Positions 1 to 56,224 of a stretch of DNA of 56,224 nt are shown in pieces. Both the position numbers and the translations under genes were made by a program. Under the pieces are notes generated by a model. It was not told where the DNA came from. It saw only the letters and a program-made list of their open reading frames with translations, and did not search any database. The stretch lies in NCBI GenBank assembly GCA_021463195.1, contig JAJTXZ010000025.1, positions 1 to 56,224 on the forward strand. Direction: 5' to 3'. Source of the stretch: Anaerolineae bacterium. GTDB taxonomy: Bacteria; Chloroflexota; Anaerolineae; UBA4142; SHND01. How positions within the stretch are numbered: the stretch's first letter is position 1; each line of letters begins with the position of its first letter.

Positions 1-99
1 CAACAAATACACGAAACGTCCCTGCGGACGTTCCCGCTGGGCTGCGATTGCGAATATTCTTGATTCGCCGCAGACTTGCGTTCTGGTTGCCGCGCTTTC
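1..99. repeat. Dispersed ~100-bp repeat, copy 1
   Basis: This stretch recurs at 17260-17359 in the same orientation with only about four mismatches. It contains a 7-bp hairpin near its start (AACGTCC, loop CTGC, GGACGTT). The copy begins at the first base of the window, so its left boundary is unknown. Neither copy lies in a convincing gene. Confidence 0.8.
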
Positions 100-173
100 T
101 AGAGCGAATTCCTGATTCGTTTGTGGGGCAAGACCTTTCGGGTTTTCGGAAACCCGAAAGGTCTACCCACAAA
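97..173. repeat. Palindromic MITE-like repeat, copy 1 (partial)
   Basis: A perfect 14-bp stem (GACCTTTCGGGTTT, loop TCGG) is extended by imperfect pairing of a TTTGTGGG arm with CCCACAAA. The left flank CTAGAGCGAATTCCTGATTCG resembles the left arm of the element at 41582. The right terminal arm seen in that copy is absent here. The stretch from base 1 to about 285 holds these two repeats and no supported gene. Confidence 0.7.
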
Positions 174-285
174 GAGATGCGCTATTTTTTATTGACGCAA
201 GCGCGTCTTGGCAAAGACGCGTCAAATAATGCGTTCCTCTCGCCGTGGATGCCTTTATCGGTAATTGCAGCGCACTCTCCAATCC

Positions 286-1363
286 CTACCAATCTCTTGA
301 AAATCTCGCGAACTCTAAACCATTCGACGCAATATCGTTTTTACACGCGCGCCGCGTATGCACGCGCCAAATTTTTTCCGCGCGCTCCCATTTTGTCGTC
401 GCGTGCCATAACGCGCGTTCGGTTTTTTCTTGCGGCGCGACGGGCAGCGCGTTTACGTTTTCGTAAGGAACGTTCGCCGCAGCGTTTCCCATCTCGCGCG
501 CTGGAACGAAACGGCGTTCGTTCCGCGCAAATGCCACCTGTTCAAGCGTTTCGCGTATCGGCAAAACCACGCGATGCGTGATGAGCAGCGCGTAAAAATT
601 TTCCTATTCGATTTCGTTCGCGCGCGCGTTCAATAAAAGCATTACCTCGCTCGCGCGCGACATCGGCGTCGTCCCGCGCGTGTGCGCGCCGAATAGCGCG
701 GCGTGCACAAGTTGCGCGGTGGGATTCAATGTCAACACCGCAATATCGCTCAATTTCGTTTCTTGCGCGTCGCGCCAAAACGGCGCGTCCGCGTCCACCG
801 CGTTGCAGCGCGGCATCAACTGCCATTGCAAAATGATTTGTTCGCCGCGCGCATTTGCGAACGCGTGAAAAAAGCGCGCGGTGACATAGTTATCGAGAAC
901 GCGTTCCGAAATTTCGGGCGTTGGTTGCCAGCCGCTGCGCGCGAGCAACTGATACGCGGCGCGCGCACGAGAATCCCGCAGTCTGCCGCGTTGTACGCCA
1001 GCGGATATTCGACGTCGTAACGCAAGGCGAACGCGCCGCCGTAGCGTAATAACGGTTCGATTTTGGCGTCGCGCATTTTCTTCAAGGTTGGCGCCAAGGC
1101 GCGGAAAAATAATTGGTTGGTCACCCACGCTTTGCGCGCAATGCCGCGAAATTTTCCCAATCACGCGTGTTCGATTTTGCGCGCGGACAAATGCGCGCCA
1201 GCTGCGGCAGCAGGCGATATTCATCGGCGTTGAGATGATCGTCCCAGCTGATTTGCGCGTTCCACGCGCGCAAATTCGCGCGCGCATCGTCGCCTTGCCA
1301 AAAACTCGCGCGCTGGAGCAGTTGATAGCGCGCGGCGTTAAATTGAGTTTGCGGCGAGTTCAT
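286..1363 (-). pseudogene. Degraded nucleotidyltransferase (NTP_transf_5-like)
   Basis: Three minus-strand frames join in order into one protein: about 1363-1125, about 1160-950, and about 1000-286. The last is broken by an in-frame TAG at 604-606. The joined sequence resembles uncharacterised nucleotidyltransferases of the PF14907 type, which occur beside glycosyltransferases. Family-like stretches include LRYGGAFALRYDVEYPLAY, ADCGILVR, RSGWQP, LQWQLMP and LNPTAQLVHAALFGA. Where the family usually has an acidic DxD-type pair followed by LV, this copy has DCG. Histidines normal in the LHW-H and H-HG regions also look replaced. With two frameshifts and a stop it is almost certainly non-functional. 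Assignment is by motif memory, not by search. Confidence 0.65.
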
Positions 1364-1411
1364 GCGGTTGCGTCTTTACCTTGAATTCAAAAAGTCGCGC
1401 GCGGCGCGTTT

Positions 1412-1762
1412 TCATGTGTCCGCGCCGCTGGCGCGCCGACGGTCAAGCGATGCTTTAATCATGCGCGCATACGCGTTGAATTGCGCGCGTTGGCGAATGC
1501 CGTTGTTGTTAGCGTGAATGCGGCGGCGCGCGACGATTTCGGGCAGCATGATTTTTTCTAGGCCCGCTTCGTGCGCGCGCAAAATCCAGTTGGCAAATTC
1601 TCCCGCCTGCCAGTGCGTCTCAAACAAGCCCACGCGCATAAATGCCGCGCGCGATACGAGCAGCGCGGACGGCAACATCCCCGCTTTTGCCGCCGTTTCG
1701 TATTTTAATTTTTCTTGAAGCGCGCGCGATAGTTCAAGACTTGCGTGCCACCTGTCACCCTT
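1412..1762 (-). pseudogene. Glycosyltransferase family 2 remnant (3' part)
   Basis: Only the C-terminal part of a GT2-like protein remains. Readable motifs are MLPSALLVSRAAFMRVGLFE (the 'gallvrr..f..vGlFde' region), FANWILRAHEAGLEKIMLPE and a closing RRRIHANNNG. Open frame extends upstream to a stop at about 1763 without a convincing start, and the nucleotide-sugar binding half is missing. It lies just upstream, on the same strand, of the broken nucleotidyltransferase, a pairing often seen in polysaccharide or glycan loci. Both seem to be decaying remains of one locus. Confidence 0.6.
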
Positions 1763-1819
1763 TCAATTTTGTATCGAATTCGCTCCAGCGCGTGGCACAG
1801 TGAATAGCTGCGCCAACGT

Positions 1820-3100
1820 TTATATTTGCGCGGCGGCGCGCGGGATAGTATCTTCCCAATCCGCGTTCACTGGCAGCCGAATCCGCACAGTCGTGCCTTG
1901 CGCGTCCGGCGCGGGTGGACTGATGATTTCCAACACGCCGTGCTGCGCTTGAATAATTTGGTTTGCCGTAAACAATCCCCATCCGACGCTGCTCTCTTCG
2001 CCCGCCAAACGTTTGGTCGAAAAGCCCGGCTCGGTCACGCGCGGTAAATCCGCCGCGTCAATGCCCGTCCCCGAATCCGTCAAGGTTAAAAGAATTTCGT
2101 CCGTCGCAAGATAGCGGCTCTGCGCGTGCAAGCTTCCGCCCGCGCGCATTGCCTCAACCGCATTTTGAATCAGATTAATCAATACCTCGCGCAGCTGGTC
2201 CGGAAAGCCCAACATCAGAGGCAACTGCGGGTCCCAGTCCGTCTCGACTAGAATGCCCAATCGCGTAAATCGTTCTTCGTATAAATAGAGCGCGTCTTGC
2301 GCGATTCCATTTAACGAAAATGAAATGCGCTCACGTCGCGCGCCCACCGAGAGCTGTCGGAACGCGGCCGTCCAGCCCGCAATCCGCCGCGCCAATTCTA
2401 CGATTTGACGCGCCCGCTCGGACGTTTCCGCGTCCGTCGCGTGCTGCAGCTCGATCATTTGCGCGTAACCGATGATGGGCGTCAACGCATTATTGATTTC
2501 ATGCGTCAAACTCTGTGCCAAACTTGTCATTGCCGCGCGTCGCGCCGCCATCACGAGTCGCAGCTGCGCCTCGCGCAATTCGCTCAGCGCGCGCGTCAAC
2601 GCCTCCGCTTGCGTTTTTTGCGCATCGGCGCGTTGTTCGGCGTCCGCGCGCCATTTGCGGATTTCTTGCATATCCGCGAAACGCGCCACCGCCAATTCTA
2701 ACGCGCGCTCCAAATCCGCTTCTCGCACCGGCTTGGTCAAAAAGCCGCTTGCGCCCGCTTCTACCGCCTGCTCTAACGATTCGCGGTCATCCAACGCGCT
2801 CACCACCACAATCGGCGCCAACGCCTCGCCGCCTAACGTAGCCATCGCCGTCCAGCCATCCATCACTGGCATCCGCAAATCCATCAAGACAATCTCGGGG
2901 CGCAGCCGCCGCGTCTGCTCGATTGCTTCCAGTCCGTTTTGGGCGCTCCCCACCACCGTATGCCCCAAACGCGTGAGCATTCGTTTCAAAAGCTCCGCCG
3001 GCAGCGCTTCATCTTCCGCCATCACTATGCGCCAGCCGCGCGTTTGCGTCATACCGAGACGGGTTAAGGTCAAATCTCGTGGAGCAGCGGAATAGTTCAT
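1820..3100 (-). CDS. Response regulator receiver-histidine kinase hybrid
   Basis: The 426-aa protein has an N-terminal receiver domain (about residues 23-140) with phospho-acceptor Asp74 in VLMDLRMP and Lys123 in FLTKP. A coiled linker leads to a HisKA-type dimerisation helix with His200 in LTHEINNALTPIIGYAQM. The ATPase follows with its N box at LINLIQNAVEAM (about 308-319) and G1 box DSGTGI (about 342-347). There is no membrane segment, so it should be cytoplasmic. The ATG at 3098-3100 overlaps the TGA of the upstream GAF kinase (ATGA) and has AGAGGAAAG about 5 nt ahead; longer in-frame starts would lie inside the upstream gene. The coupling suggests both work in one phosphorelay. The signal and output are not visible here. 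Confidence 0.9.
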   Translation of the reverse strand: MNYSAAPRDLTLTRLGMTQTRGWRIVMAEDEALPAELLKRMLTRLGHTVVGSAQNGLEAIEQTRRLRPEIVLMDLRMPVMDGWTAMATLGGEALAPIVVVSALDDRESLEQAVEAGASGFLTKPVREADLERALELAVARFADMQEIRKWRADAEQRADAQKTQAEALTRALSELREAQLRLVMAARRAAMTSLAQSLTHEINNALTPIIGYAQMIELQHATDAETSERARQIVELARRIAGWTAAFRQLSVGARRERISFSLNGIAQDALYLYEERFTRLGILVETDWDPQLPLMLGFPDQLREVLINLIQNAVEAMRAGGSLHAQSRYLATDEILLTLTDSGTGIDAADLPRVTEPGFSTKRLAGEESSVGWGLFTANQIIQAQHGVLEIISPPAPDAQGTTVRIRLPVNADWEDTIPRAAAQI

Positions 3101-6100
3101 AAGCTTTCCTCTTGAACGCGCCATGTCACTTGGGCGCTGGTCCATTCGTCGCGTCGCGTTAAAACAAATAATCCGCGCAAATCTTTTTCAACAAGCGAAC
3201 GAACCAAAGACAAACCCAGTCCGGCGTCTTTTGCCAAATCAAACTCTGGCGACAGACCCGCGCCATCATCTTGGAGCCAAAAAGTAATTTGGTCCGGCAG
3301 ACGCGTCACCACAAAACGCAAGCGCAGCGGCGCGACGGTATGCGAATTGCGTCCATGGCGCAGCGCATTCGTTATCAATTCGTTCAGGACCAACGCTAAC
3401 GTCGTCAGCTGGCGCATCGCCACCAGCACGTGGTCGCCGACGGTTTCAATTTCAACTTGCGCGCCGAGCGGCGCCAGATTACGGACCGTATCTTGTAGCA
3501 CCTGCGCGCCCACTTCCAACATGTCCACAAAACCATCCGCCGCGCGCGCCGATAGCGTGTGCGCTGTCGCCATACTTTGCACGCGTCCAAGTGTCTCACT
3601 CAAAATTTGCGCGCGCGTTTCTTCCGGCTCATCCAACGCCATGTACAATAGCGATGTGATCGCCGCCAAATTATTTTTGACGCGATGCGACAATTCGCGC
3701 AGCAATACCGCTTTGAGCTCCGCGTCCCGTTTCGTTTGCGCGTACAAACGCGCATTCTCCAATGCCATCGCCAGTTGCGGCGCAAACACCGCCAACAACT
3801 GTTCGGTATGCGCATCAAACGCTTGCGGCGCTTTGGCTTCCAGATTTAAAATTCCAATCGTTCGTTCGCCCACGCGCAGCGCCAAACAAATCTCTGACAT
3901 GATGTGCGGCGAAAGCGAAACATAACGCGGATCGCGCGTCACATCATCGGCGCGCACCGTTCTGCCATGTTCCGCTACCCAGCCCACAATGCCCATCCCG
4001 GCAGGCACCACTTGGTCGCGCAGCGGACGCGCGATGACGCCGCGTGTAGCTATCGGCACGAGCGCGCGGTCTGATTCGCGCGCCAAACATACTTCGCCAA
4101 AATCAAAATCAATTAAACGCGCCACAGTCTCGAGCGCGCGCGCGCTGAGCGTCTCGGCGTCTAACGTTCCGCTCAAAGCGCGCGTATAATGATACAACGT
4201 TTCCGTTTCATGCAGCCGCCGCTGCGCGTCACGATACAATTTCGCGTTCTCGAGCGCAATCGCCGCTTGGAGCGCCAAACTTTTCGCCAGCGCCATCTCC
4301 TCTGCCGAAAAGTGACGCGCCTGCGCGCGGTCACCCAGTTCAATCAGCCCCACCACCTGCCCTTTGCTCCATAATGGCGCCAGCAGCGCCGCTTGCCATC
4401 CAAAATCGGTCAAATACGCGCGCGTGATGTCATCCGCCGCGTCATCCAGACGCAGCCCGATCGTTTTTTCCGCGCCCAACGCCTCTTGCGTGAACCACGC
4501 GTGTATGGGAAAAGCGCGCGACGCAGACGGTCGGCGCGGCAAATCCGCGTCCTTTTGCGCCAAAATGACGAGACGGTTTGTATCGCGCTGCCATTCAAAC
4601 AATGTGCAGCCGTCCACATTGAGCGCGCCGAGAAATTGCCATGCCACGCGCCCCAACACCGCTTCCCATTCCAATTCGCTGTTCAACACTTGGCTGGCGG
4701 CGTTCAGCGTACGCACCTGCTTTAGATGGCGCTGCGTTTCTTGAAACAGACGCGCATTCTCGATTGCGGTTACCAGTTGATTGGCAAAAGTGTTTAGCGT
4801 CCGCACATCTTCCAGATTCAGTTCGTGCCGCCGCGCGCCCTGCTGTTCCTCGCGCTGCGTCTCTACATTCAACACGCCCAATACGCGGTCTCCCGCCAAC
4901 AGTGGCACCGCGATTTCGGCTTGGGCGCCGCGCAGCGCCAATACAAAATCTTGGTCGGTTGAAATGTCCGGCACGAACATCGTATCGCGCGCGCGCACCG
5001 CGCGCGCCATGACGCCTTGCGTGAGCGGAATGCGCGACGGCATAATCTCCGCCGTAAAACCGCGCTGCATTTGCAACTCTAAAAATTCGCCGACGACAAA
5101 AAAAATACTGACGTGTTGATAACCTAAAATGTCGCACAGCGCATTCACGCTGTTTTCGCACAATGTTTTCACGTCGAGCGATTGATTCAACGCGCGGCCC
5201 GCTTCATACAGCGCTTGCATTTCGCGCGTGCGCGTCGCGGCGGCTTGGTACAATTCCGCATTGGTCAGCGCGACGGCGGCTTGCGAAGCCATCGTCTGCG
5301 CGAATAAAATTTGATTACGGTCCCACGCGCGCGGCGCGCGCGATTCGCGCAGACTGATATATCCAAGCGCCTGCCCGCCGGTGAACAAGGGCACGCGCAG
5401 AATCGTGTGCCATTGATGCGCGCGCAACTCTACGCGCATCGCGTCCGTCAAATCCGGATCATCGGCTTGCACGATAGCGTACGTTTGCGTCAATAAGCGC
5501 TCCAAGCCGGGCGTGGTCTCAAAATCCCAGGTCTGACCGTTCGTCGTATATTCTTGAGGCGCCGCCGCCGCCGCATAAAAAATTTGCGTCTGAATGATCT
5601 TGCGGCGCGCGTGGTCAAGTCGCACAAATGCGCTGCTCGTCACATCCAACGCCGTTGCCAACTGTTCCAATAGGCGCTGTATTACTTGGTCCGGTTCAAG
5701 CGTGGAAGCGGTCGCGCGAAAACCTTCAAACAATAAATTCAATTCCTGCATGCGCTGCCGCTCTTGACGAAAAGCGTCCGCGCGTTCCAACGCGTTGGCG
5801 GTCTGATTTGTCAGCAAGGCGAGGGTTTGCGCGTCGGTCAGATCAAACGCGCGCCCGGCGCGGCGCGCAATCACGATGACGCCGATGACAGAGTCGCTCA
5901 CTTGCAGCGGCGCCGCGATGCCTGACTGAAAATTGGACAGCTCGAACGCGTCCACCGCGGCGGCGGAATTATCTTTTGGGACCGACTGCCAAAACGTTGG
6001 CGTTTGCGAGTTGCAAGTGGATTCCAGAATATTGAGCCAGTCCAGCGAAAGGGGCTCGCTGCCAAACTTTTCTAATATCTCGCCATCGCATCCGGCGACG

Positions 6101-9100
6101 CCAAATTTGCCGTCGCCATGCGCGCGAAATGAGACCGCAATCGAGCTGTCCAAAATTGTCCGCGCGCTACGCGTGACCTGTTCCAAAATCGCTTGCGGCT
6201 CAGTCAACGCCAAAAATTGGACCGAGGTTTCCGCCAACGCGCGCTGCACGCGCAAACGCGCCTGCGCCTGCTCCAATAAATCGGCGTTCTCTAGCGCAAT
6301 CGCCGCCTGCGCCGCAAATAAACCCGCGAGATGCAATTCCTGTTCCGAAAAACGCGCGCGCCCGCGCCGCCGATGCAGCTCAATCACGCCCAATACGCGC
6401 GTTTGCCATTTGAGCGGAATCGCCATCATTGCCGCAAACTCGTCGGCGGAAAACCAATCTACGCGTCTATCCCAGCGCGCATAATCGTCCACAATAATTG
6501 TTTCGCCGCCAAGAGCCGCGGCGCCTGCCAAACCCTCGCCAAAGCGCATGTGGCGCCCCGTGTAATCATTCGGCAAATTATGCGTGATATATACTTGCAA
6601 CGCGTCACGTTCGCGGCTCACTAAATTTAACGCCGCCGCATCCGTGTCCACCAAATCCACCGCGCTCGATAAAATCGAATGCAGCAACGCATCCAGATCG
6701 TGTTCGCCCGCCACCTTGAGCGTTAACACGCGCACCGCGTCCAACTGCGCGGCGCGCTGCGCTTCCGATTCAAACAGCCGCGCGTTTTCCATTGCCGTCG
6801 CCAACTGGTCCGCCAAAATCTCCATTGTCGTGACATCGGTTTCCGTAAATTCGTCGCGTCGTTCGCTTTGAATATCCAGAACTCCGATGCAGCGCGCGTT
6901 GCGTCGCAGGGGGAGCGCGATTTCCGATTTTACCGGGTCGAATGACTTTGGCTCTAATGGAGAACAGTAGCGCGCATCCGTCTGCGTGTCGCGGCATAGA
7001 TAGGTGGCGCCGGTCGTCGCGACGTGATATACAATGCCTTGGCGCAGTCGGATGATCCGCGTTCCCGACAAATTACCCAATGCGCCCGCGTTGGCGACTA
7101 GACGCGTGCCCTCTGAAATCTCGATTTCGTTTTCGAAAACCGAGACATTGAAATAACCGAACTGCGAGCGAATCAGCGTCACCGCGTCCTGCAATAATTC
7201 TTGCGCTGGCGCAAGGCGCGCCAGACGCGACGCAATCTGATTGACCAACGCCAACTGCGCGCTGCGGCGTTGCGCGAGACGCAGCGAATACGCGCGCTCT
7301 AACGCGGCGGCTAGCTGCGCGGCGAGTGTTTCCATTGCGCCGATATCATTGCCGTCGAACGCGTCGTACGCCAAACTCGTTACTTCCAACACGCCAAGCA
7401 TTTGCCCCGCGGTAGAAAATGGCACACACAATGCCGAACGCGCGTCCGTCAAATGCGTGTCTGACAAACAACGTTCGTCCTGATGCACATTGCCACTCCA
7501 GACGCTTTGGCCGGACCACGCCGCCAAGCCCATCAAGCCCTGCCGCGCGGCGCGGTGTTCACCTACGCGCGTCATCGCGTACGGATTAGCCGACGCTGCC
7601 ACAAGTGTTAATTCCTGACGCGCCGCGTCATACGTGGCAAAGGCGACCTGATGATATCCAAAGCGCAGTCGGACCAAATCAACCAATTCGCGGATAATCA
7701 ATTCAGGTTCAGGAAATGCGGTTGCCTGCGCCGCCACTTGGCTTACCCATGCCAAATGCGCCGCGCGTTTCTGTTCCGCCGCCAGCGCGCGCGCTTTGAC
7801 GAACGCGTTCCCGATTTGTTCCGCCAAAACGGTCAATGCCGTTACATCGTGACGGTCAAAAGCATTCGGCTGCGCGCTTTGCACGTCCAATAAACCCAGT
7901 GTCACGCCGCGGTGTTTGAACGGCAGCGTCAATTCCGAACGCGTCTGCTCTTCCATATCGGGCAGACCCCAATAATTTTCGTCGCGGCGTGTATCATTGG
8001 TTAAATAATATTCGCCCGTGCGCGCGACCAAACCCAGAATGCCGCGCTGCAAGGATTGGGTATATATGCCGCCATTCGGCGGAGGCAATGCGCCGACGCC
8101 GGCGATTTGAATCGCGTGTTGTTTCTCGTGGTCCACTTCAAAAATTCCCACGAGCAGATAACCAAATTCTTGGCGCACTCGCGCGACAATGGCTTGTAAA
8201 TTTTCCGAGAGCGCGCCCGCCGCGCTGACGCGCGCCGCCAGCTCGCTCACAATTTCGAGTTGCATGGTCCGTTTGCGCTGTTCGGACAAGAGGCGCGCTT
8301 TTTCCAAAGCGGAACCCGCTTGATTGGCAAGCGCCGCCAAGGGCGCGACATCCGCCGCTGTCAACGCATTGCTAAACACCATGAGGACGCCGTTCACTTG
8401 GTCGTTATACACCATCGGCGCAAAGACCATGGTCTTCATTTCAAATTGAGGCAATAGTTGCGATAATAGCGCCGTCGGCAGCTTGGGAAAGATGCGCGGC
8501 ATACTTGGTTCGGAATTTTGCAATAGCGCGGGCGCGCGCTGCGCGATGGCTGTCGCTAAAACGCGCGTGCGTTCCAGCGGCAAATCAAATTTGGCAAAGT
8601 CAACTTGGAATAACTCTAACGCGCGCTGCAGCCGTTCGTTGGTCAACGATATATGGACGATGCGCATGGACTTGGCAGGAGTTGCCCATTCCAACACGGC
8701 GCAATGCCAGCCGCGCCGCTCAAGTTCAGTCCCGATGGTGGTATATACTTGGGCGGGCGTGGTAGATTCCTGCACGCGCAACGCCACATCATTAATCAAA
8801 GTCCAACGCGATTGCGTTTGTTCCGCCAACATGCGCTCGAGCGCTTGATCATTTTTATCTTGGCGCGCCTGACGGGTGGTTTGAGCTAATTGCGCCGTCA
8901 ACTTTAAAATAGTGAACAGAAAAAGCGCGAGGATGACGCTGTGTCCCAAAATCGAAACGAATAGAGGCGGCGTGGGCGCGGAGATTCGTACGCCATTCAA
9001 GTCCAAAGCAAGCTGCGCGAGAAATAAAGCGACGCTCAATAACGCCAAGCGCATCGCGTCCTGCCGCCCCAACAATAGTAGCGCCACGAACGGCGGCAGC

Positions 9101-9411
9101 ACGTACAACACGCCGAATCCCGTTGGTATGCCGCCGCTGAAAAAAATCGCGAGCGCAATGCTCAGTAGGTCCAGAAGCATGAAAAGGCGCGTGGCGCGAA
9201 CCGCGCCCAGATAGCGTTGCCAGCCGCGCGCGTAAAAAGTCGCGCTTGCATTCAACGTTAAACAGGCGGCGATCGCCGCATACGCCGCGTCGTTAAACGC
9301 CAGCAGCAAGAGTACCGCAAAGATGCCGCCGCCCGCGAGGAGCGCCATGCGGACGCGCAGCATATTTTCCAAATGCGTCTTGCCAAATTCTGTCATCATT
9401 CCGCTATCCAT
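3097..9411 (-). CDS. Giant multi-GAF sensor histidine kinase
   Basis: At 2104 aa this is an exceptionally long kinase. The N-terminus has hydrophobic membrane segments (about residues 20-180). About ten consecutive GAF-type modules follow, each opening with a helix of the type 'L..v..ia..l......ll..i...v...f.' and connected by coiled, Ala/Gln/Arg-rich linkers. The C-terminus is a HisKA_2-type phosphoacceptor, LSHRVKNNLAAI (about residue 1907), and an HATPase_c domain with LNELITNALRHG (about 2010) and DDGAGL. HisKA_2 kinases often lack a dedicated cis regulator, which fits the coupled receiver-kinase just downstream. GAF domains generally bind small molecules or haem/chromophores, but the ligands cannot be told from sequence. 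Start is the ATG at 9409-9411; ATGs four and five codons later are alternatives. Confidence 0.9.
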   Translation of the reverse strand: MDSGMMTEFGKTHLENMLRVRMALLAGGGIFAVLLLLAFNDAAYAAIAACLTLNASATFYARGWQRYLGAVRATRLFMLLDLLSIALAIFFSGGIPTGFGVLYVLPPFVALLLLGRQDAMRLALLSVALFLAQLALDLNGVRISAPTPPLFVSILGHSVILALFLFTILKLTAQLAQTTRQARQDKNDQALERMLAEQTQSRWTLINDVALRVQESTTPAQVYTTIGTELERRGWHCAVLEWATPAKSMRIVHISLTNERLQRALELFQVDFAKFDLPLERTRVLATAIAQRAPALLQNSEPSMPRIFPKLPTALLSQLLPQFEMKTMVFAPMVYNDQVNGVLMVFSNALTAADVAPLAALANQAGSALEKARLLSEQRKRTMQLEIVSELAARVSAAGALSENLQAIVARVRQEFGYLLVGIFEVDHEKQHAIQIAGVGALPPPNGGIYTQSLQRGILGLVARTGEYYLTNDTRRDENYWGLPDMEEQTRSELTLPFKHRGVTLGLLDVQSAQPNAFDRHDVTALTVLAEQIGNAFVKARALAAEQKRAAHLAWVSQVAAQATAFPEPELIIRELVDLVRLRFGYHQVAFATYDAARQELTLVAASANPYAMTRVGEHRAARQGLMGLAAWSGQSVWSGNVHQDERCLSDTHLTDARSALCVPFSTAGQMLGVLEVTSLAYDAFDGNDIGAMETLAAQLAAALERAYSLRLAQRRSAQLALVNQIASRLARLAPAQELLQDAVTLIRSQFGYFNVSVFENEIEISEGTRLVANAGALGNLSGTRIIRLRQGIVYHVATTGATYLCRDTQTDARYCSPLEPKSFDPVKSEIALPLRRNARCIGVLDIQSERRDEFTETDVTTMEILADQLATAMENARLFESEAQRAAQLDAVRVLTLKVAGEHDLDALLHSILSSAVDLVDTDAAALNLVSRERDALQVYITHNLPNDYTGRHMRFGEGLAGAAALGGETIIVDDYARWDRRVDWFSADEFAAMMAIPLKWQTRVLGVIELHRRRGRARFSEQELHLAGLFAAQAAIALENADLLEQAQARLRVQRALAETSVQFLALTEPQAILEQVTRSARTILDSSIAVSFRAHGDGKFGVAGCDGEILEKFGSEPLSLDWLNILESTCNSQTPTFWQSVPKDNSAAAVDAFELSNFQSGIAAPLQVSDSVIGVIVIARRAGRAFDLTDAQTLALLTNQTANALERADAFRQERQRMQELNLLFEGFRATASTLEPDQVIQRLLEQLATALDVTSSAFVRLDHARRKIIQTQIFYAAAAAPQEYTTNGQTWDFETTPGLERLLTQTYAIVQADDPDLTDAMRVELRAHQWHTILRVPLFTGGQALGYISLRESRAPRAWDRNQILFAQTMASQAAVALTNAELYQAAATRTREMQALYEAGRALNQSLDVKTLCENSVNALCDILGYQHVSIFFVVGEFLELQMQRGFTAEIMPSRIPLTQGVMARAVRARDTMFVPDISTDQDFVLALRGAQAEIAVPLLAGDRVLGVLNVETQREEQQGARRHELNLEDVRTLNTFANQLVTAIENARLFQETQRHLKQVRTLNAASQVLNSELEWEAVLGRVAWQFLGALNVDGCTLFEWQRDTNRLVILAQKDADLPRRPSASRAFPIHAWFTQEALGAEKTIGLRLDDAADDITRAYLTDFGWQAALLAPLWSKGQVVGLIELGDRAQARHFSAEEMALAKSLALQAAIALENAKLYRDAQRRLHETETLYHYTRALSGTLDAETLSARALETVARLIDFDFGEVCLARESDRALVPIATRGVIARPLRDQVVPAGMGIVGWVAEHGRTVRADDVTRDPRYVSLSPHIMSEICLALRVGERTIGILNLEAKAPQAFDAHTEQLLAVFAPQLAMALENARLYAQTKRDAELKAVLLRELSHRVKNNLAAITSLLYMALDEPEETRAQILSETLGRVQSMATAHTLSARAADGFVDMLEVGAQVLQDTVRNLAPLGAQVEIETVGDHVLVAMRQLTTLALVLNELITNALRHGRNSHTVAPLRLRFVVTRLPDQITFWLQDDGAGLSPEFDLAKDAGLGLSLVRSLVEKDLRGLFVLTRRDEWTSAQVTWRVQEESL

Positions 9412-9660
9412 GCGCTAAAATGCGAACGAGGCGCATCTCGCGCGCGCACGCGCCAAAACACGCCTCGTCTCAAGTGATAGAACTAGTTCGATCTTGCATT
9501 CGCTACCACTCCATTGTTTGAACGTAATCCACTTTGATTCTGCGCGCGCAAAACTTGTCCGCGACGTTAATGTAATCACACCGCGCAATTTGTCATTTTG
9601 AGATGGTCAAGCTCTGACAAAGTTCTGGGCAGCAGGCGCTCCAAACACTTGCGCGATAAC

Positions 9661-13664
<4,004 letters not shown>

Positions 13665-13686
13665 TTTTCAAATCATTCAAACAGAC

Positions 13687-14670
13687 TTATTTCGTTGGGT
13701 CACTGAAAACCATATAGCGATTGTCTAACTGCATATCTTCTTCTTTGATACACTCTTCATGGTCAAGTGTTGCGTACACCTCGTTCAAATCTTCATACCA
13801 TTCCTCAGTAATGTTCAAAACAGGATTGCCCACTTCGTCGGTAAAGACAAAGCCCATCACATAATTTTGCTGAAGGTGATTTGGGTCTGCACCCGAAGAT
13901 TCAAGATGGCGTGGGTTCGCAAACAGAAATTTGTGCTCGGAATATCGTAGAAAAATATCTACGGAGAGCGCATTAAATTCATCTTTACGCGGTGTTGCTT
14001 GCGTCCGTTGACTCACTCCTGATGTTCCCGAAACAAAGTGTGTTTCCAACACTTTGACTTTTGACATAACATACGCGAGACGTTCGGCAATCTGGTGGTC
14101 AATTTCATCGCGCTTCAAGTCGCGTAAGTCATGAATTGCGCGAGAGCGTGTGGTCTCTCGTTTGGGGAGTGCCTTGAGATATTTTTTGACGTCCTCATAC
14201 TCGTACAAATTGGCAGAGTAATCGTTCTCGAACCTTGGTAAATTTAGGTGAATCCATGTCACGATTTGTTGTTCTGCGGGTTCATCTGGATTCACCCAAT
14301 TGATTTTCTCTGAATGAAGCAATAAAAATCTTTTCAGCCCCTCATAATTGTAAAGTTTGTGCCATTTTTCAGAATTGGATTTAACACCTTTCGATTCCAA
14401 CACGAACCAAACATTATCTGGTTTGCGAAAATATAAATCGCCGTGATGATTAGGGTGTTTGCGTCCTTCCCATTTTTCACGAATTCGTTTTACTTCAAAA
14501 CCATACTCTTGTTCCAGTTTTTGTTTAAGCAAAAGTTCTGTGATTGAACCGCTGACATATCCTTGCGCATTCGGACTCAATTTTAATGCTTCGAGAAAAA
14601 CTTCAAGATTCGTTTTGAAAACATCGCGCACAAAACGCGTGAGACGGTCAAAAATAGTTGGGCTAGCCAT
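13687..14670 (-). CDS. Putative PD-(D/E)xK restriction endonuclease
   Basis: The 327-aa protein contains HHGDLYFRK followed by VWFVLESKG, which fits the D...ExK core of PD-(D/E)xK nucleases (Asp78, Glu92, Lys94). The rest is not recognised. It lies 22 nt upstream of the methyltransferase-specificity fusion on the same strand, and both genes share an AT-rich composition that contrasts with their neighbours. The natural inference is the cleavage partner of that methyltransferase. It lacks DEAD-helicase motifs, so it is not a type I HsdR. The nuclease assignment rests on one motif plus context. Confidence 0.65.
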   Translation of the reverse strand: MASPTIFDRLTRFVRDVFKTNLEVFLEALKLSPNAQGYVSGSITELLLKQKLEQEYGFEVKRIREKWEGRKHPNHHGDLYFRKPDNVWFVLESKGVKSNSEKWHKLYNYEGLKRFLLLHSEKINWVNPDEPAEQQIVTWIHLNLPRFENDYSANLYEYEDVKKYLKALPKRETTRSRAIHDLRDLKRDEIDHQIAERLAYVMSKVKVLETHFVSGTSGVSQRTQATPRKDEFNALSVDIFLRYSEHKFLFANPRHLESSGADPNHLQQNYVMGFVFTDEVGNPVLNITEEWYEDLNEVYATLDHEECIKEEDMQLDNRYMVFSDPTK

Positions 14671-14693
14671 TTACTCTAACTCGCACTGTCAAA

Positions 14694-15713
14694 TTAGCGT
14701 CCGGCATTTTGCGCGCGCCGCTGCCATTGCGCAATGATATTCATGCGGTCTTGGTAATAAATCATGGCTGCCGCTAACAGCGCTGTGCCGATATACGCGC
14801 TCGCTATAATCGCGATAATGACGCCGAGCGCGCTCACCGTCAGACCATCCCAAATCATCGCCAACCCGCGGTCCAAAAAGACCGTCAGCGCGACGAGCCC
14901 GATGGTCGTCCAGAAAAAAGCGCGGAACAAGAGTGTGCTGCGCTGTATCGCCGCGCGCACGCCCACGCCGCTGACCGCCAACGCGCTGGACACGAAAAAG
15001 AAATAGATAAAAATCCAAAATAATCCCACCGACATTATCAACGCGCCGAACGTCGCCAACTCGCCGCCCGCCACGCCTTGAATGAGCGCCAAACCAAGCC
15101 GCGCGAGCGCCAAAATTCCAAACCATACCAGCGCGAATCCAATCAAGCGCAGCCACAGCCGCGCCACGCGCGGAAAAACCGCGCCGCGCGTTTCGGTTTC
15201 TAACGGACGCACGCCTTGCGCAATCAATTCCAAATAGATCGCGACGGGCAACAAGCCCAACAGAAACAGCGGCACAAATAACAACAAGACCCATTCGGGC
15301 GAAGGCAGGGGCCGCGAGTACGCCAACGCGTTGATGGGACCCGTCGCATTCACCATCGTCGCGCGCAGCATATCAAGTTGAAATAATGACGGAAAGCGCG
15401 CCACGCCGTTCAAAGCGGTTGTGACCAGTCCCAGCAGATTAAGCGATTGAACTAACTGTTCCAATGTCCGCTGCGCTTCGAGAGCCATTTCGGGGTCGCC
15501 TGAAGCGGATGTTATACGCAGCGCTTCTTGTATATACGGGCGCACCAGCTGCGTCAACGATAAACGCGGCAACACCCAAATCAGCAGGTCTATCACAACT
15601 GGAATCAAAAGCGTCCAAGGTCGTCGTCGCGCCAAATCCAGCCCGGCGCTCACCGCTTCAATGACGCCGAGCGGTTTTTGTTCGACCACCGTTCGAGTAT
15701 TGGATTGTCTCAT
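14694..15713 (-). CDS. Polytopic membrane protein of unknown function
   Basis: The 339-aa product has about six hydrophobic segments: TLLIPVVIDLLIWVL, WVLLLFVPLFLLGLLPVAIY, LIGFALVWFGILALARLGLAL, FGALIMSVGLFWIFIYFFF, FFWTTIGLVALTVFL and LGVIIAIIASAYIGTALLAA. A ~90-residue soluble loop follows the first. No family motif was recognised. The order of helices and conserved-looking Arg/Gln between them resembles DUF-type membrane proteins common in Chloroflexota, but this is only an impression. It shares its strand with the MFS transporter upstream and is separated from it by 94 bp. Confidence 0.75.
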   Translation of the reverse strand: MRQSNTRTVVEQKPLGVIEAVSAGLDLARRRPWTLLIPVVIDLLIWVLPRLSLTQLVRPYIQEALRITSASGDPEMALEAQRTLEQLVQSLNLLGLVTTALNGVARFPSLFQLDMLRATMVNATGPINALAYSRPLPSPEWVLLLFVPLFLLGLLPVAIYLELIAQGVRPLETETRGAVFPRVARLWLRLIGFALVWFGILALARLGLALIQGVAGGELATFGALIMSVGLFWIFIYFFFVSSALAVSGVGVRAAIQRSTLLFRAFFWTTIGLVALTVFLDRGLAMIWDGLTVSALGVIIAIIASAYIGTALLAAAMIYYQDRMNIIAQWQRRAQNAGR

Positions 15714-15807
15714 AAAAATCTCATTTCAAAAGCAAACCGCGTAATTATATCCGCGCGCCGCGCGAGTGTCAAAACGGATGTTCGATTTGCCGTTGAAACA
15801 AGGATTT

Positions 15808-17088
15808 TTAGCGGGCTGCTTGCGGATTGTCGGCTGGCGACGCGGGTAAACCCCACGCTAACCACGCGCCGATGCTTGCGGTGAAAAAGGTGATTAGAAA
15901 AAGCGGCGTAAAACCAAAGAGGTCCAACAAGGCGCCGCCAATAACCGGAATAAAGGTAGCCACGCCCAACACCGTATTGGTAAAACCAATATACAACGTG
16001 CGCTCTTGCGGCGGCGCGAGATTCAACAAATAGGTCGGGAACGCGATATTCGCGGCGGTGCGCCCAATGCCGAATATAAAAAAAATGACGCCGAACGCGA
16101 CAGCAACCGTCTCGTCTTGTCCAAACAAACCGAACGATAACGCTAAAAGCGGAATCAATGGCGGAAGACTGGCTGCCAACAGTAACGCCCAGCGCAACTT
16201 GTGACGGTCGCTCAAATACGACAAGATCGGCGTCGTCAATAACGCGCTCAATGTCGTCAACCCGATGTACAAACCCACAATCGCCGCCGGCGCGCCCAAA
16301 TGGCGTGTCGCATAAATGGCGTAAAACGGCGTCGCCAAATCGCCCACCGCCAACATGACGCGCGTTGCCAGGTACCGCCGATAATCCCGATTCTGTCGCA
16401 CGATGCCGCGCGCCGCGCGCACCTGTTGTCCAAAAGTGATGCCTTCGCCCGTCGCTTCTTCGCGCGGCTCGCGCACCAATGTAAACAAAACCAATCCTGC
16501 GCCGATGGCGCCGAATGCCACCGTGAACAGTAGCGTAAAGTTTTGCGGAAACGTCAAGCCGCGTTCGGGACTCAACGCGACGGCGACCAAATAGCCCGCC
16601 AGCAAGCCCATCGCCGTTCCCGAAAATTCGCGCCAGCCAAAAAATGAACCGCGCCGCGGCATCGGAATCACTTTGGCGACGATTGCCATAAATGGATTGC
16701 CCGCCACGCCCGCCGCGAGCGAATAAAGAATCATCAGCGCGAAAAAAATCGCGAGCAACAGCGTCGGATTCGACGCGCCGAGTAGCCAAGTCGCGGGCAA
16801 AATAAAAAACCAGCTCACGATACGCACCGCCGCCGCGCCCGTGTACACCGGTTTCTTGAATGGCAGCGGTTGCAAACGATGCGAAATCAAAAATTGCGGA
16901 ATGAACCAGCCGCCGTTATAAATCGCCGCCATCAAGCCGACGAGCAAACTGGACCCGCCGAGCTGCGTAATAAACACCGCAAGCGTCAGCGTCGGCGCAA
17001 TCAACGCGTCCACGAAACCAAAAATCGCGCCATTGAGAATGCCAATCGTATAATTGTGACGCAGATGTTTTTCAACAAAATAAGACAT
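15808..17088 (-). CDS. Major facilitator superfamily transporter
   Basis: The 426-aa protein has about twelve hydrophobic segments in two halves. MFS-like features include GGSSLLVGLMAAIYNGGWFIPQF in the first half and the loop motif YLSDRHKLRWALLL before a later helix. An internal cytoplasmic loop (VREPREEATGEGITFGQQVRA) divides the halves. Substrate cannot be inferred. The ATG at 17086-17088 starts a plausible N-terminus (MSYFVEKHLRHNYTIGILNG). Upstream is a non-coding region with the second copy of the 100-bp repeat. Confidence 0.85.
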   Translation of the reverse strand: MSYFVEKHLRHNYTIGILNGAIFGFVDALIAPTLTLAVFITQLGGSSLLVGLMAAIYNGGWFIPQFLISHRLQPLPFKKPVYTGAAAVRIVSWFFILPATWLLGASNPTLLLAIFFALMILYSLAAGVAGNPFMAIVAKVIPMPRRGSFFGWREFSGTAMGLLAGYLVAVALSPERGLTFPQNFTLLFTVAFGAIGAGLVLFTLVREPREEATGEGITFGQQVRAARGIVRQNRDYRRYLATRVMLAVGDLATPFYAIYATRHLGAPAAIVGLYIGLTTLSALLTTPILSYLSDRHKLRWALLLAASLPPLIPLLALSFGLFGQDETVAVAFGVIFFIFGIGRTAANIAFPTYLLNLAPPQERTLYIGFTNTVLGVATFIPVIGGALLDLFGFTPLFLITFFTASIGAWLAWGLPASPADNPQAAR

Positions 17089-17553
17089 AGCGTTTGAATG
17101 AACGCCGCAAGTTCAAGCTTGAGCAACTTGGATTTTGCGGCGCGCGGCTTGTCATTATAAGCGGATATGCGCGCGGAGCAAGAGACGCACGCGCCTTGAG
17201 TGAACTATCCGCCTGAATTGGGGTGTGCGTCACGTTTTTGGGCGAATCGAATTCGCGCGCAACAAATACACGAAACGTCCCTGCGGACGTTCGCGCTGGG
17301 CTGCGATTGCGAATGTTCTTGATTCGCCGCAGACTTGCGTTCTAGTTGCCGCGCTTTCCAAGCGCTTGATGTGATTCCCAAAATTTTGACGCGCACCCTC
17401 TGAATTTCGCCGCGTTGCAAGCAGAATTGAAAGCGTATACAATCTTGTACACGTTCGCGCCTGCGCCGCGTATTTTTTCGCAAGCGCGTGCGTGACGCAG
17501 AACTTATCGCGCGCCGCGTTCTGGCAAGACGCGCCGCGCGGCAGAGGCACCGC
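17089..17553. other. Intergenic region with divergent gene starts and a repeat
   Basis: About 465 bp lie between the divergently oriented MFS transporter and ABC permease. The region holds the second ~100-bp repeat copy and probably both promoters. I see no gene with convincing codon use here. Short open frames exist only because GC-rich DNA has few stops. Confidence 0.6.
17260..17359. repeat. Dispersed ~100-bp repeat, copy 2
   Basis: Near-identical to bases 1-99, same orientation, about four substitutions. It includes the hairpin AACGTCC-CTGC-GGACGTT and the shared stretch GATTCGCCGCAGACTTGCG. Similarity ends abruptly after the CGCGCTTTC segment. Confidence 0.8.
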
Positions 17554-18576
17554 GTGATAACTCGAGACCAAGCACGCTCCGCTATTTCGCAAGGACCTGA
17601 CGCGCGTGAACCTTTATTGCGCGCGCCTCGTTCGCGCGCGCAATGGTTTGCCTACTTGTATATTCTGCCCGCGTTTCTCATCATCAGCGTTTTTCACATT
17701 CTGCCCGTCGGATACGCGGTTTGGATTAGTTTGCAATCCGGCGTGGTGCGGCGTTTTCAATTCACCGGTCTAGACAATTACATCCGCGCGTTGAACGCGC
17801 CCGAATTTTGGAGCGCGCTGCAAACGACGATTTTTTATACGCTCGGCACGGTGCCAATCACAATGGCGCTCGGCTTGGGCATCGCCTATTTGCTCTTTCA
17901 AAAAATTCGCGGGCGCGGCATTTATCGCGCCATCTATTTCATGCCGTACATCATTTCCACCGTCGCGTCGGCGATTGTGTGGGCGTGGGTGTTTGACCCG
18001 CGCACAGGTCTCGCCAATTATGCGCTCGCGCTTTTCGGTCTTCCCGCGCAACAGTGGTTGATTGAACCCACCGGCATTTTCAAATTAATCGGCGAGGGTT
18101 TGCATTTCAGCGTGCCGGGATGGGCGGAGGGCCCAAGTCTCGCGCTCGTGGGCATCATGATTTTCGCGGTATGGCAGGTGATCGGTTTCGACATCGTGAT
18201 TTTTCTCGCGGGTCTCGGCAACATCAACAGCGAATTGTACGAAGCCGCGCGGATTGACGGCGCGACGGGCTGGCAGGTGTTTCGGCACATTACGCTGCCG
18301 CTGCTCGCGCCGACGACCTTTTTTATTCTGGTCATTTCGTTAATCTTTTCCTTGCAAGCGTTCAATCACATTTACGCGATGAATCGTTCCGCCGCCCAGC
18401 AGTTGGGCGGGCCGCTCGGCTCAACGCGCACGCTGTCAATCTATATGTTTCAGGCGCTATATGAACAAAATCGCGCGGGGTACGCCAGCGCGATTGCGGT
18501 GCTGTTATCGCTCATGATTTTGGGATTGACGTTCATCCAATTTCGCTTTCTCGGCAAGCGCAGCGAGAACGCGTAA
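17554..18576 (+). CDS. ABC sugar transporter permease (MalF/UgpA-like)
   Basis: This is an inner-membrane permease of a carbohydrate-type ABC importer. Six hydrophobic segments begin at YLYILPAFLIISVFHILPVG, and the ATPase-docking EAA loop reads EAARIDGATGWQVFRHITLP. The GTG at 17554 is chosen because AGAGG lies 6 nt upstream. A GTG at 17488 would add 22 Arg-rich residues that look non-coding. The second permease follows 11 bp after the stop and the binding protein after that, a standard permease-permease-binding protein order. No ATPase gene is nearby, so a shared MsiK-like ATPase is probable. Substrate is unknown. Confidence 0.9.
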   Translation: MITRDQARSAISQGPDAREPLLRAPRSRAQWFAYLYILPAFLIISVFHILPVGYAVWISLQSGVVRRFQFTGLDNYIRALNAPEFWSALQTTIFYTLGTVPITMALGLGIAYLLFQKIRGRGIYRAIYFMPYIISTVASAIVWAWVFDPRTGLANYALALFGLPAQQWLIEPTGIFKLIGEGLHFSVPGWAEGPSLALVGIMIFAVWQVIGFDIVIFLAGLGNINSELYEAARIDGATGWQVFRHITLPLLAPTTFFILVISLIFSLQAFNHIYAMNRSAAQQLGGPLGSTRTLSIYMFQALYEQNRAGYASAIAVLLSLMILGLTFIQFRFLGKRSENA

Positions 18577-18587
18577 GATTTTGAAAC

Positions 18588-19535
18588 ATGAACCGCGACC
18601 GTTTACGCAAACAATTTGGCAATTTGCTTATTCATCTCGTGCTTGGCGCGGGCGCGGCGCTGGCGCTTTTTCCATTCGCGTGGATGCTGCTCGGCTCGGT
18701 AAAATCGTACAACGACGCGACGACTGCGGGCTTTATCCCGCGTGAATGGCTCTGGTCGAATTATCTCGACGCGATTACGGTGATGAATGGCTCGGTGCCG
18801 TGTCGGTTTGACGCGGCGGCTCCGTTTGCCATCCTCGACCAATGTTTGCTGTTGCGTTATTTCGTCAATACTATTTTTGTGGGAATAGTTGTAGTATTAG
18901 GTGTGCTGGCGACCAGTGTGCTTGCCGGTTATGCGTTCGCGCGATTGAATTTTCCCGGGCGCAATCTGTTATTTGGAATTTTGCTGCTGACGTTGATGAT
19001 TCCGTTTGAATTGACGCTCGTGCCGAATTTTGTGTTTATGACGTGGTTTCCGACGCCCGAATCGTGGCTCGCGACGACGCTCGGTTTGTCGCAAGAGGGA
19101 ACGCATAATTGGATTAATACTTATTACGCGTTAATTGTGCCGTTCACCGCGTCAGTGTTTAGTATTTTTTTGTTCCGTCAATTTTTTCGCGACATTCCCA
19201 ACGAGTTGTTTGACGCGGCGCTGCTCGACGGCGCGACGCATTCACGCTTTTTATGGAGCGTTGTGCTGCCCTTGTCAAAACCGGCGCTGGTGACGAGCGC
19301 GCTGCTCACTTTTCTCGGCACATGGAACGCGTTGATGTGGCCCCTGCTCGTGACGAACGCGCCGCAGATGCGCCCGATTCAAGTTGGCTTGACGCAGTTT
19401 ATTGGTGAAGCGGGAACCCAAGTCCAGCTCTTGATGGCAGGCGCGACGCTGACGATTCTGCCGATTGTGATTTTGTATCTGATTTTGCAACGTTGGTTTG
19501 TGGAAGGAATTTCTTCCGCTGGAATTCGTGGTTAA
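18588..19535 (+). CDS. ABC sugar transporter permease (MalG/UgpE-like)
   Basis: The partner permease has 315 aa and six membrane segments, starting with LLIHLVLGAGAALALFPFAW. Its EAA-type loop reads DAALLDGATHSRFLWSVVLP. The first periplasmic loop contains two Cys (PCRFDAAAPFAILDQC), an insertion that may form a disulfide. It is co-transcribed with the upstream permease and the downstream solute-binding lipoprotein. Confidence 0.93.
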   Translation: MNRDRLRKQFGNLLIHLVLGAGAALALFPFAWMLLGSVKSYNDATTAGFIPREWLWSNYLDAITVMNGSVPCRFDAAAPFAILDQCLLLRYFVNTIFVGIVVVLGVLATSVLAGYAFARLNFPGRNLLFGILLLTLMIPFELTLVPNFVFMTWFPTPESWLATTLGLSQEGTHNWINTYYALIVPFTASVFSIFLFRQFFRDIPNELFDAALLDGATHSRFLWSVVLPLSKPALVTSALLTFLGTWNALMWPLLVTNAPQMRPIQVGLTQFIGEAGTQVQLLMAGATLTILPIVILYLILQRWFVEGISSAGIRG

Positions 19536-19578
19536 TGTTTCCGCTTCACCGTTCATTCATTTTCAATAGGAGGAGAAG

Positions 19579-21075
19579 ATGAAAACAGTTCGTGCCTTTT
19601 TGCTCATGGTTTGTGTTGGCGCTCTGCTGAGCGTAATGGCGTGCGCGCCCGCCGCGACACCGGCGCCGCCGCCGACGAATGCGCCGCAACCTACGACAGC
19701 GCCGCCCACAAGCGCGCCTGCGAACACGCAAGCTCCGGCTGTCGCGCCAACGACGGCTCCCGCGGCGAATCCAACCAATCCGCCCAAGCCAACTCCAACC
19801 CCGCCGCCGCCACAAGTGACCGCCGCGCCCGGCGCCCTCAAAATTCAATTCTGGCACGCGCTGACCGGCGCGAGCCAAGTCGCCGAATTTCAAAAATTGG
19901 CGGATCAGTTTAACGCGGCGAATCCGCAATACTATGTGCAGCCGATTCTGCAAGGCAATTACGCCGCGACGCTGCAAAAGATGAACGCGGCGATTACGGC
20001 GAACAGCTTGCCCGACATGATTTTGGGCAACCCCGGCGATTTGGGGACATACGACGCGGCGGGCGTGATGCTGCCGCTTGACGATTACATCAAAGACCCA
20101 ACGGATGGTCTGGGCGCTCTCGCGTCGCAGATTGATCCGGCGCTGTACTTTGATACATTCGACAACCGAATCGTCGGTATCTCCAATGGACGTTCGATTC
20201 AGGTAATGTACTTTAACGCGGATATGCTTCAAGCGACAGGTTTCGACAAACCGCCCGCGACATTTGAAGAATTTGAAAAGGTATGCCAAGCCGTGAGCAA
20301 ACCGCCGGACACGTACTGCTTTGCGTTGGTTCCCGGCGCGTCCGTATTCGCTAATCTGGATTGGAATCAGGGCGGCGCCTATGCGAACGCGGATGAAACC
20401 AAAGCCACGTTCGACGATGCCGCTGGTGTCGCCACGCTCGAATGGCTCAAAAAACTCGCGGACAAACAATGGGCGTACATTCCCGCTGCCGCGTTCGGCG
20501 ACCAAACCGATTTCGGCAATGGCAAAGTCGCATTCACTATCGGCTCGACGGCGGGTTTGCCATTTTACCAAAACGCAGTGCAAGGCAGCTCTAAACCTTT
20601 CAAATGGGGGATTGCGCCGCTGCCGCGCGCCGCGAACGGCAAAAACAATGTTGACCTGTTCGGTCCGAGCATTGGCATTCTCCAGACCACGCCCGAAAAA
20701 CAAAAAGGCGCGTGGCAGTTCCTTAAATTCTTGTTGAGCAAAGAGGTGGAAGAAGAGTGGGCGCAAGTGACCACGTACTTTCCAGCAAATCGCGCGGCGG
20801 CGGAAGCGGTCGGCGCGATGGACCCAACCACTGTGACCAACAAGGCGTTCGCCAGCGTAATTGACAAATACAAACTCGCGGTCACGTTCTTGCCCGACGG
20901 CAAGCGCGAACCGAGCGCCGCCGCTTGGCAAAGTGTGCGCGATATTGTCGCTAACATGATGACCGCCGTCTTTACCGGCAAATCGGGCGCGGACTTTGCC
21001 GCCACCGATCCCGCTGGCGCGGCAAAGGAAGGCGTCGAACGCGTCAACAAAGCGTTGGGCGAATTTGGCAAATAG
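19579..21075 (+). CDS. ABC sugar transporter substrate-binding lipoprotein
   Basis: A 498-aa extracytoplasmic binding protein begins with a lipoprotein signal (LLMVCVGALLSVMAC, lipobox Cys about residue 22). A ~55-residue Pro/Thr/Ala linker then tethers the domain above the membrane. The mature part starts LKIQFWHALTGASQVAEFQK and resembles family 1 sugar-binding proteins, with the hallmark YFNADMLQATGFDKPPATFEEFEKV. A strong AGGAGGAG ribosome site precedes the ATG. A 15-bp hairpin follows the stop, closing this three-gene operon. Confidence 0.93.
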   Translation: MKTVRAFLLMVCVGALLSVMACAPAATPAPPPTNAPQPTTAPPTSAPANTQAPAVAPTTAPAANPTNPPKPTPTPPPPQVTAAPGALKIQFWHALTGASQVAEFQKLADQFNAANPQYYVQPILQGNYAATLQKMNAAITANSLPDMILGNPGDLGTYDAAGVMLPLDDYIKDPTDGLGALASQIDPALYFDTFDNRIVGISNGRSIQVMYFNADMLQATGFDKPPATFEEFEKVCQAVSKPPDTYCFALVPGASVFANLDWNQGGAYANADETKATFDDAAGVATLEWLKKLADKQWAYIPAAAFGDQTDFGNGKVAFTIGSTAGLPFYQNAVQGSSKPFKWGIAPLPRAANGKNNVDLFGPSIGILQTTPEKQKGAWQFLKFLLSKEVEEEWAQVTTYFPANRAAAEAVGAMDPTTVTNKAFASVIDKYKLAVTFLPDGKREPSAAAWQSVRDIVANMMTAVFTGKSGADFAATDPAGAAKEGVERVNKALGEFGK

Positions 21076-21086
21076 CAAATGAAAAT

Positions 21087-21121
21087 AAATCCGCGCGCGC
21101 TTTTACAGCGCGCGCGGATTT
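21087..21121 (+). terminator. Strong hairpin after ABC importer operon
   Basis: A perfect 15-bp inverted repeat (AAATCCGCGCGCGCT, loop TTTAC) starts 11 bp after the binding-protein stop. The T-run is short (TTT), so it may be a weak or Rho-assisted terminator. Confidence 0.65.
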
Positions 21122-21303
21122 TAGCGCATAGAAATGTTTCGCGGCGAGATAAACTGTTTTGTCGCGAACGCGGTTCGTCGCCGCGTGGCGCGAAACGACG
21201 GATCGAGATTCGTCAAAAAACGCTTGGCGCGCGAAATGCTTTGCGCGCGTCGGATTGCGCTCGCGATCCGACGCGCGATTCAATCTGTTTGAGGAAATTA
21301 CGC

Positions 21304-22476
21304 ATGTTGCCAACGACGGCGGATATTGTCATTATCGGCGGCGGCTGCATGGGCGCGAGTGTCGCGTATCAACTCGCCCAACGCAATGCCGGAAAAATTG
21401 TTTTACTCGAACGCGAAAAATTTTTGGCGATGGGTTCGACCGGACGCAACGCGGGCGGCGTTCGTCATCAATTCTCGACGCCCGTCAATATCCAACTCTC
21501 GAATTATTCGCTCGACGTGATTCAGCGTTTTGCGAAAATTTTCGGCGCCTCGGCGGAATATCGCCCGCTCGGCTATCTTTTTTTATTGACCTCGCCGCAA
21601 GAAATCAGCGTCTTTGAAAAAAATATCGCGCTGCAACAAGCGCTCGGCGTCCACGACGTGACGCTGCTTGAACCCGCCGAGATCGCGCGGCGCGCGCCGC
21701 AAGTAAATTTGGAAGGTGTTCTCGGCGGCAGTTTTTGTCCGCGCGATGGCACGGCTGACCCGTACACCGTCACCCAAACTTTTGCGGCGCACGCGCGTCA
21801 ACGCGGCGCGCGGATTGAAACGGAAACCACAGTCATTGGCATCGAAACGCAAAACGGGCGCGTGACGCGCGTGCAAACCAATCGCGGCGACATTGAAACG
21901 CGCGTGGTGGTGAATTGCGCGGGGCCCTGGGCGGCGAGAATCGGCGCGCTGGTTGATTTGGAAATTCCCATTGTTCCCTTGCGCCGCCAATTTTTCAACA
22001 CCGCCGCTATTCCCGAAATCGCGCGCGACCATCCATTCGTCATCGAGTTCGCTACCTCGCTCTATTTTCATCCCGATTCGGCCGGCTTGCTTATCGGCAT
22101 GTCGAACAAGGCTGAAACGCCGCGCGATTTGGACGCGCCGAACCTGTACGCCATTGACGAAACTTTTTATCACGAAATGCTCGCGCGCGCGTTGTATCGT
22201 TTGCCGCTGTTGGAAAACGCGCGCGTGACGAAACGAATCGCGGGCTTGTACGAAATGACGCCCGACGCGCATCCGATTCTCGGCGCGACGCGCGATGTGT
22301 CTGGTTTTTACATCTGCGCGGGTTTTTCCGGACACGGCTTTCAACATTCTCCCGCCGCGGGCGTGGCCTTGAGCGAAATTATTTTGGATGGCAAAGCGAA
22401 AACGATTGACGTTTCAATGTTGGATTTGGAACGCTTTCGCGAAAAGCGGATGATTTTGGAAGCGAACGTCATTTAG
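21304..22476 (+). CDS. FAD-dependent oxidoreductase (DAO / sarcosine oxidase beta-like)
   Basis: The 390-aa enzyme opens with a dinucleotide-binding fold ADIVIIGGGCMGASVAYQLA and an acidic strand end LLEREK. STGRNAGGVRHQFS follows, typical of the DAO family near the flavin. The C-terminal GLYEMTPDAHPILG and YICAGFSGHGFQHSPAAG motifs are characteristic of sarcosine/dimethylglycine-type amine oxidoreductases. The ATG at 21304 has GAGGAA 9 nt upstream; the open frame extends 75 codons further upstream without coding character. Proline dehydrogenase lies downstream, so the pair probably serves oxidation of amino acids or N-methyl amines. The exact substrate cannot be read. Confidence 0.88.
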   Translation: MLPTTADIVIIGGGCMGASVAYQLAQRNAGKIVLLEREKFLAMGSTGRNAGGVRHQFSTPVNIQLSNYSLDVIQRFAKIFGASAEYRPLGYLFLLTSPQEISVFEKNIALQQALGVHDVTLLEPAEIARRAPQVNLEGVLGGSFCPRDGTADPYTVTQTFAAHARQRGARIETETTVIGIETQNGRVTRVQTNRGDIETRVVVNCAGPWAARIGALVDLEIPIVPLRRQFFNTAAIPEIARDHPFVIEFATSLYFHPDSAGLLIGMSNKAETPRDLDAPNLYAIDETFYHEMLARALYRLPLLENARVTKRIAGLYEMTPDAHPILGATRDVSGFYICAGFSGHGFQHSPAAGVALSEIILDGKAKTIDVSMLDLERFREKRMILEANVI

Positions 22477-22641
22477 ACAATGTGGCGAATGTCGGATTTC
22501 CCAATAAACTCTGCGGAATATTCAAATACGTTCTTGCCAAATTATCGGCGGATTCACTGTTATTATCAATACGATTGAACGCACAAGCTAAACGCATATC
22601 GCGTGACGTTTTTTCGTCACGCGACACGCGTCACGATTTTT

Positions 22642-23580
22642 ATGCCCATTCTCCGCGATGCTTTTCTCGCGCTATCCACCAACTCTACCGCGCGCAATTT
22701 TGTCATTGGCTTTCCCTTGTCGCGCAAAATCACGCGTCGTTTCGTCGCCGGCGAAACATTGGCTGACGCCATCAACGCGGTGCAGCAATTAAACGCCGCC
22801 GGTTTGCTCGCCACGCTCGACCATTTGGGCGAGAGCGTTGCCAATGCCGCCGACGCGCGTCGCGCCAAAGACGATTATCTCGCCGCGCTGGATGCGATTC
22901 AGCAGCACAATTTACAATCGCACGTTTCGGTGAAATTGACGCACATGGGATTGGATATTGATCCCGAATTATGTCTCGATAATATGCGCCAAATCGTCGG
23001 CAAAGCGCAAACGATCGGCACGAAAACGCGCATTGATATGGAAGATTCCGCGCGCACGCAAATCACGCTCAATATTTTCAAAACGCTGCGCGAAGAATAC
23101 GATAATGTCGGCATCGTGATTCAAGCGTATCTATTTCGCAGCGACGCGGATATGCGCGAGTTGTACGCGATGGGCGCGCGCGTGCGTTTGTGCAAGGGCG
23201 CGTACAAAGAACCGCCCGATATTTCGTTTGCCGCGAAAAAAGATACCGACGCGAATTATTTAAAACTGTCGGAAATTTTTCTGGCAGAGACTGACGCGCG
23301 CGCGAACGGCGCCGCTCCGCATTTGGCGCTGGCGACGCACGACGCGCAGATTATTGATTGGGCGAAAGCGTACATCAAAGCGCACAATGTCCCATACGAC
23401 CGTTTTGAATTTCAGATGCTGTACGGCATTCGTTCCGATTTGCAGCGCGCGCTTGCGCAGGAGGATTATCCCATGCGCGTTTATGTGCCGTACGGCGCGC
23501 AATGGTATCCGTACTTTATGCGTCGGCTCGCCGAACGACCGGCGAATGTGATTTTCTTGTTGAGTAATTTATTCAAGTGA
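22642..23580 (+). CDS. Proline dehydrogenase
   Basis: This would be a monofunctional, FAD-dependent proline dehydrogenase converting proline to pyrroline-5-carboxylate. The 312-aa TIM-barrel shows SVKLTHMGLDID, TRIDMEDSART, VGIVIQAYLFRS, VRLCKGAYKEP, LATHD and FEFQMLYGIR, all typical of PRODH. ATG 22642 (MPILRDAFLALS) fits the usual N-terminus; an upstream start 13 codons earlier lacks support. No P5C dehydrogenase lies in the window. It follows the FAD oxidoreductase on the same strand after 165 bp. Confidence 0.93.
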   Translation: MPILRDAFLALSTNSTARNFVIGFPLSRKITRRFVAGETLADAINAVQQLNAAGLLATLDHLGESVANAADARRAKDDYLAALDAIQQHNLQSHVSVKLTHMGLDIDPELCLDNMRQIVGKAQTIGTKTRIDMEDSARTQITLNIFKTLREEYDNVGIVIQAYLFRSDADMRELYAMGARVRLCKGAYKEPPDISFAAKKDTDANYLKLSEIFLAETDARANGAAPHLALATHDAQIIDWAKAYIKAHNVPYDRFEFQMLYGIRSDLQRALAQEDYPMRVYVPYGAQWYPYFMRRLAERPANVIFLLSNLFK

Positions 23581-23584
23581 CAAG

Positions 23585-23624
23585 TAGCAAGTAGCAGGTA
23601 GTAGGAAATCCCTGCTACTTGCTA
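23585..23624. repeat. Inverted repeat between proline dehydrogenase and cinA
   Basis: TAGCAAGTAGCAGG pairs perfectly with CCTGCTACTTGCTA across a 12-nt loop. The arms consist of reiterated 7-mers (AGTAGCA). A related low-complexity motif (TTGCTGCTTGC) occurs near 26060. No U-run follows, so it is a repeat or stability hairpin rather than a proven terminator. Confidence 0.5.
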
Positions 23625-23646
23625 TTTGCTGCGTGCTATCTAACTC

Positions 23647-24822
23647 ATGCGCGCAGAAATCATTTCCATCGGCACGGAACTTTTGCTTGGCGAAATTGTG
23701 GACACGAACGCGGCATGGCTCGCGCAGCAGCTCGCGGCGGCGGGCGTGGATGTGTTTTTTCGCGCGACGGTGGGCGATAATGTCGGACGCATCGCGGCGG
23801 CGCTTCAAAGCGCCATGACGCGCGCGGATGTGATTATCACGACTGGCGGTTTGGGTCCGACAGTGGACGATGTGACGCGCGAAGCGGTCGCGCAAGCTGT
23901 CGGCGTGCCGTTAACGCTGAATCACGAACTGGTGGAACAAATCCGCGCGCGCTTTGCGAAATGGGGGCGCGCGATGAGCGAAAACAATGTGCGGCAAGCG
24001 TACATTCCGCAGGGCGCGACGCCCGTCGAAAATCCGGTTGGCACCGCGCCCTGTTTTATCGTCGAACATGCGGGACATTTTATTTTCGTTTTGCCCGGCG
24101 TGCCGCGCGAAATGCAACATTTGACCGAGACGCGCGTGTTGCCGTGGCTGCGCGAAAAAATGGGCGACCATTTCATTATTCTTTCCAAAATTTTGCGAAC
24201 GTGCGCGGTGGGCGAAAGTTTGATTGACGAAAAAATCGCGGATTTGGAAACGTCCAGCAATCCCACCGTCGGTCTCGCCGCGCATTCCGGACAGACCGAC
24301 GTGCGCATCACTGTCAAAGCAAAGACCCGCGTCGACGCGGAAAAAATGCTGGCGGACATGGAGGCGCGCGTGCGCGAACGGCTCGGCGATTGGATTTACG
24401 GCGAGGGCAATGAAACGGTGGAGCAGGTGGTGGCGCGTATGTTGACGGCAAAACAAAAAACCGTCGCGATCGCGGAATCGAATACGCTCGGTAAAATCGC
24501 CGCTGGTTTGCGCGCAACGCCCGAAGGTTTGTCTGTCGTAGATAATTTGATTCGCTTGAATGACGATGAGGTGAACGAAAAGAACGCGGAACAGATTGCT
24601 AACGCATTGCGCGCGCAGACGCATGTGGACATTGCGCTAGCTGTTCTAAGCACGATGGGCGAGCAAGATATGTATTTGGCGGACACGGGAAAAACCGCCA
24701 TCGCCATTTCGTCCGCCGCTAAAACGCGCAGTTATGTTTATCCCGTTGGCGGCATGGGCGAGCTGGCGCAAACTTGGACGGCAATGCGCGCGCTGAATGT
24801 ATTGCGGCGCGCGCTGTTATAG
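23647..24822 (+). CDS. CinA-like protein with divergent C-terminal amidase domain
   Basis: The N-terminal ~170 residues match the MoCF-like domain of CinA: RAEIISIGTELLLGEIVDTN, TTGGLGPTVDDVTREA and FVLPGVPREM. A linker domain with GLAAHSGQTDVRI follows. The C-terminal third should be the nicotinamide-nucleotide deamidase domain, but its hallmark ESCTGG is ESNTLG here. The following GGVVAYSN-type strand is replaced by VVDNLIRLNDDE, and the TGIAGP-type motif is missing (VLSTMGEQ). The N-terminal ADP-ribose pyrophosphatase-like half may be active while the amidase half is probably not. The gene is intact and full-length (391 aa), so this is divergence rather than truncation. Confidence 0.85.
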   Translation: MRAEIISIGTELLLGEIVDTNAAWLAQQLAAAGVDVFFRATVGDNVGRIAAALQSAMTRADVIITTGGLGPTVDDVTREAVAQAVGVPLTLNHELVEQIRARFAKWGRAMSENNVRQAYIPQGATPVENPVGTAPCFIVEHAGHFIFVLPGVPREMQHLTETRVLPWLREKMGDHFIILSKILRTCAVGESLIDEKIADLETSSNPTVGLAAHSGQTDVRITVKAKTRVDAEKMLADMEARVRERLGDWIYGEGNETVEQVVARMLTAKQKTVAIAESNTLGKIAAGLRATPEGLSVVDNLIRLNDDEVNEKNAEQIANALRAQTHVDIALAVLSTMGEQDMYLADTGKTAIAISSAAKTRSYVYPVGGMGELAQTWTAMRALNVLRRALL

Positions 24823-24826
24823 TCAC

Positions 24827-24934
24827 ATGGACACAGCGAGTTTTATTATCGGCGTGGTGGTCGGCGTCGCGGTTTCAGGCGTCGCGTTCGCATTGACCGT
24901 ATTTTTATTCCCCCGTTTGTTTCGTCCCCGCTAA
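24827..24934 (+). CDS. 35-aa single-span membrane peptide
   Basis: A short frame starts 4 bp after the CinA-like stop and encodes 35 residues. Residues 6-29 form one hydrophobic helix rich in Val/Gly/Phe, ending in a basic tail (PRLFRPR). Position and composition suggest a real small membrane protein translated with the upstream gene, though no family is recognisable and no strong ribosome site is seen. Confidence 0.45.
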   Translation: MDTASFIIGVVVGVAVSGVAFALTVFLFPRLFRPR

Positions 24935-25032
24935 ATTTTTCGCGCGACGCTTGAAATTTCCTTAACGCTCCCGTCAGCGTTTTTATCGCTTTCGCGCTTT
25001 CGTTGCCGCGAATTGGATTCGCGCGCGCGTGA

Positions 25033-25056
25033 TATAATCGCGCGTGTTTTTATAAT
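25033..25056 (+). promoter_or_regulatory. Candidate -10 elements upstream of ilvE
   Basis: Two TATAAT hexamers (25033-25038 and 25051-25056) lie 40-65 bp before the ilvE start. Matching -35 hexamers are weak, for example GAATTG 17 bp upstream of the first. Confidence 0.4.
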
Positions 25057-25096
25057 TCATTCAAAAATCCGTCAAGGAATCGCAAAGGAGCAGCGC

Positions 25097-26029
25097 ATGG
25101 CAGAGACTTTGAATTTTTCAACCGTTTGGTGGGACGGCAAACTCACCGCTTGGGAAAACGCCACTTTGCACGTCACTCAAATCGGTCCCGCGAGCGTCTC
25201 TTCGGTGTTTGAAGGCATTCGCGCGTACATAAATCCCAACTCGAACGAATCGAATATTTTTCGACTCGATGCGCATCTAAAACGTTTTTTGCAATCCATT
25301 CGTCTCGTGCGTCTGCAATGCGCTTATACGCTGCCGGAGCTGCGCGACGCGGTGGTGGAACTCGTCCGCGCAAACAAACCCGAAGCGGATGCGTACATTC
25401 GACCCTTTGCGTACGCCGAATCGCGCACGTTCGGCGCGGCGACGAGTACGCGCGCGCAGGTGGTCATTCACGTTACCGCTTGGGAATCGAAACTCAAAAC
25501 CGATGCGGTGAGTCACGCGTGCGTGAGTTCGTGGACGCGTTTGACTGACAACCAAATGGCGCCGCGCGTCAAAGCCAGCGCGAATTATCTCAATTCGAGA
25601 TACGCGGCGGAAGAAGCGAAACGCAACGGTTATGACCACGCGATTCTTTTGACGCCGCAAGGCAAAGTCGCCGAGGGCCCCGGCATGTGTTTGATGCTCG
25701 TGCGCGACGGAAAAATTATTACGCCGTCCGTCACGAGCGGAATTTTGGAGAGCATCACGCGCGAAACAATCCTCCAAATCGCGCGCGAAAAATTAGCGTT
25801 GTCTGTGGTCGAGCGCGCGGTGGATCGCACCGAACTCTATACCGCCGATGAGGCATTTTTTTGCGGCACCGGCATTGAAATTGTGCCAATCGTGTCGGTA
25901 GACCGTTTCGACATTGGCGCTGGCAAGCCCGGCGCAATCACGCAGCGCGCGCAAACGGCATATCACGATATTGCGCGCGGGCTGGATGAGAGCTACGCGG
26001 AATGGAGAACGGTAATCGGCAAACAGTAA
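25097..26029 (+). CDS. ilvE: Branched-chain amino acid aminotransferase
   Basis: This is a fold-type IV PLP aminotransferase for valine, leucine and isoleucine. FEGIRAYIN, RLDAHLKRFLQSIRLV and YIRPFAYAES match the family. The PLP Schiff-base lysine lies in RVKASANYLNSRYAAEEAK. The phosphate-binding and substrate loops read GKVAEGPGMCLMLVRDG and TPSVTSGILESITRETI. The length is 310 aa. ATG 25097 is chosen for the AAAGGAG site 8 nt upstream. A DMT exporter follows closely, so the two may be co-transcribed. Confidence 0.95.
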   Translation: MAETLNFSTVWWDGKLTAWENATLHVTQIGPASVSSVFEGIRAYINPNSNESNIFRLDAHLKRFLQSIRLVRLQCAYTLPELRDAVVELVRANKPEADAYIRPFAYAESRTFGAATSTRAQVVIHVTAWESKLKTDAVSHACVSSWTRLTDNQMAPRVKASANYLNSRYAAEEAKRNGYDHAILLTPQGKVAEGPGMCLMLVRDGKIITPSVTSGILESITRETILQIAREKLALSVVERAVDRTELYTADEAFFCGTGIEIVPIVSVDRFDIGAGKPGAITQRAQTAYHDIARGLDESYAEWRTVIGKQ

Positions 26030-26089
26030 GTGACAGGCAGTTGGCCTGACAATGGCGCTTGCTGCTTGCGCGTTCGGTTGTCACAGAAT

Positions 26090-27049
26090 ATGTCTCTTGG
26101 AATTCTCTTTGCTTTTACCGCCGCCGTGATTTGGGCAACCTCCAGTTTGATGGTCAAAGCCCAAGCCGCGCAGGTGGATACCCTTTCGTTCAACGCGTTT
26201 CGCGTCGTCGTGGGCGCGTTGTTCTTTTTTGCGCTGCTGCCGTTTTTTGACGGCTGGCAACTGCTTTTGCGAATAACGCCGCTGGCTGTGCTGACGCTCG
26301 CGGCGTCGGTCATTCTCGGTTTTTGTTTGGGCGATTCGATTTATTTCTGGAGCATGACCCAAATCGGCGCGTCGCGCGCCATGCCGATTTCGGGCGTGTA
26401 TCCCGTATTTACGTGGCTGCTCGCGGTGCCGCTGTTGGGTGAACAGATCACGCCGCAGGCGCTGCTTGGCACGGCGTTGGTCGTGTTCGCGTTATTTTTG
26501 CTGGGGCGCGAAAAACCGGCGGATGCGGATGAGGCGAATGACATGATTTTGGCGCCAAGCGTTGGAACGGAACCGCGCAAGCTTGTCGCGCGCGCGCGCT
26601 ATCTTGGCGTCGCGGGCGCGGTGGGCGCGGCGTTTTTGTGGGCGTGCGCGACGACTCTATTGCGTCTTGGCATTCAAATGCAAGCGCCGGTGACGTTGCA
26701 CGAAAATATTCAGCAAGCTGTGCTTGTCAGCGCGTATCGCCTGAGCATCGCGGCGCTGATTCTGCTACCTGTCACGCAGCTGCTCAAAGGTTCGCGCGTG
26801 TGGCGCAGTTATCGCGGCGCCGGTTTGCCGCGTCAAATCGCGCTTGCCGTGTACAGCACGGGCATCGGCAGCTTGGTTTTTGTGATGGGTGTCGCCTTGG
26901 CGGGCGCCGCGCGCGCCGCGCTATTTAACAGCGCGTCGCCGTTGATTGGCGTTTTGTTTTCGTGGTTATTTCTCAAAGAAAAAATGACGCGGCGCATTTG
27001 GGCGGGCAGCGCGTTGGCATTGACAGGCGTATGGCTGGTGCTGTTGTGA
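26090..27049 (+). CDS. EamA/DMT-family exporter
   Basis: The 319-aa protein has about ten hydrophobic segments in two EamA repeats. The first opens with LGILFAFTAAVIWATSSLMV and the second with GVAGAVGAAFLWACATTLLR. The closing GVLFSWLFLKEKMTRRIWAGSALALTGV is the typical EamA end motif. DMT proteins often export amino acids or metabolites, which would suit its place after ilvE, but the substrate is inferred. Its stop overlaps the GTG start of the interrupted dehydrogenase by GTGA. Confidence 0.88.
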   Translation: MSLGILFAFTAAVIWATSSLMVKAQAAQVDTLSFNAFRVVVGALFFFALLPFFDGWQLLLRITPLAVLTLAASVILGFCLGDSIYFWSMTQIGASRAMPISGVYPVFTWLLAVPLLGEQITPQALLGTALVVFALFLLGREKPADADEANDMILAPSVGTEPRKLVARARYLGVAGAVGAAFLWACATTLLRLGIQMQAPVTLHENIQQAVLVSAYRLSIAALILLPVTQLLKGSRVWRSYRGAGLPRQIALAVYSTGIGSLVFVMGVALAGAARAALFNSASPLIGVLFSWLFLKEKMTRRIWAGSALALTGVWLVLL

Positions 27050-27447
27050 AAAATTTCCAAGACCGAGTGGTGTGGCTCACCGGCGCGTCGTCCGGCATCG
27101 GCGAAGGCGTCGCGTACGCGCTGGCGCAGCAAGGCGCGAAACTGATTTTGTCCGCGCGCCGCGTCGAGGAATTGGAACGCGTCAAAAGAAATTGCGCGGG
27201 CGCTCCATCACACATTGCCATTCTGCCGCTCGATGTTGCCGCTTTGCAAGCCGCGCCGGAAAAAGCAAAACAAGCGCACGCGTTGTTTGGACGCATTGAT
27301 GTTCTCATCAATAACGCGGGCGTTGGTTTTCGCGGCTATGTAAAGGATACGGAGCTTGCGACGCAACAACGCGTGATGCAAGTAAATTATTTTGGGCCTG
27401 TCGCGTTGACGAAAGCGAGCAAATCACCGCATAATTATTTTTGCTGA
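27046..27447 (+). pseudogene. Short-chain dehydrogenase, 5' half (disrupted by insertion)
   Basis: The frame encodes the N-terminal half of a classical SDR: cofactor motif TGASSGIGEG, SARR after strand 2, and structural NNAG in VLINNAGVGFRGYV. The GTG at 27046 overlaps the TGA of the exporter (GTGA), indicating translational coupling; ATG 27031 is an alternative. Native sequence ends at the 10-bp core ACGAAAGCGA (27409-27418). Beyond it the frame runs about nine codons into the mobile element and stops. The missing catalytic half lies at 39475-39915. Joining the two at the core gives an in-frame 267-aa SDR. The half-protein lacks Tyr-Lys and cannot be active. Confidence 0.93.
27409..27418. 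other. attL core
   Basis: This 10-bp ACGAAAGCGA is the left junction. It encodes Thr-Lys-Ala of the host dehydrogenase, the same three codons needed to join the 3' half. Confidence 0.88.
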
Positions 27448-27488
27448 AACGTTAACTATTCCCACACGCATCAACGCAGTTAACTTTG

Positions 27489-27528
27489 TCATGCCGCGCC
27501 AAACATTCATGGCGGCATGATTTTTTTT
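27489..27528 (+). terminator. Rho-independent terminator at the left end of the element
   Basis: TCATGCCGC pairs with GCGGCATGA (14-nt loop), followed by eight Ts. In the integrated state it would stop transcription entering from the host operon. In the excised circle it would lie just after the serine recombinase gene, whose extended frame ends with the TGA in this hairpin. Confidence 0.85.
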
Positions 27529-27573
27529 GTCCAAATTACATACGAGAATGGAGATTCTAATACAGGTGAGACA

Positions 27574-28602
27574 ATGAACACACCAACCGAACTTGCCGCG
27601 CTTGCGGCAACCGAACCGACCAACGCGCGCGCGTTGATTATTCCGAACGCCGCGCGCGTTCCGCTTGACCAAAACGCGGCGGCGGTCTATCTCGCGTCTC
27701 TTGCATTTGGCAGTCGGCGCACCATGCGCGACGCGCTGAATACTATCGCGGCAATGCTCACGAACGGCGACGCCGACGCGCTAACCTTGAATTGGACTGC
27801 GCTGCGCTTTCAACACACTGCGGCGATTCGCGCGAAACTCGCGCAAGAGTATAGCGCGGCGACCGCGAATAAAATGCTATCGGCTTTGCGCGGTGTTCTC
27901 AAAACGAGTTGGCGGCTTGGGCAAATGAGCGCGGACGATTACGCGCGCGCGGCGGATGTTCAAAGCGTGCATGGCGCGACGTTACCACGCGGGCGCGCGC
28001 TTTCAAGCGGCGAAATTGACGCGCTTATGACCGCGTGCGCGAACGATGCGAGCGCGGCGGGCGCGCGGGATGCGGCGATTATTGCGCTGTTGCGCGTGGG
28101 CGGGCTGCGGCGCGCGGAAATCTGCGCGTTGAACTTTGACGATTACGACGCCGAGACGGGCGCGTTAACGATTCGCGGCAAACGCAACAAGGAACGCGCG
28201 GGCTATGTGGCGAACGGGGCAAAGGACGCGTTAGAGGATTGGCTGATTTTGCGCGGGAATGAAACAGGCGCGCTGTTTTGCCCTATCTCGAAAGGCGGAA
28301 CAATCATTCTACGGCGGATGTATCCCGAAGCGATTTTTAATCTGTTGTGCAAACGCGCGGCGCAGGCGGGCGTCAAGAATCTTTCACCACATGATTTTAG
28401 GCGGACGTTTGTTAGCGATTTACTTGACGCGGGCGCGGATATTGCGACTGTGCAACGCCTCGCGGGACATGCGAACGTGCAAACCACCGCGCGTTATGAC
28501 CGACGCGGCGAGCAAGCGAAACGGAAAGCGATTGCGTTATTGCATGTTCCGTATCGCAAACGCGCCGCGTCCATTGTTGAAATGCGCGGCGAAACGCGAT
28601 AA
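27574..28602 (+). CDS. Tyrosine recombinase / phage-type integrase
   Basis: The 342-aa protein has a SAM-like core-binding N-terminal domain and a catalytic domain with the expected residues: Arg in RVGGLRRAEICALN, His-x-x-Arg in SPHDFRRTFVSDLL, His in LAGHANVQTTARYDRR and the nucleophilic Tyr in that same block. A Lys in the beta-hairpin (RGKRNKERAGYV) is also present. ATG 27574 follows GGTGAG; the frame upstream is non-coding. Because the element ends look like serine-integrase sites, this enzyme may resolve multimers or integrate elsewhere. A terminator follows the gene. Confidence 0.93.
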   Translation: MNTPTELAALAATEPTNARALIIPNAARVPLDQNAAAVYLASLAFGSRRTMRDALNTIAAMLTNGDADALTLNWTALRFQHTAAIRAKLAQEYSAATANKMLSALRGVLKTSWRLGQMSADDYARAADVQSVHGATLPRGRALSSGEIDALMTACANDASAAGARDAAIIALLRVGGLRRAEICALNFDDYDAETGALTIRGKRNKERAGYVANGAKDALEDWLILRGNETGALFCPISKGGTIILRRMYPEAIFNLLCKRAAQAGVKNLSPHDFRRTFVSDLLDAGADIATVQRLAGHANVQTTARYDRRGEQAKRKAIALLHVPYRKRAASIVEMRGETR

Positions 28603-28722
28603 AATGCGCGGCGAACAGACATTCTAATAAAAACAAACGCGCTCCGCGATGCTGTCAACATCTTGGAGCGCATACGCCAAACCGACGTGAACGGCTTGGC
28701 AAAGCGAGTATAGCAGTTTTAA

Positions 28723-28762
28723 GCCGTTCGCGTCAAACCAGACGCGGGCGGCTTTTTGTTTT
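28723..28762 (+). terminator. Rho-independent terminator after tyrosine recombinase
   Basis: GCCGTTCGCGTC pairs with GACGCGGGCGGC (two G-T wobbles, 6-nt loop), followed by TTTTTGTTTT. It ends the integrase transcript just ahead of the next gene. Confidence 0.8.
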
Positions 28763-28776
28763 GCGGAGACGATGCT

Positions 28777-29619
28777 ATGACAAAGAACATAGAATTTTAC
28801 TTCAAGGGAACGCCCTACCAATTCGCGACGTTTGCGATTGACTTGGGAACGCGCCAACTCGAAAACAACTCTTTGATGTGGCAACAAAACGAACGCGCCA
28901 CGTTGCCGTATCTGCCCCATCCCCCAAAGTTTGAAGCGGACACGAACCCTATCGGCATCGAATTGGTGGTTGACAATCCCGACGTTCACTGCGACTTGAC
29001 CGCGCAATTCTTAAACGGGCGCACACTCGTTACGGGGGCATTTTCGCCCGACGATTGGGCAGAGATTGAAACAACCTGCATGCGACTTTTTGACGAATTG
29101 ATGCAACACGAATTGATTGACACGCTGACTTCCTCGCAACGCGGGCGGAGACAAATCAAAATGCTATCAAGCACACTCATTGACGCGGGCAAGTATCAAG
29201 AGTTAATCGAATACCTTGCTGATAGTGAAACCGATAACGTCACATTGCCGCGCGAGTGTCTGGTCAAAATCTTTACGAATCCGAGTTTACGCGTTCCTGT
29301 TGAAATTTTAGAAAAAGTTACGCGTGACGATTCGCTGTTTGTAAATTGGAATCGGCGCGAATTAATACAAATTGTGCGCGGTGAGAGTGTGTCAAGCGCG
29401 CCCGCGCCGACAGAACAACCGACTTGGCGCGGCAACGGCGAACCGCCAAAAACAAGGGCAGAGAAAATTAAAGCCATTCAAGCGTGGGATGCAATCCCGC
29501 GCGATGAACGTCCACCACTCGCCGATTGGCTGATTGAAAATTTCGGAACTGATTACGCAACGGGCGAGATGCTTGTTCCGTTGTCAACTTTTCGAGGTTG
29601 GCGAAATTTGATAGATTAA
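28777..29619 (+). CDS. Hypothetical protein of mobile element
   Basis: The 280-aa soluble protein matches no family I know. Residues 1-75 look like beta strands with IGIELVVDNPDVHCDL, the middle is helical (ETTCMRLFDELMQHELID), and the C-terminus after a Pro-rich linker reads WDAIPRDERPPLADWLIENFG. It has no signal peptide. ATG 28777 follows CGGAGACGATGCT; an ATG seven codons earlier lies in the terminator tail. Normal amino acid balance and strong codon bias support a real gene. Confidence 0.7.
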   Translation: MTKNIEFYFKGTPYQFATFAIDLGTRQLENNSLMWQQNERATLPYLPHPPKFEADTNPIGIELVVDNPDVHCDLTAQFLNGRTLVTGAFSPDDWAEIETTCMRLFDELMQHELIDTLTSSQRGRRQIKMLSSTLIDAGKYQELIEYLADSETDNVTLPRECLVKIFTNPSLRVPVEILEKVTRDDSLFVNWNRRELIQIVRGESVSSAPAPTEQPTWRGNGEPPKTRAEKIKAIQAWDAIPRDERPPLADWLIENFGTDYATGEMLVPLSTFRGWRNLID

Positions 29620-29623
29620 AACT

Positions 29624-29667
29624 CGTCGCGTTTTCGTCGCGTTTTCGTCGCGTTTTCGTCGCGTCAA
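29624..29667. repeat. Four 11-bp tandem repeats
   Basis: The unit CGTCGCGTTTT is repeated directly at 29624, 29635 and 29646, with a partial fourth at 29657. It lies between the hypothetical gene and a terminator. Iteron-like spacing of one helical turn suggests a protein-binding site, for example for the RHH protein just downstream. Confidence 0.75.
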
Positions 29668-29673
29668 TCTGAT

Positions 29674-29706
29674 AAAACTGAAGCATGAAAAATGCTTCAG
29701 TTTTTT
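29674..29706. terminator. Bidirectional intrinsic terminator
   Basis: A perfect 13-bp stem (AAAACTGAAGCAT, loop GAAAA) is followed by six Ts and preceded by an A-run on the other strand. Confidence 0.88.
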
Positions 29707-29714
29707 ATTTCTCG

Positions 29715-29906
29715 ATGCGCGTCGCGTTGCGTTCCGACGAGCGCGACGCGTTGATGCGTCTCTCGCGTTCCGAGCGTCGCGACCCACGCGCGCAGGCGGC
29801 GATGCTGATTCGTCGCGCGTTGGAAAATGCGGGTTATCTGAAAAATGAATCAATGACCGACGCCGAGCGCGACGCGGAGGGGGTGAATCATGCTGCAACA
29901 AATTGA
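29715..29906 (+). CDS. Small ribbon-helix-helix-like protein
   Basis: The 63-aa frame reads MRVALRSDERDALMRLSRS near its start, then RDPRAQAAMLIRRALENAGYL. This resembles Arc/CopG-like small DNA-binding proteins of plasmids and phages (an N-terminal strand, then two helices). An earlier ATG at 29685 lies inside the terminator hairpin, so ATG 29715 is preferred. It opens a tightly overlapping run of genes leading to the helicase. It may bind the 11-bp repeats upstream (inference). Confidence 0.6.
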   Translation: MRVALRSDERDALMRLSRSERRDPRAQAAMLIRRALENAGYLKNESMTDAERDAEGVNHAATN

Positions 29907-30075
29907 CAAGACGCGCGACGCGGAGGCGGTCTTACTCGCGCGCGTGTATTCATTGATTTTGTCGTTTTCCGACCCCGACGCGCGCGACGCGCAAACCGAA
30001 CCGCGCGACGCGGAAAAAACGCGCGTTGATACGCGTCGCGCAAAAATCGAGGTGAGCGATGAAGACGAAAAATAA
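29890..30075 (+). CDS. Small acidic hypothetical protein
   Basis: A 61-residue frame overlaps the preceding gene by 17 bp and the next by 17 bp. The start (MLQQIDKTRDAEAVLLARV) looks helical; the rest is charged with Asp/Glu/Arg and probably disordered. No motif is recognised. Overlap with its neighbours supports an operon. Confidence 0.45.
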   Translation: MLQQIDKTRDAEAVLLARVYSLILSFSDPDARDAQTEPRDAEKTRVDTRRAKIEVSDEDEK

Positions 30076-30283
30076 AAAACCCGCGCTTGCGACGCGGGCG
30101 GGGCGAAACGCGCGCGGGCAAGCGAACGTTTCTGCGCGCTATTCTACGTCGCGTTTTTTCTTGCGTCAACTTGCCGCGCGCGCGACGCAGAACGCGCGAC
30201 GCTGCGAACGTGAAACGGCGAAGCGAAAATTTGAGCGTCTCGCGCGTTTTCTCGAAGTTTGCGCGCGCGGTGGTGTGCGATGA
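30059..30283 (+). CDS. Small basic hypothetical protein
   Basis: The 74-aa frame is very Arg/Lys-rich, with a helix-prone C-terminus (KRKFERLARFLEVCARGG). It begins inside the previous frame and ends in an ATGA overlap with the next gene. It could bind nucleic acid, but no family is apparent. Confidence 0.45.
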   Translation: MKTKNKKPALATRAGRNARGQANVSARYSTSRFFLRQLAARATQNARRCERETAKRKFERLARFLEVCARGGVR

Positions 30284-30639
30284 AAACGCAATCGCTGAAA
30301 CGCGTCCCGATTCGCGCAAACTCAAAAATAATCGGCGAAGTGTGCGGCGAGACGTTTTACAAAAATGTTCTTGGGTCCAAACATTTTTTACGCGTTCCGC
30401 GTGCCATCGCCTTTGACGTTTCAAGTTTGAATGACGCCGAAAATGCCGACGCGCGCTTTGTGCAAGTAACAGACGCCGAAACATCGCGCGTTTATCGCGC
30501 AAGCATCGCGACGATTCGCGCAAAAGGTTTTCGCGTCGCGCGCGGCTTTGGTGAGCAAATTGCACTCGCGCTTGAGTTTTGGAATCGCGACGCCGAACCG
30601 CTTGTGACGCAGTTAAATTTTTTGGAGCGCGTGACGTGA
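30280..30639 (+). CDS. Hypothetical protein upstream of helicase
   Basis: The 119-aa frame starts with an ATGA overlap and ends in a TGATG overlap with the helicase gene, so all are probably translated together. The mixed alpha/beta sequence includes GEVCGETFYKNVLGSKHFLRV and FVQVTDAETSRVYRASIATI. It has no membrane segment. Similar small genes ahead of primase-helicases are common in integrative elements, but I do not recognise the family. Confidence 0.65.
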   Translation: MKTQSLKRVPIRANSKIIGEVCGETFYKNVLGSKHFLRVPRAIAFDVSSLNDAENADARFVQVTDAETSRVYRASIATIRAKGFRVARGFGEQIALALEFWNRDAEPLVTQLNFLERVT

Positions 30640-32723
30640 TGATTCTTGAAAACGTGAACACCATGCGCGCCCAAGACGCAATCGAGACGCTGACAGACGC
30701 CGAGCAAACCGCGTTAGACGAACTCGCGCGCAAACTGCGAACTCTCGCGGCGGGGGATGTTCTCGTCGAAATGGAATACCACGACGCCGAGTTAGCAAGG
30801 TGGGGCGAGTGGCTAGCGGAATCGCTTGACGATGAAACGCGCGACTTTGCCGCGTATGCTGTGAGCGACCATCGGCGGCGGCGCGAAGTGTGCGGGCGTG
30901 AACTCTCACGACGCAATCACGCGGACAGGTTGCCAAGCGGCGGCGCGCGTTCGCGCATCACACGCGAATTGATTGACGAAGTTAAAACGCGCGTTGACTT
31001 GGTGGAACTCATGCAAGCGCGCGGCGTGGAATTAAAAACGCGCGGCGATAAAGCGCAAGGGCGCTGTCCGTTTCACGCAGACAAAACGCCGTCTTTGTCT
31101 GTGGACAACGCGCGCGGGCTGTGGCATTGTTTTGGCTGCAACGCGGGCGGCGATGCGATTCGATTCGTGATGCAATGCGACAACGTTGAGTTTATGCCCG
31201 CGCTGCAAATTCTCGCCGAACGCGCGGACGTGGAATTACCGACGACGCGTGCGCCCAGGCGCGCGACGCCAACCGACGCGCCGAAAACCGACGCGCCGTA
31301 TTTGTCTTTTGACGAAATTCTTGCCGCGTTCGCGCGCGCCGAGACGGGCGACGCGGAATTGTTAGCGCGTTTGTTCGCCGACAAAATTTGTTTTGACCAT
31401 GCCGAAAGCGCTTGGTATTTGTTCAATCAACACTCTTGGACGCGCGACGAAACGGGCAAGGTTGAAAAATTCGTGACCGATGAAATTGCGGCGCAATACC
31501 TCTTTGCGAGCGCCGAACGCAAACGCCAAAATGGAGAGGACGCGGACAAGCAAATCAAAGAACTTTACGCGCGCGCGAACTCTTTGCGGAATCGCAACAA
31601 AATCGCGAATGTCCTTGACCGCGCGCGCAAACAAGACGCGCTGGCGTTACGCGGCAACGAATGGGACAACGATTCGATGCTACTTGGCTGCGCGAATGGC
31701 GTGTTGGATTTACGCTATCGCGATTTTGAATTTCGCGACGGCGCGCCGCGCGATTACATTCGCACAATCGCGCCGACGGAATGGCAAGACCTACACGCGC
31801 CCGCGCCGCGCTGGGAAAAATTCTTGCAAGAGATTTTCGCGGGAGATGCTGACCTAATCGCGTTCATTCAACGTTGGTTTGGTTACTGTCTGACCGCCGA
31901 TGTTTCCGAAAACGCGTTCGTGGTGTTGCATGGCGAAGACGGCCGCAACGGCAAGCGCATCTTGACCGAAACGATTGCGCGCGCGCTGGGCAGTTACGCG
32001 ACGGCGGGCGAGGATGATTTATTTTTGGACGCCAAAGACCAACGCGCGGGCGCACCCAAGCAATTTTTGGTTGACCTTGCGGCGCGGCGGCTGGTCTTGC
32101 TTTCCGAGACGCGCGAGGGCGCGCGTTTCAATCTCGCGCGCATTAAACAACTCGCGGGTGGAGACACGATTAAAGCGCGCGGAATGTTCGCCGCGCGCGG
32201 CGTGGAAATCGCGCCGACTTGGAAATTCGTTCTCTCTACGAATCGGCTGCCGCACGCCGACGCCGACGACGCGGCATTTTACGAGCGCGTTTTTATCGTG
32301 AAATTGACACAGCGATTCGTCACGCGACCCGACCCGACGGACCCGAATGAGCATCCGCGCGACCCGAAACTCGCCGAGACGCTGCGCGGCGAGCAAGGCG
32401 GGATTCTGGCTTGGCTTGTGCGCGGCTGTCTGGAATGGCAACGCGCGGGTTTGAATCCGCCCGATAGCGTGCGGCTGGCGACGCAGGAATACCGCGCGGG
32501 CGAAGATACGTTAACGCAATTTATCGCAGCGTGTTGCGTTGTGAATCCGAACGCTGTAACGCGCGCAAATGAACTGTATGCCGCATATCGCAAATGGGCG
32601 GACGAAAACGGACTCGGCGCAATGAGCGGAATGGCGTTCGCGAAACGCATGGCGAAGCGATTCGCGAAAAGGCGCACAGAGCGCGGTAATGTCTATGTTG
32701 GCATCGGTTTATTGAACCTGTAG
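30639..32723 (+). CDS. CHC2 zinc finger fused to D5/SF3 replication helicase
   Basis: The 694-aa protein likely initiates and unwinds the element's own replication. Residues ~105-185 are a DnaG-type CHC2 zinc finger: LIDEVKTRVDLVELMQARGV, CPFHADKTPSLSV, then LWHCFGCNAGGDAIRFVM. From ~360 a D5_N-like region follows (LLGCANGVLDLR). The SF3 helicase has Walker A GEDGRNGKRIL (~431), a Walker B region RRLVLLSETREG (~485) and sensor motif FVLSTNRLP. A C-terminal D5-type winged helix ends the protein. I see no TOPRIM or archaeo-eukaryotic primase catalytic residues between finger and helicase. The ATG overlaps the upstream stop (TGATG). Confidence 0.9.
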   Translation: MILENVNTMRAQDAIETLTDAEQTALDELARKLRTLAAGDVLVEMEYHDAELARWGEWLAESLDDETRDFAAYAVSDHRRRREVCGRELSRRNHADRLPSGGARSRITRELIDEVKTRVDLVELMQARGVELKTRGDKAQGRCPFHADKTPSLSVDNARGLWHCFGCNAGGDAIRFVMQCDNVEFMPALQILAERADVELPTTRAPRRATPTDAPKTDAPYLSFDEILAAFARAETGDAELLARLFADKICFDHAESAWYLFNQHSWTRDETGKVEKFVTDEIAAQYLFASAERKRQNGEDADKQIKELYARANSLRNRNKIANVLDRARKQDALALRGNEWDNDSMLLGCANGVLDLRYRDFEFRDGAPRDYIRTIAPTEWQDLHAPAPRWEKFLQEIFAGDADLIAFIQRWFGYCLTADVSENAFVVLHGEDGRNGKRILTETIARALGSYATAGEDDLFLDAKDQRAGAPKQFLVDLAARRLVLLSETREGARFNLARIKQLAGGDTIKARGMFAARGVEIAPTWKFVLSTNRLPHADADDAAFYERVFIVKLTQRFVTRPDPTDPNEHPRDPKLAETLRGEQGGILAWLVRGCLEWQRAGLNPPDSVRLATQEYRAGEDTLTQFIAACCVVNPNAVTRANELYAAYRKWADENGLGAMSGMAFAKRMAKRFAKRRTERGNVYVGIGLLNL

Positions 32724-32725
32724 GG

Positions 32726-32814
32726 CTGTATGGTCTGTAGTCAAATTCCACAAACTCGCGGGGTCTAATCCCTCGCGTATAGAAGATTGTGGAAAACTCC
32801 TACATACCATACAG
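32726..32814. other. Large imperfect palindrome, possible replication origin
   Basis: Three nested stems fold this 89-bp stretch: CTGTATGGTCTGTAG with CTACATACCATACAG (one mismatch), TTCCACAA with TTGTGGAA, and CGCGGGG with CCCTCGCG. The reverse of 32787-32796 reads TTTTCCACAA, which fits the DnaA-box consensus TTWTNCACA. It starts 3 bp after the helicase stop. Origins next to the replication gene are usual in phage satellites and plasmids. An RNA structure is the alternative. Confidence 0.55.
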
Positions 32815-32843
32815 CATAGTTATTTTTTGAAGATTTACCCTAC

Positions 32844-33071
32844 ATGACTAGCAAACCCATCGGCATCACGCCCGGACGCGTGACGGAAATCAAGATTGAA
32901 TCGAAAGACATGCCGCGCGGACAGGTGAAACGGCGCAAGCCCTTGCTGCCGCGCCCGCGGCGTTGTCTGCGGACAAGCCAAGCGCACGAGTTGGTATCAG
33001 AGTTAATAAGCGGCGTGCGGGCGTCTGAACTGCCTGAAAAAAATGAAAAAATTCCGTGTTTCACTCTCTAG
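32844..33071 (+). CDS. Hypothetical basic protein truncated by the repeat array
   Basis: A 75-aa frame, Lys/Arg/Pro-rich (RGQVKRRKPLLPRPRRCLR), starts at ATG 32844 and ends at a TAG inside the first array repeat. Its last ~28 codons are the flanking segments called A and B here, which reappear beyond the array. After the second A copy, an open frame in the same phase continues to about 33684. The original gene may therefore have run from 32844 through A into that frame before the array interrupted it. Function unknown. Confidence 0.4.
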   Translation: MTSKPIGITPGRVTEIKIESKDMPRGQVKRRKPLLPRPRRCLRTSQAHELVSELISGVRASELPEKNEKIPCFTL

Positions 33072-33390
33072 GAATCGTTCTAACGCGGTGCTAGACCCAT
33101 GGTGAACAGTAATAAAACTGACCGAAAACTGTTTCACTCTCTAGGAATCGTTCTAACGCGGTGCTAGAATATGAGGTTTTCTCAGGTTTTCGTAACCGAT
33201 TTCCGTTTCACTCGCTAGGATGCGTTCTAACGCGGCGCTAGTCAATATGAGCAAATGTCTCGTGACGAGACATTTGCCAAGTTTCACTCTCTAGGAATCG
33301 TTCTAACGCGGTGCTAGCGTCTGAACTGCCTGAAAAAAATGAAAAAATTCCGTGCACGAGTTGGTATCAGAGTCAATAAGCGGCGCGCGG
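32985..33390. repeat. Mirror-ordered flanking repeats around the array (A-B ... B-A)
   Basis: Segment A (32985-33020, 36 bp) recurs at 33355-33390 with two differences. Segment B (33022-33058, 37 bp) recurs identically at 33318-33354. Both are direct repeats, yet their order is reversed: A-B precedes the array and B-A follows it. A, B, the repeats and the spacers are all 36-39 bp. Confidence 0.85.
33058..33317. CRISPR. Array of four 37-bp repeats with three spacers (CRISPR-like, no cas)
   Basis: Repeats lie at 33058-33094, 33131-33167, 33205-33241 and 33281-33317; copies 1, 2 and 4 are identical and copy 3 has four substitutions. Each starts GTTTCACTC and ends GCTAG. Spacers are 36, 37 and 39 bp and unrelated to one another. 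The geometry is that of a CRISPR mini-array. Against this, there are no cas genes in the window, spacer 3 is almost entirely a perfect 12-bp hairpin (GCAAATGTCTCG, loop TGA), and the period (73-76 bp, about seven helical turns) directly behind a helicase would also suit long origin iterons. The label is provisional. Confidence 0.55.
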
Positions 33391-33548
33391 GGCTTGCAAG
33401 TGTCCGCAATAGACGCATCAAGTGTCCTAATGGACATACGACGCGGGCTTGTCTGTGGACATTATCGGCATGCGGGGCGGCGACCAATTGGTCATATCGG
33501 CACGGGGGCGAACGGGCGCGGGCGCGATTCTGAAATGGAGAATCGCCC

Positions 33549-33836
33549 ATGTCGCGCACCTATCGCCAACAAAATTACCGCCATTCCAACCGACGCCCGA
33601 AGGACTTTTTACGGCGCAACTATGACGCCCTCGCGTTGGCGGCACATTTCGAGGATGGACTATCGGCACTCGCGTTCGCGGTAATTTTTTTCGCCCTATC
33701 GGATTTGCGTAAAGCCGAGACGCGCGTCGACGCCGAGCGCTTTTTACAAGACACGTGGTTTGACACACTCGCCGAAGGGCTGGAACTCTCGCCCGAACAT
33801 TGGCGGCAAATGGCAGAGCGCGTAACGGCACTATGA
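33549..33836 (+). CDS. Hypothetical protein
   Basis: The 95-aa protein has a basic N-terminus (RTYRQQNYRHSNRRPKDFLR), a hydrophobic helix-rich middle (LALAAHFEDGLSALAFAVIFFAL) and an acidic end (LELSPEHWRQMAERV). GGAG precedes the ATG by about 10 nt. It is the first gene after the repeat array and starts a same-strand run of small genes ending with the methyltransferase. No family recognised. Confidence 0.6.
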   Translation: MSRTYRQQNYRHSNRRPKDFLRRNYDALALAAHFEDGLSALAFAVIFFALSDLRKAETRVDAERFLQDTWFDTLAEGLELSPEHWRQMAERVTAL

Positions 33837-33837
33837 C

Positions 33838-33869
33838 GGCACATTAGCGGCACATTGGCGGCACATGAC
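33838..33869. repeat. Three 11-bp direct repeats ahead of zinc-motif gene
   Basis: GGCACATTAGC, GGCACATTGGC and GGCACATGACT follow in tandem and lead into the ATG at 33865. They are one helical turn apart and may be an operator or a replication slippage product. Confidence 0.5.
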
Positions 33870-34275
33870 TAGCAAACGCATCACTACCAGAACAAGTAAA
33901 ACGTGCAAGGCGAAAAACGGGCGCGGCGAGCCGTGCGCGGCGCACGCGGGCGCAGACGGCTATTGCGCGTTCCATTCGCCCGCGCATGGCAAAGCGCGCG
34001 CCGAAGGACACAAGCGCGGCGGCGAACGCAATCGCGTTCCACACGGCGGCGGCGCCGAAGGATTGCCCAAGCGAATACGCACGTTGACCGATGTCCTAGC
34101 TGTGCTGGACTACGCGCTCGCGGAAACCTTGCCAATGGAGAACAGCATCCAGCGCGGGCGATTACTTGTCGCGCTGGCGCACGCGTTCGTCGAAGCAATT
34201 AAAACGGGCGAACTCGAAGCGCGGGTAGAGGCAATCGAAAATGCGTTGAAAGCGCGGGGCGAGGTGAAAGCATGA
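33865..34275 (+). CDS. Small Cys/His zinc-motif protein
   Basis: The 136-aa protein has an N-terminal zinc-binding pattern: CKAKNGRGEPCAAHAG, then GYCAFHSPAH. This CxnGxPC...CxxH arrangement is common in small phage and mobile-element proteins (DUF5763-like, from memory). A Gly/Arg-rich linker leads to a helical C-terminal half (RTLTDVLAVLDYALAETLPM and VEAIENALKARG). It overlaps the next gene by ATGA, so both are likely translated together. Role unknown; packaging or regulation is possible. Confidence 0.65.
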   Translation: MTSKRITTRTSKTCKAKNGRGEPCAAHAGADGYCAFHSPAHGKARAEGHKRGGERNRVPHGGGAEGLPKRIRTLTDVLAVLDYALAETLPMENSIQRGRLLVALAHAFVEAIKTGELEARVEAIENALKARGEVKA

Positions 34276-34607
34276 ATCTGGCATCACGCACCGATAGAGC
34301 CATGCGCCAAGTCCGCGCAGAGTTGGAACGTGAGGAGCTTGGCTTGATGGATGCTCTCGCCGATGCAATCAAGGCGAATTTTACGCAAGCGCAATGCGCC
34401 GAGATTGCGGCAATGTTAGAAGCGAGCATCGGCAAGCAAGCATCGGCAAATACGGACGCCCGCGCGTTGACGGCGCAAGTTTGGGACAAGTTGCCCGAAA
34501 CCTTGCGCGAACGCTGCTTGAACTATGGGCAACGCGTTTACGCGCTAACGGGTGAGCCGTATGCCGATTTTCTTGCGGAACTTGGCGCGCCAAAGGATAC
34601 ACAATGA
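34272..34607 (+). CDS. Hypothetical helical protein
   Basis: The 111-aa, mostly helical protein includes AMRQVRAELEREELGLMDAL and LPETLRERCLNYGQRVYALT. It starts with an ATGA overlap and ends in another with the next gene. No motif is recognised. The gene order (zinc-motif protein, two helical proteins, methyltransferase) looks like a conserved cassette of the element. Confidence 0.6.
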   Translation: MNLASRTDRAMRQVRAELEREELGLMDALADAIKANFTQAQCAEIAAMLEASIGKQASANTDARALTAQVWDKLPETLRERCLNYGQRVYALTGEPYADFLAELGAPKDTQ

Positions 34608-34849
34608 GCATGAACGCGAAAACTTTGCAAACGCGCGTTGAACAAATCGAAACGAGGTTACGCGAGACAGCGGCGCAAAATGATTGGTTTGAGATTGTGA
34701 AAGCGCAAGGCGTAGAACGCGCGCAAATCACACTCGCCGCGCGCGGTATGACGGCGGAACTCGAAACGCTGCGCGAAATGATAGCAGAGGCGCACGCCCA
34801 AGTAGAGCAATGGGAGCGCGCGACTTTTGGAGAACTTGACGATGCTTGA
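34604..34849 (+). CDS. Small coiled-coil protein
   Basis: The 81-aa frame is predicted coiled coil throughout (LQTRVEQIETRLRETAAQN and AELETLREMIAEAHAQVEQW). ATGA overlap upstream and 8-bp overlap with the methyltransferase downstream tie it to the operon. Function unknown. Confidence 0.55.
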   Translation: MSMNAKTLQTRVEQIETRLRETAAQNDWFEIVKAQGVERAQITLAARGMTAELETLREMIAEAHAQVEQWERATFGELDDA

Positions 34850-35528
34850 GCAAAACAGATTGCCGCAATTCACGAATCCGATTCGCCACCCCGCGCGGTT
34901 TTCGGCTGCGCTGTTCCCGATAATGGCGCGCTATCTGCGCGCGGGTTGGCTTGTGCTTGACCCGTTTGCGGGTGTGGGCGGACTTGCCAAGTTGGGCTTT
35001 ACGGGCGCGCGGTTTGTGTTGAATGAAATCGAGGGGAACGTTATCGCCCAAGCGCAAGGCAAATGCCGCGTCATGGGCAACGCGCTAACTTTGCCGTTTG
35101 CAAATGAGACGTTTGACGCGATTGTGACATCCCCGACCTATGGTAATCGCATGGCTGACCATCACCGCGCGCGCGATGCGTCCAAGCGGAACACCTACTA
35201 CCACGCGTTCGGGAGCGCGTTGCACGCGGACAATACGGGCTTGCTCCAATTTGGCGCGGAGTATTGCGAGCGTCACGCGCGGGCGTGGGGGGAAAGTGTG
35301 CGGGTGTTGAAACAGGACGGGCTATTTGTGTTGAACGTATCCGACCACATTCGAGGGGGGCGGCAAGTGGATGTCTCGCAATGGCATCGCGAAATGCTAT
35401 GCGGCATGGGCTTGACCTTGCGCGAATGTCATAGCGTCAAGACGCCGCGTAATCGCTTTGGGGCGAATGGAAATCTGCGCTGCGAGTATGAATTCGTTTT
35501 CGTTTTCGAGAAGGTGAATTTGGAATGA
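34842..35528 (+). CDS. Orphan DNA methyltransferase
   Basis: The 228-aa protein has SAM-binding motif I LVLDPFAGVGGLAKL and a catalytic-type TSPTYGNRM, close to the TSPPY motif of N4-cytosine or N6-adenine methyltransferases. The RHPARFSAALFPIMARYL region ahead of motif I suits this class. The C-terminal strands end FVFVFEKV. ATG 34842 overlaps the previous stop. No restriction enzyme is near it on the element, so it may protect the element's DNA from host restriction or act in regulation. The Pro-to-Thr change in motif IV should be tested. Confidence 0.8.
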   Translation: MLEQNRLPQFTNPIRHPARFSAALFPIMARYLRAGWLVLDPFAGVGGLAKLGFTGARFVLNEIEGNVIAQAQGKCRVMGNALTLPFANETFDAIVTSPTYGNRMADHHRARDASKRNTYYHAFGSALHADNTGLLQFGAEYCERHARAWGESVRVLKQDGLFVLNVSDHIRGGRQVDVSQWHREMLCGMGLTLRECHSVKTPRNRFGANGNLRCEYEFVFVFEKVNLE

Positions 35529-35602
35529 CGTTTCACCGCGCGGTGAGCTTGTCTGCGGACAATGCGCGGACGATTGCACTTTGACAACTGAATGATAGGG
35601 TA

Positions 35603-35631
35603 TTGCGCGGCAAGCGGGCGCGGTTTATAAT
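35603..35631 (+). promoter_or_regulatory. Promoter for the excisionase-like gene
   Basis: TATAAT at 35626-35631 has TTGCGC 17 bp upstream (35603-35608). The HTH gene starts 38 bp later with a TAGGAG site. The rest of 35529-35669 shows no gene. Confidence 0.55.
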
Positions 35632-35669
35632 CTCGCGCAAGGGCAAAAAACTTTCTAGGAGCGCGGGCT

Positions 35670-35879
35670 ATGGCGAAACAAGACGATTGGATTACGACGA
35701 AAGAGGCGAGCGAATTGACGGGATACACACCAGACTATATCCGCGACTTGGCTGCTCTTGGCAAGATTCAAGCGCGCAAGATTGCGACGATATGGCTGGT
35801 GAGTAAAAAAAGTCTATTGGCGCACAAGCGCGCGGCGGACAAATTAGGTGAAAAAAGAGGGCGGAAATCTGGTAGTTGA
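35670..35879 (+). CDS. Excisionase-like HTH protein
   Basis: The 69-aa protein is a compact winged helix of the MerR/excisionase type: WITTKEASELTGYTPDYIRD, then LAALGKIQARKIATIWLVSKKSL. Such proteins recognise DNA bends and act as recombination directionality factors or small regulators. TAGGAG lies about 12 nt upstream of the ATG. Its own promoter and position between the cassette and the serine recombinase suit control of excision, though directionality factors of serine integrases are diverse and this role is inferred. Confidence 0.78.
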   Translation: MAKQDDWITTKEASELTGYTPDYIRDLAALGKIQARKIATIWLVSKKSLLAHKRAADKLGEKRGRKSGS

Positions 35880-35903
35880 CTTTTGCGAAAACGGGTTTAT
35901 AAT
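35876..35903 (+). promoter_or_regulatory. Sigma-70-type promoter of structured RNA
   Basis: TTGACT (35876-35881) and TATAAT (35898-35903) are 16 bp apart, near consensus. Transcription would start about 35910. The nearest gene start is more than 200 bp away, with an intrinsic terminator between. Confidence 0.75.
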
Positions 35904-35909
35904 TTCCAA

Positions 35910-36049
35910 TAGTTGTAAATTTCAAATCCTAAAACATGCCGCGCAAGTGCGCTAACACTTACACGGCACTAACCCGAAAATTGTGCGTGACAATTTACGG
36001 GCTGAAACGAATTATATACCAGAACTCTATCACGCGATAGAGTTTTTTT
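35910..36049 (+). ncRNA. Putative ~140-nt structured RNA
   Basis: Between a near-consensus promoter and an intrinsic terminator lie three hairpins and no gene. Stem 1 pairs TGCCG..AAGTG with CACTT..CGGCA (about 35938-35967). Stem 2 pairs CCCG.AAATTGT with ACAATTT.CGGG (about 35973-36001). Stem 3 is the terminator. It may act in trans (copy number or regulation) or as a leader attenuator of the SWIM-finger gene 78 bp beyond the terminator. I recognise no known RNA family. No clear complementarity to the 37-bp repeats was found by eye. Confidence 0.6.
36023..36049 (+). terminator. Intrinsic terminator of structured RNA
   Basis: AACTCTATC pairs with GATAGAGTT (loop ACGC), followed by a run of Ts. 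Confidence 0.88.
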
Positions 36050-36126
36050 ATACGAGCAAGATGATAGCCGACGTTCACGCCGTCACGCTATTGTCTTGCT
36101 CGTTTCATTCAATCGAGGCGCAAAAA

Positions 36127-36417
36127 ATGTTAGCCACACTCACACCTACCGAACGCGTGAACCCGAACACTGCCACCGACGCGCGCACAATCGAATTTAT
36201 CACACCGAACGCGCTGCGCTGTCATTGCCAAGAATATCGCACGAATCATTTTTGCTTGCATTTGGTCTTTTACGCGGCGGCGAAAATTCGCGCGTTTCAA
36301 GAACGAAACGCCGCGCCGACGCACGCGGATTTTGACGGCTGCGAGCATCGCAATTTGCAAGGCGATAACTATGCGCTGCATTGCTTGGACTGTGGCGCAG
36401 TATTGGAAACGTTCTAA
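36127..36417 (+). CDS. SWIM zinc-finger protein
   Basis: The 96-aa protein contains a textbook SWIM motif CxCx8CxH in RCHCQEYRTNHFCLHL, followed by a second possible zinc site CEH...CLDCGAVLE. SWIM fingers bind DNA or mediate protein contacts and occur in recombination-related and transposase proteins. ATG 36127 follows GAGGCG; the open frame extends upstream through the RNA terminator but without coding character. It lies downstream of the structured RNA, which may control its expression. Confidence 0.75.
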   Translation: MLATLTPTERVNPNTATDARTIEFITPNALRCHCQEYRTNHFCLHLVFYAAAKIRAFQERNAAPTHADFDGCEHRNLQGDNYALHCLDCGAVLETF

Positions 36418-36547
36418 ACGCACGAAATGAGCGCGGAGGTGATGCAAATGACATGACCAAGAACATTAAAGGACGCGTAAAAATAAAAATAAAATCGGCG
36501 TCCCTGTCCCGATAGAACTTGAACGCCGATAGTAGTTACCGAACAAC

Positions 36548-36595
36548 CGAGATTGCGGCAACCGCATACGATTCTAACACGATTGCCGCAATCTC
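36548..36595. repeat. 14-bp inverted repeat upstream of membrane-protein gene
   Basis: CGAGATTGCGGCAA pairs perfectly with TTGCCGCAATCTCG across a ~20-nt loop, ending about 12 bp before ATG 36608. A smaller inverted repeat (ATCGGCGT with ACGCCGAT) precedes it. These may form an operator or a translation-controlling hairpin. No gene was accepted in 36418-36607. Confidence 0.65.
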
Positions 36596-36607
36596 GAATA
36601 AACAAAA

Positions 36608-37372
36608 ATGAACAACAAAATTGTATATTCTCTCATTCCGATTGGCGCGGCGTTAGTGGCGGGCGGGATTCAAACCGCCATTATCGCTTACGCTTTTTCA
36701 AGTGAGCAATGGTATATCGCGTCATTACTGATTGCGTGCGTATGGATTACCGCGGCAATGGACGCGGCGGCATTTCATCATAGCGCGGTCAATGGCGCGA
36801 CAGGCGCGCAAAAGATTTTCCTAGCGTTGTCTGCAATCTCGCTTGTAATCGTCTTGGCGATTGACTTGGTTTGGATGTTCGCGCCACAAGCATTTGACAC
36901 GAGCGACGCGATTATCAAAGACCTATCATACGCGACAGGCATCAACTTGGCAGTATCGGTATTCTGTCTGTTGGCGTGGATATTCTTTAGCCAAGACCAC
37001 GTGGACGACCGCGAGGCATCACGTATGGAGAGTGACGCGCGGCGCGAGCAAAGAATGAATTGGCTGCAATCGTCCGAAGCCAAAGGTTTTTTTGGGCGCG
37101 AAGTGCGGCAAGAACACATTGACCGCATTGCGAAACGGCAACGCCGCGCGCCATTTGCGATTGCGGAACAGGTGAGCGCGTCCGACGCGCCGCGCGCGAC
37201 AAATGCGCTTGGCAATTTAACGCCAACCGAAATTACATTGCTGCAATCTGTTCTGGATAAAACGCGCGGTGGGAATGGCAACGGAAACACTTTGCACGCG
37301 GACGCGCCCGCGCTGCCCAAGTTGGAGACGCGCAAACGCAGAGGGACAGAGCGCGACGACCCAAACGCGTAA
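36608..37372 (+). CDS. Four-helix membrane protein with cytoplasmic tail
   Basis: The 254-aa protein has four hydrophobic segments in residues 1-135 (SLIPIGAALVAGGIQTAIIA, WYIASLLIACVWITAAMDAA, IFLALSAISLVIVLAIDLVW, INLAVSVFCLLAWIFF). A charged, helical ~115-residue tail follows with EASRMESDARREQRMNWLQS and ends in a disordered basic stretch. No family recognised. Such topology occurs in element-encoded exclusion or membrane-sensing proteins, but that is speculation. Confidence 0.7.
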   Translation: MNNKIVYSLIPIGAALVAGGIQTAIIAYAFSSEQWYIASLLIACVWITAAMDAAAFHHSAVNGATGAQKIFLALSAISLVIVLAIDLVWMFAPQAFDTSDAIIKDLSYATGINLAVSVFCLLAWIFFSQDHVDDREASRMESDARREQRMNWLQSSEAKGFFGREVRQEHIDRIAKRQRRAPFAIAEQVSASDAPRATNALGNLTPTEITLLQSVLDKTRGGNGNGNTLHADAPALPKLETRKRRGTERDDPNA

Positions 37373-37395
37373 CGGGAGAGACGCAACCGATTGAC

Positions 37396-37728
37396 TTGCA
37401 ACCTCTCCCGAACCTCGCGACAGCATGGCGCATCGAAATTCAAAAGCGCGGGCGGTATTGGCAATGGCGGCGCGGCAGTCACGCCAAACGCGCGGCAAAA
37501 TATGGCGGCAAGTTTGATTTACTCGCCGATGAAAGGAAACAGGAATATGACCAAAACAAAGCAAGACGCGCCGAGCGCGCGCAAAGCCAAGAGCGAACGA
37601 CGCAAGCCAAGCCAAGCGCGAACGCGGCGCATGACGCCGAGCATCACCGCGCCCGAAGCGCTGCAACTGCTAGAAAGCGCGGTGAGTTATTGCCAACAAG
37701 CGGGCTTGGGCGTGACCGCGGCGAATGA
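37396..37728 (+). CDS. Putative small Arg-rich protein (TTG start)
   Basis: The 110-aa frame has a folded-looking N-terminus (LATAWRIEIQKRGRYWQWRR, then HAKRAAKYGGKFDLLAD). It resembles short 'YxYxRxxxGGKxxxxYxG' domains seen in mobile elements. The tail is polar and probably shadows the next frame. The TTG start follows GGGAGAG at poor spacing. It overlaps the following gene by about 180 bp in another frame, so only one may be real past 37547. Confidence 0.4.
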   Translation: MQPLPNLATAWRIEIQKRGRYWQWRRGSHAKRAAKYGGKFDLLADERKQEYDQNKARRAERAQSQERTTQAKPSANAAHDAEHHRARSAATARKRGELLPTSGLGRDRGE

Positions 37729-37855
37729 ACAGGACGCGCTTTGCTTGTTCATTCCGCGCGCGCAATACATCGTAAGCACCGACGGCACACGCGCGGCATT
37801 CCAGTTGATAGAGACAACCGCGCCGATGTCGCAAACGGCGCGCGCGACAATTTGA
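37547..37855 (+). CDS. Hypothetical protein upstream of serine recombinase
   Basis: The 102-aa protein has a basic disordered N-terminus and a folded C-terminal half (ITAPEALQLLESAVSYCQQA, then DALCLFIPRAQYIVSTDGTR). AAAGGAAACAGGAAT precedes the ATG, a good ribosome site. It lies 72 bp before the recombinase on the same strand and may be co-transcribed. Family unknown. Confidence 0.6.
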   Translation: MTKTKQDAPSARKAKSERRKPSQARTRRMTPSITAPEALQLLESAVSYCQQAGLGVTAANEQDALCLFIPRAQYIVSTDGTRAAFQLIETTAPMSQTARATI

Positions 37856-37927
37856 ACACACGAAACGCGCGGCGCGGGCTTTTCTGCGGAAAACTCGCGC
37901 CGCGCACAATTCACGAGAGGCGAAACG

Positions 37928-39499
37928 ATGAAACGGGCTATCATTTACGCACGCGTAAGCACAGACGACCAAGCGCAAAACGGGTATAGTCTTTCAACAC
38001 AGTTAGAAGCAATGCGAATTTATGCCGAAGCGAACGGCATAAAAGTTGTGCGCGAACTCCAAGACGATTGCAGCGGCGCGAAACTTGACCGACCCGCGCT
38101 AGACACTTTGCGCGCGATGCTGGAACGCAAAGAGGCGGACGCGGTAATAGTGTATGCGGCGGACAGACTTAGCCGCAATCTCGCGCACCTTTTAATTTTG
38201 CGCGAGGAATTCAACCGCGCGGGCGTCGAATTGCATTACGCCAATCGCGGGAAATCGCAAGACACGGCGGAAAGTCGTCTATTAGAAAACGTGGAGGGCG
38301 TGATAGCGGAATTCGAGCGCGAGAAAATCAAAGAGCGCACGCGGCGCGGCAAATTCGCCAAAATCAAAGCGGGAAAATGGATTGGTAACGGCACTGCGCC
38401 GTATCCTTTTCGTCAAATTGGAAAAGGCGCGGACGCGCGGCTAGAGATTGACCAAGAACAGGCGGCGATTGTGCGGCGCATTGTGGACATGCTGTTAGGG
38501 CAAAACGGCTATATGCCTGTTGGTATAAATTCGATTGCGCGGCAATTAACGGCGGAGGGTGTCCCAACCGCAAACAAGGCGCGCGGCTGGCGGACGTGTT
38601 TTTTGCGCGGTTTGCTCTCTAACAAAGAATTGCTTGGTATTTTTGAGCGAATGGGCATTCTAGTCGAATTGCCTGACCTCGCCATTCTTGACCGCGAAAC
38701 GTTTGACCGCGCGCAAGACGTGTTAAAGCATAATCGCCTTGCAAGCATGCGCGCGCGGTCATATCCCTATGTGTTTAGCGGTTTTGCAAGATGCGTTTGC
38801 GGGAGACTGTTATGCGGCACGCAAATTGGCAAAAAGGAAAGCGGCGATTATCATTATTATATGTGCGGCGCGCGCATACATGACCGACATTTAACAGACT
38901 GCAAAGAGGGCAGCATTAACGTCAAAATTTTCGAGCCGCTTGTATGGAATTGGCTTATCGAATTGTTGACCGATAGCGCCAAATTAGAAAAGGGTATCTA
39001 CAAGTATTTTGAAAGCCGCGAAAGTGAATTGAGCAAAACGCGCGAGCGGCGCGCCCTAACATTAGATTTGATGCGCCGCGCCGATAGGAAAATGCAAAAC
39101 CTTTCGGCAGATTTAAGCGAGATGGAAAGCCGCGCGGGACGTGCGGCATTGCGCGCGGACATTGACCGCTTAGGGAAAGAAAAAGACGCGCTTTCGGCTG
39201 CGCTTGTCGAAATAGATGCGCTTTTAGCGCGCCGCGAAGTAACAGACACTGATATAGCAACGATTCGAGCAACCGCGCGGGACATTCGCGCCAAGTTAGA
39301 GAGAAAACCCACCTACGAGCAATCCCGCGCCCTTTTCGCTGTGCTTGACTTGAAAATAAAACTACGGCATAACGAGAACGGACGTGAATTGTTTGTAACG
39401 TGCGGTTTGGCATTAGACGGACAAACACTTGCGATTAAGCCGCGCTTAAATTATGTGGTAGAAAAAGAGGATTCACGAAAGCGACACTGCCGTATATGA
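37928..39499 (+). CDS. Large serine recombinase (integrase of the element)
   Basis: The 523-aa enzyme has a resolvase domain with nucleophile Ser in YARVSTDDQ and conserved DRLSRN and EREKIKERTRRGK. A recombinase domain (NGTAPYPFRQIG onward) and a zinc ribbon (RCVCGRLLCGTQ and YYMCG..C) follow, then a coiled coil (~360-450). This is the likely integrase/excisionase of the island. Its last codons cross the attR core: residues through Arg519 are element-encoded and the final four come from the host gene. In the excised circle the frame would instead continue 33 codons into the left end and stop inside the terminator hairpin there. Confidence 0.95.
   Translation: MKRAIIYARVSTDDQAQNGYSLSTQLEAMRIYAEANGIKVVRELQDDCSGAKLDRPALDTLRAMLERKEADAVIVYAADRLSRNLAHLLILREEFNRAGVELHYANRGKSQDTAESRLLENVEGVIAEFEREKIKERTRRGKFAKIKAGKWIGNGTAPYPFRQIGKGADARLEIDQEQAAIVRRIVDMLLGQNGYMPVGINSIARQLTAEGVPTANKARGWRTCFLRGLLSNKELLGIFERMGILVELPDLAILDRETFDRAQDVLKHNRLASMRARSYPYVFSGFARCVCGRLLCGTQIGKKESGDYHYYMCGARIHDRHLTDCKEGSINVKIFEPLVWNWLIELLTDSAKLEKGIYKYFESRESELSKTRERRALTLDLMRRADRKMQNLSADLSEMESRAGRAALRADIDRLGKEKDALSAALVEIDALLARREVTDTDIATIRATARDIRAKLERKPTYEQSRALFAVLDLKIKLRHNENGRELFVTCGLALDGQTLAIKPRLNYVVEKEDSRKRHCRI
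39475..39484. other. attR core
   Basis: The second copy of ACGAAAGCGA joins element and host. It lies inside the serine recombinase reading frame. Confidence 0.88.
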
Positions 39500-39915
39500 T
39501 TGAACAGAAAAGCGGACAAATCGTCATCATCAGTTCACTTGCAGGCAAGTTGCCAATTCCCGGACACGCTGCCTACTGCGCGTCGAAACACGCGTTACAC
39601 GGATTTTTTGATTCACTGCGCGCCGAAGTGTATCGTTACGGAATTAAAGTGACGATTATTTGTCCCGGTTTTGTGCAAACGCGTATCTCGGAAAATGCGC
39701 TCTTGCCTGATGGGTCGGTTCGCGGCGGCGTCAGTGATAAAGAACATCGCCGCTCCATGACGATTGAGGCAAGCGCAAAACATATTTTGTACGCGATTCG
39801 CGCGGAAAAACAAGAATATGATTACGGCGGCATAGAAAAATTCGCCGTGCCGATTCGCAAATTTTTTCCGTGGCTTTATTCGCGCGCGCTGCGACGCATG
39901 CCGCTGTCATTCTGA
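39475..39915 (+). pseudogene. Short-chain dehydrogenase, 3' half
   Basis: This is the catalytic half of the interrupted SDR, starting at the attR core: TLPYMIEQKSGQIVIISSLA supplies the catalytic Ser, and YCASKHALHGFF holds Tyr and Lys. FPWLYSRALRRMPLSF ends the protein. An internal ATG at 39496 could start translation but the product would lack the cofactor-binding fold. Bases 27046-27418 plus 39485-39915 total 804, exactly 268 codons with the stop. Confidence 0.92.
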
Positions 39916-39947
39916 CGCTGCGTCACGCGCTGACGCGAACTGCATAA

Positions 39948-40706
39948 ATGATGTCTCCCCTTTCAATTACCGTATACGGCAGTGTGACGTGTGAAGATAC
40001 CGCAATCACGACGGCGCGCTTGCGCGCGTTAAAAATTCCCTTTGCGCTTTACAATCGGCAAGAAAATTCCGACGTGGACGCGCTGTTGGATAAATATAAT
40101 AATGGCAAGCGCGTGACGCCGACACTCGTGTTCGGCGACGCGCAAAATGTTATCGCTGAACCGTCGTTGTTGGAACTTGAAACGGCGCTGCGCGCGGCGG
40201 GCTATCAATTCGATGCGCCGCGCGCGGATGAAATTCGCGGCGCGTTGAAAAACCAGCGTTTGCCTAATTTCACTTTGCCCTCTACTCGCGGCGACGCGGT
40301 GACGCTATACAAATTGCAGGGGCGCAAGCGCGCCGTCCTGTTTTTTGTGGATGATGTCAATGCGCTCGTCAGTCAAGGTTACGCGCGGCAGTTGACGCAG
40401 CCGCGCGAACTTTTTGAAGAATATAACGCGCTGCCGCTGCCTATCGCGCGCGCGGATTTGGAAACGACCAAAGAATGGGCGCATGAGTTCGCGCGCGCTT
40501 ATGCGGCATTGTCCGACGCTGACGGCAGCGTAAAACGAAAATACGCCGCGCTGTTGGGCGTGAATCCGACCGAGACGCTGCTGGTCATTCTCGATTCATT
40601 CTGCGCGCCGCGCGCGGTTTCGCATGCGGCGGACGCGGGCGGCTTGATTGCGCCGGCGGAGATTGCGAGTTGGCTGCGCTTGATTGATTGCGAATGTGAC
40701 GAATGA
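39948..40706 (+). CDS. Glutaredoxin-like / peroxiredoxin-like two-domain protein
   Basis: Residues ~5-85 resemble a glutaredoxin (ITVYGSVTCEDTAITTARLR, NNGKRVTPTLVFG). The active site has one Cys (CEDT) rather than CxxC, as in monothiol forms. Residues ~105-245 resemble an AhpC/TSA domain (LPNFTLPSTRGDAVTLYKLQ), but the strand that should carry the peroxidatic Cys reads FFVDDVNALV. A redox scaffold or thiol-transfer role is possible; peroxidase activity is unlikely. It sits just downstream of the SDR 3' half. A bidirectional terminator separates it from the next, convergent gene. Confidence 0.7.
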   Translation: MMSPLSITVYGSVTCEDTAITTARLRALKIPFALYNRQENSDVDALLDKYNNGKRVTPTLVFGDAQNVIAEPSLLELETALRAAGYQFDAPRADEIRGALKNQRLPNFTLPSTRGDAVTLYKLQGRKRAVLFFVDDVNALVSQGYARQLTQPRELFEEYNALPLPIARADLETTKEWAHEFARAYAALSDADGSVKRKYAALLGVNPTETLLVILDSFCAPRAVSHAADAGGLIAPAEIASWLRLIDCECDE

Positions 40707-40746
40707 GGAGTCGAAGTAGAGTGGTCCGTGTGACCCTCCGCCATTT

Positions 40747-40788
40747 AAAAAACACATGCCGCGCCGATTGCGGGATGTGTTTTTTTTA
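40747..40788. terminator. Bidirectional terminator between convergent genes
   Basis: An imperfect hairpin (AAAACACATGCCGC against GCGGGATGTGTTTT) is flanked by A-runs and T-runs, so it can end transcription from both sides. Confidence 0.85.
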
Positions 40789-41439
40789 GCGCGCTGTCGC
40801 GGGCGCGATATAGACGGCGATGACGATGAAATGGCACAGACAACCGAGAATGACAAACACATGCCATAACTCGTGAAAGCCGAACACATTCGGATACCAG
40901 TCCGGTTTTTTGAACGCATATACCAGCGCGCCGAGCGTAAAGAAAATGCCGCCCGCGAACAACCAGCCAATCGCTCCCGGCGGCATGGTGTTTAACATTT
41001 CGGGAATGGCAAATACGCCGAGCCAACCCATACCCAAATAAATCGCGACAGTCAACCAACGCGGCGCGTGGATGAAAACTAGTTTGATGGCAATACCGAT
41101 GATGGCAAGGAGCCAAATGAGCGCGACCATACCCCATTGCCAAAAACCGGTGAAAAAATAAAGGCAGATGGGGGTGTACGTTCCCGCGATGATGAGATAA
41201 ATCGCCGAGTGGTCGAGCTTGCGAAGGAATTTCACAGTATCGGGCGACGCGTTGACGAGATGATACGCCGCGCTCGCCGCAAGCATGACAACCAAGCTCA
41301 AGCCATAGATCAATAACGATAGCTGTTTGCCCAAGCTGTCGCGTCCGAGATAGACCAACCCCAGCGCGCCCACCGCCGCGACCACTGCCGCGCCGAGATG
41401 CATCAATCCACTAACCGGATCGCGAAATTTTTGATACAC
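40786..41439 (-). CDS. Hemolysin III / PAQR-family membrane protein
   Basis: The 217-aa protein has seven hydrophobic segments and the family's metal-site motifs: SAAYHLV, LRKLDHSAIYLIIAGTYTP, and a C-terminal FHELWHVFVILGCLCHF. Bacterial members (YqfA/HlyIII) are intramembrane hydrolase-like proteins of unclear role. The GTG at 41437-41439 has AAAGGAG 6 nt upstream, so I accept it over an out-of-frame ATG. Confidence 0.9.
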   Translation of the reverse strand: MYQKFRDPVSGLMHLGAAVVAAVGALGLVYLGRDSLGKQLSLLIYGLSLVVMLAASAAYHLVNASPDTVKFLRKLDHSAIYLIIAGTYTPICLYFFTGFWQWGMVALIWLLAIIGIAIKLVFIHAPRWLTVAIYLGMGWLGVFAIPEMLNTMPPGAIGWLFAGGIFFTLGALVYAFKKPDWYPNVFGFHELWHVFVILGCLCHFIVIAVYIAPATAR

Positions 41440-41776
41440 GCATTGCTCCTTTGAATTTGCGCGGCGCGCGGCAGCGCAAAATTATTTGGGCGCCAACCAC
41501 GCCATCCGTATTGAATTTGATGCGCGCGCGTCAAGCAATTATCAAAATTGTAACATGGAATCGGCAAGCGCAAGGCGCTAATTTAGAGTAAATTCCTATT
41601 CGATTGAAGGGATAAAACCTTTCGGGTTTCCGAAACCCGAAAGGTTTGTCCCTTGAACCCATCAGGAATCTGCTCTAAAATTCGCGGAGTTTGTCTGACG
41701 CGTCTGTTATCTGTCCCTCTTTTTACGGGACGTTTTACCCTATGGCGCGGACGCAAGCGCGGCTAAGCTGCTCCCA
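41440..41776. other. Intergenic region upstream of the denitrification module
   Basis: About 337 bp separate the divergent hemolysin III gene and the first Crp/Fnr regulator. It holds the complete palindromic repeat at 41582-41680. No gene is visible in the rest. Confidence 0.6.
41582..41680. repeat. Palindromic MITE-like repeat, copy 2 (complete)
   Basis: The whole 99 bp is an imperfect inverted repeat. The left terminus TTTAGAGTAAATTCCT mirrors the right (reverse: TTTTAGAGCAGATTCCTG). An inner stem AAACCTTTCGGGTTT with its complement forms the centre. No gene is inside, as expected for a non-autonomous element. Confidence 0.8.
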
Positions 41777-42481
41777 ATGCCCAAGACGATTTCTGTCACT
41801 GTTGATACGCAATCGCCTGCGCTCGCGCATTGGTCGGACCAAGCATACGCATCGCTGCGCCAAGTGACCATCACGCGCATATATCAAACTGGCGAAACTA
41901 TTTTTGAAGAGGGCGCGCGCAGTCAGTATTTATGGTTTATCGAATGCGGGCGCGTTCGGTTATATACCACCGCGTCGGATGGGCGCGAGCTGACCGTTTG
42001 TATTGCGCGCGCCGCCGATCGTTTTTGTCTTGATACCTATCCATTGTTCGAAGGACAGGTGAGTTTGGTCTCGGCGCAAGCCCTAGAGTCGGTGAGATTG
42101 AAATTATTGGACAAGCGCGCAATCGAGCAGCGTATGGCGGCGGATTTGAATTTGGGGATGGCGTTCGCTAAAATGATGGCGGAACGTTACCGTCATTTCA
42201 CCAAGCTCGCCACTGCGCTCGCGCTGCATCGTACGCGGGTTCGCGTTGCGGATGCGCTCTTGTGTCAAGCGGGCCTGCGCGGCGAACAAACCGCCTTGGG
42301 CATCGAATTAGATTTGGATTTGACCCAAGAAATGTTCGCTTCATGCGTTGGTACGGACCGCGCTGTCGTCGCGCGCGCCTTGCTTCAATTTGAACGCGAA
42401 GGTATTTTGCAGGCAAAGGGCAAGCATGTCACTCTCTATAATATTGGCGCGCTAGAAAAAATGGTTTACTCTGCCAACTGA
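41777..42481 (+). CDS. Crp/Fnr-family regulator 1
   Basis: The 234-aa regulator has a cyclic-nucleotide-binding-like fold (YQTGETIFEEGARSQYLWFI, then GRVRLYTTASDGRELTV) and a C-terminal winged helix (LDLTQEMFASCVGTDRAVVA). FNR-type N-terminal iron-sulfur cysteines are not visible; Cys residues are scattered. Members of this family often sense NO, oxygen or redox ahead of denitrification genes, so control of nosZ is the likely role. Confidence 0.88.
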   Translation: MPKTISVTVDTQSPALAHWSDQAYASLRQVTITRIYQTGETIFEEGARSQYLWFIECGRVRLYTTASDGRELTVCIARAADRFCLDTYPLFEGQVSLVSAQALESVRLKLLDKRAIEQRMAADLNLGMAFAKMMAERYRHFTKLATALALHRTRVRVADALLCQAGLRGEQTALGIELDLDLTQEMFASCVGTDRAVVARALLQFEREGILQAKGKHVTLYNIGALEKMVYSAN

Positions 42482-42564
42482 CCTTTCCCCGTAATCGTTT
42501 GCTACCTCTTATCCGCCCATACAAAATTGTTTGATTTACAATATCTTGGTGTCATTCGACCCCC

Positions 42565-42605
42565 AAAAAGTGTGACTTGCGTCCTAGTTGCAAGTCACAC
42601 TTTTT
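42565..42605. promoter_or_regulatory. 16-bp palindromic operator ahead of regulator 2
   Basis: AAAAAGTGTGACTTGC pairs perfectly with GCAAGTCACACTTTTT across 9 bp. It contains TGTGA and TCACA half-sites, as in Crp/Fnr operators but more widely spaced. A TATAAT follows at 42609-42614, so a protein bound here would cover the -35 region. Autoregulation by one of the two neighbouring regulators is the simplest reading. Confidence 0.7.
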
Positions 42606-42636
42606 GTCTATAATGCGCCCAGAAAGGCAGTTGGGA

Positions 42637-43308
42637 ATGAGCCGTTGCGTGCAAGAGGTTGAAACGCTTCCGTTTGAAGAACAACTTGCGGTCCCCGACC
42701 GCGCGATGCTGCGCGGACGCGTCCGTCTGCAACAACTGCGCTCGCGCCAAACGCTGATTCGAGAAGATGCGCCCTGTGCGGGGCTTCACGTTATCAAATC
42801 CGGCAATCTCAAGTTGTGCCGCAGCAGTCGCGACAAGGAACAGATTCTAGAGATTCTCGGACCCGCTGATGTGGTAGACCCGATTCCATTGTTCGATGGC
42901 GGCGCGCATGCCGTGACCGCCAAGGCAATGACGGCGTGCGAAATCTACTGCTATCCGCCCGAACTCGCGCGCAAATTGATTGCCGAAAATCCGGGGCTCT
43001 TGAATCAGCTTTTACAGATTGTCAGTTTACGTTTACGCAAGCTGGCGACGCTGGCAAATGATCTTGCATTCAAGGACGTAACCGCCCGCGTTTGTCGTGT
43101 CTTGCTTGAACAGAGCGCGCCCGGCGCCGATACTAACGCCGCGACCTTGACGCGTCCGCTCACGCGTCAAGAGCTCGCTTCGATGGTTGGCACCGCGCGC
43201 GAAGTTGCATGGCGCACGCTCAAGAGTTTGGAACGTGATGGGTTGATCGAGATACACGGGCAACAGATTGCGATTCTGGATGCCGCCGCGCTCGCCTCCC
43301 GCACCTAA
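42637..43308 (+). CDS. Crp/Fnr-family regulator 2
   Basis: The 223-aa protein has a sensor domain (LRSRQTLIREDAPCAGLHVI, then SGNLKLCRSSRDKEQILEIL) and a C-terminal HTH (LTRQELASMVGTAREVAWRT), with a dimer helix between. The TATAAT at 42609-42614 implies a transcript start near 42620, which rules out the upstream ATGs at 42577 and 42613. ATG 42637 with GAAAGG 9 nt before it fits. It directly precedes nosZ on the same strand. Confidence 0.87.
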   Translation: MSRCVQEVETLPFEEQLAVPDRAMLRGRVRLQQLRSRQTLIREDAPCAGLHVIKSGNLKLCRSSRDKEQILEILGPADVVDPIPLFDGGAHAVTAKAMTACEIYCYPPELARKLIAENPGLLNQLLQIVSLRLRKLATLANDLAFKDVTARVCRVLLEQSAPGADTNAATLTRPLTRQELASMVGTAREVAWRTLKSLERDGLIEIHGQQIAILDAAALASRT

Positions 43309-43359
43309 TTCCCTCTTTCTCTGGCTGCCTCGAACTATCAACCCAATCTTTTGTTCTCA

Positions 43360-43400
43360 CAACGCCAACGCGCCAAATCAGACAATTTGGCGCGGCGTTG
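43360..43400. other. Stem-loop between regulator 2 and nosZ
   Basis: CAACGCC(AAC)GCGCCAAAT pairs with ATTTGGCGCGGCGTTG, a 16-bp stem with a 3-nt bulge. No T-run follows, so it is unlikely to be a Rho-independent terminator. Confidence 0.5.
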
Positions 43401-43415
43401 CAGGCGCGTTTAAAT

Positions 43416-43431
43416 ATGACCTTTACGTCAT
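43416..43431. promoter_or_regulatory. Putative Crp/Fnr-type operator upstream of nosZ
   Basis: ATGACCTTTACGTCAT is a 16-bp palindrome with 5-bp half-sites and 6-bp spacing, the geometry of Crp-type sites. It lies 28-43 bp before the nosZ ATG. Confidence 0.4.
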
Positions 43432-43458
43432 ACTTGGACGCCCTCAAGCGAGTGTCAA

Positions 43459-45480
43459 ATGAAAAAGCTCTTTCTGCTTATCGTTCTAACTGTGACCGCG
43501 CTGGTCGTCGTCACCGGTTGCGGCAATCCTGTTCCCACTCCTCCGGGTCAACAGCCCGGCGGCTCAAACGGCGCGAGCGGGTTGCCGGCGGATGCCGCCT
43601 CAGTTGCCACCGAACGCGGTCTTTCGCAAGATGATATTTATGCCGCGTTGAAAACTTTTACCCCTTCGGGACAACTCGACCCGTACATCATGTTCGCTTC
43701 CGGCGGTCAGGGCGGCCAAGTTTTGGTCGTTGGCGTGCCTTCGATGCGAATTCTAAAGTTGATTTCCGTGTTCACTCCGGAACCGTGGCAAGGTTATGGT
43801 TTTGGCGGTTCGGGCGATACGATTTTGGCGCAAGGCAAAGTTAACGATAAACCTGTCCTCTGGGGCGACACCCATCATCCCGGCCTTTCCGAAACGAATG
43901 GCGAATACGACGGTCAATTTTTGTTTATCAATGACAAAGCCAACGCCCGCGTCGCGGTGATTGATTTGCGTGATTTTGCCACGAAACAGATTGTCAAAAA
44001 TCCGCTCTCGCTCACCGATCATGGCGGCTCGTTCGTCACACCCAATACCGATTACATCATCGAAGGTCCGCAATACGCGGCGCCGTTCGGTTGGGAATAC
44101 GCGGACATTACCACCGATTACAATGAAAAATATCGCGGCGTTATGACGTTGTGGAAATTTGACCGCACGCAGGGACGCATTGATGTCGCGCAATCTTTCG
44201 CGCTCGAATTGCCGCCATACTGGCAAGACCTCTGCGACGCGGGCAAAAAGGGCAGCGACGGTTGGCTGTTCTGCAATTCCATCAACACCGAACTCGCGAT
44301 TGGCGGCATCGAAAATGGCAATCCGCCTTTTGAAGCCGGCACCAGCAAGAACGACACGGATTATTTGCACATCATAAATTGGAAGAAAGCGGAAGAACTG
44401 TTCAAAGCGGGCAAGACGGAAAAAGTCAAAGACATGGCGCTCATTCGTCTCGACACCGCGATCAAAGAAGGCGTGGTATTCTTTACGCCTGAACCGAAAT
44501 CGCCGCACGGCGCGGACGTAACCCCCGGCGGTGAATACGTAGTGGTCGGCGGCAAACTTGATCCGCATGTCACCATCTATTCGTTCGACAAAATCCAAAA
44601 AGCCATCGCCGCGTTGAATGATAGCTCGCCCAAAGACGCGTATGGCATTCCGGTGTTACCGCTCGATGCGACGATGGAAGCCCAAGTCGAACTCGGCCTT
44701 GGACCCTTGCACACCGTCTATGACGACAAAGGTTACGCCTATACCTCTTTGTTCCTCGATTCAGTCGTCGCGCGTTGGACGCTCGGCGGGCCGTATCAAT
44801 CGTTGCATGCGGAAGAACCCTGGACGCTCGTGCAGAAATTGCCCGTGCAGTATAATATCGGTCACATCGCCGCGGCGGAAGGCGACACCGCGTCGCCAGA
44901 CGGCAATTTTGTCGTGGCGTTGAACAAGTGGAGCATTGACCGCTTTGCGAATGTGGGACCGCTGCTCCCGCAAAATTTCCAACTCGTGGACACTTCTAGA
45001 CCCGGCGACCAGATGAAAGTGTTGTATGATATGCCTATCGGCATGGCAGAGCCGCATTACGCGCAAATCATCAAAGCCGACAAACTCAAGCCATGGGAAG
45101 TGTATCCGCCCGGCACGAACGCGGAAACTATGCAGCCCGACCCGAATGCCATCAGTGCGCCCGACCAAGCCAAAATCGTTCGCAATGGCAACAAGGTTGA
45201 AATTTGGACTGCGGTCATTCGCTCGCACTTTACGCCCGAACACGTCAAACTTAAAAAAGGCGACCAAGTGACCTGGCACTTTAGCAATCTCGAACAGACG
45301 CGCGATGCCACACACGGTTTCGCTCTGCCCGGTTACAATGTCAATCTATCGCTTGAACCCGGCAAGACTGAAACACTTGAATTTGTCGCGGACAAAGATG
45401 GCACCTTTGCGTTCTATTGCACCGAATTTTGTTCGGCGCTGCATCTCGAAATGGCCGGCTATATGATGGTCGAGCCATAA
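43459..45480 (+). CDS. nosZ: Nitrous oxide reductase, clade II-like
   Basis: The 673-aa multicopper enzyme reduces N2O to N2 outside the membrane. The seven-bladed propeller that holds the CuZ cluster shows the expected His motifs: GDTHHPGLSETNGEYDGQF, LTDHGGSFVTPN, SPHGADVTPGGEYVVVGG, GLGPLHTVYDDKGYAYTS and IGHIAAAEGDT. The C-terminal cupredoxin domain carries the CuA ligands in FYCTEFCSALHLEMAGYMMV. The N-terminus is a Sec lipoprotein signal (LLIVLTVTALVVVTGC) with a Gly/Pro linker, not a Tat signal with twin Arg. That and the following NosB-like gene mark it as clade II. The downstream genes supply its copper assembly. Confidence 0.97.
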   Translation: MKKLFLLIVLTVTALVVVTGCGNPVPTPPGQQPGGSNGASGLPADAASVATERGLSQDDIYAALKTFTPSGQLDPYIMFASGGQGGQVLVVGVPSMRILKLISVFTPEPWQGYGFGGSGDTILAQGKVNDKPVLWGDTHHPGLSETNGEYDGQFLFINDKANARVAVIDLRDFATKQIVKNPLSLTDHGGSFVTPNTDYIIEGPQYAAPFGWEYADITTDYNEKYRGVMTLWKFDRTQGRIDVAQSFALELPPYWQDLCDAGKKGSDGWLFCNSINTELAIGGIENGNPPFEAGTSKNDTDYLHIINWKKAEELFKAGKTEKVKDMALIRLDTAIKEGVVFFTPEPKSPHGADVTPGGEYVVVGGKLDPHVTIYSFDKIQKAIAALNDSSPKDAYGIPVLPLDATMEAQVELGLGPLHTVYDDKGYAYTSLFLDSVVARWTLGGPYQSLHAEEPWTLVQKLPVQYNIGHIAAAEGDTASPDGNFVVALNKWSIDRFANVGPLLPQNFQLVDTSRPGDQMKVLYDMPIGMAEPHYAQIIKADKLKPWEVYPPGTNAETMQPDPNAISAPDQAKIVRNGNKVEIWTAVIRSHFTPEHVKLKKGDQVTWHFSNLEQTRDATHGFALPGYNVNLSLEPGKTETLEFVADKDGTFAFYCTEFCSALHLEMAGYMMVEP

Positions 45481-45494
45481 GCTAGCGCGGATTC

Positions 45495-45593
45495 TTATTT
45501 GGTCTAGGGTAAAAGATCCTTTGGGTTTCTGAAAACCCAAAGGGTCTGTCCCTTGGAGCAAATCGGAAACTGGTCTATTACCCAATATTGTGA
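45495..45593. repeat. Palindromic MITE-like repeat, copy 3
   Basis: GATCCTTTGGGTTT..AAACCCAAAGGGTC forms the core. The right arm (TGTCCCTTGGAGCAAATCGG, then AAACTGGTCTATTA) aligns with the right arm of copy 2. The left arm is shorter. It lies between nosZ and the NosB-like gene. Confidence 0.68.
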
Positions 45594-45655
45594 ATCGGCA
45601 AGCAGCGTCTTGGCGCTGCTTGCCGACCACGTAGGACGGCTAACGACGAACTGAT

Positions 45656-46366
45656 ATGAAGTCTATTCTCGCTTCCATTCGCGGACCCAAGATTGAAGTA
45701 ATCTTGGCTGACGGCAGTAAACATCCTTTGATTGATTATCTTCTTCCTAGCGCGATTTTTTCGATTGCCGCGCTCCTCTTGGTGGTCTCGACCTTTATGC
45801 CATACTGGAGCATGAAAATGACCGCGCCGCAATATCCGCGCGGGCTTCGTGTGGATATTTTTGTCAATCGTCTCGAAGGCGACATGAAAGAAATTGACGC
45901 GCTCAATCATTATCTCGGCATGGCGCCATTGGATTCGGGCGGCCAGCTCGAACGCTCCATCGCGGCGGCGGCGATTCTAGCGATTGGCTTGCTGCTCACC
46001 GCGAGCGTCTTTGTCCATTCCAAATGGGCGACATTGGTGGTCTTGCCCGCGTTGATGTTTCCGTTTATTTTTGTCGCGGACTTGTTTTATATTTTGTACC
46101 AATTCGGCCACAGCATTGACCCCAAATCCGCGCTCGGCGGCGCGATTCAACCGTTTACGCCTGCCCTCGTCGGCGCGAGCAAGATTGGTCAATTTGGCAC
46201 CTTTGCCAGTTTTGAAATGGGTTTTTATATTTCATTGCTTGCCATCGTCGTCATCGTGATTGGCCTCTATTTCCACCGCCGCGCGTATAAACCCGCCGCC
46301 GAAGCGCGCCAGAAAATATTGGAACAAAAAGCTGGCAAAACGAAATCGGGAGCGGTGAAAATATAG
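45656..46366 (+). CDS. NosB-like membrane protein
   Basis: The 236-aa protein has about five hydrophobic segments. Its periplasmic loop reads MTAPQYPRGLRVDIFVNRLE then EIDALNHYLGM, very like the APQYPxGL...LNHYIGM motif of NosB-type proteins that follow nosZ in clade II clusters. Its function is unsettled, but it is tied to nitrous oxide respiration. Position right after nosZ supports the assignment. A palindromic repeat separates the two. Confidence 0.82.
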   Translation: MKSILASIRGPKIEVILADGSKHPLIDYLLPSAIFSIAALLLVVSTFMPYWSMKMTAPQYPRGLRVDIFVNRLEGDMKEIDALNHYLGMAPLDSGGQLERSIAAAAILAIGLLLTASVFVHSKWATLVVLPALMFPFIFVADLFYILYQFGHSIDPKSALGGAIQPFTPALVGASKIGQFGTFASFEMGFYISLLAIVVIVIGLYFHRRAYKPAAEARQKILEQKAGKTKSGAVKI

Positions 46367-46449
46367 CGCGCGGTTGGCAGCGTCAAGCTAACGCCTCGCG
46401 TCCCAGCCGGCCAATCAACCAACTTGCGCGAGCGTCAGAATATCCAGCA

Positions 46450-48774
46450 ATGTGGCGAAAACTTGGCAGTATTCTACTGACCAGCGGAATTTTGTTCGCG
46501 ATGGCATGGTGGCTCGCGCCCAATGCGCGCGCCGCCGCGCGTCTGATCGTTTCGCCGCAAGGGCCGTACACCTCGATTCAAGACGCGCTGCGCGATGCGC
46601 GCGATGGCGACGCCATTGAAGTGCGCGGCGGCGCCTATCACGGCAATCTGGTCGTCGCAAAATCGGTCGCGCTCGAAGGCGTCGCGAACCCCATTTTGGA
46701 TGGCGACAATCGCGGCACCGTCGTCACGCTCAACGCGCCCGATAGTAGCGTGCGCGGTTTTGTGATTCAAAATAGCGGCGTCGAACCCGATCAAAATCAC
46801 GCGGGCATCACTGTCAACGCGCCGCGCGCGCAGGTGGAAAATAATACGCTGCGTCAGGTTTTGTTTGGCATCTTTATCGCGCAAGCCCCAGATTCGATCG
46901 CGCGCGCGAACGATATCACTAGCCGCGCCGAATATGAAAGCGGACGCAAAGGCGACGCTATTCGATTGTGGTACAGTCCCCGCGCGATTGTGGAAAATAA
47001 TCATGTCCACAACGCGCGCGATTTGGTGATTTGGTATTCCGAAGGCGTACGCGTGACTAACAACCTCATCGAGACCGGACGCTATGGGGTGCATTTGATG
47101 TACTGCAACGAGGCATTGATTGAAAACAATCGTCTCTTCAATAATTCCGTCGGCATGTACGCGATGTATTCCAAAAACGTCGTCATGCGCCAAAATGATG
47201 TACGCGGACAGCGCGGTCCCAGCGGCTACGCGCTTGGGTTCAAAGATGTGGACAACGCGACGGTGGAGCGCAACCTGCTTGTGGATAATCGCGGCGGCGT
47301 TTTTCTCGACGGCACGCCGTTCACGCCAAACGGTTACGCGCGTTTCACCAACAACGTATTCGCGTTCAACGATATTGCCGTGACCGTGATGCCCGCGGTC
47401 AAGGGCGTGGAATTTTCGGACAACGTGTTTTGGGAAAACACCGAACAAATGGCGGTGCATGGCGGCGGCGGCAAACCCGAAGCGAATGTGTGGCGCGAAA
47501 ATTATTGGAGCGATTACGCGGGCCTTGACGCCAACCATGACGGACTGGGCGATACGCCGTATCGCGCGGAAAAAATTTTTGAAAACATGACCGACCGCGA
47601 ACCGATGCTGCGCGCGCTGATTTATTCGCCCGCCGCGCAAGCGTTGGAATTCGCGGCGACTTCGTTTCCGCTCGTCAAGCCCCAACCCAAATTTCAGGAT
47701 GCGACGCCGCGCCTCGCGCCTCCGCCGCTGCCCGCGGACGTTATCCTCGCGCGTGGCAAACCGATGGAAATGTTTTTGTTCGCCGCTCTGTTATGCGGTG
47801 TCGCGCTCGGCATTGGAGCGCTGATCTTGCGACGTGGAGAAACGCGTATGCGCGAAAAAGCAAGTCAAAACAAAACGCTGACGTCAACGCCCAGCCGCGA
47901 CGCTATTGTCGTCAGCGCGCGCGCGGTTGGCAAAGCGTATGGCAAGACGCGCGTGTTGGAAGCGGTCAATTTTGAATTACGCGCGGGCGAGGCGCTCGCG
48001 TTATGGGGCCCCAATGGCGCGGGCAAAACGACGTTGGTCAAAGCGCTGCTCGGCTTGATTCCGTTTGAAGGCGAACTCGTCGTCGCGGAGATTCCAGTGA
48101 AACGCGACGCGAAACACGCGCGCGGTCGCATCGGCTATGTGCCGCAAGAAGCGACCTTTTACGATTGGACGACGCGCGCGACAATGGAATTTTACGCGCG
48201 CCTCAAACGCGTGGCTTTGCCGCGCATTGACGTTTTGCTCGAACAGCTGGGTTTGCAAATGCACGCGCGCAAGAGTGTGTCCGCGCTTTCGGGGGGCTTG
48301 AAACAACGGCTCGCGCTCGCGCTCGCGCTGCTCGCCGATCCGCCAATTCTGTTATTGGACGAACCAACCGCGAATCTCGACACGCGCGCGCGCGCGGAAT
48401 ATCTAAAATTGATTGCGGCGCAAAAACGCGCGGGCAAGACAATTTTGTTCGCATCGCATCGTTTGGAAGAAGTGGAAGCGCTGGCGGACCATGTGTTGTG
48501 GCTCGGCAGCGAATCGAACGCGCGGCTCTTGACGCTGGAAGCGTGGCGCGCGGAAAATGCGCCGATGGTGGAATTGACCGTCTGGTTCGGCAATGGACAG
48601 CGCGAACGCGCGCACGCGTTTCTCACCGCCAACGGCTGGGCGGCGCAGCTGAACGGACGCGGCACCGTCGTCCTGCGCGTGAACGCGCAAGAAAAATTGC
48701 GCGCGCTGCAAGCGCTCCAAACGCAAGGATTCAACATCGAAGATTTTGAGATTGAACGCGCGCTGGACGCGTGA
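46450..48774 (+). CDS. NosD-NosF fusion: copper-maturation beta-helix joined to ABC ATPase
   Basis: One 774-aa frame carries two proteins that are usually separate. Residues 1-32 form a Sec signal peptide. Residues ~33-400 are a NosD-type parallel beta-helix with CASH-like repeats (VENNTLRQVLFGIFI, YGVHLMYCNEALIENNRLF). A transmembrane helix lies at ~438-461 (FLFAALLCGVALGIGALI). Then follows a NosF-type ABC ATPase: Walker A LWGPNGAGKTTLVKAL (~519), signature LSGGLKQRLALA (~612) and Walker B ILLLDEPTANLD (~634). The topology is sensible: beta-helix outside, helix across, ATPase inside. With NosY it would form the copper-sulfur delivery complex for NosZ. Confidence 0.93.
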   Translation: MWRKLGSILLTSGILFAMAWWLAPNARAAARLIVSPQGPYTSIQDALRDARDGDAIEVRGGAYHGNLVVAKSVALEGVANPILDGDNRGTVVTLNAPDSSVRGFVIQNSGVEPDQNHAGITVNAPRAQVENNTLRQVLFGIFIAQAPDSIARANDITSRAEYESGRKGDAIRLWYSPRAIVENNHVHNARDLVIWYSEGVRVTNNLIETGRYGVHLMYCNEALIENNRLFNNSVGMYAMYSKNVVMRQNDVRGQRGPSGYALGFKDVDNATVERNLLVDNRGGVFLDGTPFTPNGYARFTNNVFAFNDIAVTVMPAVKGVEFSDNVFWENTEQMAVHGGGGKPEANVWRENYWSDYAGLDANHDGLGDTPYRAEKIFENMTDREPMLRALIYSPAAQALEFAATSFPLVKPQPKFQDATPRLAPPPLPADVILARGKPMEMFLFAALLCGVALGIGALILRRGETRMREKASQNKTLTSTPSRDAIVVSARAVGKAYGKTRVLEAVNFELRAGEALALWGPNGAGKTTLVKALLGLIPFEGELVVAEIPVKRDAKHARGRIGYVPQEATFYDWTTRATMEFYARLKRVALPRIDVLLEQLGLQMHARKSVSALSGGLKQRLALALALLADPPILLLDEPTANLDTRARAEYLKLIAAQKRAGKTILFASHRLEEVEALADHVLWLGSESNARLLTLEAWRAENAPMVELTVWFGNGQRERAHAFLTANGWAAQLNGRGTVVLRVNAQEKLRALQALQTQGFNIEDFEIERALDA

Positions 48775-48803
48775 TGCGCGCAAGCAATACGGAATAACGA
48801 ATT

Positions 48804-49634
48804 ATGGAGTTTTATCTTTTGTGGACCGTCGCCCAGCGTGAATTACGCGAAGCCCTGCGCAACAAGTGGTTGTGGTTTTACGCGGTGGGTTTTGGCGCGT
48901 TAGCTTTTGCGCTCGCGCAGGCGGGCATGGCATCGGCGGGATACGCGGGTTTGGGCGGCTTTGGGCGCACTGCCGCAAGTCTCGTTAATGCGCTGTTGCT
49001 CTTTGTGCCGCTCATTGGACTCACTGTCGGCGCAGGCGTAATCGCGGGCGAACGCGAACGCGGCACGCTCATGTATTTGCTCGCGCAGCCGGTGAATCGC
49101 GCCGAAGTTTTTTTCGGCAAAGCGTTGGGCGCGGCGCTAGCCGTGTTGGCGGCGCTCGCCTTGGGCTTTGGACTCGCGGGCATCGGTCTCGCGTCGGCGG
49201 GTGGCGGAGAACCTGCCGCGTATCTCGCGCTGGGCGGCTTTGCCACGCTGCTCGCGCTCGCGTCGCTCGGACTCGGTTTCATCATCAGCGCGCTCACACG
49301 CAAAGCGGCAACCGCTTCCGGCGCGGCGCTGATTCTTTGGCTCGCGCTTGTCTTTCTAGGCGACCTCAGTTTGATTGGCGCGACCATGACGTTTCGGCCC
49401 GCGCCGTCGGCGATGTTGACGTTATTGTTGTTCAATCCGCTCCAAGTGTTCAAACTGGGCGCGATTTATAGTTTGCGCGCGACGCTTGACACGCTCGGCG
49501 CGGCGGGGCAATACGCGATGCTGCAATTCGGCGCGCTGCTGCCGTGGTTTTTGGGCGCGCTGTTGAGCGCATGGATTGTTGTTTCTTTTGGAATTGCCTT
49601 TGCGCTATTTAATCAAAAACGCAATGTTGGATAA
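48804..49634 (+). CDS. nosY: NosY-type ABC permease
   Basis: The 276-aa permease has six hydrophobic segments. Family motifs include AQRELREALRNKWLWFYAVG at the start and the loop GVIAGERERGTLMYLLAQPV after the second helix. It would pair with the ATPase half of the preceding fusion and pass energy, or a sulfur species, toward NosD. It begins 29 bp after the fusion gene on the same strand. Confidence 0.92.
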   Translation: MEFYLLWTVAQRELREALRNKWLWFYAVGFGALAFALAQAGMASAGYAGLGGFGRTAASLVNALLLFVPLIGLTVGAGVIAGERERGTLMYLLAQPVNRAEVFFGKALGAALAVLAALALGFGLAGIGLASAGGGEPAAYLALGGFATLLALASLGLGFIISALTRKAATASGAALILWLALVFLGDLSLIGATMTFRPAPSAMLTLLLFNPLQVFKLGAIYSLRATLDTLGAAGQYAMLQFGALLPWFLGALLSAWIVVSFGIAFALFNQKRNVG

Positions 49635-49758
49635 GCGCGCGGCGGGGCGCGCGGCGTTTTTGAAAAAACGTACTGTTGGATCAGCTTGTCCGTGAGACGC
49701 GCCGCGCCTTTGTGAAAAAAGGGCTGGAGCGAAAAAAAATTCGAGTAAGAGGAGCAAT

Positions 49759-49947
49759 ATGGAAAAACAAACAATACAGTGCATCAATTGTGAACGCACG
49801 GCGGACCAAGTGCCGTTAGTGCCAATCTTGACGCGTGATGCCCAAGTCTATATCTGTCCGCAATGTCTGCCGATATTGATTCACAAACCGCAGCAGCTCG
49901 CGGATAAATTGCATGGCGCAGACGCGCTGTTGCCGCACAAACATTAG
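49759..49947 (+). CDS. Small two-CxxC zinc-ribbon protein
   Basis: The 62-aa protein has CINCERTADQVPLVPILTRD then YICPQC, two CxxC knuckles about 30 residues apart, forming a likely zinc ribbon. It lacks a signal peptide and may be a cytoplasmic metal or regulatory protein of the nos cluster. GAGGAGCAAT lies before the ATG. Its TAG stop is part of the terminal repeat of a palindromic element (49944-50057), which may have replaced the native end. Confidence 0.72.
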   Translation: MEKQTIQCINCERTADQVPLVPILTRDAQVYICPQCLPILIHKPQQLADKLHGADALLPHKH

Positions 49948-50057
49948 AGCGAATTCCAAAATCAATTTACGGCCAAAGCGTCGCGCGACGTTTTGACAGT
50001 GTGGGCTGTCGCGCGCGCGCGGCGATGACCGTAAACCAAATTGGAGCGCGCTCTAAA
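49944..50057. repeat. Palindromic MITE-like repeat, copy 4
   Basis: Termini TTAGAGCGAATTCCAAAAT and, reversed, TTTAGAGCGCGCTCCAATTT mirror each other. Both then continue with TTTACGG. The ends match the TTTAGAG termini of copy 2, while the middle differs. It occupies most of the gap between the zinc-ribbon gene and nosL. Confidence 0.72.
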
Positions 50058-50081
50058 CGCAAGAAAGCCAAGAGGCGCAAG

Positions 50082-50558
50082 ATGAAGTTTTCGCAAAGAT
50101 TGCTGCTTGGATGTTTTTTCGCCGTATTCGCATTTCTCGCGGCGTGCGGTGGCGGCGGCAATGGAATTCAAGCGCCTGAAATTTATTACGGGCAGGACAT
50201 TTGCGAAGAATGCGGGATGCTCATTAGCGACGCCAATTTCGCCGCCGCGACGCTTGACCTTAAAGGCAACGCGCACAAGTTTGACGATATTGGCGGCATG
50301 TTGATTTTTCACATGGACCATCCCGAATTGCAAGTGCGCGCGTATTTTGTTCACGATTATCACACCGGCGCGTGGTTGCGCGGCGAGGACGCCTATTATG
50401 TGCGCGCCGCGCTGTCCGATGCGCCAATGGGCGATGGTATTGTCGCATTCACTGACCGCGCGACGGCGGATACGTTCGCCGAACGGACGCGCGGCCAAGT
50501 GTTCAAATTTGACGAATTACGCGTAAACGTGCATCTTACATTGCACGCACAGCCATAA
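50082..50558 (+). CDS. nosL: NosL copper-chaperone lipoprotein
   Basis: The 158-aa protein has a lipoprotein signal (LLLGCFFAVFAFLAAC) and the NosL copper-binding stretch YGQDICEECGMLISD. HKFDDIGGMLIFHMDHPE and a closing FDELRVNV support the family. NosL binds Cu(I) and delivers it to the NosDFY complex for CuZ assembly. ATG 50082 is chosen because the signal peptide follows at once; the longer frame upstream overlaps the palindromic repeat. Confidence 0.92.
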   Translation: MKFSQRLLLGCFFAVFAFLAACGGGGNGIQAPEIYYGQDICEECGMLISDANFAAATLDLKGNAHKFDDIGGMLIFHMDHPELQVRAYFVHDYHTGAWLRGEDAYYVRAALSDAPMGDGIVAFTDRATADTFAERTRGQVFKFDELRVNVHLTLHAQP

Positions 50559-50677
50559 ATTTCAATTTATTTCACGGGAGTTGCCTATACATCGTTGGTT
50601 CACCTACAACCAATGATTCATGGCAGTTGGCGCGACAAATTTCAAATTCGTCGCGCATTTCCAGAGGAGGAGAATGT

Positions 50678-51085
50678 ATGAATCGGTTGCGTATGTTGTT
50701 AGGTATGCTATTGCTGTCGTTGCTGGCGTTAGGTGTGGCATGCGGCCCTGGAGTCAAAGGCGCTGTGCCTACGACAGGGCCGGTAGGCGAGCCAACCTCG
50801 CGCGGCGATGTCGCCAAAGGTAAAACTGTTTACGCTGGAACGTGCGCGGCTTGTCACGGTCCTGACGCGCAAGGGGTGCCCAATCTTGGCAAAGACCTGG
50901 TCACCAGCGAATTCGCCAAAGGCCTTTCGGATGACGATCTAGTCAAGTTCATCACCAAAGGTCGCCCCGCTAGCGACCCCGCGAATACAACCGGCATTGA
51001 TATGCCCCCGCGCGGCGGCAACCCGGCGCTCAAGGAAAAAGACTTGTACGATGTAGTGGCGTATCTGCGAACGCTGGAAAAATAG
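50678..51085 (+). CDS. Class I c-type cytochrome (lipoprotein)
   Basis: The 135-aa protein has a lipoprotein signal (MLLLSLLALGVAC), then haem-binding CAACH in GTCAACHGPDAQGVPNLG, and a likely axial Met in IDMPPRGGNPALKEKDLYDV. One haem is expected. AGAGGAGGAGA precedes the ATG. As the last gene of the nos cluster it probably passes electrons to NosZ. A terminator follows within 25 bp. Confidence 0.92.
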   Translation: MNRLRMLLGMLLLSLLALGVACGPGVKGAVPTTGPVGEPTSRGDVAKGKTVYAGTCAACHGPDAQGVPNLGKDLVTSEFAKGLSDDDLVKFITKGRPASDPANTTGIDMPPRGGNPALKEKDLYDVVAYLRTLEK

Positions 51086-51108
51086 ATTGACATTAGTTTG
51101 CGAAAAAG

Positions 51109-51144
51109 AAATCCGATACGCGCGACGCGATCGGATTTTTTTTT
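51109..51144 (+). terminator. Rho-independent terminator of the nos cluster
   Basis: AAATCCGAT(A)CGCG pairs with CGCGATCGGATTT (loop CGA) and runs into nine Ts. Confidence 0.9.
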
Positions 51145-51225
51145 CGCCGGCGCGGCGCGTCTGTCCTCTGCAAAACGGCGCGTAAACGCAGATTAAATTT
51201 CAAATTTGTCCTACAAACAAGTAAC

Positions 51226-53580
51226 GTGAGTTATAATCCGTTTCGCATGGAACCTGTTAATCCTTATATCGCCGGCAATCCGATTACGGGCGCGGAAATG
51301 TTTTTTGGGCGCCAAGATGTGTTTGCGTTTATTCAGCAGGCGCTCATTGGCAAACATCGCGACAATGTGATTGTGCTGTACGGGCAGCGGCGCACCGGTA
51401 AAACGTCCGCGCTCTATCAGATGCCGCGCCGCCTTGGGCTGCGTTACGTCTCAATCTTTATTGATTTGCATGGTTTGGCGCTGGATGGCTTGGAAAGCTT
51501 TTTGTGGGAATTGGCAAACTCGATTGCGCGCGGCTTGCGTCGCGAATATCGTATCGAATTGTCGCCGCTCGCGCGCGATACCTTTCGCGCGAACCCGCGT
51601 CACGCGTTTGAAAATGAATTTTTGCCGCGCGTCTGGGCGGCGCTCGGCGACCGTCATTTGTTGTTGATGCTGGATGAAGCGATTCGTTTGCAAGAACAAG
51701 TGCAAGCGCGCAAATTAGAGCCAGAGACCTTTACCTATTTGCGTTATCTGATGCAGCATTTCGAACGCTTGAATTTTTTGTTCGCGCTCGGCGAAGGACT
51801 CGAGAGCATGACCAAAGAATACGCGTCGCTGTTCAGCGTCGGCCTGTACAAAAAAATCTCGTTTCTCGAACGCGACGCGGCGGTCGCGTTGATTACGCAG
51901 CCCGCGCACGAATTTTATCGCGTCCAAGACGCGGCGATTGAACGCATTCTGGAAATTACGTCGGGGCATCCGTATTACACTCAGCTATTGTGCCACAGCA
52001 TTTTCAATCGGTGGCAGCATACGCGTTCCGCCGAAATTGACGCGACCGATGTGGACGCGGTGGTCGAAGAGACGGTCGAACGCGGCCTCGCCGTTTTGAA
52101 ACATGTGTGGGAAGAATCCACGTCCGCTGAAAAAGCGACGCTCGCGGGCGCCGCGGCGGCGATGGGCGAAACGAACGGTAATCATTTCGTCACACCCGAA
52201 GCGATTGCGGACGCGCTCAAACAGCGTCAAATTTTGATCCCGTCGGAAGAACGCACGCAAGCGTACAAATCGCTGCTCGCGCGCGATGTTCTGGTCGGCG
52301 GCGAACAATACGCGTTCGCGGTGGATTTGCAGCGCATCTGGATTTTTAAATACGAACGTCCCGAATGGGTGCGCGATGAAATTAAAGCCGCGCTGCGGAA
52401 ATGGGCGCCACCTCCGCCGGCTCCGTCGCCGCCGCATTTTCTATCGCCCGAAACGCCGACGCGGCGCGCGTCCGCGCCGCTGCGCGCGCGATGGTTGTGG
52501 GGTGGCGGCATCGCGCTGCTGCTCTGTGTCGCGCTCGCGTTCTGGTTCGCGCCGCGTTGGTTTGCCAACGCGCCCTTGTTCGTCGCGATGCAGCCGACGG
52601 CGACAGCAACTGCCACCGCGCCGCCTTTTATCACGCAGCGCCCACGTACGGCAACGCGCTTTTTGCCGACGCCGCTGCCGACCTTTGCGCCGACGCCAAA
52701 CAGTTCCGCCACGCGCGCCGCGCGCACGCCGCTGCCCAAACCGACGCCGCGTTTTGCCGCGGGCGTGAAAATTGTTTTTACCAGCGGCGTGCCGGGCTGC
52801 TCCACCATCGGTTTATTGGATTTAGATACGCGCATCACGCGCGTATTCAAACCCGCGCCGAATAATGAAGAGCCCTCGTGGTCGCCCGACGGCGCGCAAT
52901 TTGTCGCCAGCTCGGGCGACTGTGGCAATAAAGAATATCGTCTGACCATTTTCGACGTCGCCACCGGCGAATCGCGGCGTCTCGACACCAACTGCGACAA
53001 GAGCATTGACCCTTATTGGGGCAAAGACAATCGCGTTTATTTCGCGTGCGGCGCGCGCAACGAAAACGGCGAATTGTTTTCGATGAATCCCGATGGCACG
53101 GATTTGCACGCGTTGGGCGTGAACGCGCGACGGCCCACCCTTTCGCCCAACGCGAATTTGTTGGCGTACATGAAACAAGAAGATAATCTGTGGCGCATAT
53201 GGGTCGCCGAAATTGACGACACGGGGACGGTGACGAATCCGCGCCAACTGCCTTTTCCGCAAGTGTTGGGCGGCGTCTATGCGCGCCAGCCCCGCTGGAA
53301 TAGCGACGGCACGCGATTATATTTCAATATCACCGACCAGTCCTCGCTGCAAGCGATTGCGTTAGCCAGCGTCGAATTAGAGACGAATCAGACTAATGTT
53401 TCGTTTATCAGCGCGGATACCAACACGCCTTTTGTGCGGCCCGTGTGCGGCAAAAATAATGTGTGTGTCGCGGGCGGCGCGAACGGCGGCTTGTGGTTGC
53501 TGCAAGATGAAGAAGGCGCGCTAATTCCGCAGCGTCAACTAACGTTCGGCGAAGAATATGGCGCGGACGTGTTCCCATGA
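51226..53580 (+). CDS. AAA ATPase with TM helix and extracellular beta-propeller
   Basis: The 784-aa protein starts with an AAA_16-like ATPase: NPITGAEMFFGRQDVFAFIQ, Walker A LYGQRRTGKTSALYQM and Walker B HLLLMLDEAI. A helical region to ~400, a Pro-rich hinge and one TM helix (WLWGGGIALLLCVALAFWF, ~425) follow. Then a Thr/Pro linker leads to a TolB/WD40-like propeller (EEPSWSPDGAQFVASSGD, RRPTLSPNANLLAYMKQED). It may couple outside sensing to an internal NTPase switch. The GTG at 51226 is the longest start; ATG 51247 seven codons in is an alternative. Its stop overlaps the next gene by ATGA. Confidence 0.85.
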   Translation: MSYNPFRMEPVNPYIAGNPITGAEMFFGRQDVFAFIQQALIGKHRDNVIVLYGQRRTGKTSALYQMPRRLGLRYVSIFIDLHGLALDGLESFLWELANSIARGLRREYRIELSPLARDTFRANPRHAFENEFLPRVWAALGDRHLLLMLDEAIRLQEQVQARKLEPETFTYLRYLMQHFERLNFLFALGEGLESMTKEYASLFSVGLYKKISFLERDAAVALITQPAHEFYRVQDAAIERILEITSGHPYYTQLLCHSIFNRWQHTRSAEIDATDVDAVVEETVERGLAVLKHVWEESTSAEKATLAGAAAAMGETNGNHFVTPEAIADALKQRQILIPSEERTQAYKSLLARDVLVGGEQYAFAVDLQRIWIFKYERPEWVRDEIKAALRKWAPPPPAPSPPHFLSPETPTRRASAPLRARWLWGGGIALLLCVALAFWFAPRWFANAPLFVAMQPTATATATAPPFITQRPRTATRFLPTPLPTFAPTPNSSATRAARTPLPKPTPRFAAGVKIVFTSGVPGCSTIGLLDLDTRITRVFKPAPNNEEPSWSPDGAQFVASSGDCGNKEYRLTIFDVATGESRRLDTNCDKSIDPYWGKDNRVYFACGARNENGELFSMNPDGTDLHALGVNARRPTLSPNANLLAYMKQEDNLWRIWVAEIDDTGTVTNPRQLPFPQVLGGVYARQPRWNSDGTRLYFNITDQSSLQAIALASVELETNQTNVSFISADTNTPFVRPVCGKNNVCVAGGANGGLWLLQDEEGALIPQRQLTFGEEYGADVFP

Positions 53581-54986
53581 AACATTCCAATCCTTTTACC
53601 TTTGGCAATCCCATCACCGACGCGGCGCGGTTTGTGGGCCGCGCGCGTCAGGTCGAGCAGGTGTTCAGCCGTTTGCGTAATGTGGAATTTGAATCGTCGT
53701 CGCTCGTCGGCGAGCGTCGCGTTGGCAAAACGTCGCTGCTCTATCATCTCGCCGACGCGGCGGTGCAGCGCGCGCACGGTTTGGATCCGACGCGCTATCA
53801 TTTCTTGTACGTGGATTTGGCGCTGGTGGATGCGGCGACAACGCCGGCGCGCTTGTGGCAGCATCTATTGAGCCGCTTGAAAATTTCGTTGCCCCCGGCG
53901 CTTGCGGCGACGTTCGACGATACCGCGCCGCCGGACAATTTCGCGCTCGCCGATTTGTTTGACCGTCTCGACGCGCAAGGGCAATACGTGGTGCTGCTGC
54001 TTGACGAATTTGAAAATGTCACGCGCAACGCGAATTTTGGGCCCGATTTTTTTTACGGCTTGCGTAGTCTGGCGATTCATCACAAGCTTGCGCTCATCAC
54101 ATCATCGCGGCGCGAATTGATCGAGCTCACGCATTCGGATGAAATTCGTTCGTCGCCGTTCTTTAATATCTTTGCCAATATCAACGTGCGGCTGTTCACC
54201 GCCGAAGAAGCGCGCGCGCTTATCGCGAACGCGTTGGCGGGCGACGCGATCGCGTTTGCCGAGCCAGAGATGGACGCGCTTTTGGAATACGCGGGCGCGC
54301 ACCCCTATTTTCTGCAAACCGCGTGCCATTTTTTATACGAAGCGCGCGCGCAAACGCTGCCCGAAACGGCGCGCGAAAAATTTTGGCGCGGCGAATTTCG
54401 CAAACAGGCGGCGCCGCATCTCGCGGAATATTGGCGGCATTCGGACGACAAGGAAAAAATTGTGCTAGCCGCGCTCGCGCTGTTAGAATCAGCGCGCGTC
54501 GCGCCATCGAATGAGTGGGATCCGCACGCGCTGCGCGCGCTCGCGGCGCGTTCCGAACGCGTGATCGCGCATTTGGAAAAACGCGGTTTGACGCGGCGCG
54601 TCCAAGAACGCCAGACGCCGTTCAGCGCGTACTGGAGCGAGTGGATTGTGAGCGCGCTATCAGAGTCCAGCTTTGAATTGGAATCCGGCGAAATTATTCC
54701 CTTTACGCAAGCGCTGCAATCGGCGCTCGCGCAGCCGGACTTGAATGATGCGACGGCGGCGGACGCGGAATTGCCCGCAGGTCTTTCCGCGCGCGAGTTG
54801 GAGGTTCTGCAACTGGTCGCGTCAGGTATGAGCGACGCCCAAGTGGCGCGCCAATTAGTGCTTAGCCCGCGCACCGTCAGCACGCATTTACAATCCATTT
54901 ACAATAAACTCGGCGTCAATTCCCGCGTCGCCGCGACGCGTTTCGCGTTGGAACGCCGTCTCATCCGAAATTCTTCCAAAAAATAA
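53577..54986 (+). CDS. AAA ATPase with C-terminal LuxR-type HTH
   Basis: The 469-aa protein shares its N-terminal ATPase type with the preceding gene: NPITDAARFVGRARQVEQVF, Walker A LVGERRVGKTSLLYHL and Walker B YVVLLLDEFENV. A winged-helix middle is followed by a LuxR/GerE HTH (LSARELEVLQLVASGMSDAQ, then RTVSTHLQSIYNKLGV). It resembles a compact STAND-type transcription regulator. Its ATG overlaps the previous stop, so the two are coupled; the membrane partner may gate this regulator. Its DNA target could be the nearby sigma gene. Confidence 0.87.
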   Translation: MKHSNPFTFGNPITDAARFVGRARQVEQVFSRLRNVEFESSSLVGERRVGKTSLLYHLADAAVQRAHGLDPTRYHFLYVDLALVDAATTPARLWQHLLSRLKISLPPALAATFDDTAPPDNFALADLFDRLDAQGQYVVLLLDEFENVTRNANFGPDFFYGLRSLAIHHKLALITSSRRELIELTHSDEIRSSPFFNIFANINVRLFTAEEARALIANALAGDAIAFAEPEMDALLEYAGAHPYFLQTACHFLYEARAQTLPETAREKFWRGEFRKQAAPHLAEYWRHSDDKEKIVLAALALLESARVAPSNEWDPHALRALAARSERVIAHLEKRGLTRRVQERQTPFSAYWSEWIVSALSESSFELESGEIIPFTQALQSALAQPDLNDATAADAELPAGLSARELEVLQLVASGMSDAQVARQLVLSPRTVSTHLQSIYNKLGVNSRVAATRFALERRLIRNSSKK

Positions 54987-54995
54987 AATAAGCGC

Positions 54996-55029
54996 ATACG
55001 TAACGCGAATACGTACTGAATACGTACTT
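54996..55029. promoter_or_regulatory. Direct repeats upstream of the sigma factor gene
   Basis: AATACGTACTG and AATACGTACTT stand in tandem (55008-55029) with another ATACGTA at 54996-55002. Eleven-bp spacing suits a DNA-binding dimer, possibly the LuxR-type protein just upstream (inference). Confidence 0.55.
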
Positions 55030-55071
55030 TGTCCGATGTTTACATTGTCTCTTGGCGCTAGAATAGGGACG

Positions 55072-55599
55072 ATGAACGTTTTCTTCTCCTCCTTGCGCGG
55101 GGCGTTGCCAAGCAACGCCCCGCGCAATTTTATGCGCGCGGAAGCCAACTGGCTGCGCGCGGCGCGGCAGGGCGACGTGCGCGCGTTCAATCAACTGGTG
55201 ACGCGGCATCAGGCGCGCGCGTATCGCGTAGCTTTTCATTTGACGCAGGACGCGTCCGTCGCCGCCCAGCTCACGCAAAACGTCATCACGCACGCGCTGC
55301 GCGCGCTCGACGAATTAAAAGAGGAAACGTTCGAACAGTGGCTGTTGCGCCAAATCACGCAGCGCTGCGCCGCGTTTACGCAACTGTATCCCATTGTCCG
55401 CGCGCCGGAAACAAGCGTTCAACGCGGCATAGAAATGCTGCCGTTTCCTGAACGGGTAATATTGGCGTTGGCGGATTTGGAAAAAATGTCAACGTCGGAT
55501 ATTGCCCAAATCACTCGTAGCGATACCGCCGCCGTGCGCGCGCGGCTCCATCGCGCGCGCTGCGCGCTGCGCGATATTTTGATAAATGTCACCGCGTAA
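55072..55599 (+). CDS. ECF-like RNA polymerase sigma factor
   Basis: The core reads WLRAARQGDVRAFNQLVTRH (region 2) and later FPERVILALADLEKMSTSDI then RARLHRARCALRDIL (region 4 HTH), as in ECF sigma factors. The start is uncertain. ATG 55036, 55072 and 55132 are in frame; 55072 has AGGG close upstream, while 55132 would match the usual ECF N-terminus. A perfect 14-bp hairpin lies between the last two. The final codons overlap the next gene by 14 bp. Confidence 0.8.
   Translation: MNVFFSSLRGALPSNAPRNFMRAEANWLRAARQGDVRAFNQLVTRHQARAYRVAFHLTQDASVAAQLTQNVITHALRALDELKEETFEQWLLRQITQRCAAFTQLYPIVRAPETSVQRGIEMLPFPERVILALADLEKMSTSDIAQITRSDTAAVRARLHRARCALRDILINVTA
55095..55125. other. Perfect 14-bp hairpin at 5' end of the sigma gene
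   Basis: GCGCGGGGCGTTGC pairs with GCAACGCCCCGCGC over a CAA loop. It ends 6 bp before ATG 55132, so it could be a 5' UTR control element if that is the true start. Confidence 0.6.
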
Positions 55600-56164
55600 A
55601 AAAATGGTTGTCAAGTGGATTCTTTCGCTCGCGCTTGTGGCGTTCATCGCGTTGGTGTTTGCGCCGCGCGCGGAAATCACGCCCGCGCGCGCGGCATGGG
55701 CGAATGCGCTGCCGACGCCGACGATAACGCCGCTGTCGGCGCCGCCGCTGGTTTTTGTGCCGCTGGAACAGTTGAATCCATTTCCCACTCTCAGCGCGGC
55801 GAATACAACGCGCGTTCCGCGCGTGTTGTCCTATGTTCACGCGCGCCCGCATTTTCCCAAACCCGACGCGCGCCAAGTCGCGCCCGACAGCCCGATTTCA
55901 TTGCTCTTTGACGCGCGCATGGAACGCGCGTCGGTCGAGGCGCGCTTTCACGTTGCGCGCGCGGACAACGGCGCGGCGGTGGACGGCTATTTTGAATGGC
56001 ACAACAAACTATTGTTGTTTTATCCCGTGCCGTTGTTGGAAAATAATGTCGCTTATCGCGTTGTGTTGGAACCGGGCGCGCGCAGTTTGACCAAGCCCGA
56101 TACGATACTTGAACCGGTGGAATGGAAATTTTCGACCGGCGAGCTGTCGCTTCCGCAATCATAA
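55586..56164 (+). CDS. Membrane-anchored Ig-like domain protein
   Basis: The 192-aa protein has an N-terminal hydrophobic anchor (VVKWILSLALVAFIALVFA), a Pro/Thr-rich linker, and one Big_5/SbsA-type Ig-like domain (QVAPDSPISLLFDARMERAS, then NNVAYRVVLEPGA). It overlaps the sigma gene by 14 bp, so co-translation is likely. Anti-sigma proteins often occupy this position, but no anti-sigma domain is present on the short cytoplasmic side. ATG 55604 is an alternative start. Confidence 0.75.
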   Translation: MSPRKKMVVKWILSLALVAFIALVFAPRAEITPARAAWANALPTPTITPLSAPPLVFVPLEQLNPFPTLSAANTTRVPRVLSYVHARPHFPKPDARQVAPDSPISLLFDARMERASVEARFHVARADNGAAVDGYFEWHNKLLLFYPVPLLENNVAYRVVLEPGARSLTKPDTILEPVEWKFSTGELSLPQS

Positions 56165-56190
56165 ACGCGCGGGCTCGTTGATTCGAAAAA

Positions 56191-56224
56191 ATCGCGGCGG
56201 ATGTTTTTATACATCCGCCGCGAT
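56191..56224 (+). terminator. Terminator-like hairpin at the window end
   Basis: ATCGCGGCGGATGT pairs perfectly with ACATCCGCCGCGAT (loop TTTTAT). An A-run precedes it; the expected T-run would lie beyond the window. Confidence 0.7.

Follow-up and report, generated by a model that had tools for sequence, protein, structure and literature searches.

The window (the whole 56,224-nucleotide stretch of DNA that was analysed) carries, behind a small gene that we call gene X, an array with the layout A B R S1 R S2 R S3 R B A (32984-33390), in which four copies of a 37-bp repeat R and three spacers form the core (33058-33317) and two further units, B and A, enclose it on both sides. We consider it likely that this is a CRISPR array that originated within an integrated mobile element, through off-site integration of the Cas1-Cas2 type in which the inserted pieces became the next target. 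The array together with its flanking layers is not explicable by chance.

The repeats are found at 33058-33094 (R1), 33131-33167 (R2), 33205-33241 (R3) and 33281-33317 (R4), and the spacers at 33095-33130 (S1, 36 bp), 33168-33204 (S2, 37 bp) and 33242-33280 (S3, 39 bp). The earlier note had described this core as four 37-bp repeats with spacers of 36, 37 and 39 bp, and the repeat starts at 33058, 33131, 33205 and 33281 bear this out, as do the four substitutions in R3 and the near-perfect palindrome of S3, which it had reported as a third repeat divergent at four positions and a hairpin spacer. Its statement that cas genes are absent holds as well, none being found near the array. What it overlooked are the two flanking layers, both in direct orientation. 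On the left, unit A (37 bp, 32984-33020) is followed by unit B (37 bp, 33021-33057); on the right, a second B (33317-33353), identical to the left one at 37/37 positions, is followed by a second A (A', 33354-33390) with two substitutions (35/37). All units lie on the plus strand in one orientation throughout, their order is mirrored and they abut exactly, with only single shared G's at the junctions.

We scanned about 565 kb for direct-repeat pairs (at least 27/30 at offsets of 50-100, runs of N excluded) and detected, outside cas-linked arrays, only the window array, a copy of it on another contig (C9) of the same genome and one mini-array of a related element. Repeat-rich signals in L029, L032 and L055 were rejected as runs of N. 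An assembly artefact was likewise rejected, as the two copies are found on two contigs whose flanks are 88-96% identical and whose array states differ. An Rfam search gave no match.

Since all units of A B ... B A are direct, neither tandem duplication, nor a single insertion with target duplication, nor inverted duplication can produce the layout. Sequential insertion, in which each event duplicates its target and lands inside the previous insert, does yield it. We ran a forward simulation that started from flank-A-flank, where B (37 bp) duplicates A, R (36 bp) duplicates B, and S3, S2 and S1 duplicate R. These five insertions, which bring in 36-39 bp apiece and duplicate a 37-bp target every time, add 74, 73, 76, 74 and 73 bp and rebuild 487 bp, exactly the length of the window segment. 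The simulated and the real sequence differ by 6 mismatches, four of them in R3 and two in A'. From the layout one can read, without ambiguity, in which order the two outer events took place, but it does not set the order in which S1 to S3 were inserted. The same mirror order of direct, exactly abutting units is present in two separately assembled contigs.

Gene X (32844-33071, plus strand, 75 aa) has unit A as its 3' part and its frame now ends inside R1; once the insert is removed, the frame is open through A'. No exact empty site was identified, and gene X lacks A in both of the related elements G003 and G005. In the history that we propose on the basis of sequence and simulation, a complex that works with host-like lengths, namely a payload of 35-40 bp and a target duplication of 37 bp, would have inserted B into the 37-bp stretch A within gene X, which made A B A. 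In a second event B, the proposed first inserted piece, would itself have been the target and received R, which led to A B R B A. From then on R would have served as the repeat, with S3, S2 and S1 taken up in three further events. We infer that the agent was the type I-A Cas1-Cas2-Cas4 of the host or of a former host. It counts against this history that a canonical Cas1-Cas2 would stay on A as its repeat and would not shift to the inserted piece. Moreover, R3 stands to the left of S3 in both copies, so that stepwise addition at one end is insufficient and a deletion in the C9 copy or repeat conversion is needed.

The window corresponds to contig C62 of a genome of 4.7 Mb, which is 98% complete. 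The sole cas1 gene of this genome lies within a Cas3-Cas8a-Cas7-Cas5a-Cas6-Cas1-Cas2-Cas4 locus on contig C46, which is typed as I-A by its best-scoring models. Beside the cas genes, a 37-bp repeat recurs in 195 exact copies, separated by spacers of 35-40 bp (L009, from 12889 to the contig end; G000:C46:58888-73291), and as this array runs to the contig end the true one is probably longer. The window array shares the 37-bp repeat and the range of spacer lengths with this host array, its duplications being 37 bp and its payloads 36-39 bp; it differs in the repeat sequence, in having 4 and not 195 repeats and in lacking the linkage to cas genes. On the minus strand R is far from identical to the host repeat (19/37), and 6/8 positions agree in the 3' handle (AGTGAAAC in R, ACTGAAAG in the host repeat). 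Only 0.04% of the 37-mers of the window equal the likeness of R to the host repeat (a background fraction of 0.0004 per test), and the likeness of A, B, S1 and S3 is unremarkable. Scored against a profile built from four I-A repeats, R ranks among the top 0.03% of the window, where a few dozen other 37-mers score higher, so membership of R in the I-A repeat family is suggestive, not decisive. R, on which the array appears to have grown, is by these comparisons the sole unit that resembles the host repeat, and this likeness is probably the reason why growth settled there. In the comparison with host CRISPR repeats that the earlier note had proposed, the lengths agree, but at 19/37 the array does not carry the host repeat itself.

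We compared R, A, B, S1, S2 and S3 with all 194 spacers of the host array and found no match beyond chance. Host spacer 37 matches the element that carries the window array at 35820-35840 (20/21 bases); the rest of that spacer is unmatched, which makes self-targeting doubtful. A palindromic stretch around CTTGTCTGCGGACAAG is present at 32963-32978 and 35547-35562 and at L057 9119, and it also occurs inside host spacer 68.

Among the spacers it is S2 for which a source was found. It matches 12 phage records, at full length or over 35/37 bp, and these matches are in terminase small subunit (TerS) genes. The matches to TerS genes of Brevibacillus phages are full-length with 31/37 identical positions, and 35/37 bp are aligned to the Lactococcus phage TP712. 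An IMG/VR viral contig (L121) is identical at 34/37 positions, and outside the 20-base search seed 14/17 positions agree (p 1e-5). The frame of this contig that contains the match is a TerS gene with the Terminase_2 domain (Pfam: PF03592, E 1e-25). Read in this frame, the reverse complement of S2 encodes EIGYENLRKPHI, a conserved piece of the terminase small subunit, where the viral contig has AIGYENLRKPQI. Judged by these matches, S2 is phage-derived and comes from a terminase gene. In 396 genomes of the class, S2 was found in the window itself only. For B, R, S1 and S3 no source was found in the sequences searched. An 18-mer match of S1 in a viral contig was rejected as chance, with 3/18 positions agreeing outside the seed.

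The copy on contig C9 belongs to a sister element of the same genome and has the form A B R3 S3 R B A and sits in the corresponding position behind the same gene. It contains the identical R3 variant and S3, while S1 and S2 are absent. The two checks that the earlier note had named, spacers against phage sequences and spacer turnover between copies of the element, thus both gave a positive answer, and both also speak against a replication origin. The C9 state could have arisen by loss of S1 and S2, or the window state by gain; the shared R3 variant would fit a deletion slightly better.

Gene X is found at five places in the genus. Behind a gene X homologue of another species (G001) there is an unrelated mini-array of 37+39+37 bp, consisting of a 37-bp repeat present twice (36/37) and a 39-bp spacer (L056 7429-7567; G001:C176:12429-12567). 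Its spacer has weak partial phage matches, which we found unconvincing, and neither this spacer nor B has an exact 20-mer in the viral contigs. At its edge the mini-array borders on AAAGGTTTATCAAATTTGATAAACCTTT, a palindrome of 28 bp that is perfect. Cas1 has been reported to recognise cruciform DNA, and there are also reports of integration close to inverted repeats (see the discussion in PMC9456107); for this reason the palindrome is a possible attractor, which we note as a lead only. In G003 and G005 gene X is present with no array behind it (2/5 related elements), including G003, where the N-terminal region of the primase-helicase is 68% identical. A single-protein search of viral and genome contigs gave no further relatives.

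The array is carried by an element of about 12 kb (about 27419-39484) that splits a short-chain dehydrogenase (SDR) gene at the 10-bp attachment core ACGAAAGCGA, found inside the SDR gene at 27409-27418 and again at 39475-39484. The N-terminal part of the SDR precedes the left core and the C-terminal part follows after 39485; joining the flanks by eye gives ALTKATLPYMIEQKSGQ, which is what one would expect in an intact SDR. The element encodes both a tyrosine integrase at its left side (27517-28602, plus strand; Pfam: PF00589, E 2.8e-29) and a large serine recombinase at its right side (37928-39499, plus strand; Pfam: PF00239, E 2.8e-38). Between them, a protein with a DnaG-type zinc ribbon and a D5 primase-helicase (30579-32723, plus strand) precedes gene X, and the gene after the array (33549-33836, plus strand, 95 aa) is conserved in related elements and has no family match. 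Small proteins and a methyltransferase-like protein are also encoded, and no capsid or terminase gene was detected among the element proteins tested. Just outside the element, at 43459-45480, lies a gene for a protein with nitrous oxide reductase propeller and cupredoxin/COX2 domains.

With CRISPR arrays in general, whose direct repeats measure 23-55 bp, the window array shares repeats within this range (37 bp), unique spacers of similar length, a virus-derived spacer and spacer turnover. The array is built like a CRISPR array, but we do not file it as a host-type mini-CRISPR, because no leader was recognised and the host repeat is absent: B resembles the host leader no better than shuffled sequences do (p 0.11-0.27), so that B as a leader mimic was rejected as not significant. 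No sigma-70-like promoter site was predicted. The earlier proposal of a cas-less CRISPR array is supported in part, by the lengths, the turnover and the phage spacer. The array is not a copy of a host array, however, given that R agrees with the host repeat at only 19/37 and that A and B are nested around the core. These nested layers indicate that the array arose in place and is not a borrowed host array.

The main alternative is that a ready-made mini-CRISPR, for instance one recombined from a host array that had R, is borne by the element for inter-element conflict with host Cas proteins, and that the duplications of A and B are accidental. Mini-arrays without cas genes are known in viruses and plasmids (PMC6858448, PMC8616872), which together with the phage match of S2 and the differing spacers of the two element copies is what one would expect of such an array. 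The Sulfolobales viruses SPV1 and SPV2 carry mini-CRISPR arrays with host-like repeats and a leader (PMC6858448), and they share with the window array the small number of spacers, the location on a mobile element, the lack of cas genes, the turnover between relatives and a spacer against a virus. The window array differs from them in that its repeat is only 19/37 identical to that of the host, that it lacks a leader and that it is enclosed by nested duplications. Most published mini-array repeats are identical or very similar to those of the host (PMC8616872), in contrast to R. The solitary repeat units of phages, also described there, are single host-like repeats on mobile elements without cas genes, whereas the window has several repeats and true spacers. 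Furthermore, R was found nowhere else, neither in 400 genomes of the phylum (up to 3 mismatches), nor in IMG/VR and GTDB contigs (20-mer), nor in phages or plasmids, and one insertion cannot give the direct A B ... B A of 37-bp units. We therefore regard a ready-made array as unlikely.

Still less probable, in our view, is an integrase or transposon-like process of another kind that inserts pieces of about 37 bp with 37-bp duplications and has nothing to do with CRISPR adaptation. The nested layout as such needs only an insertion that duplicates its target, and A and B are unlike a CRISPR repeat. Against this stand the combination of lengths, which equals that of the host array, and the phage DNA in S2. 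To our knowledge there is no transposase with a 37-bp target duplication and a payload of 36-39 bp, which also counts against such a process.

A better candidate for the replication origin than the array is the interval at 32725-32815, between the helicase and gene X, where the window has an inverted repeat and where relatives have iteron-like repeats. In the C9 element (L057 8706-9003) runs of the 9-bp AATGACACA in both orientations lie between a large gene (DUF3854) and gene X, a region that is likely to be the origin judging from its repeats, and in G003 9-bp TGTGACAGG repeats, direct and inverted, occupy the same interval before gene X. The long-iteron origin that the earlier note had offered for the array itself, or else a protein-binding region of long interspersed iterons beside the helicase, is very improbable: the array's position behind a D5 primase-helicase, a neighbourhood shared with known iteron origins, its period near seven helical turns and the palindromic S3 would suit it, but the array is not conserved, being absent from G003 and G005 despite gene X, the iteron-like repeats of the relatives are upstream of gene X, after the preceding large gene, and the spacers differ between copies, one of them being phage-derived.

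The preferred reading, a birth in place by nested off-site integration, has its closest parallel in E. coli, where overexpressed Cas1-Cas2 integrates spacers off-site and forms a 'neo-CRISPR' (Nivala, Shipman and Church 2018, as described in PMC11788318 and PMC9456107). According to these accounts, spacer-sized DNA is likewise inserted outside the CRISPR locus and the target duplication makes a new repeat-spacer-repeat. The window array differs from the system described there in being natural, apparently of type I-A and located in a mobile element; moreover, several events follow one another and are nested, and one of the spacers is derived from a phage. In the literature that we searched, the coverage of which is incomplete, we found no paper on natural nested arrays.

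At present the array may function as a mini-array, be no more than a relic, or be neutral. If it is used by Cas6, processed RNAs of about 60-75 nt with the 5' end AGUGAAAC would be expected from the minus strand.

What is known of how a new CRISPR locus starts away from existing arrays comes mostly from overexpression experiments. The locus described here is natural and retains every intermediate target duplication, and hence the order of the outer events is readable. This suggests that inheritance is not the only source of a repeat and that a captured piece can turn into one. More generally, new CRISPR arrays might form de novo in nature through off-site integration in layers: a spacer, once inserted, would act as the next repeat, and this would go on until a repeat-like piece is reached, on which the locus then grows into a working mini-array. 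The stretch behind gene X would be a repeated target of such births, with two independent cases; for this wider claim we see the chances as evenly balanced. The birth of an array is made testable by the locus, with a defined integrase, the defined targets A, B and R and predicted 37-bp duplications. The array looks like the natural fossil of a CRISPR array created from nothing, inside an ordinary gene.

Follow-up and report, generated by a model that had tools for sequence, protein, structure and literature searches.

The large serine recombinase (LSR) of a mobile element in the window (the whole stretch of DNA analysed, 56,224 nucleotides) probably takes its C-terminus from whatever DNA adjoins it. 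In the reading that we favour, to which we give a probability of roughly 0.7, the attachment site (attP) and the 3′ end of the integrase gene overlap past the essential fold, and a stop codon is borrowed in each state. The element would have been integrated by its own LSR, whose gene would meet the attachment site just beyond the codons for the last folded segment and reach the crossover without a stop codon; the stop would come from host DNA when the element is integrated (523 aa), and from the left end of the element, together with a terminator, in the circle (552 aa).

At the level of sequence comparison, the analysis establishes the two-tail anatomy and shows that the layout recurs among related LSRs, at a range of unrelated host genes. 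The circle itself presumably forms, both tails would be tolerated and largely neutral, and the placement of the attachment site would keep the integrase beside its site. The recurrence suggests that the change of tail is a common by-product of this layout, not a proven on/off switch.

The element and its attachment cores

The element is 12,066 bp long, lies inside a short-chain dehydrogenase (SDR) gene, and is bounded by two copies of ACGAAAGCGA. Exact matches to this core occur at only two places in the whole window, namely attL at 27409-27418 and attR at 39475-39484, the latter being traversed by the integrase frame (all window features described here are on the + strand). The 5′ part of the interrupted SDR gene has its homologous portion at 27055-27408, with the start codon further upstream, and the 3′ part is at 39485-39915, as delimited by Pfam and by relatives. 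In-silico removal of the element makes the SDR protein continuous again, and three same-genus genomes have the SDR gene intact (58-76% identity). The 10-bp core and the restoration of the gene are real features, beyond chance.

Other genes of the element include a tyrosine recombinase at its left end (27574-28602; Pfam Phage_integrase), which starts about 155 bp inward of the left core, and a CHC2 zinc finger/D5-type primase-helicase (30579-32723; domain and PHROG matches). A 69-aa HTH_17 protein (35670-35879), which has a counterpart in an element of genome G005, is a candidate excisionase or directionality factor. The element has recombinases of two types, one at each end: tyrosine on the left and serine on the right.

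Identity and predicted fold of the recombinase

The LSR gene, as read when integrated, occupies 37928-39499 and encodes 523 aa. Its three Pfam domains all score above cut-off (Resolvase, residues 4-151; Recombinase, 177-268; Zn_ribbon_recom, 283-342), and the protein is assigned to the PHROG integrase family phrog_95. Residues R9, V10 and S11, which form the R-V-S motif with the catalytic serine, as well as D79, R80 and R83, are invariant across 15 aligned LSRs. The best Foldseek matches for the structural model are the serine integrase-DNA complexes 9dxh and 9iu2 (Bxb1), and 9rah is also matched; overall TM-scores are low (0.24-0.42), presumably owing to differing domain arrangement. Domain order, catalytic motif, and the coiled coil and C-terminal strands predicted in the model identify the protein as a large serine recombinase.

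In the AlphaFold model of the 523-aa form, built from the 15 aligned LSRs, the last strand comprises residues 495-502, order ends at residue 502, and pLDDT is below 50 for residues 507-523. The core covers residues 517-519, within this low-confidence tail, and both alternative tails are predicted to attach to a disordered end, past the last strand. In phiC31 integrase, the 21 residues past the last identified strand were reported to be non-essential, and neither deletion of the tail nor a longer linker to a fused directionality factor changed anything (PMC5737554). By analogy, this suggests that the swapped tail of the window LSR may be equivalent to the non-essential phiC31 tail, an argument for neutrality that is drawn from distant LSRs. 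The analogy with Mx8 would count against neutrality, as a comparable swap there alters integrase behaviour (PMC6070905).

One reading frame, two C-termini

The first-pass annotation of this DNA had proposed that the integrase frame runs through the attR core and ends on four host codons, and the sequence bears this out. Codons 517-519 coincide with the final nine bases of the right core; residues 1-519 of the integrated form are encoded by the element, and the final HCRI and the stop by the host (39485-39499). This stop, TGA, shares bases with an ATG of the SDR remnant that follows (ATGA).

The circle form was inferred by joining the ends of the element in silico. When the right end is joined to the left end at the core, the frame stays open for 33 more codons and closes at a TGA at 27518-27520, giving the 552 aa that had been predicted (circle-form gene end at 27419-27520). 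Its C-terminus reads ...RKR followed by ANHRIIIFAETLTIPTRINAVNFVMPRQTFMAA and the stop, and the right-to-left junction would read GGATTCACGAAAGCGAGCAAATC. Crossover anywhere in the shared 10 bp yields an identical product, the exact dinucleotide being irrelevant to the frame, and on the joined ends the frame is thus kept open to 27520 whatever the crossover point, again as claimed. That the 33 codons are open is unremarkable in itself, because in 22% of first-order Markov simulations of the left end no stop occurs over that length (P ~0.22).

The circle-form stop falls within a terminator-like hairpin at 27489-27528 (fold -15.8 kcal/mol, z -2.9), in which a stem (27489-27497/27512-27520) precedes a run of eight T and has the TGA as its final three bases. 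At the hairpin lies the one site given by a simple terminator scan, compared with 0.8 expected. In the circle the hairpin would stand at the end of the integrase gene, and in the integrated state it stands after the 5′ SDR fragment. That the two forms have different protein tails and different mRNA 3′ contexts, as the annotation had also held, follows from the sequence.

Related recombinases at unrelated host genes

The frames of related LSRs cross into a variety of unrelated genes, including those for globin, LOG, DUF255, IS110 transposase, citrate transporter, ABC transporter, intron reverse transcriptase (RT) and tRNA-Met. Their host-derived tails are unrelated in sequence and range from 0 to ~106 residues. 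The host-break loci were selected for a recognisable broken gene, so that their frequency is a biased estimate and no rate is claimed. Cores of the relatives were located via anchors on conserved host motifs; a core search by joined open frames and codon usage scoring was rejected as too unselective, having missed the known core of the window.

The nearest LSR (64% identical, G005:C213) runs ~43 codons antisense into a globin gene, which has a normal end in its relatives. A second LSR of the same genome (G005:C260, L009:1090-3153) continues in frame into a LOG/lysine-decarboxylase-type domain, as a natural fusion with a 688-aa open frame; the domain is devoid of its first 34 profile positions (Pfam Lysine_decarbox 35-129/131). 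DUF255 genes are broken inside the LSR frame near ...PHFEK in G002, L124, L125 and L127, with ~36-39 host codons. One conserved motif (PHFEK or near) of a DUF255/thioredoxin-domain gene is the site of the LSR elements at L124, L125, L127 and L005.

Further genes broken inside the LSR frame are a citrate transporter, cut at profile position 142/336 (G057), an ABC transporter (ABC_tran), cut at 67/137 (Bin103), a Mg chelatase, with ~3 codons and a core that is ambiguous in the anchor search (L136), and group II intron RTs, with ~14-42 codons (L147, L149 and L150). IS110-type transposase genes are broken in the same manner at L140, L141, L146 and L148; the fragment at L140 has no Pfam match and that at L146 matches below cut-off, and these two assignments are based on a conserved motif and on the rest of the gene at the left end. 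The elements at these four loci are only ~1.95-2 kb long (about 16000-18000, LSR orientation), contain little besides the LSR, and sit at a conserved motif of the transposase gene; their hosts are of the same phylum and have large genomes with numerous LSR candidates.

At other loci the host gene remains complete or nearly so. Mevalonate diphosphate decarboxylase genes are overlapped by the LSR at their start (L121-L123 and L126) and dnaN at its 3′ end (L135, L139, L160, L162 and L165); elsewhere the overlap is with an end of a molybdopterin oxidoreductase gene (G685, G548 and G695) or of a sialidase-like gene (G412). The elements at L121, L122, L123 and L126 appear to give the decarboxylase gene a new start codon, the gene staying complete. 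In G016, G001, L118 and L119 the LSR appears to stop before the start of the host gene.

Genes for tRNA-Met overlap LSR 3′ ends at L024:2528-2604 and L067:11611-11687. According to a database paper of 2014, tRNA genes were known as targets of tyrosine integrases alone (PMC4383910), with which these two overlaps contrast.

For the G005 globin-site element, the genes expected beside its left end were traced to contig G005:C261, which carries no attL; two candidate left ends for the G123 core both failed to restore the host gene. Circular relatives sought among plasmids and phages gave only matches below 60% identity, mostly partial, and no close relative of the window element with both ends was found.

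Circle-form tails in relatives

Both ends could be reconstructed for the elements of G149 and G685, and the integrated and circle frames differ in each of the two. The G149 element (8,211 bp, core ACATCATATT) restores a 571-aa amidohydrolase-like frame on removal; its integrated stop TGA takes one base from the core and the other two from the host, and its circle form adds ~26 codons, ending ...GAAT. The G685 element (14,125 bp, 17-bp core) takes 24 host codons when integrated and 25 codons in the circle, where it ends ...AAGS. In the ~2-kb elements of L146 and L148 the circle adds 71 codons.

Comparison of these circle tails with that of the window element (25, 26, 33 and 71 codons) gave no convincing common sequence. 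A likeness between RIIIFAE in the window tail and RLILFVGE in that of G149 was rejected as too weak and too short. One pair of circle tails, L146 and L148, could be compared for selection: their differences by codon position number 11/8/10, versus 14/7/24 over the final 120 codons of the element-encoded gene body, and the tail has no third-position excess in this single pair with 29 differences. Within the reach of one pair and few differences, there appears to be no sign of protein-level constraint on the circle tails.

Alternative explanations

The first-pass annotation had suggested that the tail could bias the enzyme toward integration or put a limit on excision. The 552-aa and 523-aa forms would then have different activities or directions, much as in Mx8. 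We consider this unlikely. The sequence does give two distinct tails, and the Mx8 int gene likewise spans attP, its integration changing the behaviour of the integrase (PMC6070905). The C-terminus can also reach a regulatory surface, because fusing a directionality factor to the C-terminus of a serine integrase changes its direction (PMC5737554). However, the swap takes place within a predicted disordered tail whose phiC31 counterpart is non-essential, and the host tails of relatives are arbitrary in length and sequence, to the point of an in-frame fusion with a LOG-family domain. The circle tails, moreover, are not convincingly alike, and the one testable pair lacks a coding-type pattern of substitution. 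Tail-driven direction is therefore unsupported. The accompanying proposal, that a separate excision factor is not needed, is weakened by the HTH_17 protein described above, which could act as a separate directionality factor.

A switch in expression with no effect on the protein is a distinctly unlikely account of the whole layout. In this scenario the circle mRNA would end at its own terminator and the integrated mRNA would enter the SDR remnant, with a resulting change in mRNA stability or integrase level. Consistent with this, the strong hairpin with its T8 overlaps the circle-form stop codon, and the integrated stop overlaps the ATG of the SDR remnant instead; yet the hairpin may equally insulate the left genes of the element from a host promoter. 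If there is any regulatory effect, this putative change of mRNA 3′ context is its more plausible seat.

It is very unlikely that the circle tail is a degradation tag, by which the integrase would turn over quickly in the circle but persist in the integrated state. The 552-aa form ends ...FMAA, resembling the ...PLAA of the host ssrA tag (ANTRTNLAALPLAA, read by hand from an Rfam match; ARAGORN gave no call for the host tmRNA), and in BPs, integration removes from the repressor a 33-residue tail that bears an ssrA-like tag (PMC4557955). Against this, the circle tails of G149 and G685 end otherwise, the Ala-Ala codons belong to the terminator stem, and the likeness was noticed after the fact. 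Taken more broadly, a circle tail that serves either as a degradation tag or as an activity modifier, and would hence parallel in a serine integrase the switches of Mx8 and BPs, is improbable.

Finally, it is scarcely credible that the left-end tyrosine recombinase moves the element and that the overlap of the LSR with the core is incidental: its gene does lie close to the left core, but the crossover follows the LSR 3′ end in related elements, those of ~2 kb have little room beyond the LSR, and the nearest relative of the tyrosine recombinase (59%, G005:C13) is away from any element end.

Significance

The useful part of the borrowed-stop layout is its recurrence. In many related LSR genes the stop codon and the final residues are supplied by host DNA, and protein records from integrated elements therefore have host-derived tails; the attP-bearing circle encodes a different form of the LSR from that in such records. 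This has consequences for the annotation of LSRs and for the choice of constructs when LSRs are mined as genome tools. The relatives also provide a natural test of the C-terminal tolerance of LSRs, including one in-frame fusion to a host domain.

Comparison with known systems

The integrase of the Myxococcus phage Mx8 is a tyrosine recombinase. Its gene, like that of Mx9, contains attP, and on integration the gene acquires another 3′ end, and the protein hence another C-terminus (PMC6070905, PMC4383910); integrase frames that span attP are known for Mx8 and SSV (PMC4383910). The frame of the window LSR also crosses the core and its C-terminus would change on integration, the circle being an in-silico construct. 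In Mx8 the change in behaviour was shown experimentally, whereas the window protein is a serine recombinase with a predicted disordered tail, and the comparative evidence leans against a difference in activity between its two forms. The window LSR is thus Mx8-like in anatomy and is not a member of the Mx8 family, because it has serine recombinase domains.

In the mycobacteriophage BPs, it is the coding sequence of the repressor that spans attP, with a form longer by 33 residues in the circular genome (PMC4557955). There, a repressor carries a tested degradation tag, whereas the window element has an integrase and a speculative one. The equal length of 33 residues in the BPs repressor and the window LSR is taken as a coincidence.

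The serine recombinases SPbeta YokA/SprA, Bxb1, phiC31 and A118 share domain order, fold, a short att core and a gene beside the att site with the window LSR. In contrast, no change of stop codon with integration was found described for them in the open-licence papers searched, and the same papers yielded no published serine integrase with an integration-dependent stop codon, which is weak evidence of absence. The LSR catalogue of Durrant et al. (2022), in the parts considered here, reports LSRs within 500 nt of att sites and Mg chelatase genes as frequent targets, as in the L136 element; those parts differ from the present analysis in containing no discussion of integrase frames that cross the core (PMC10083194). 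An attP-spanning layout is known for tyrosine integrases, and the new aspect would seem to be its occurrence with a serine recombinase and, above all, its recurrence among related genes.
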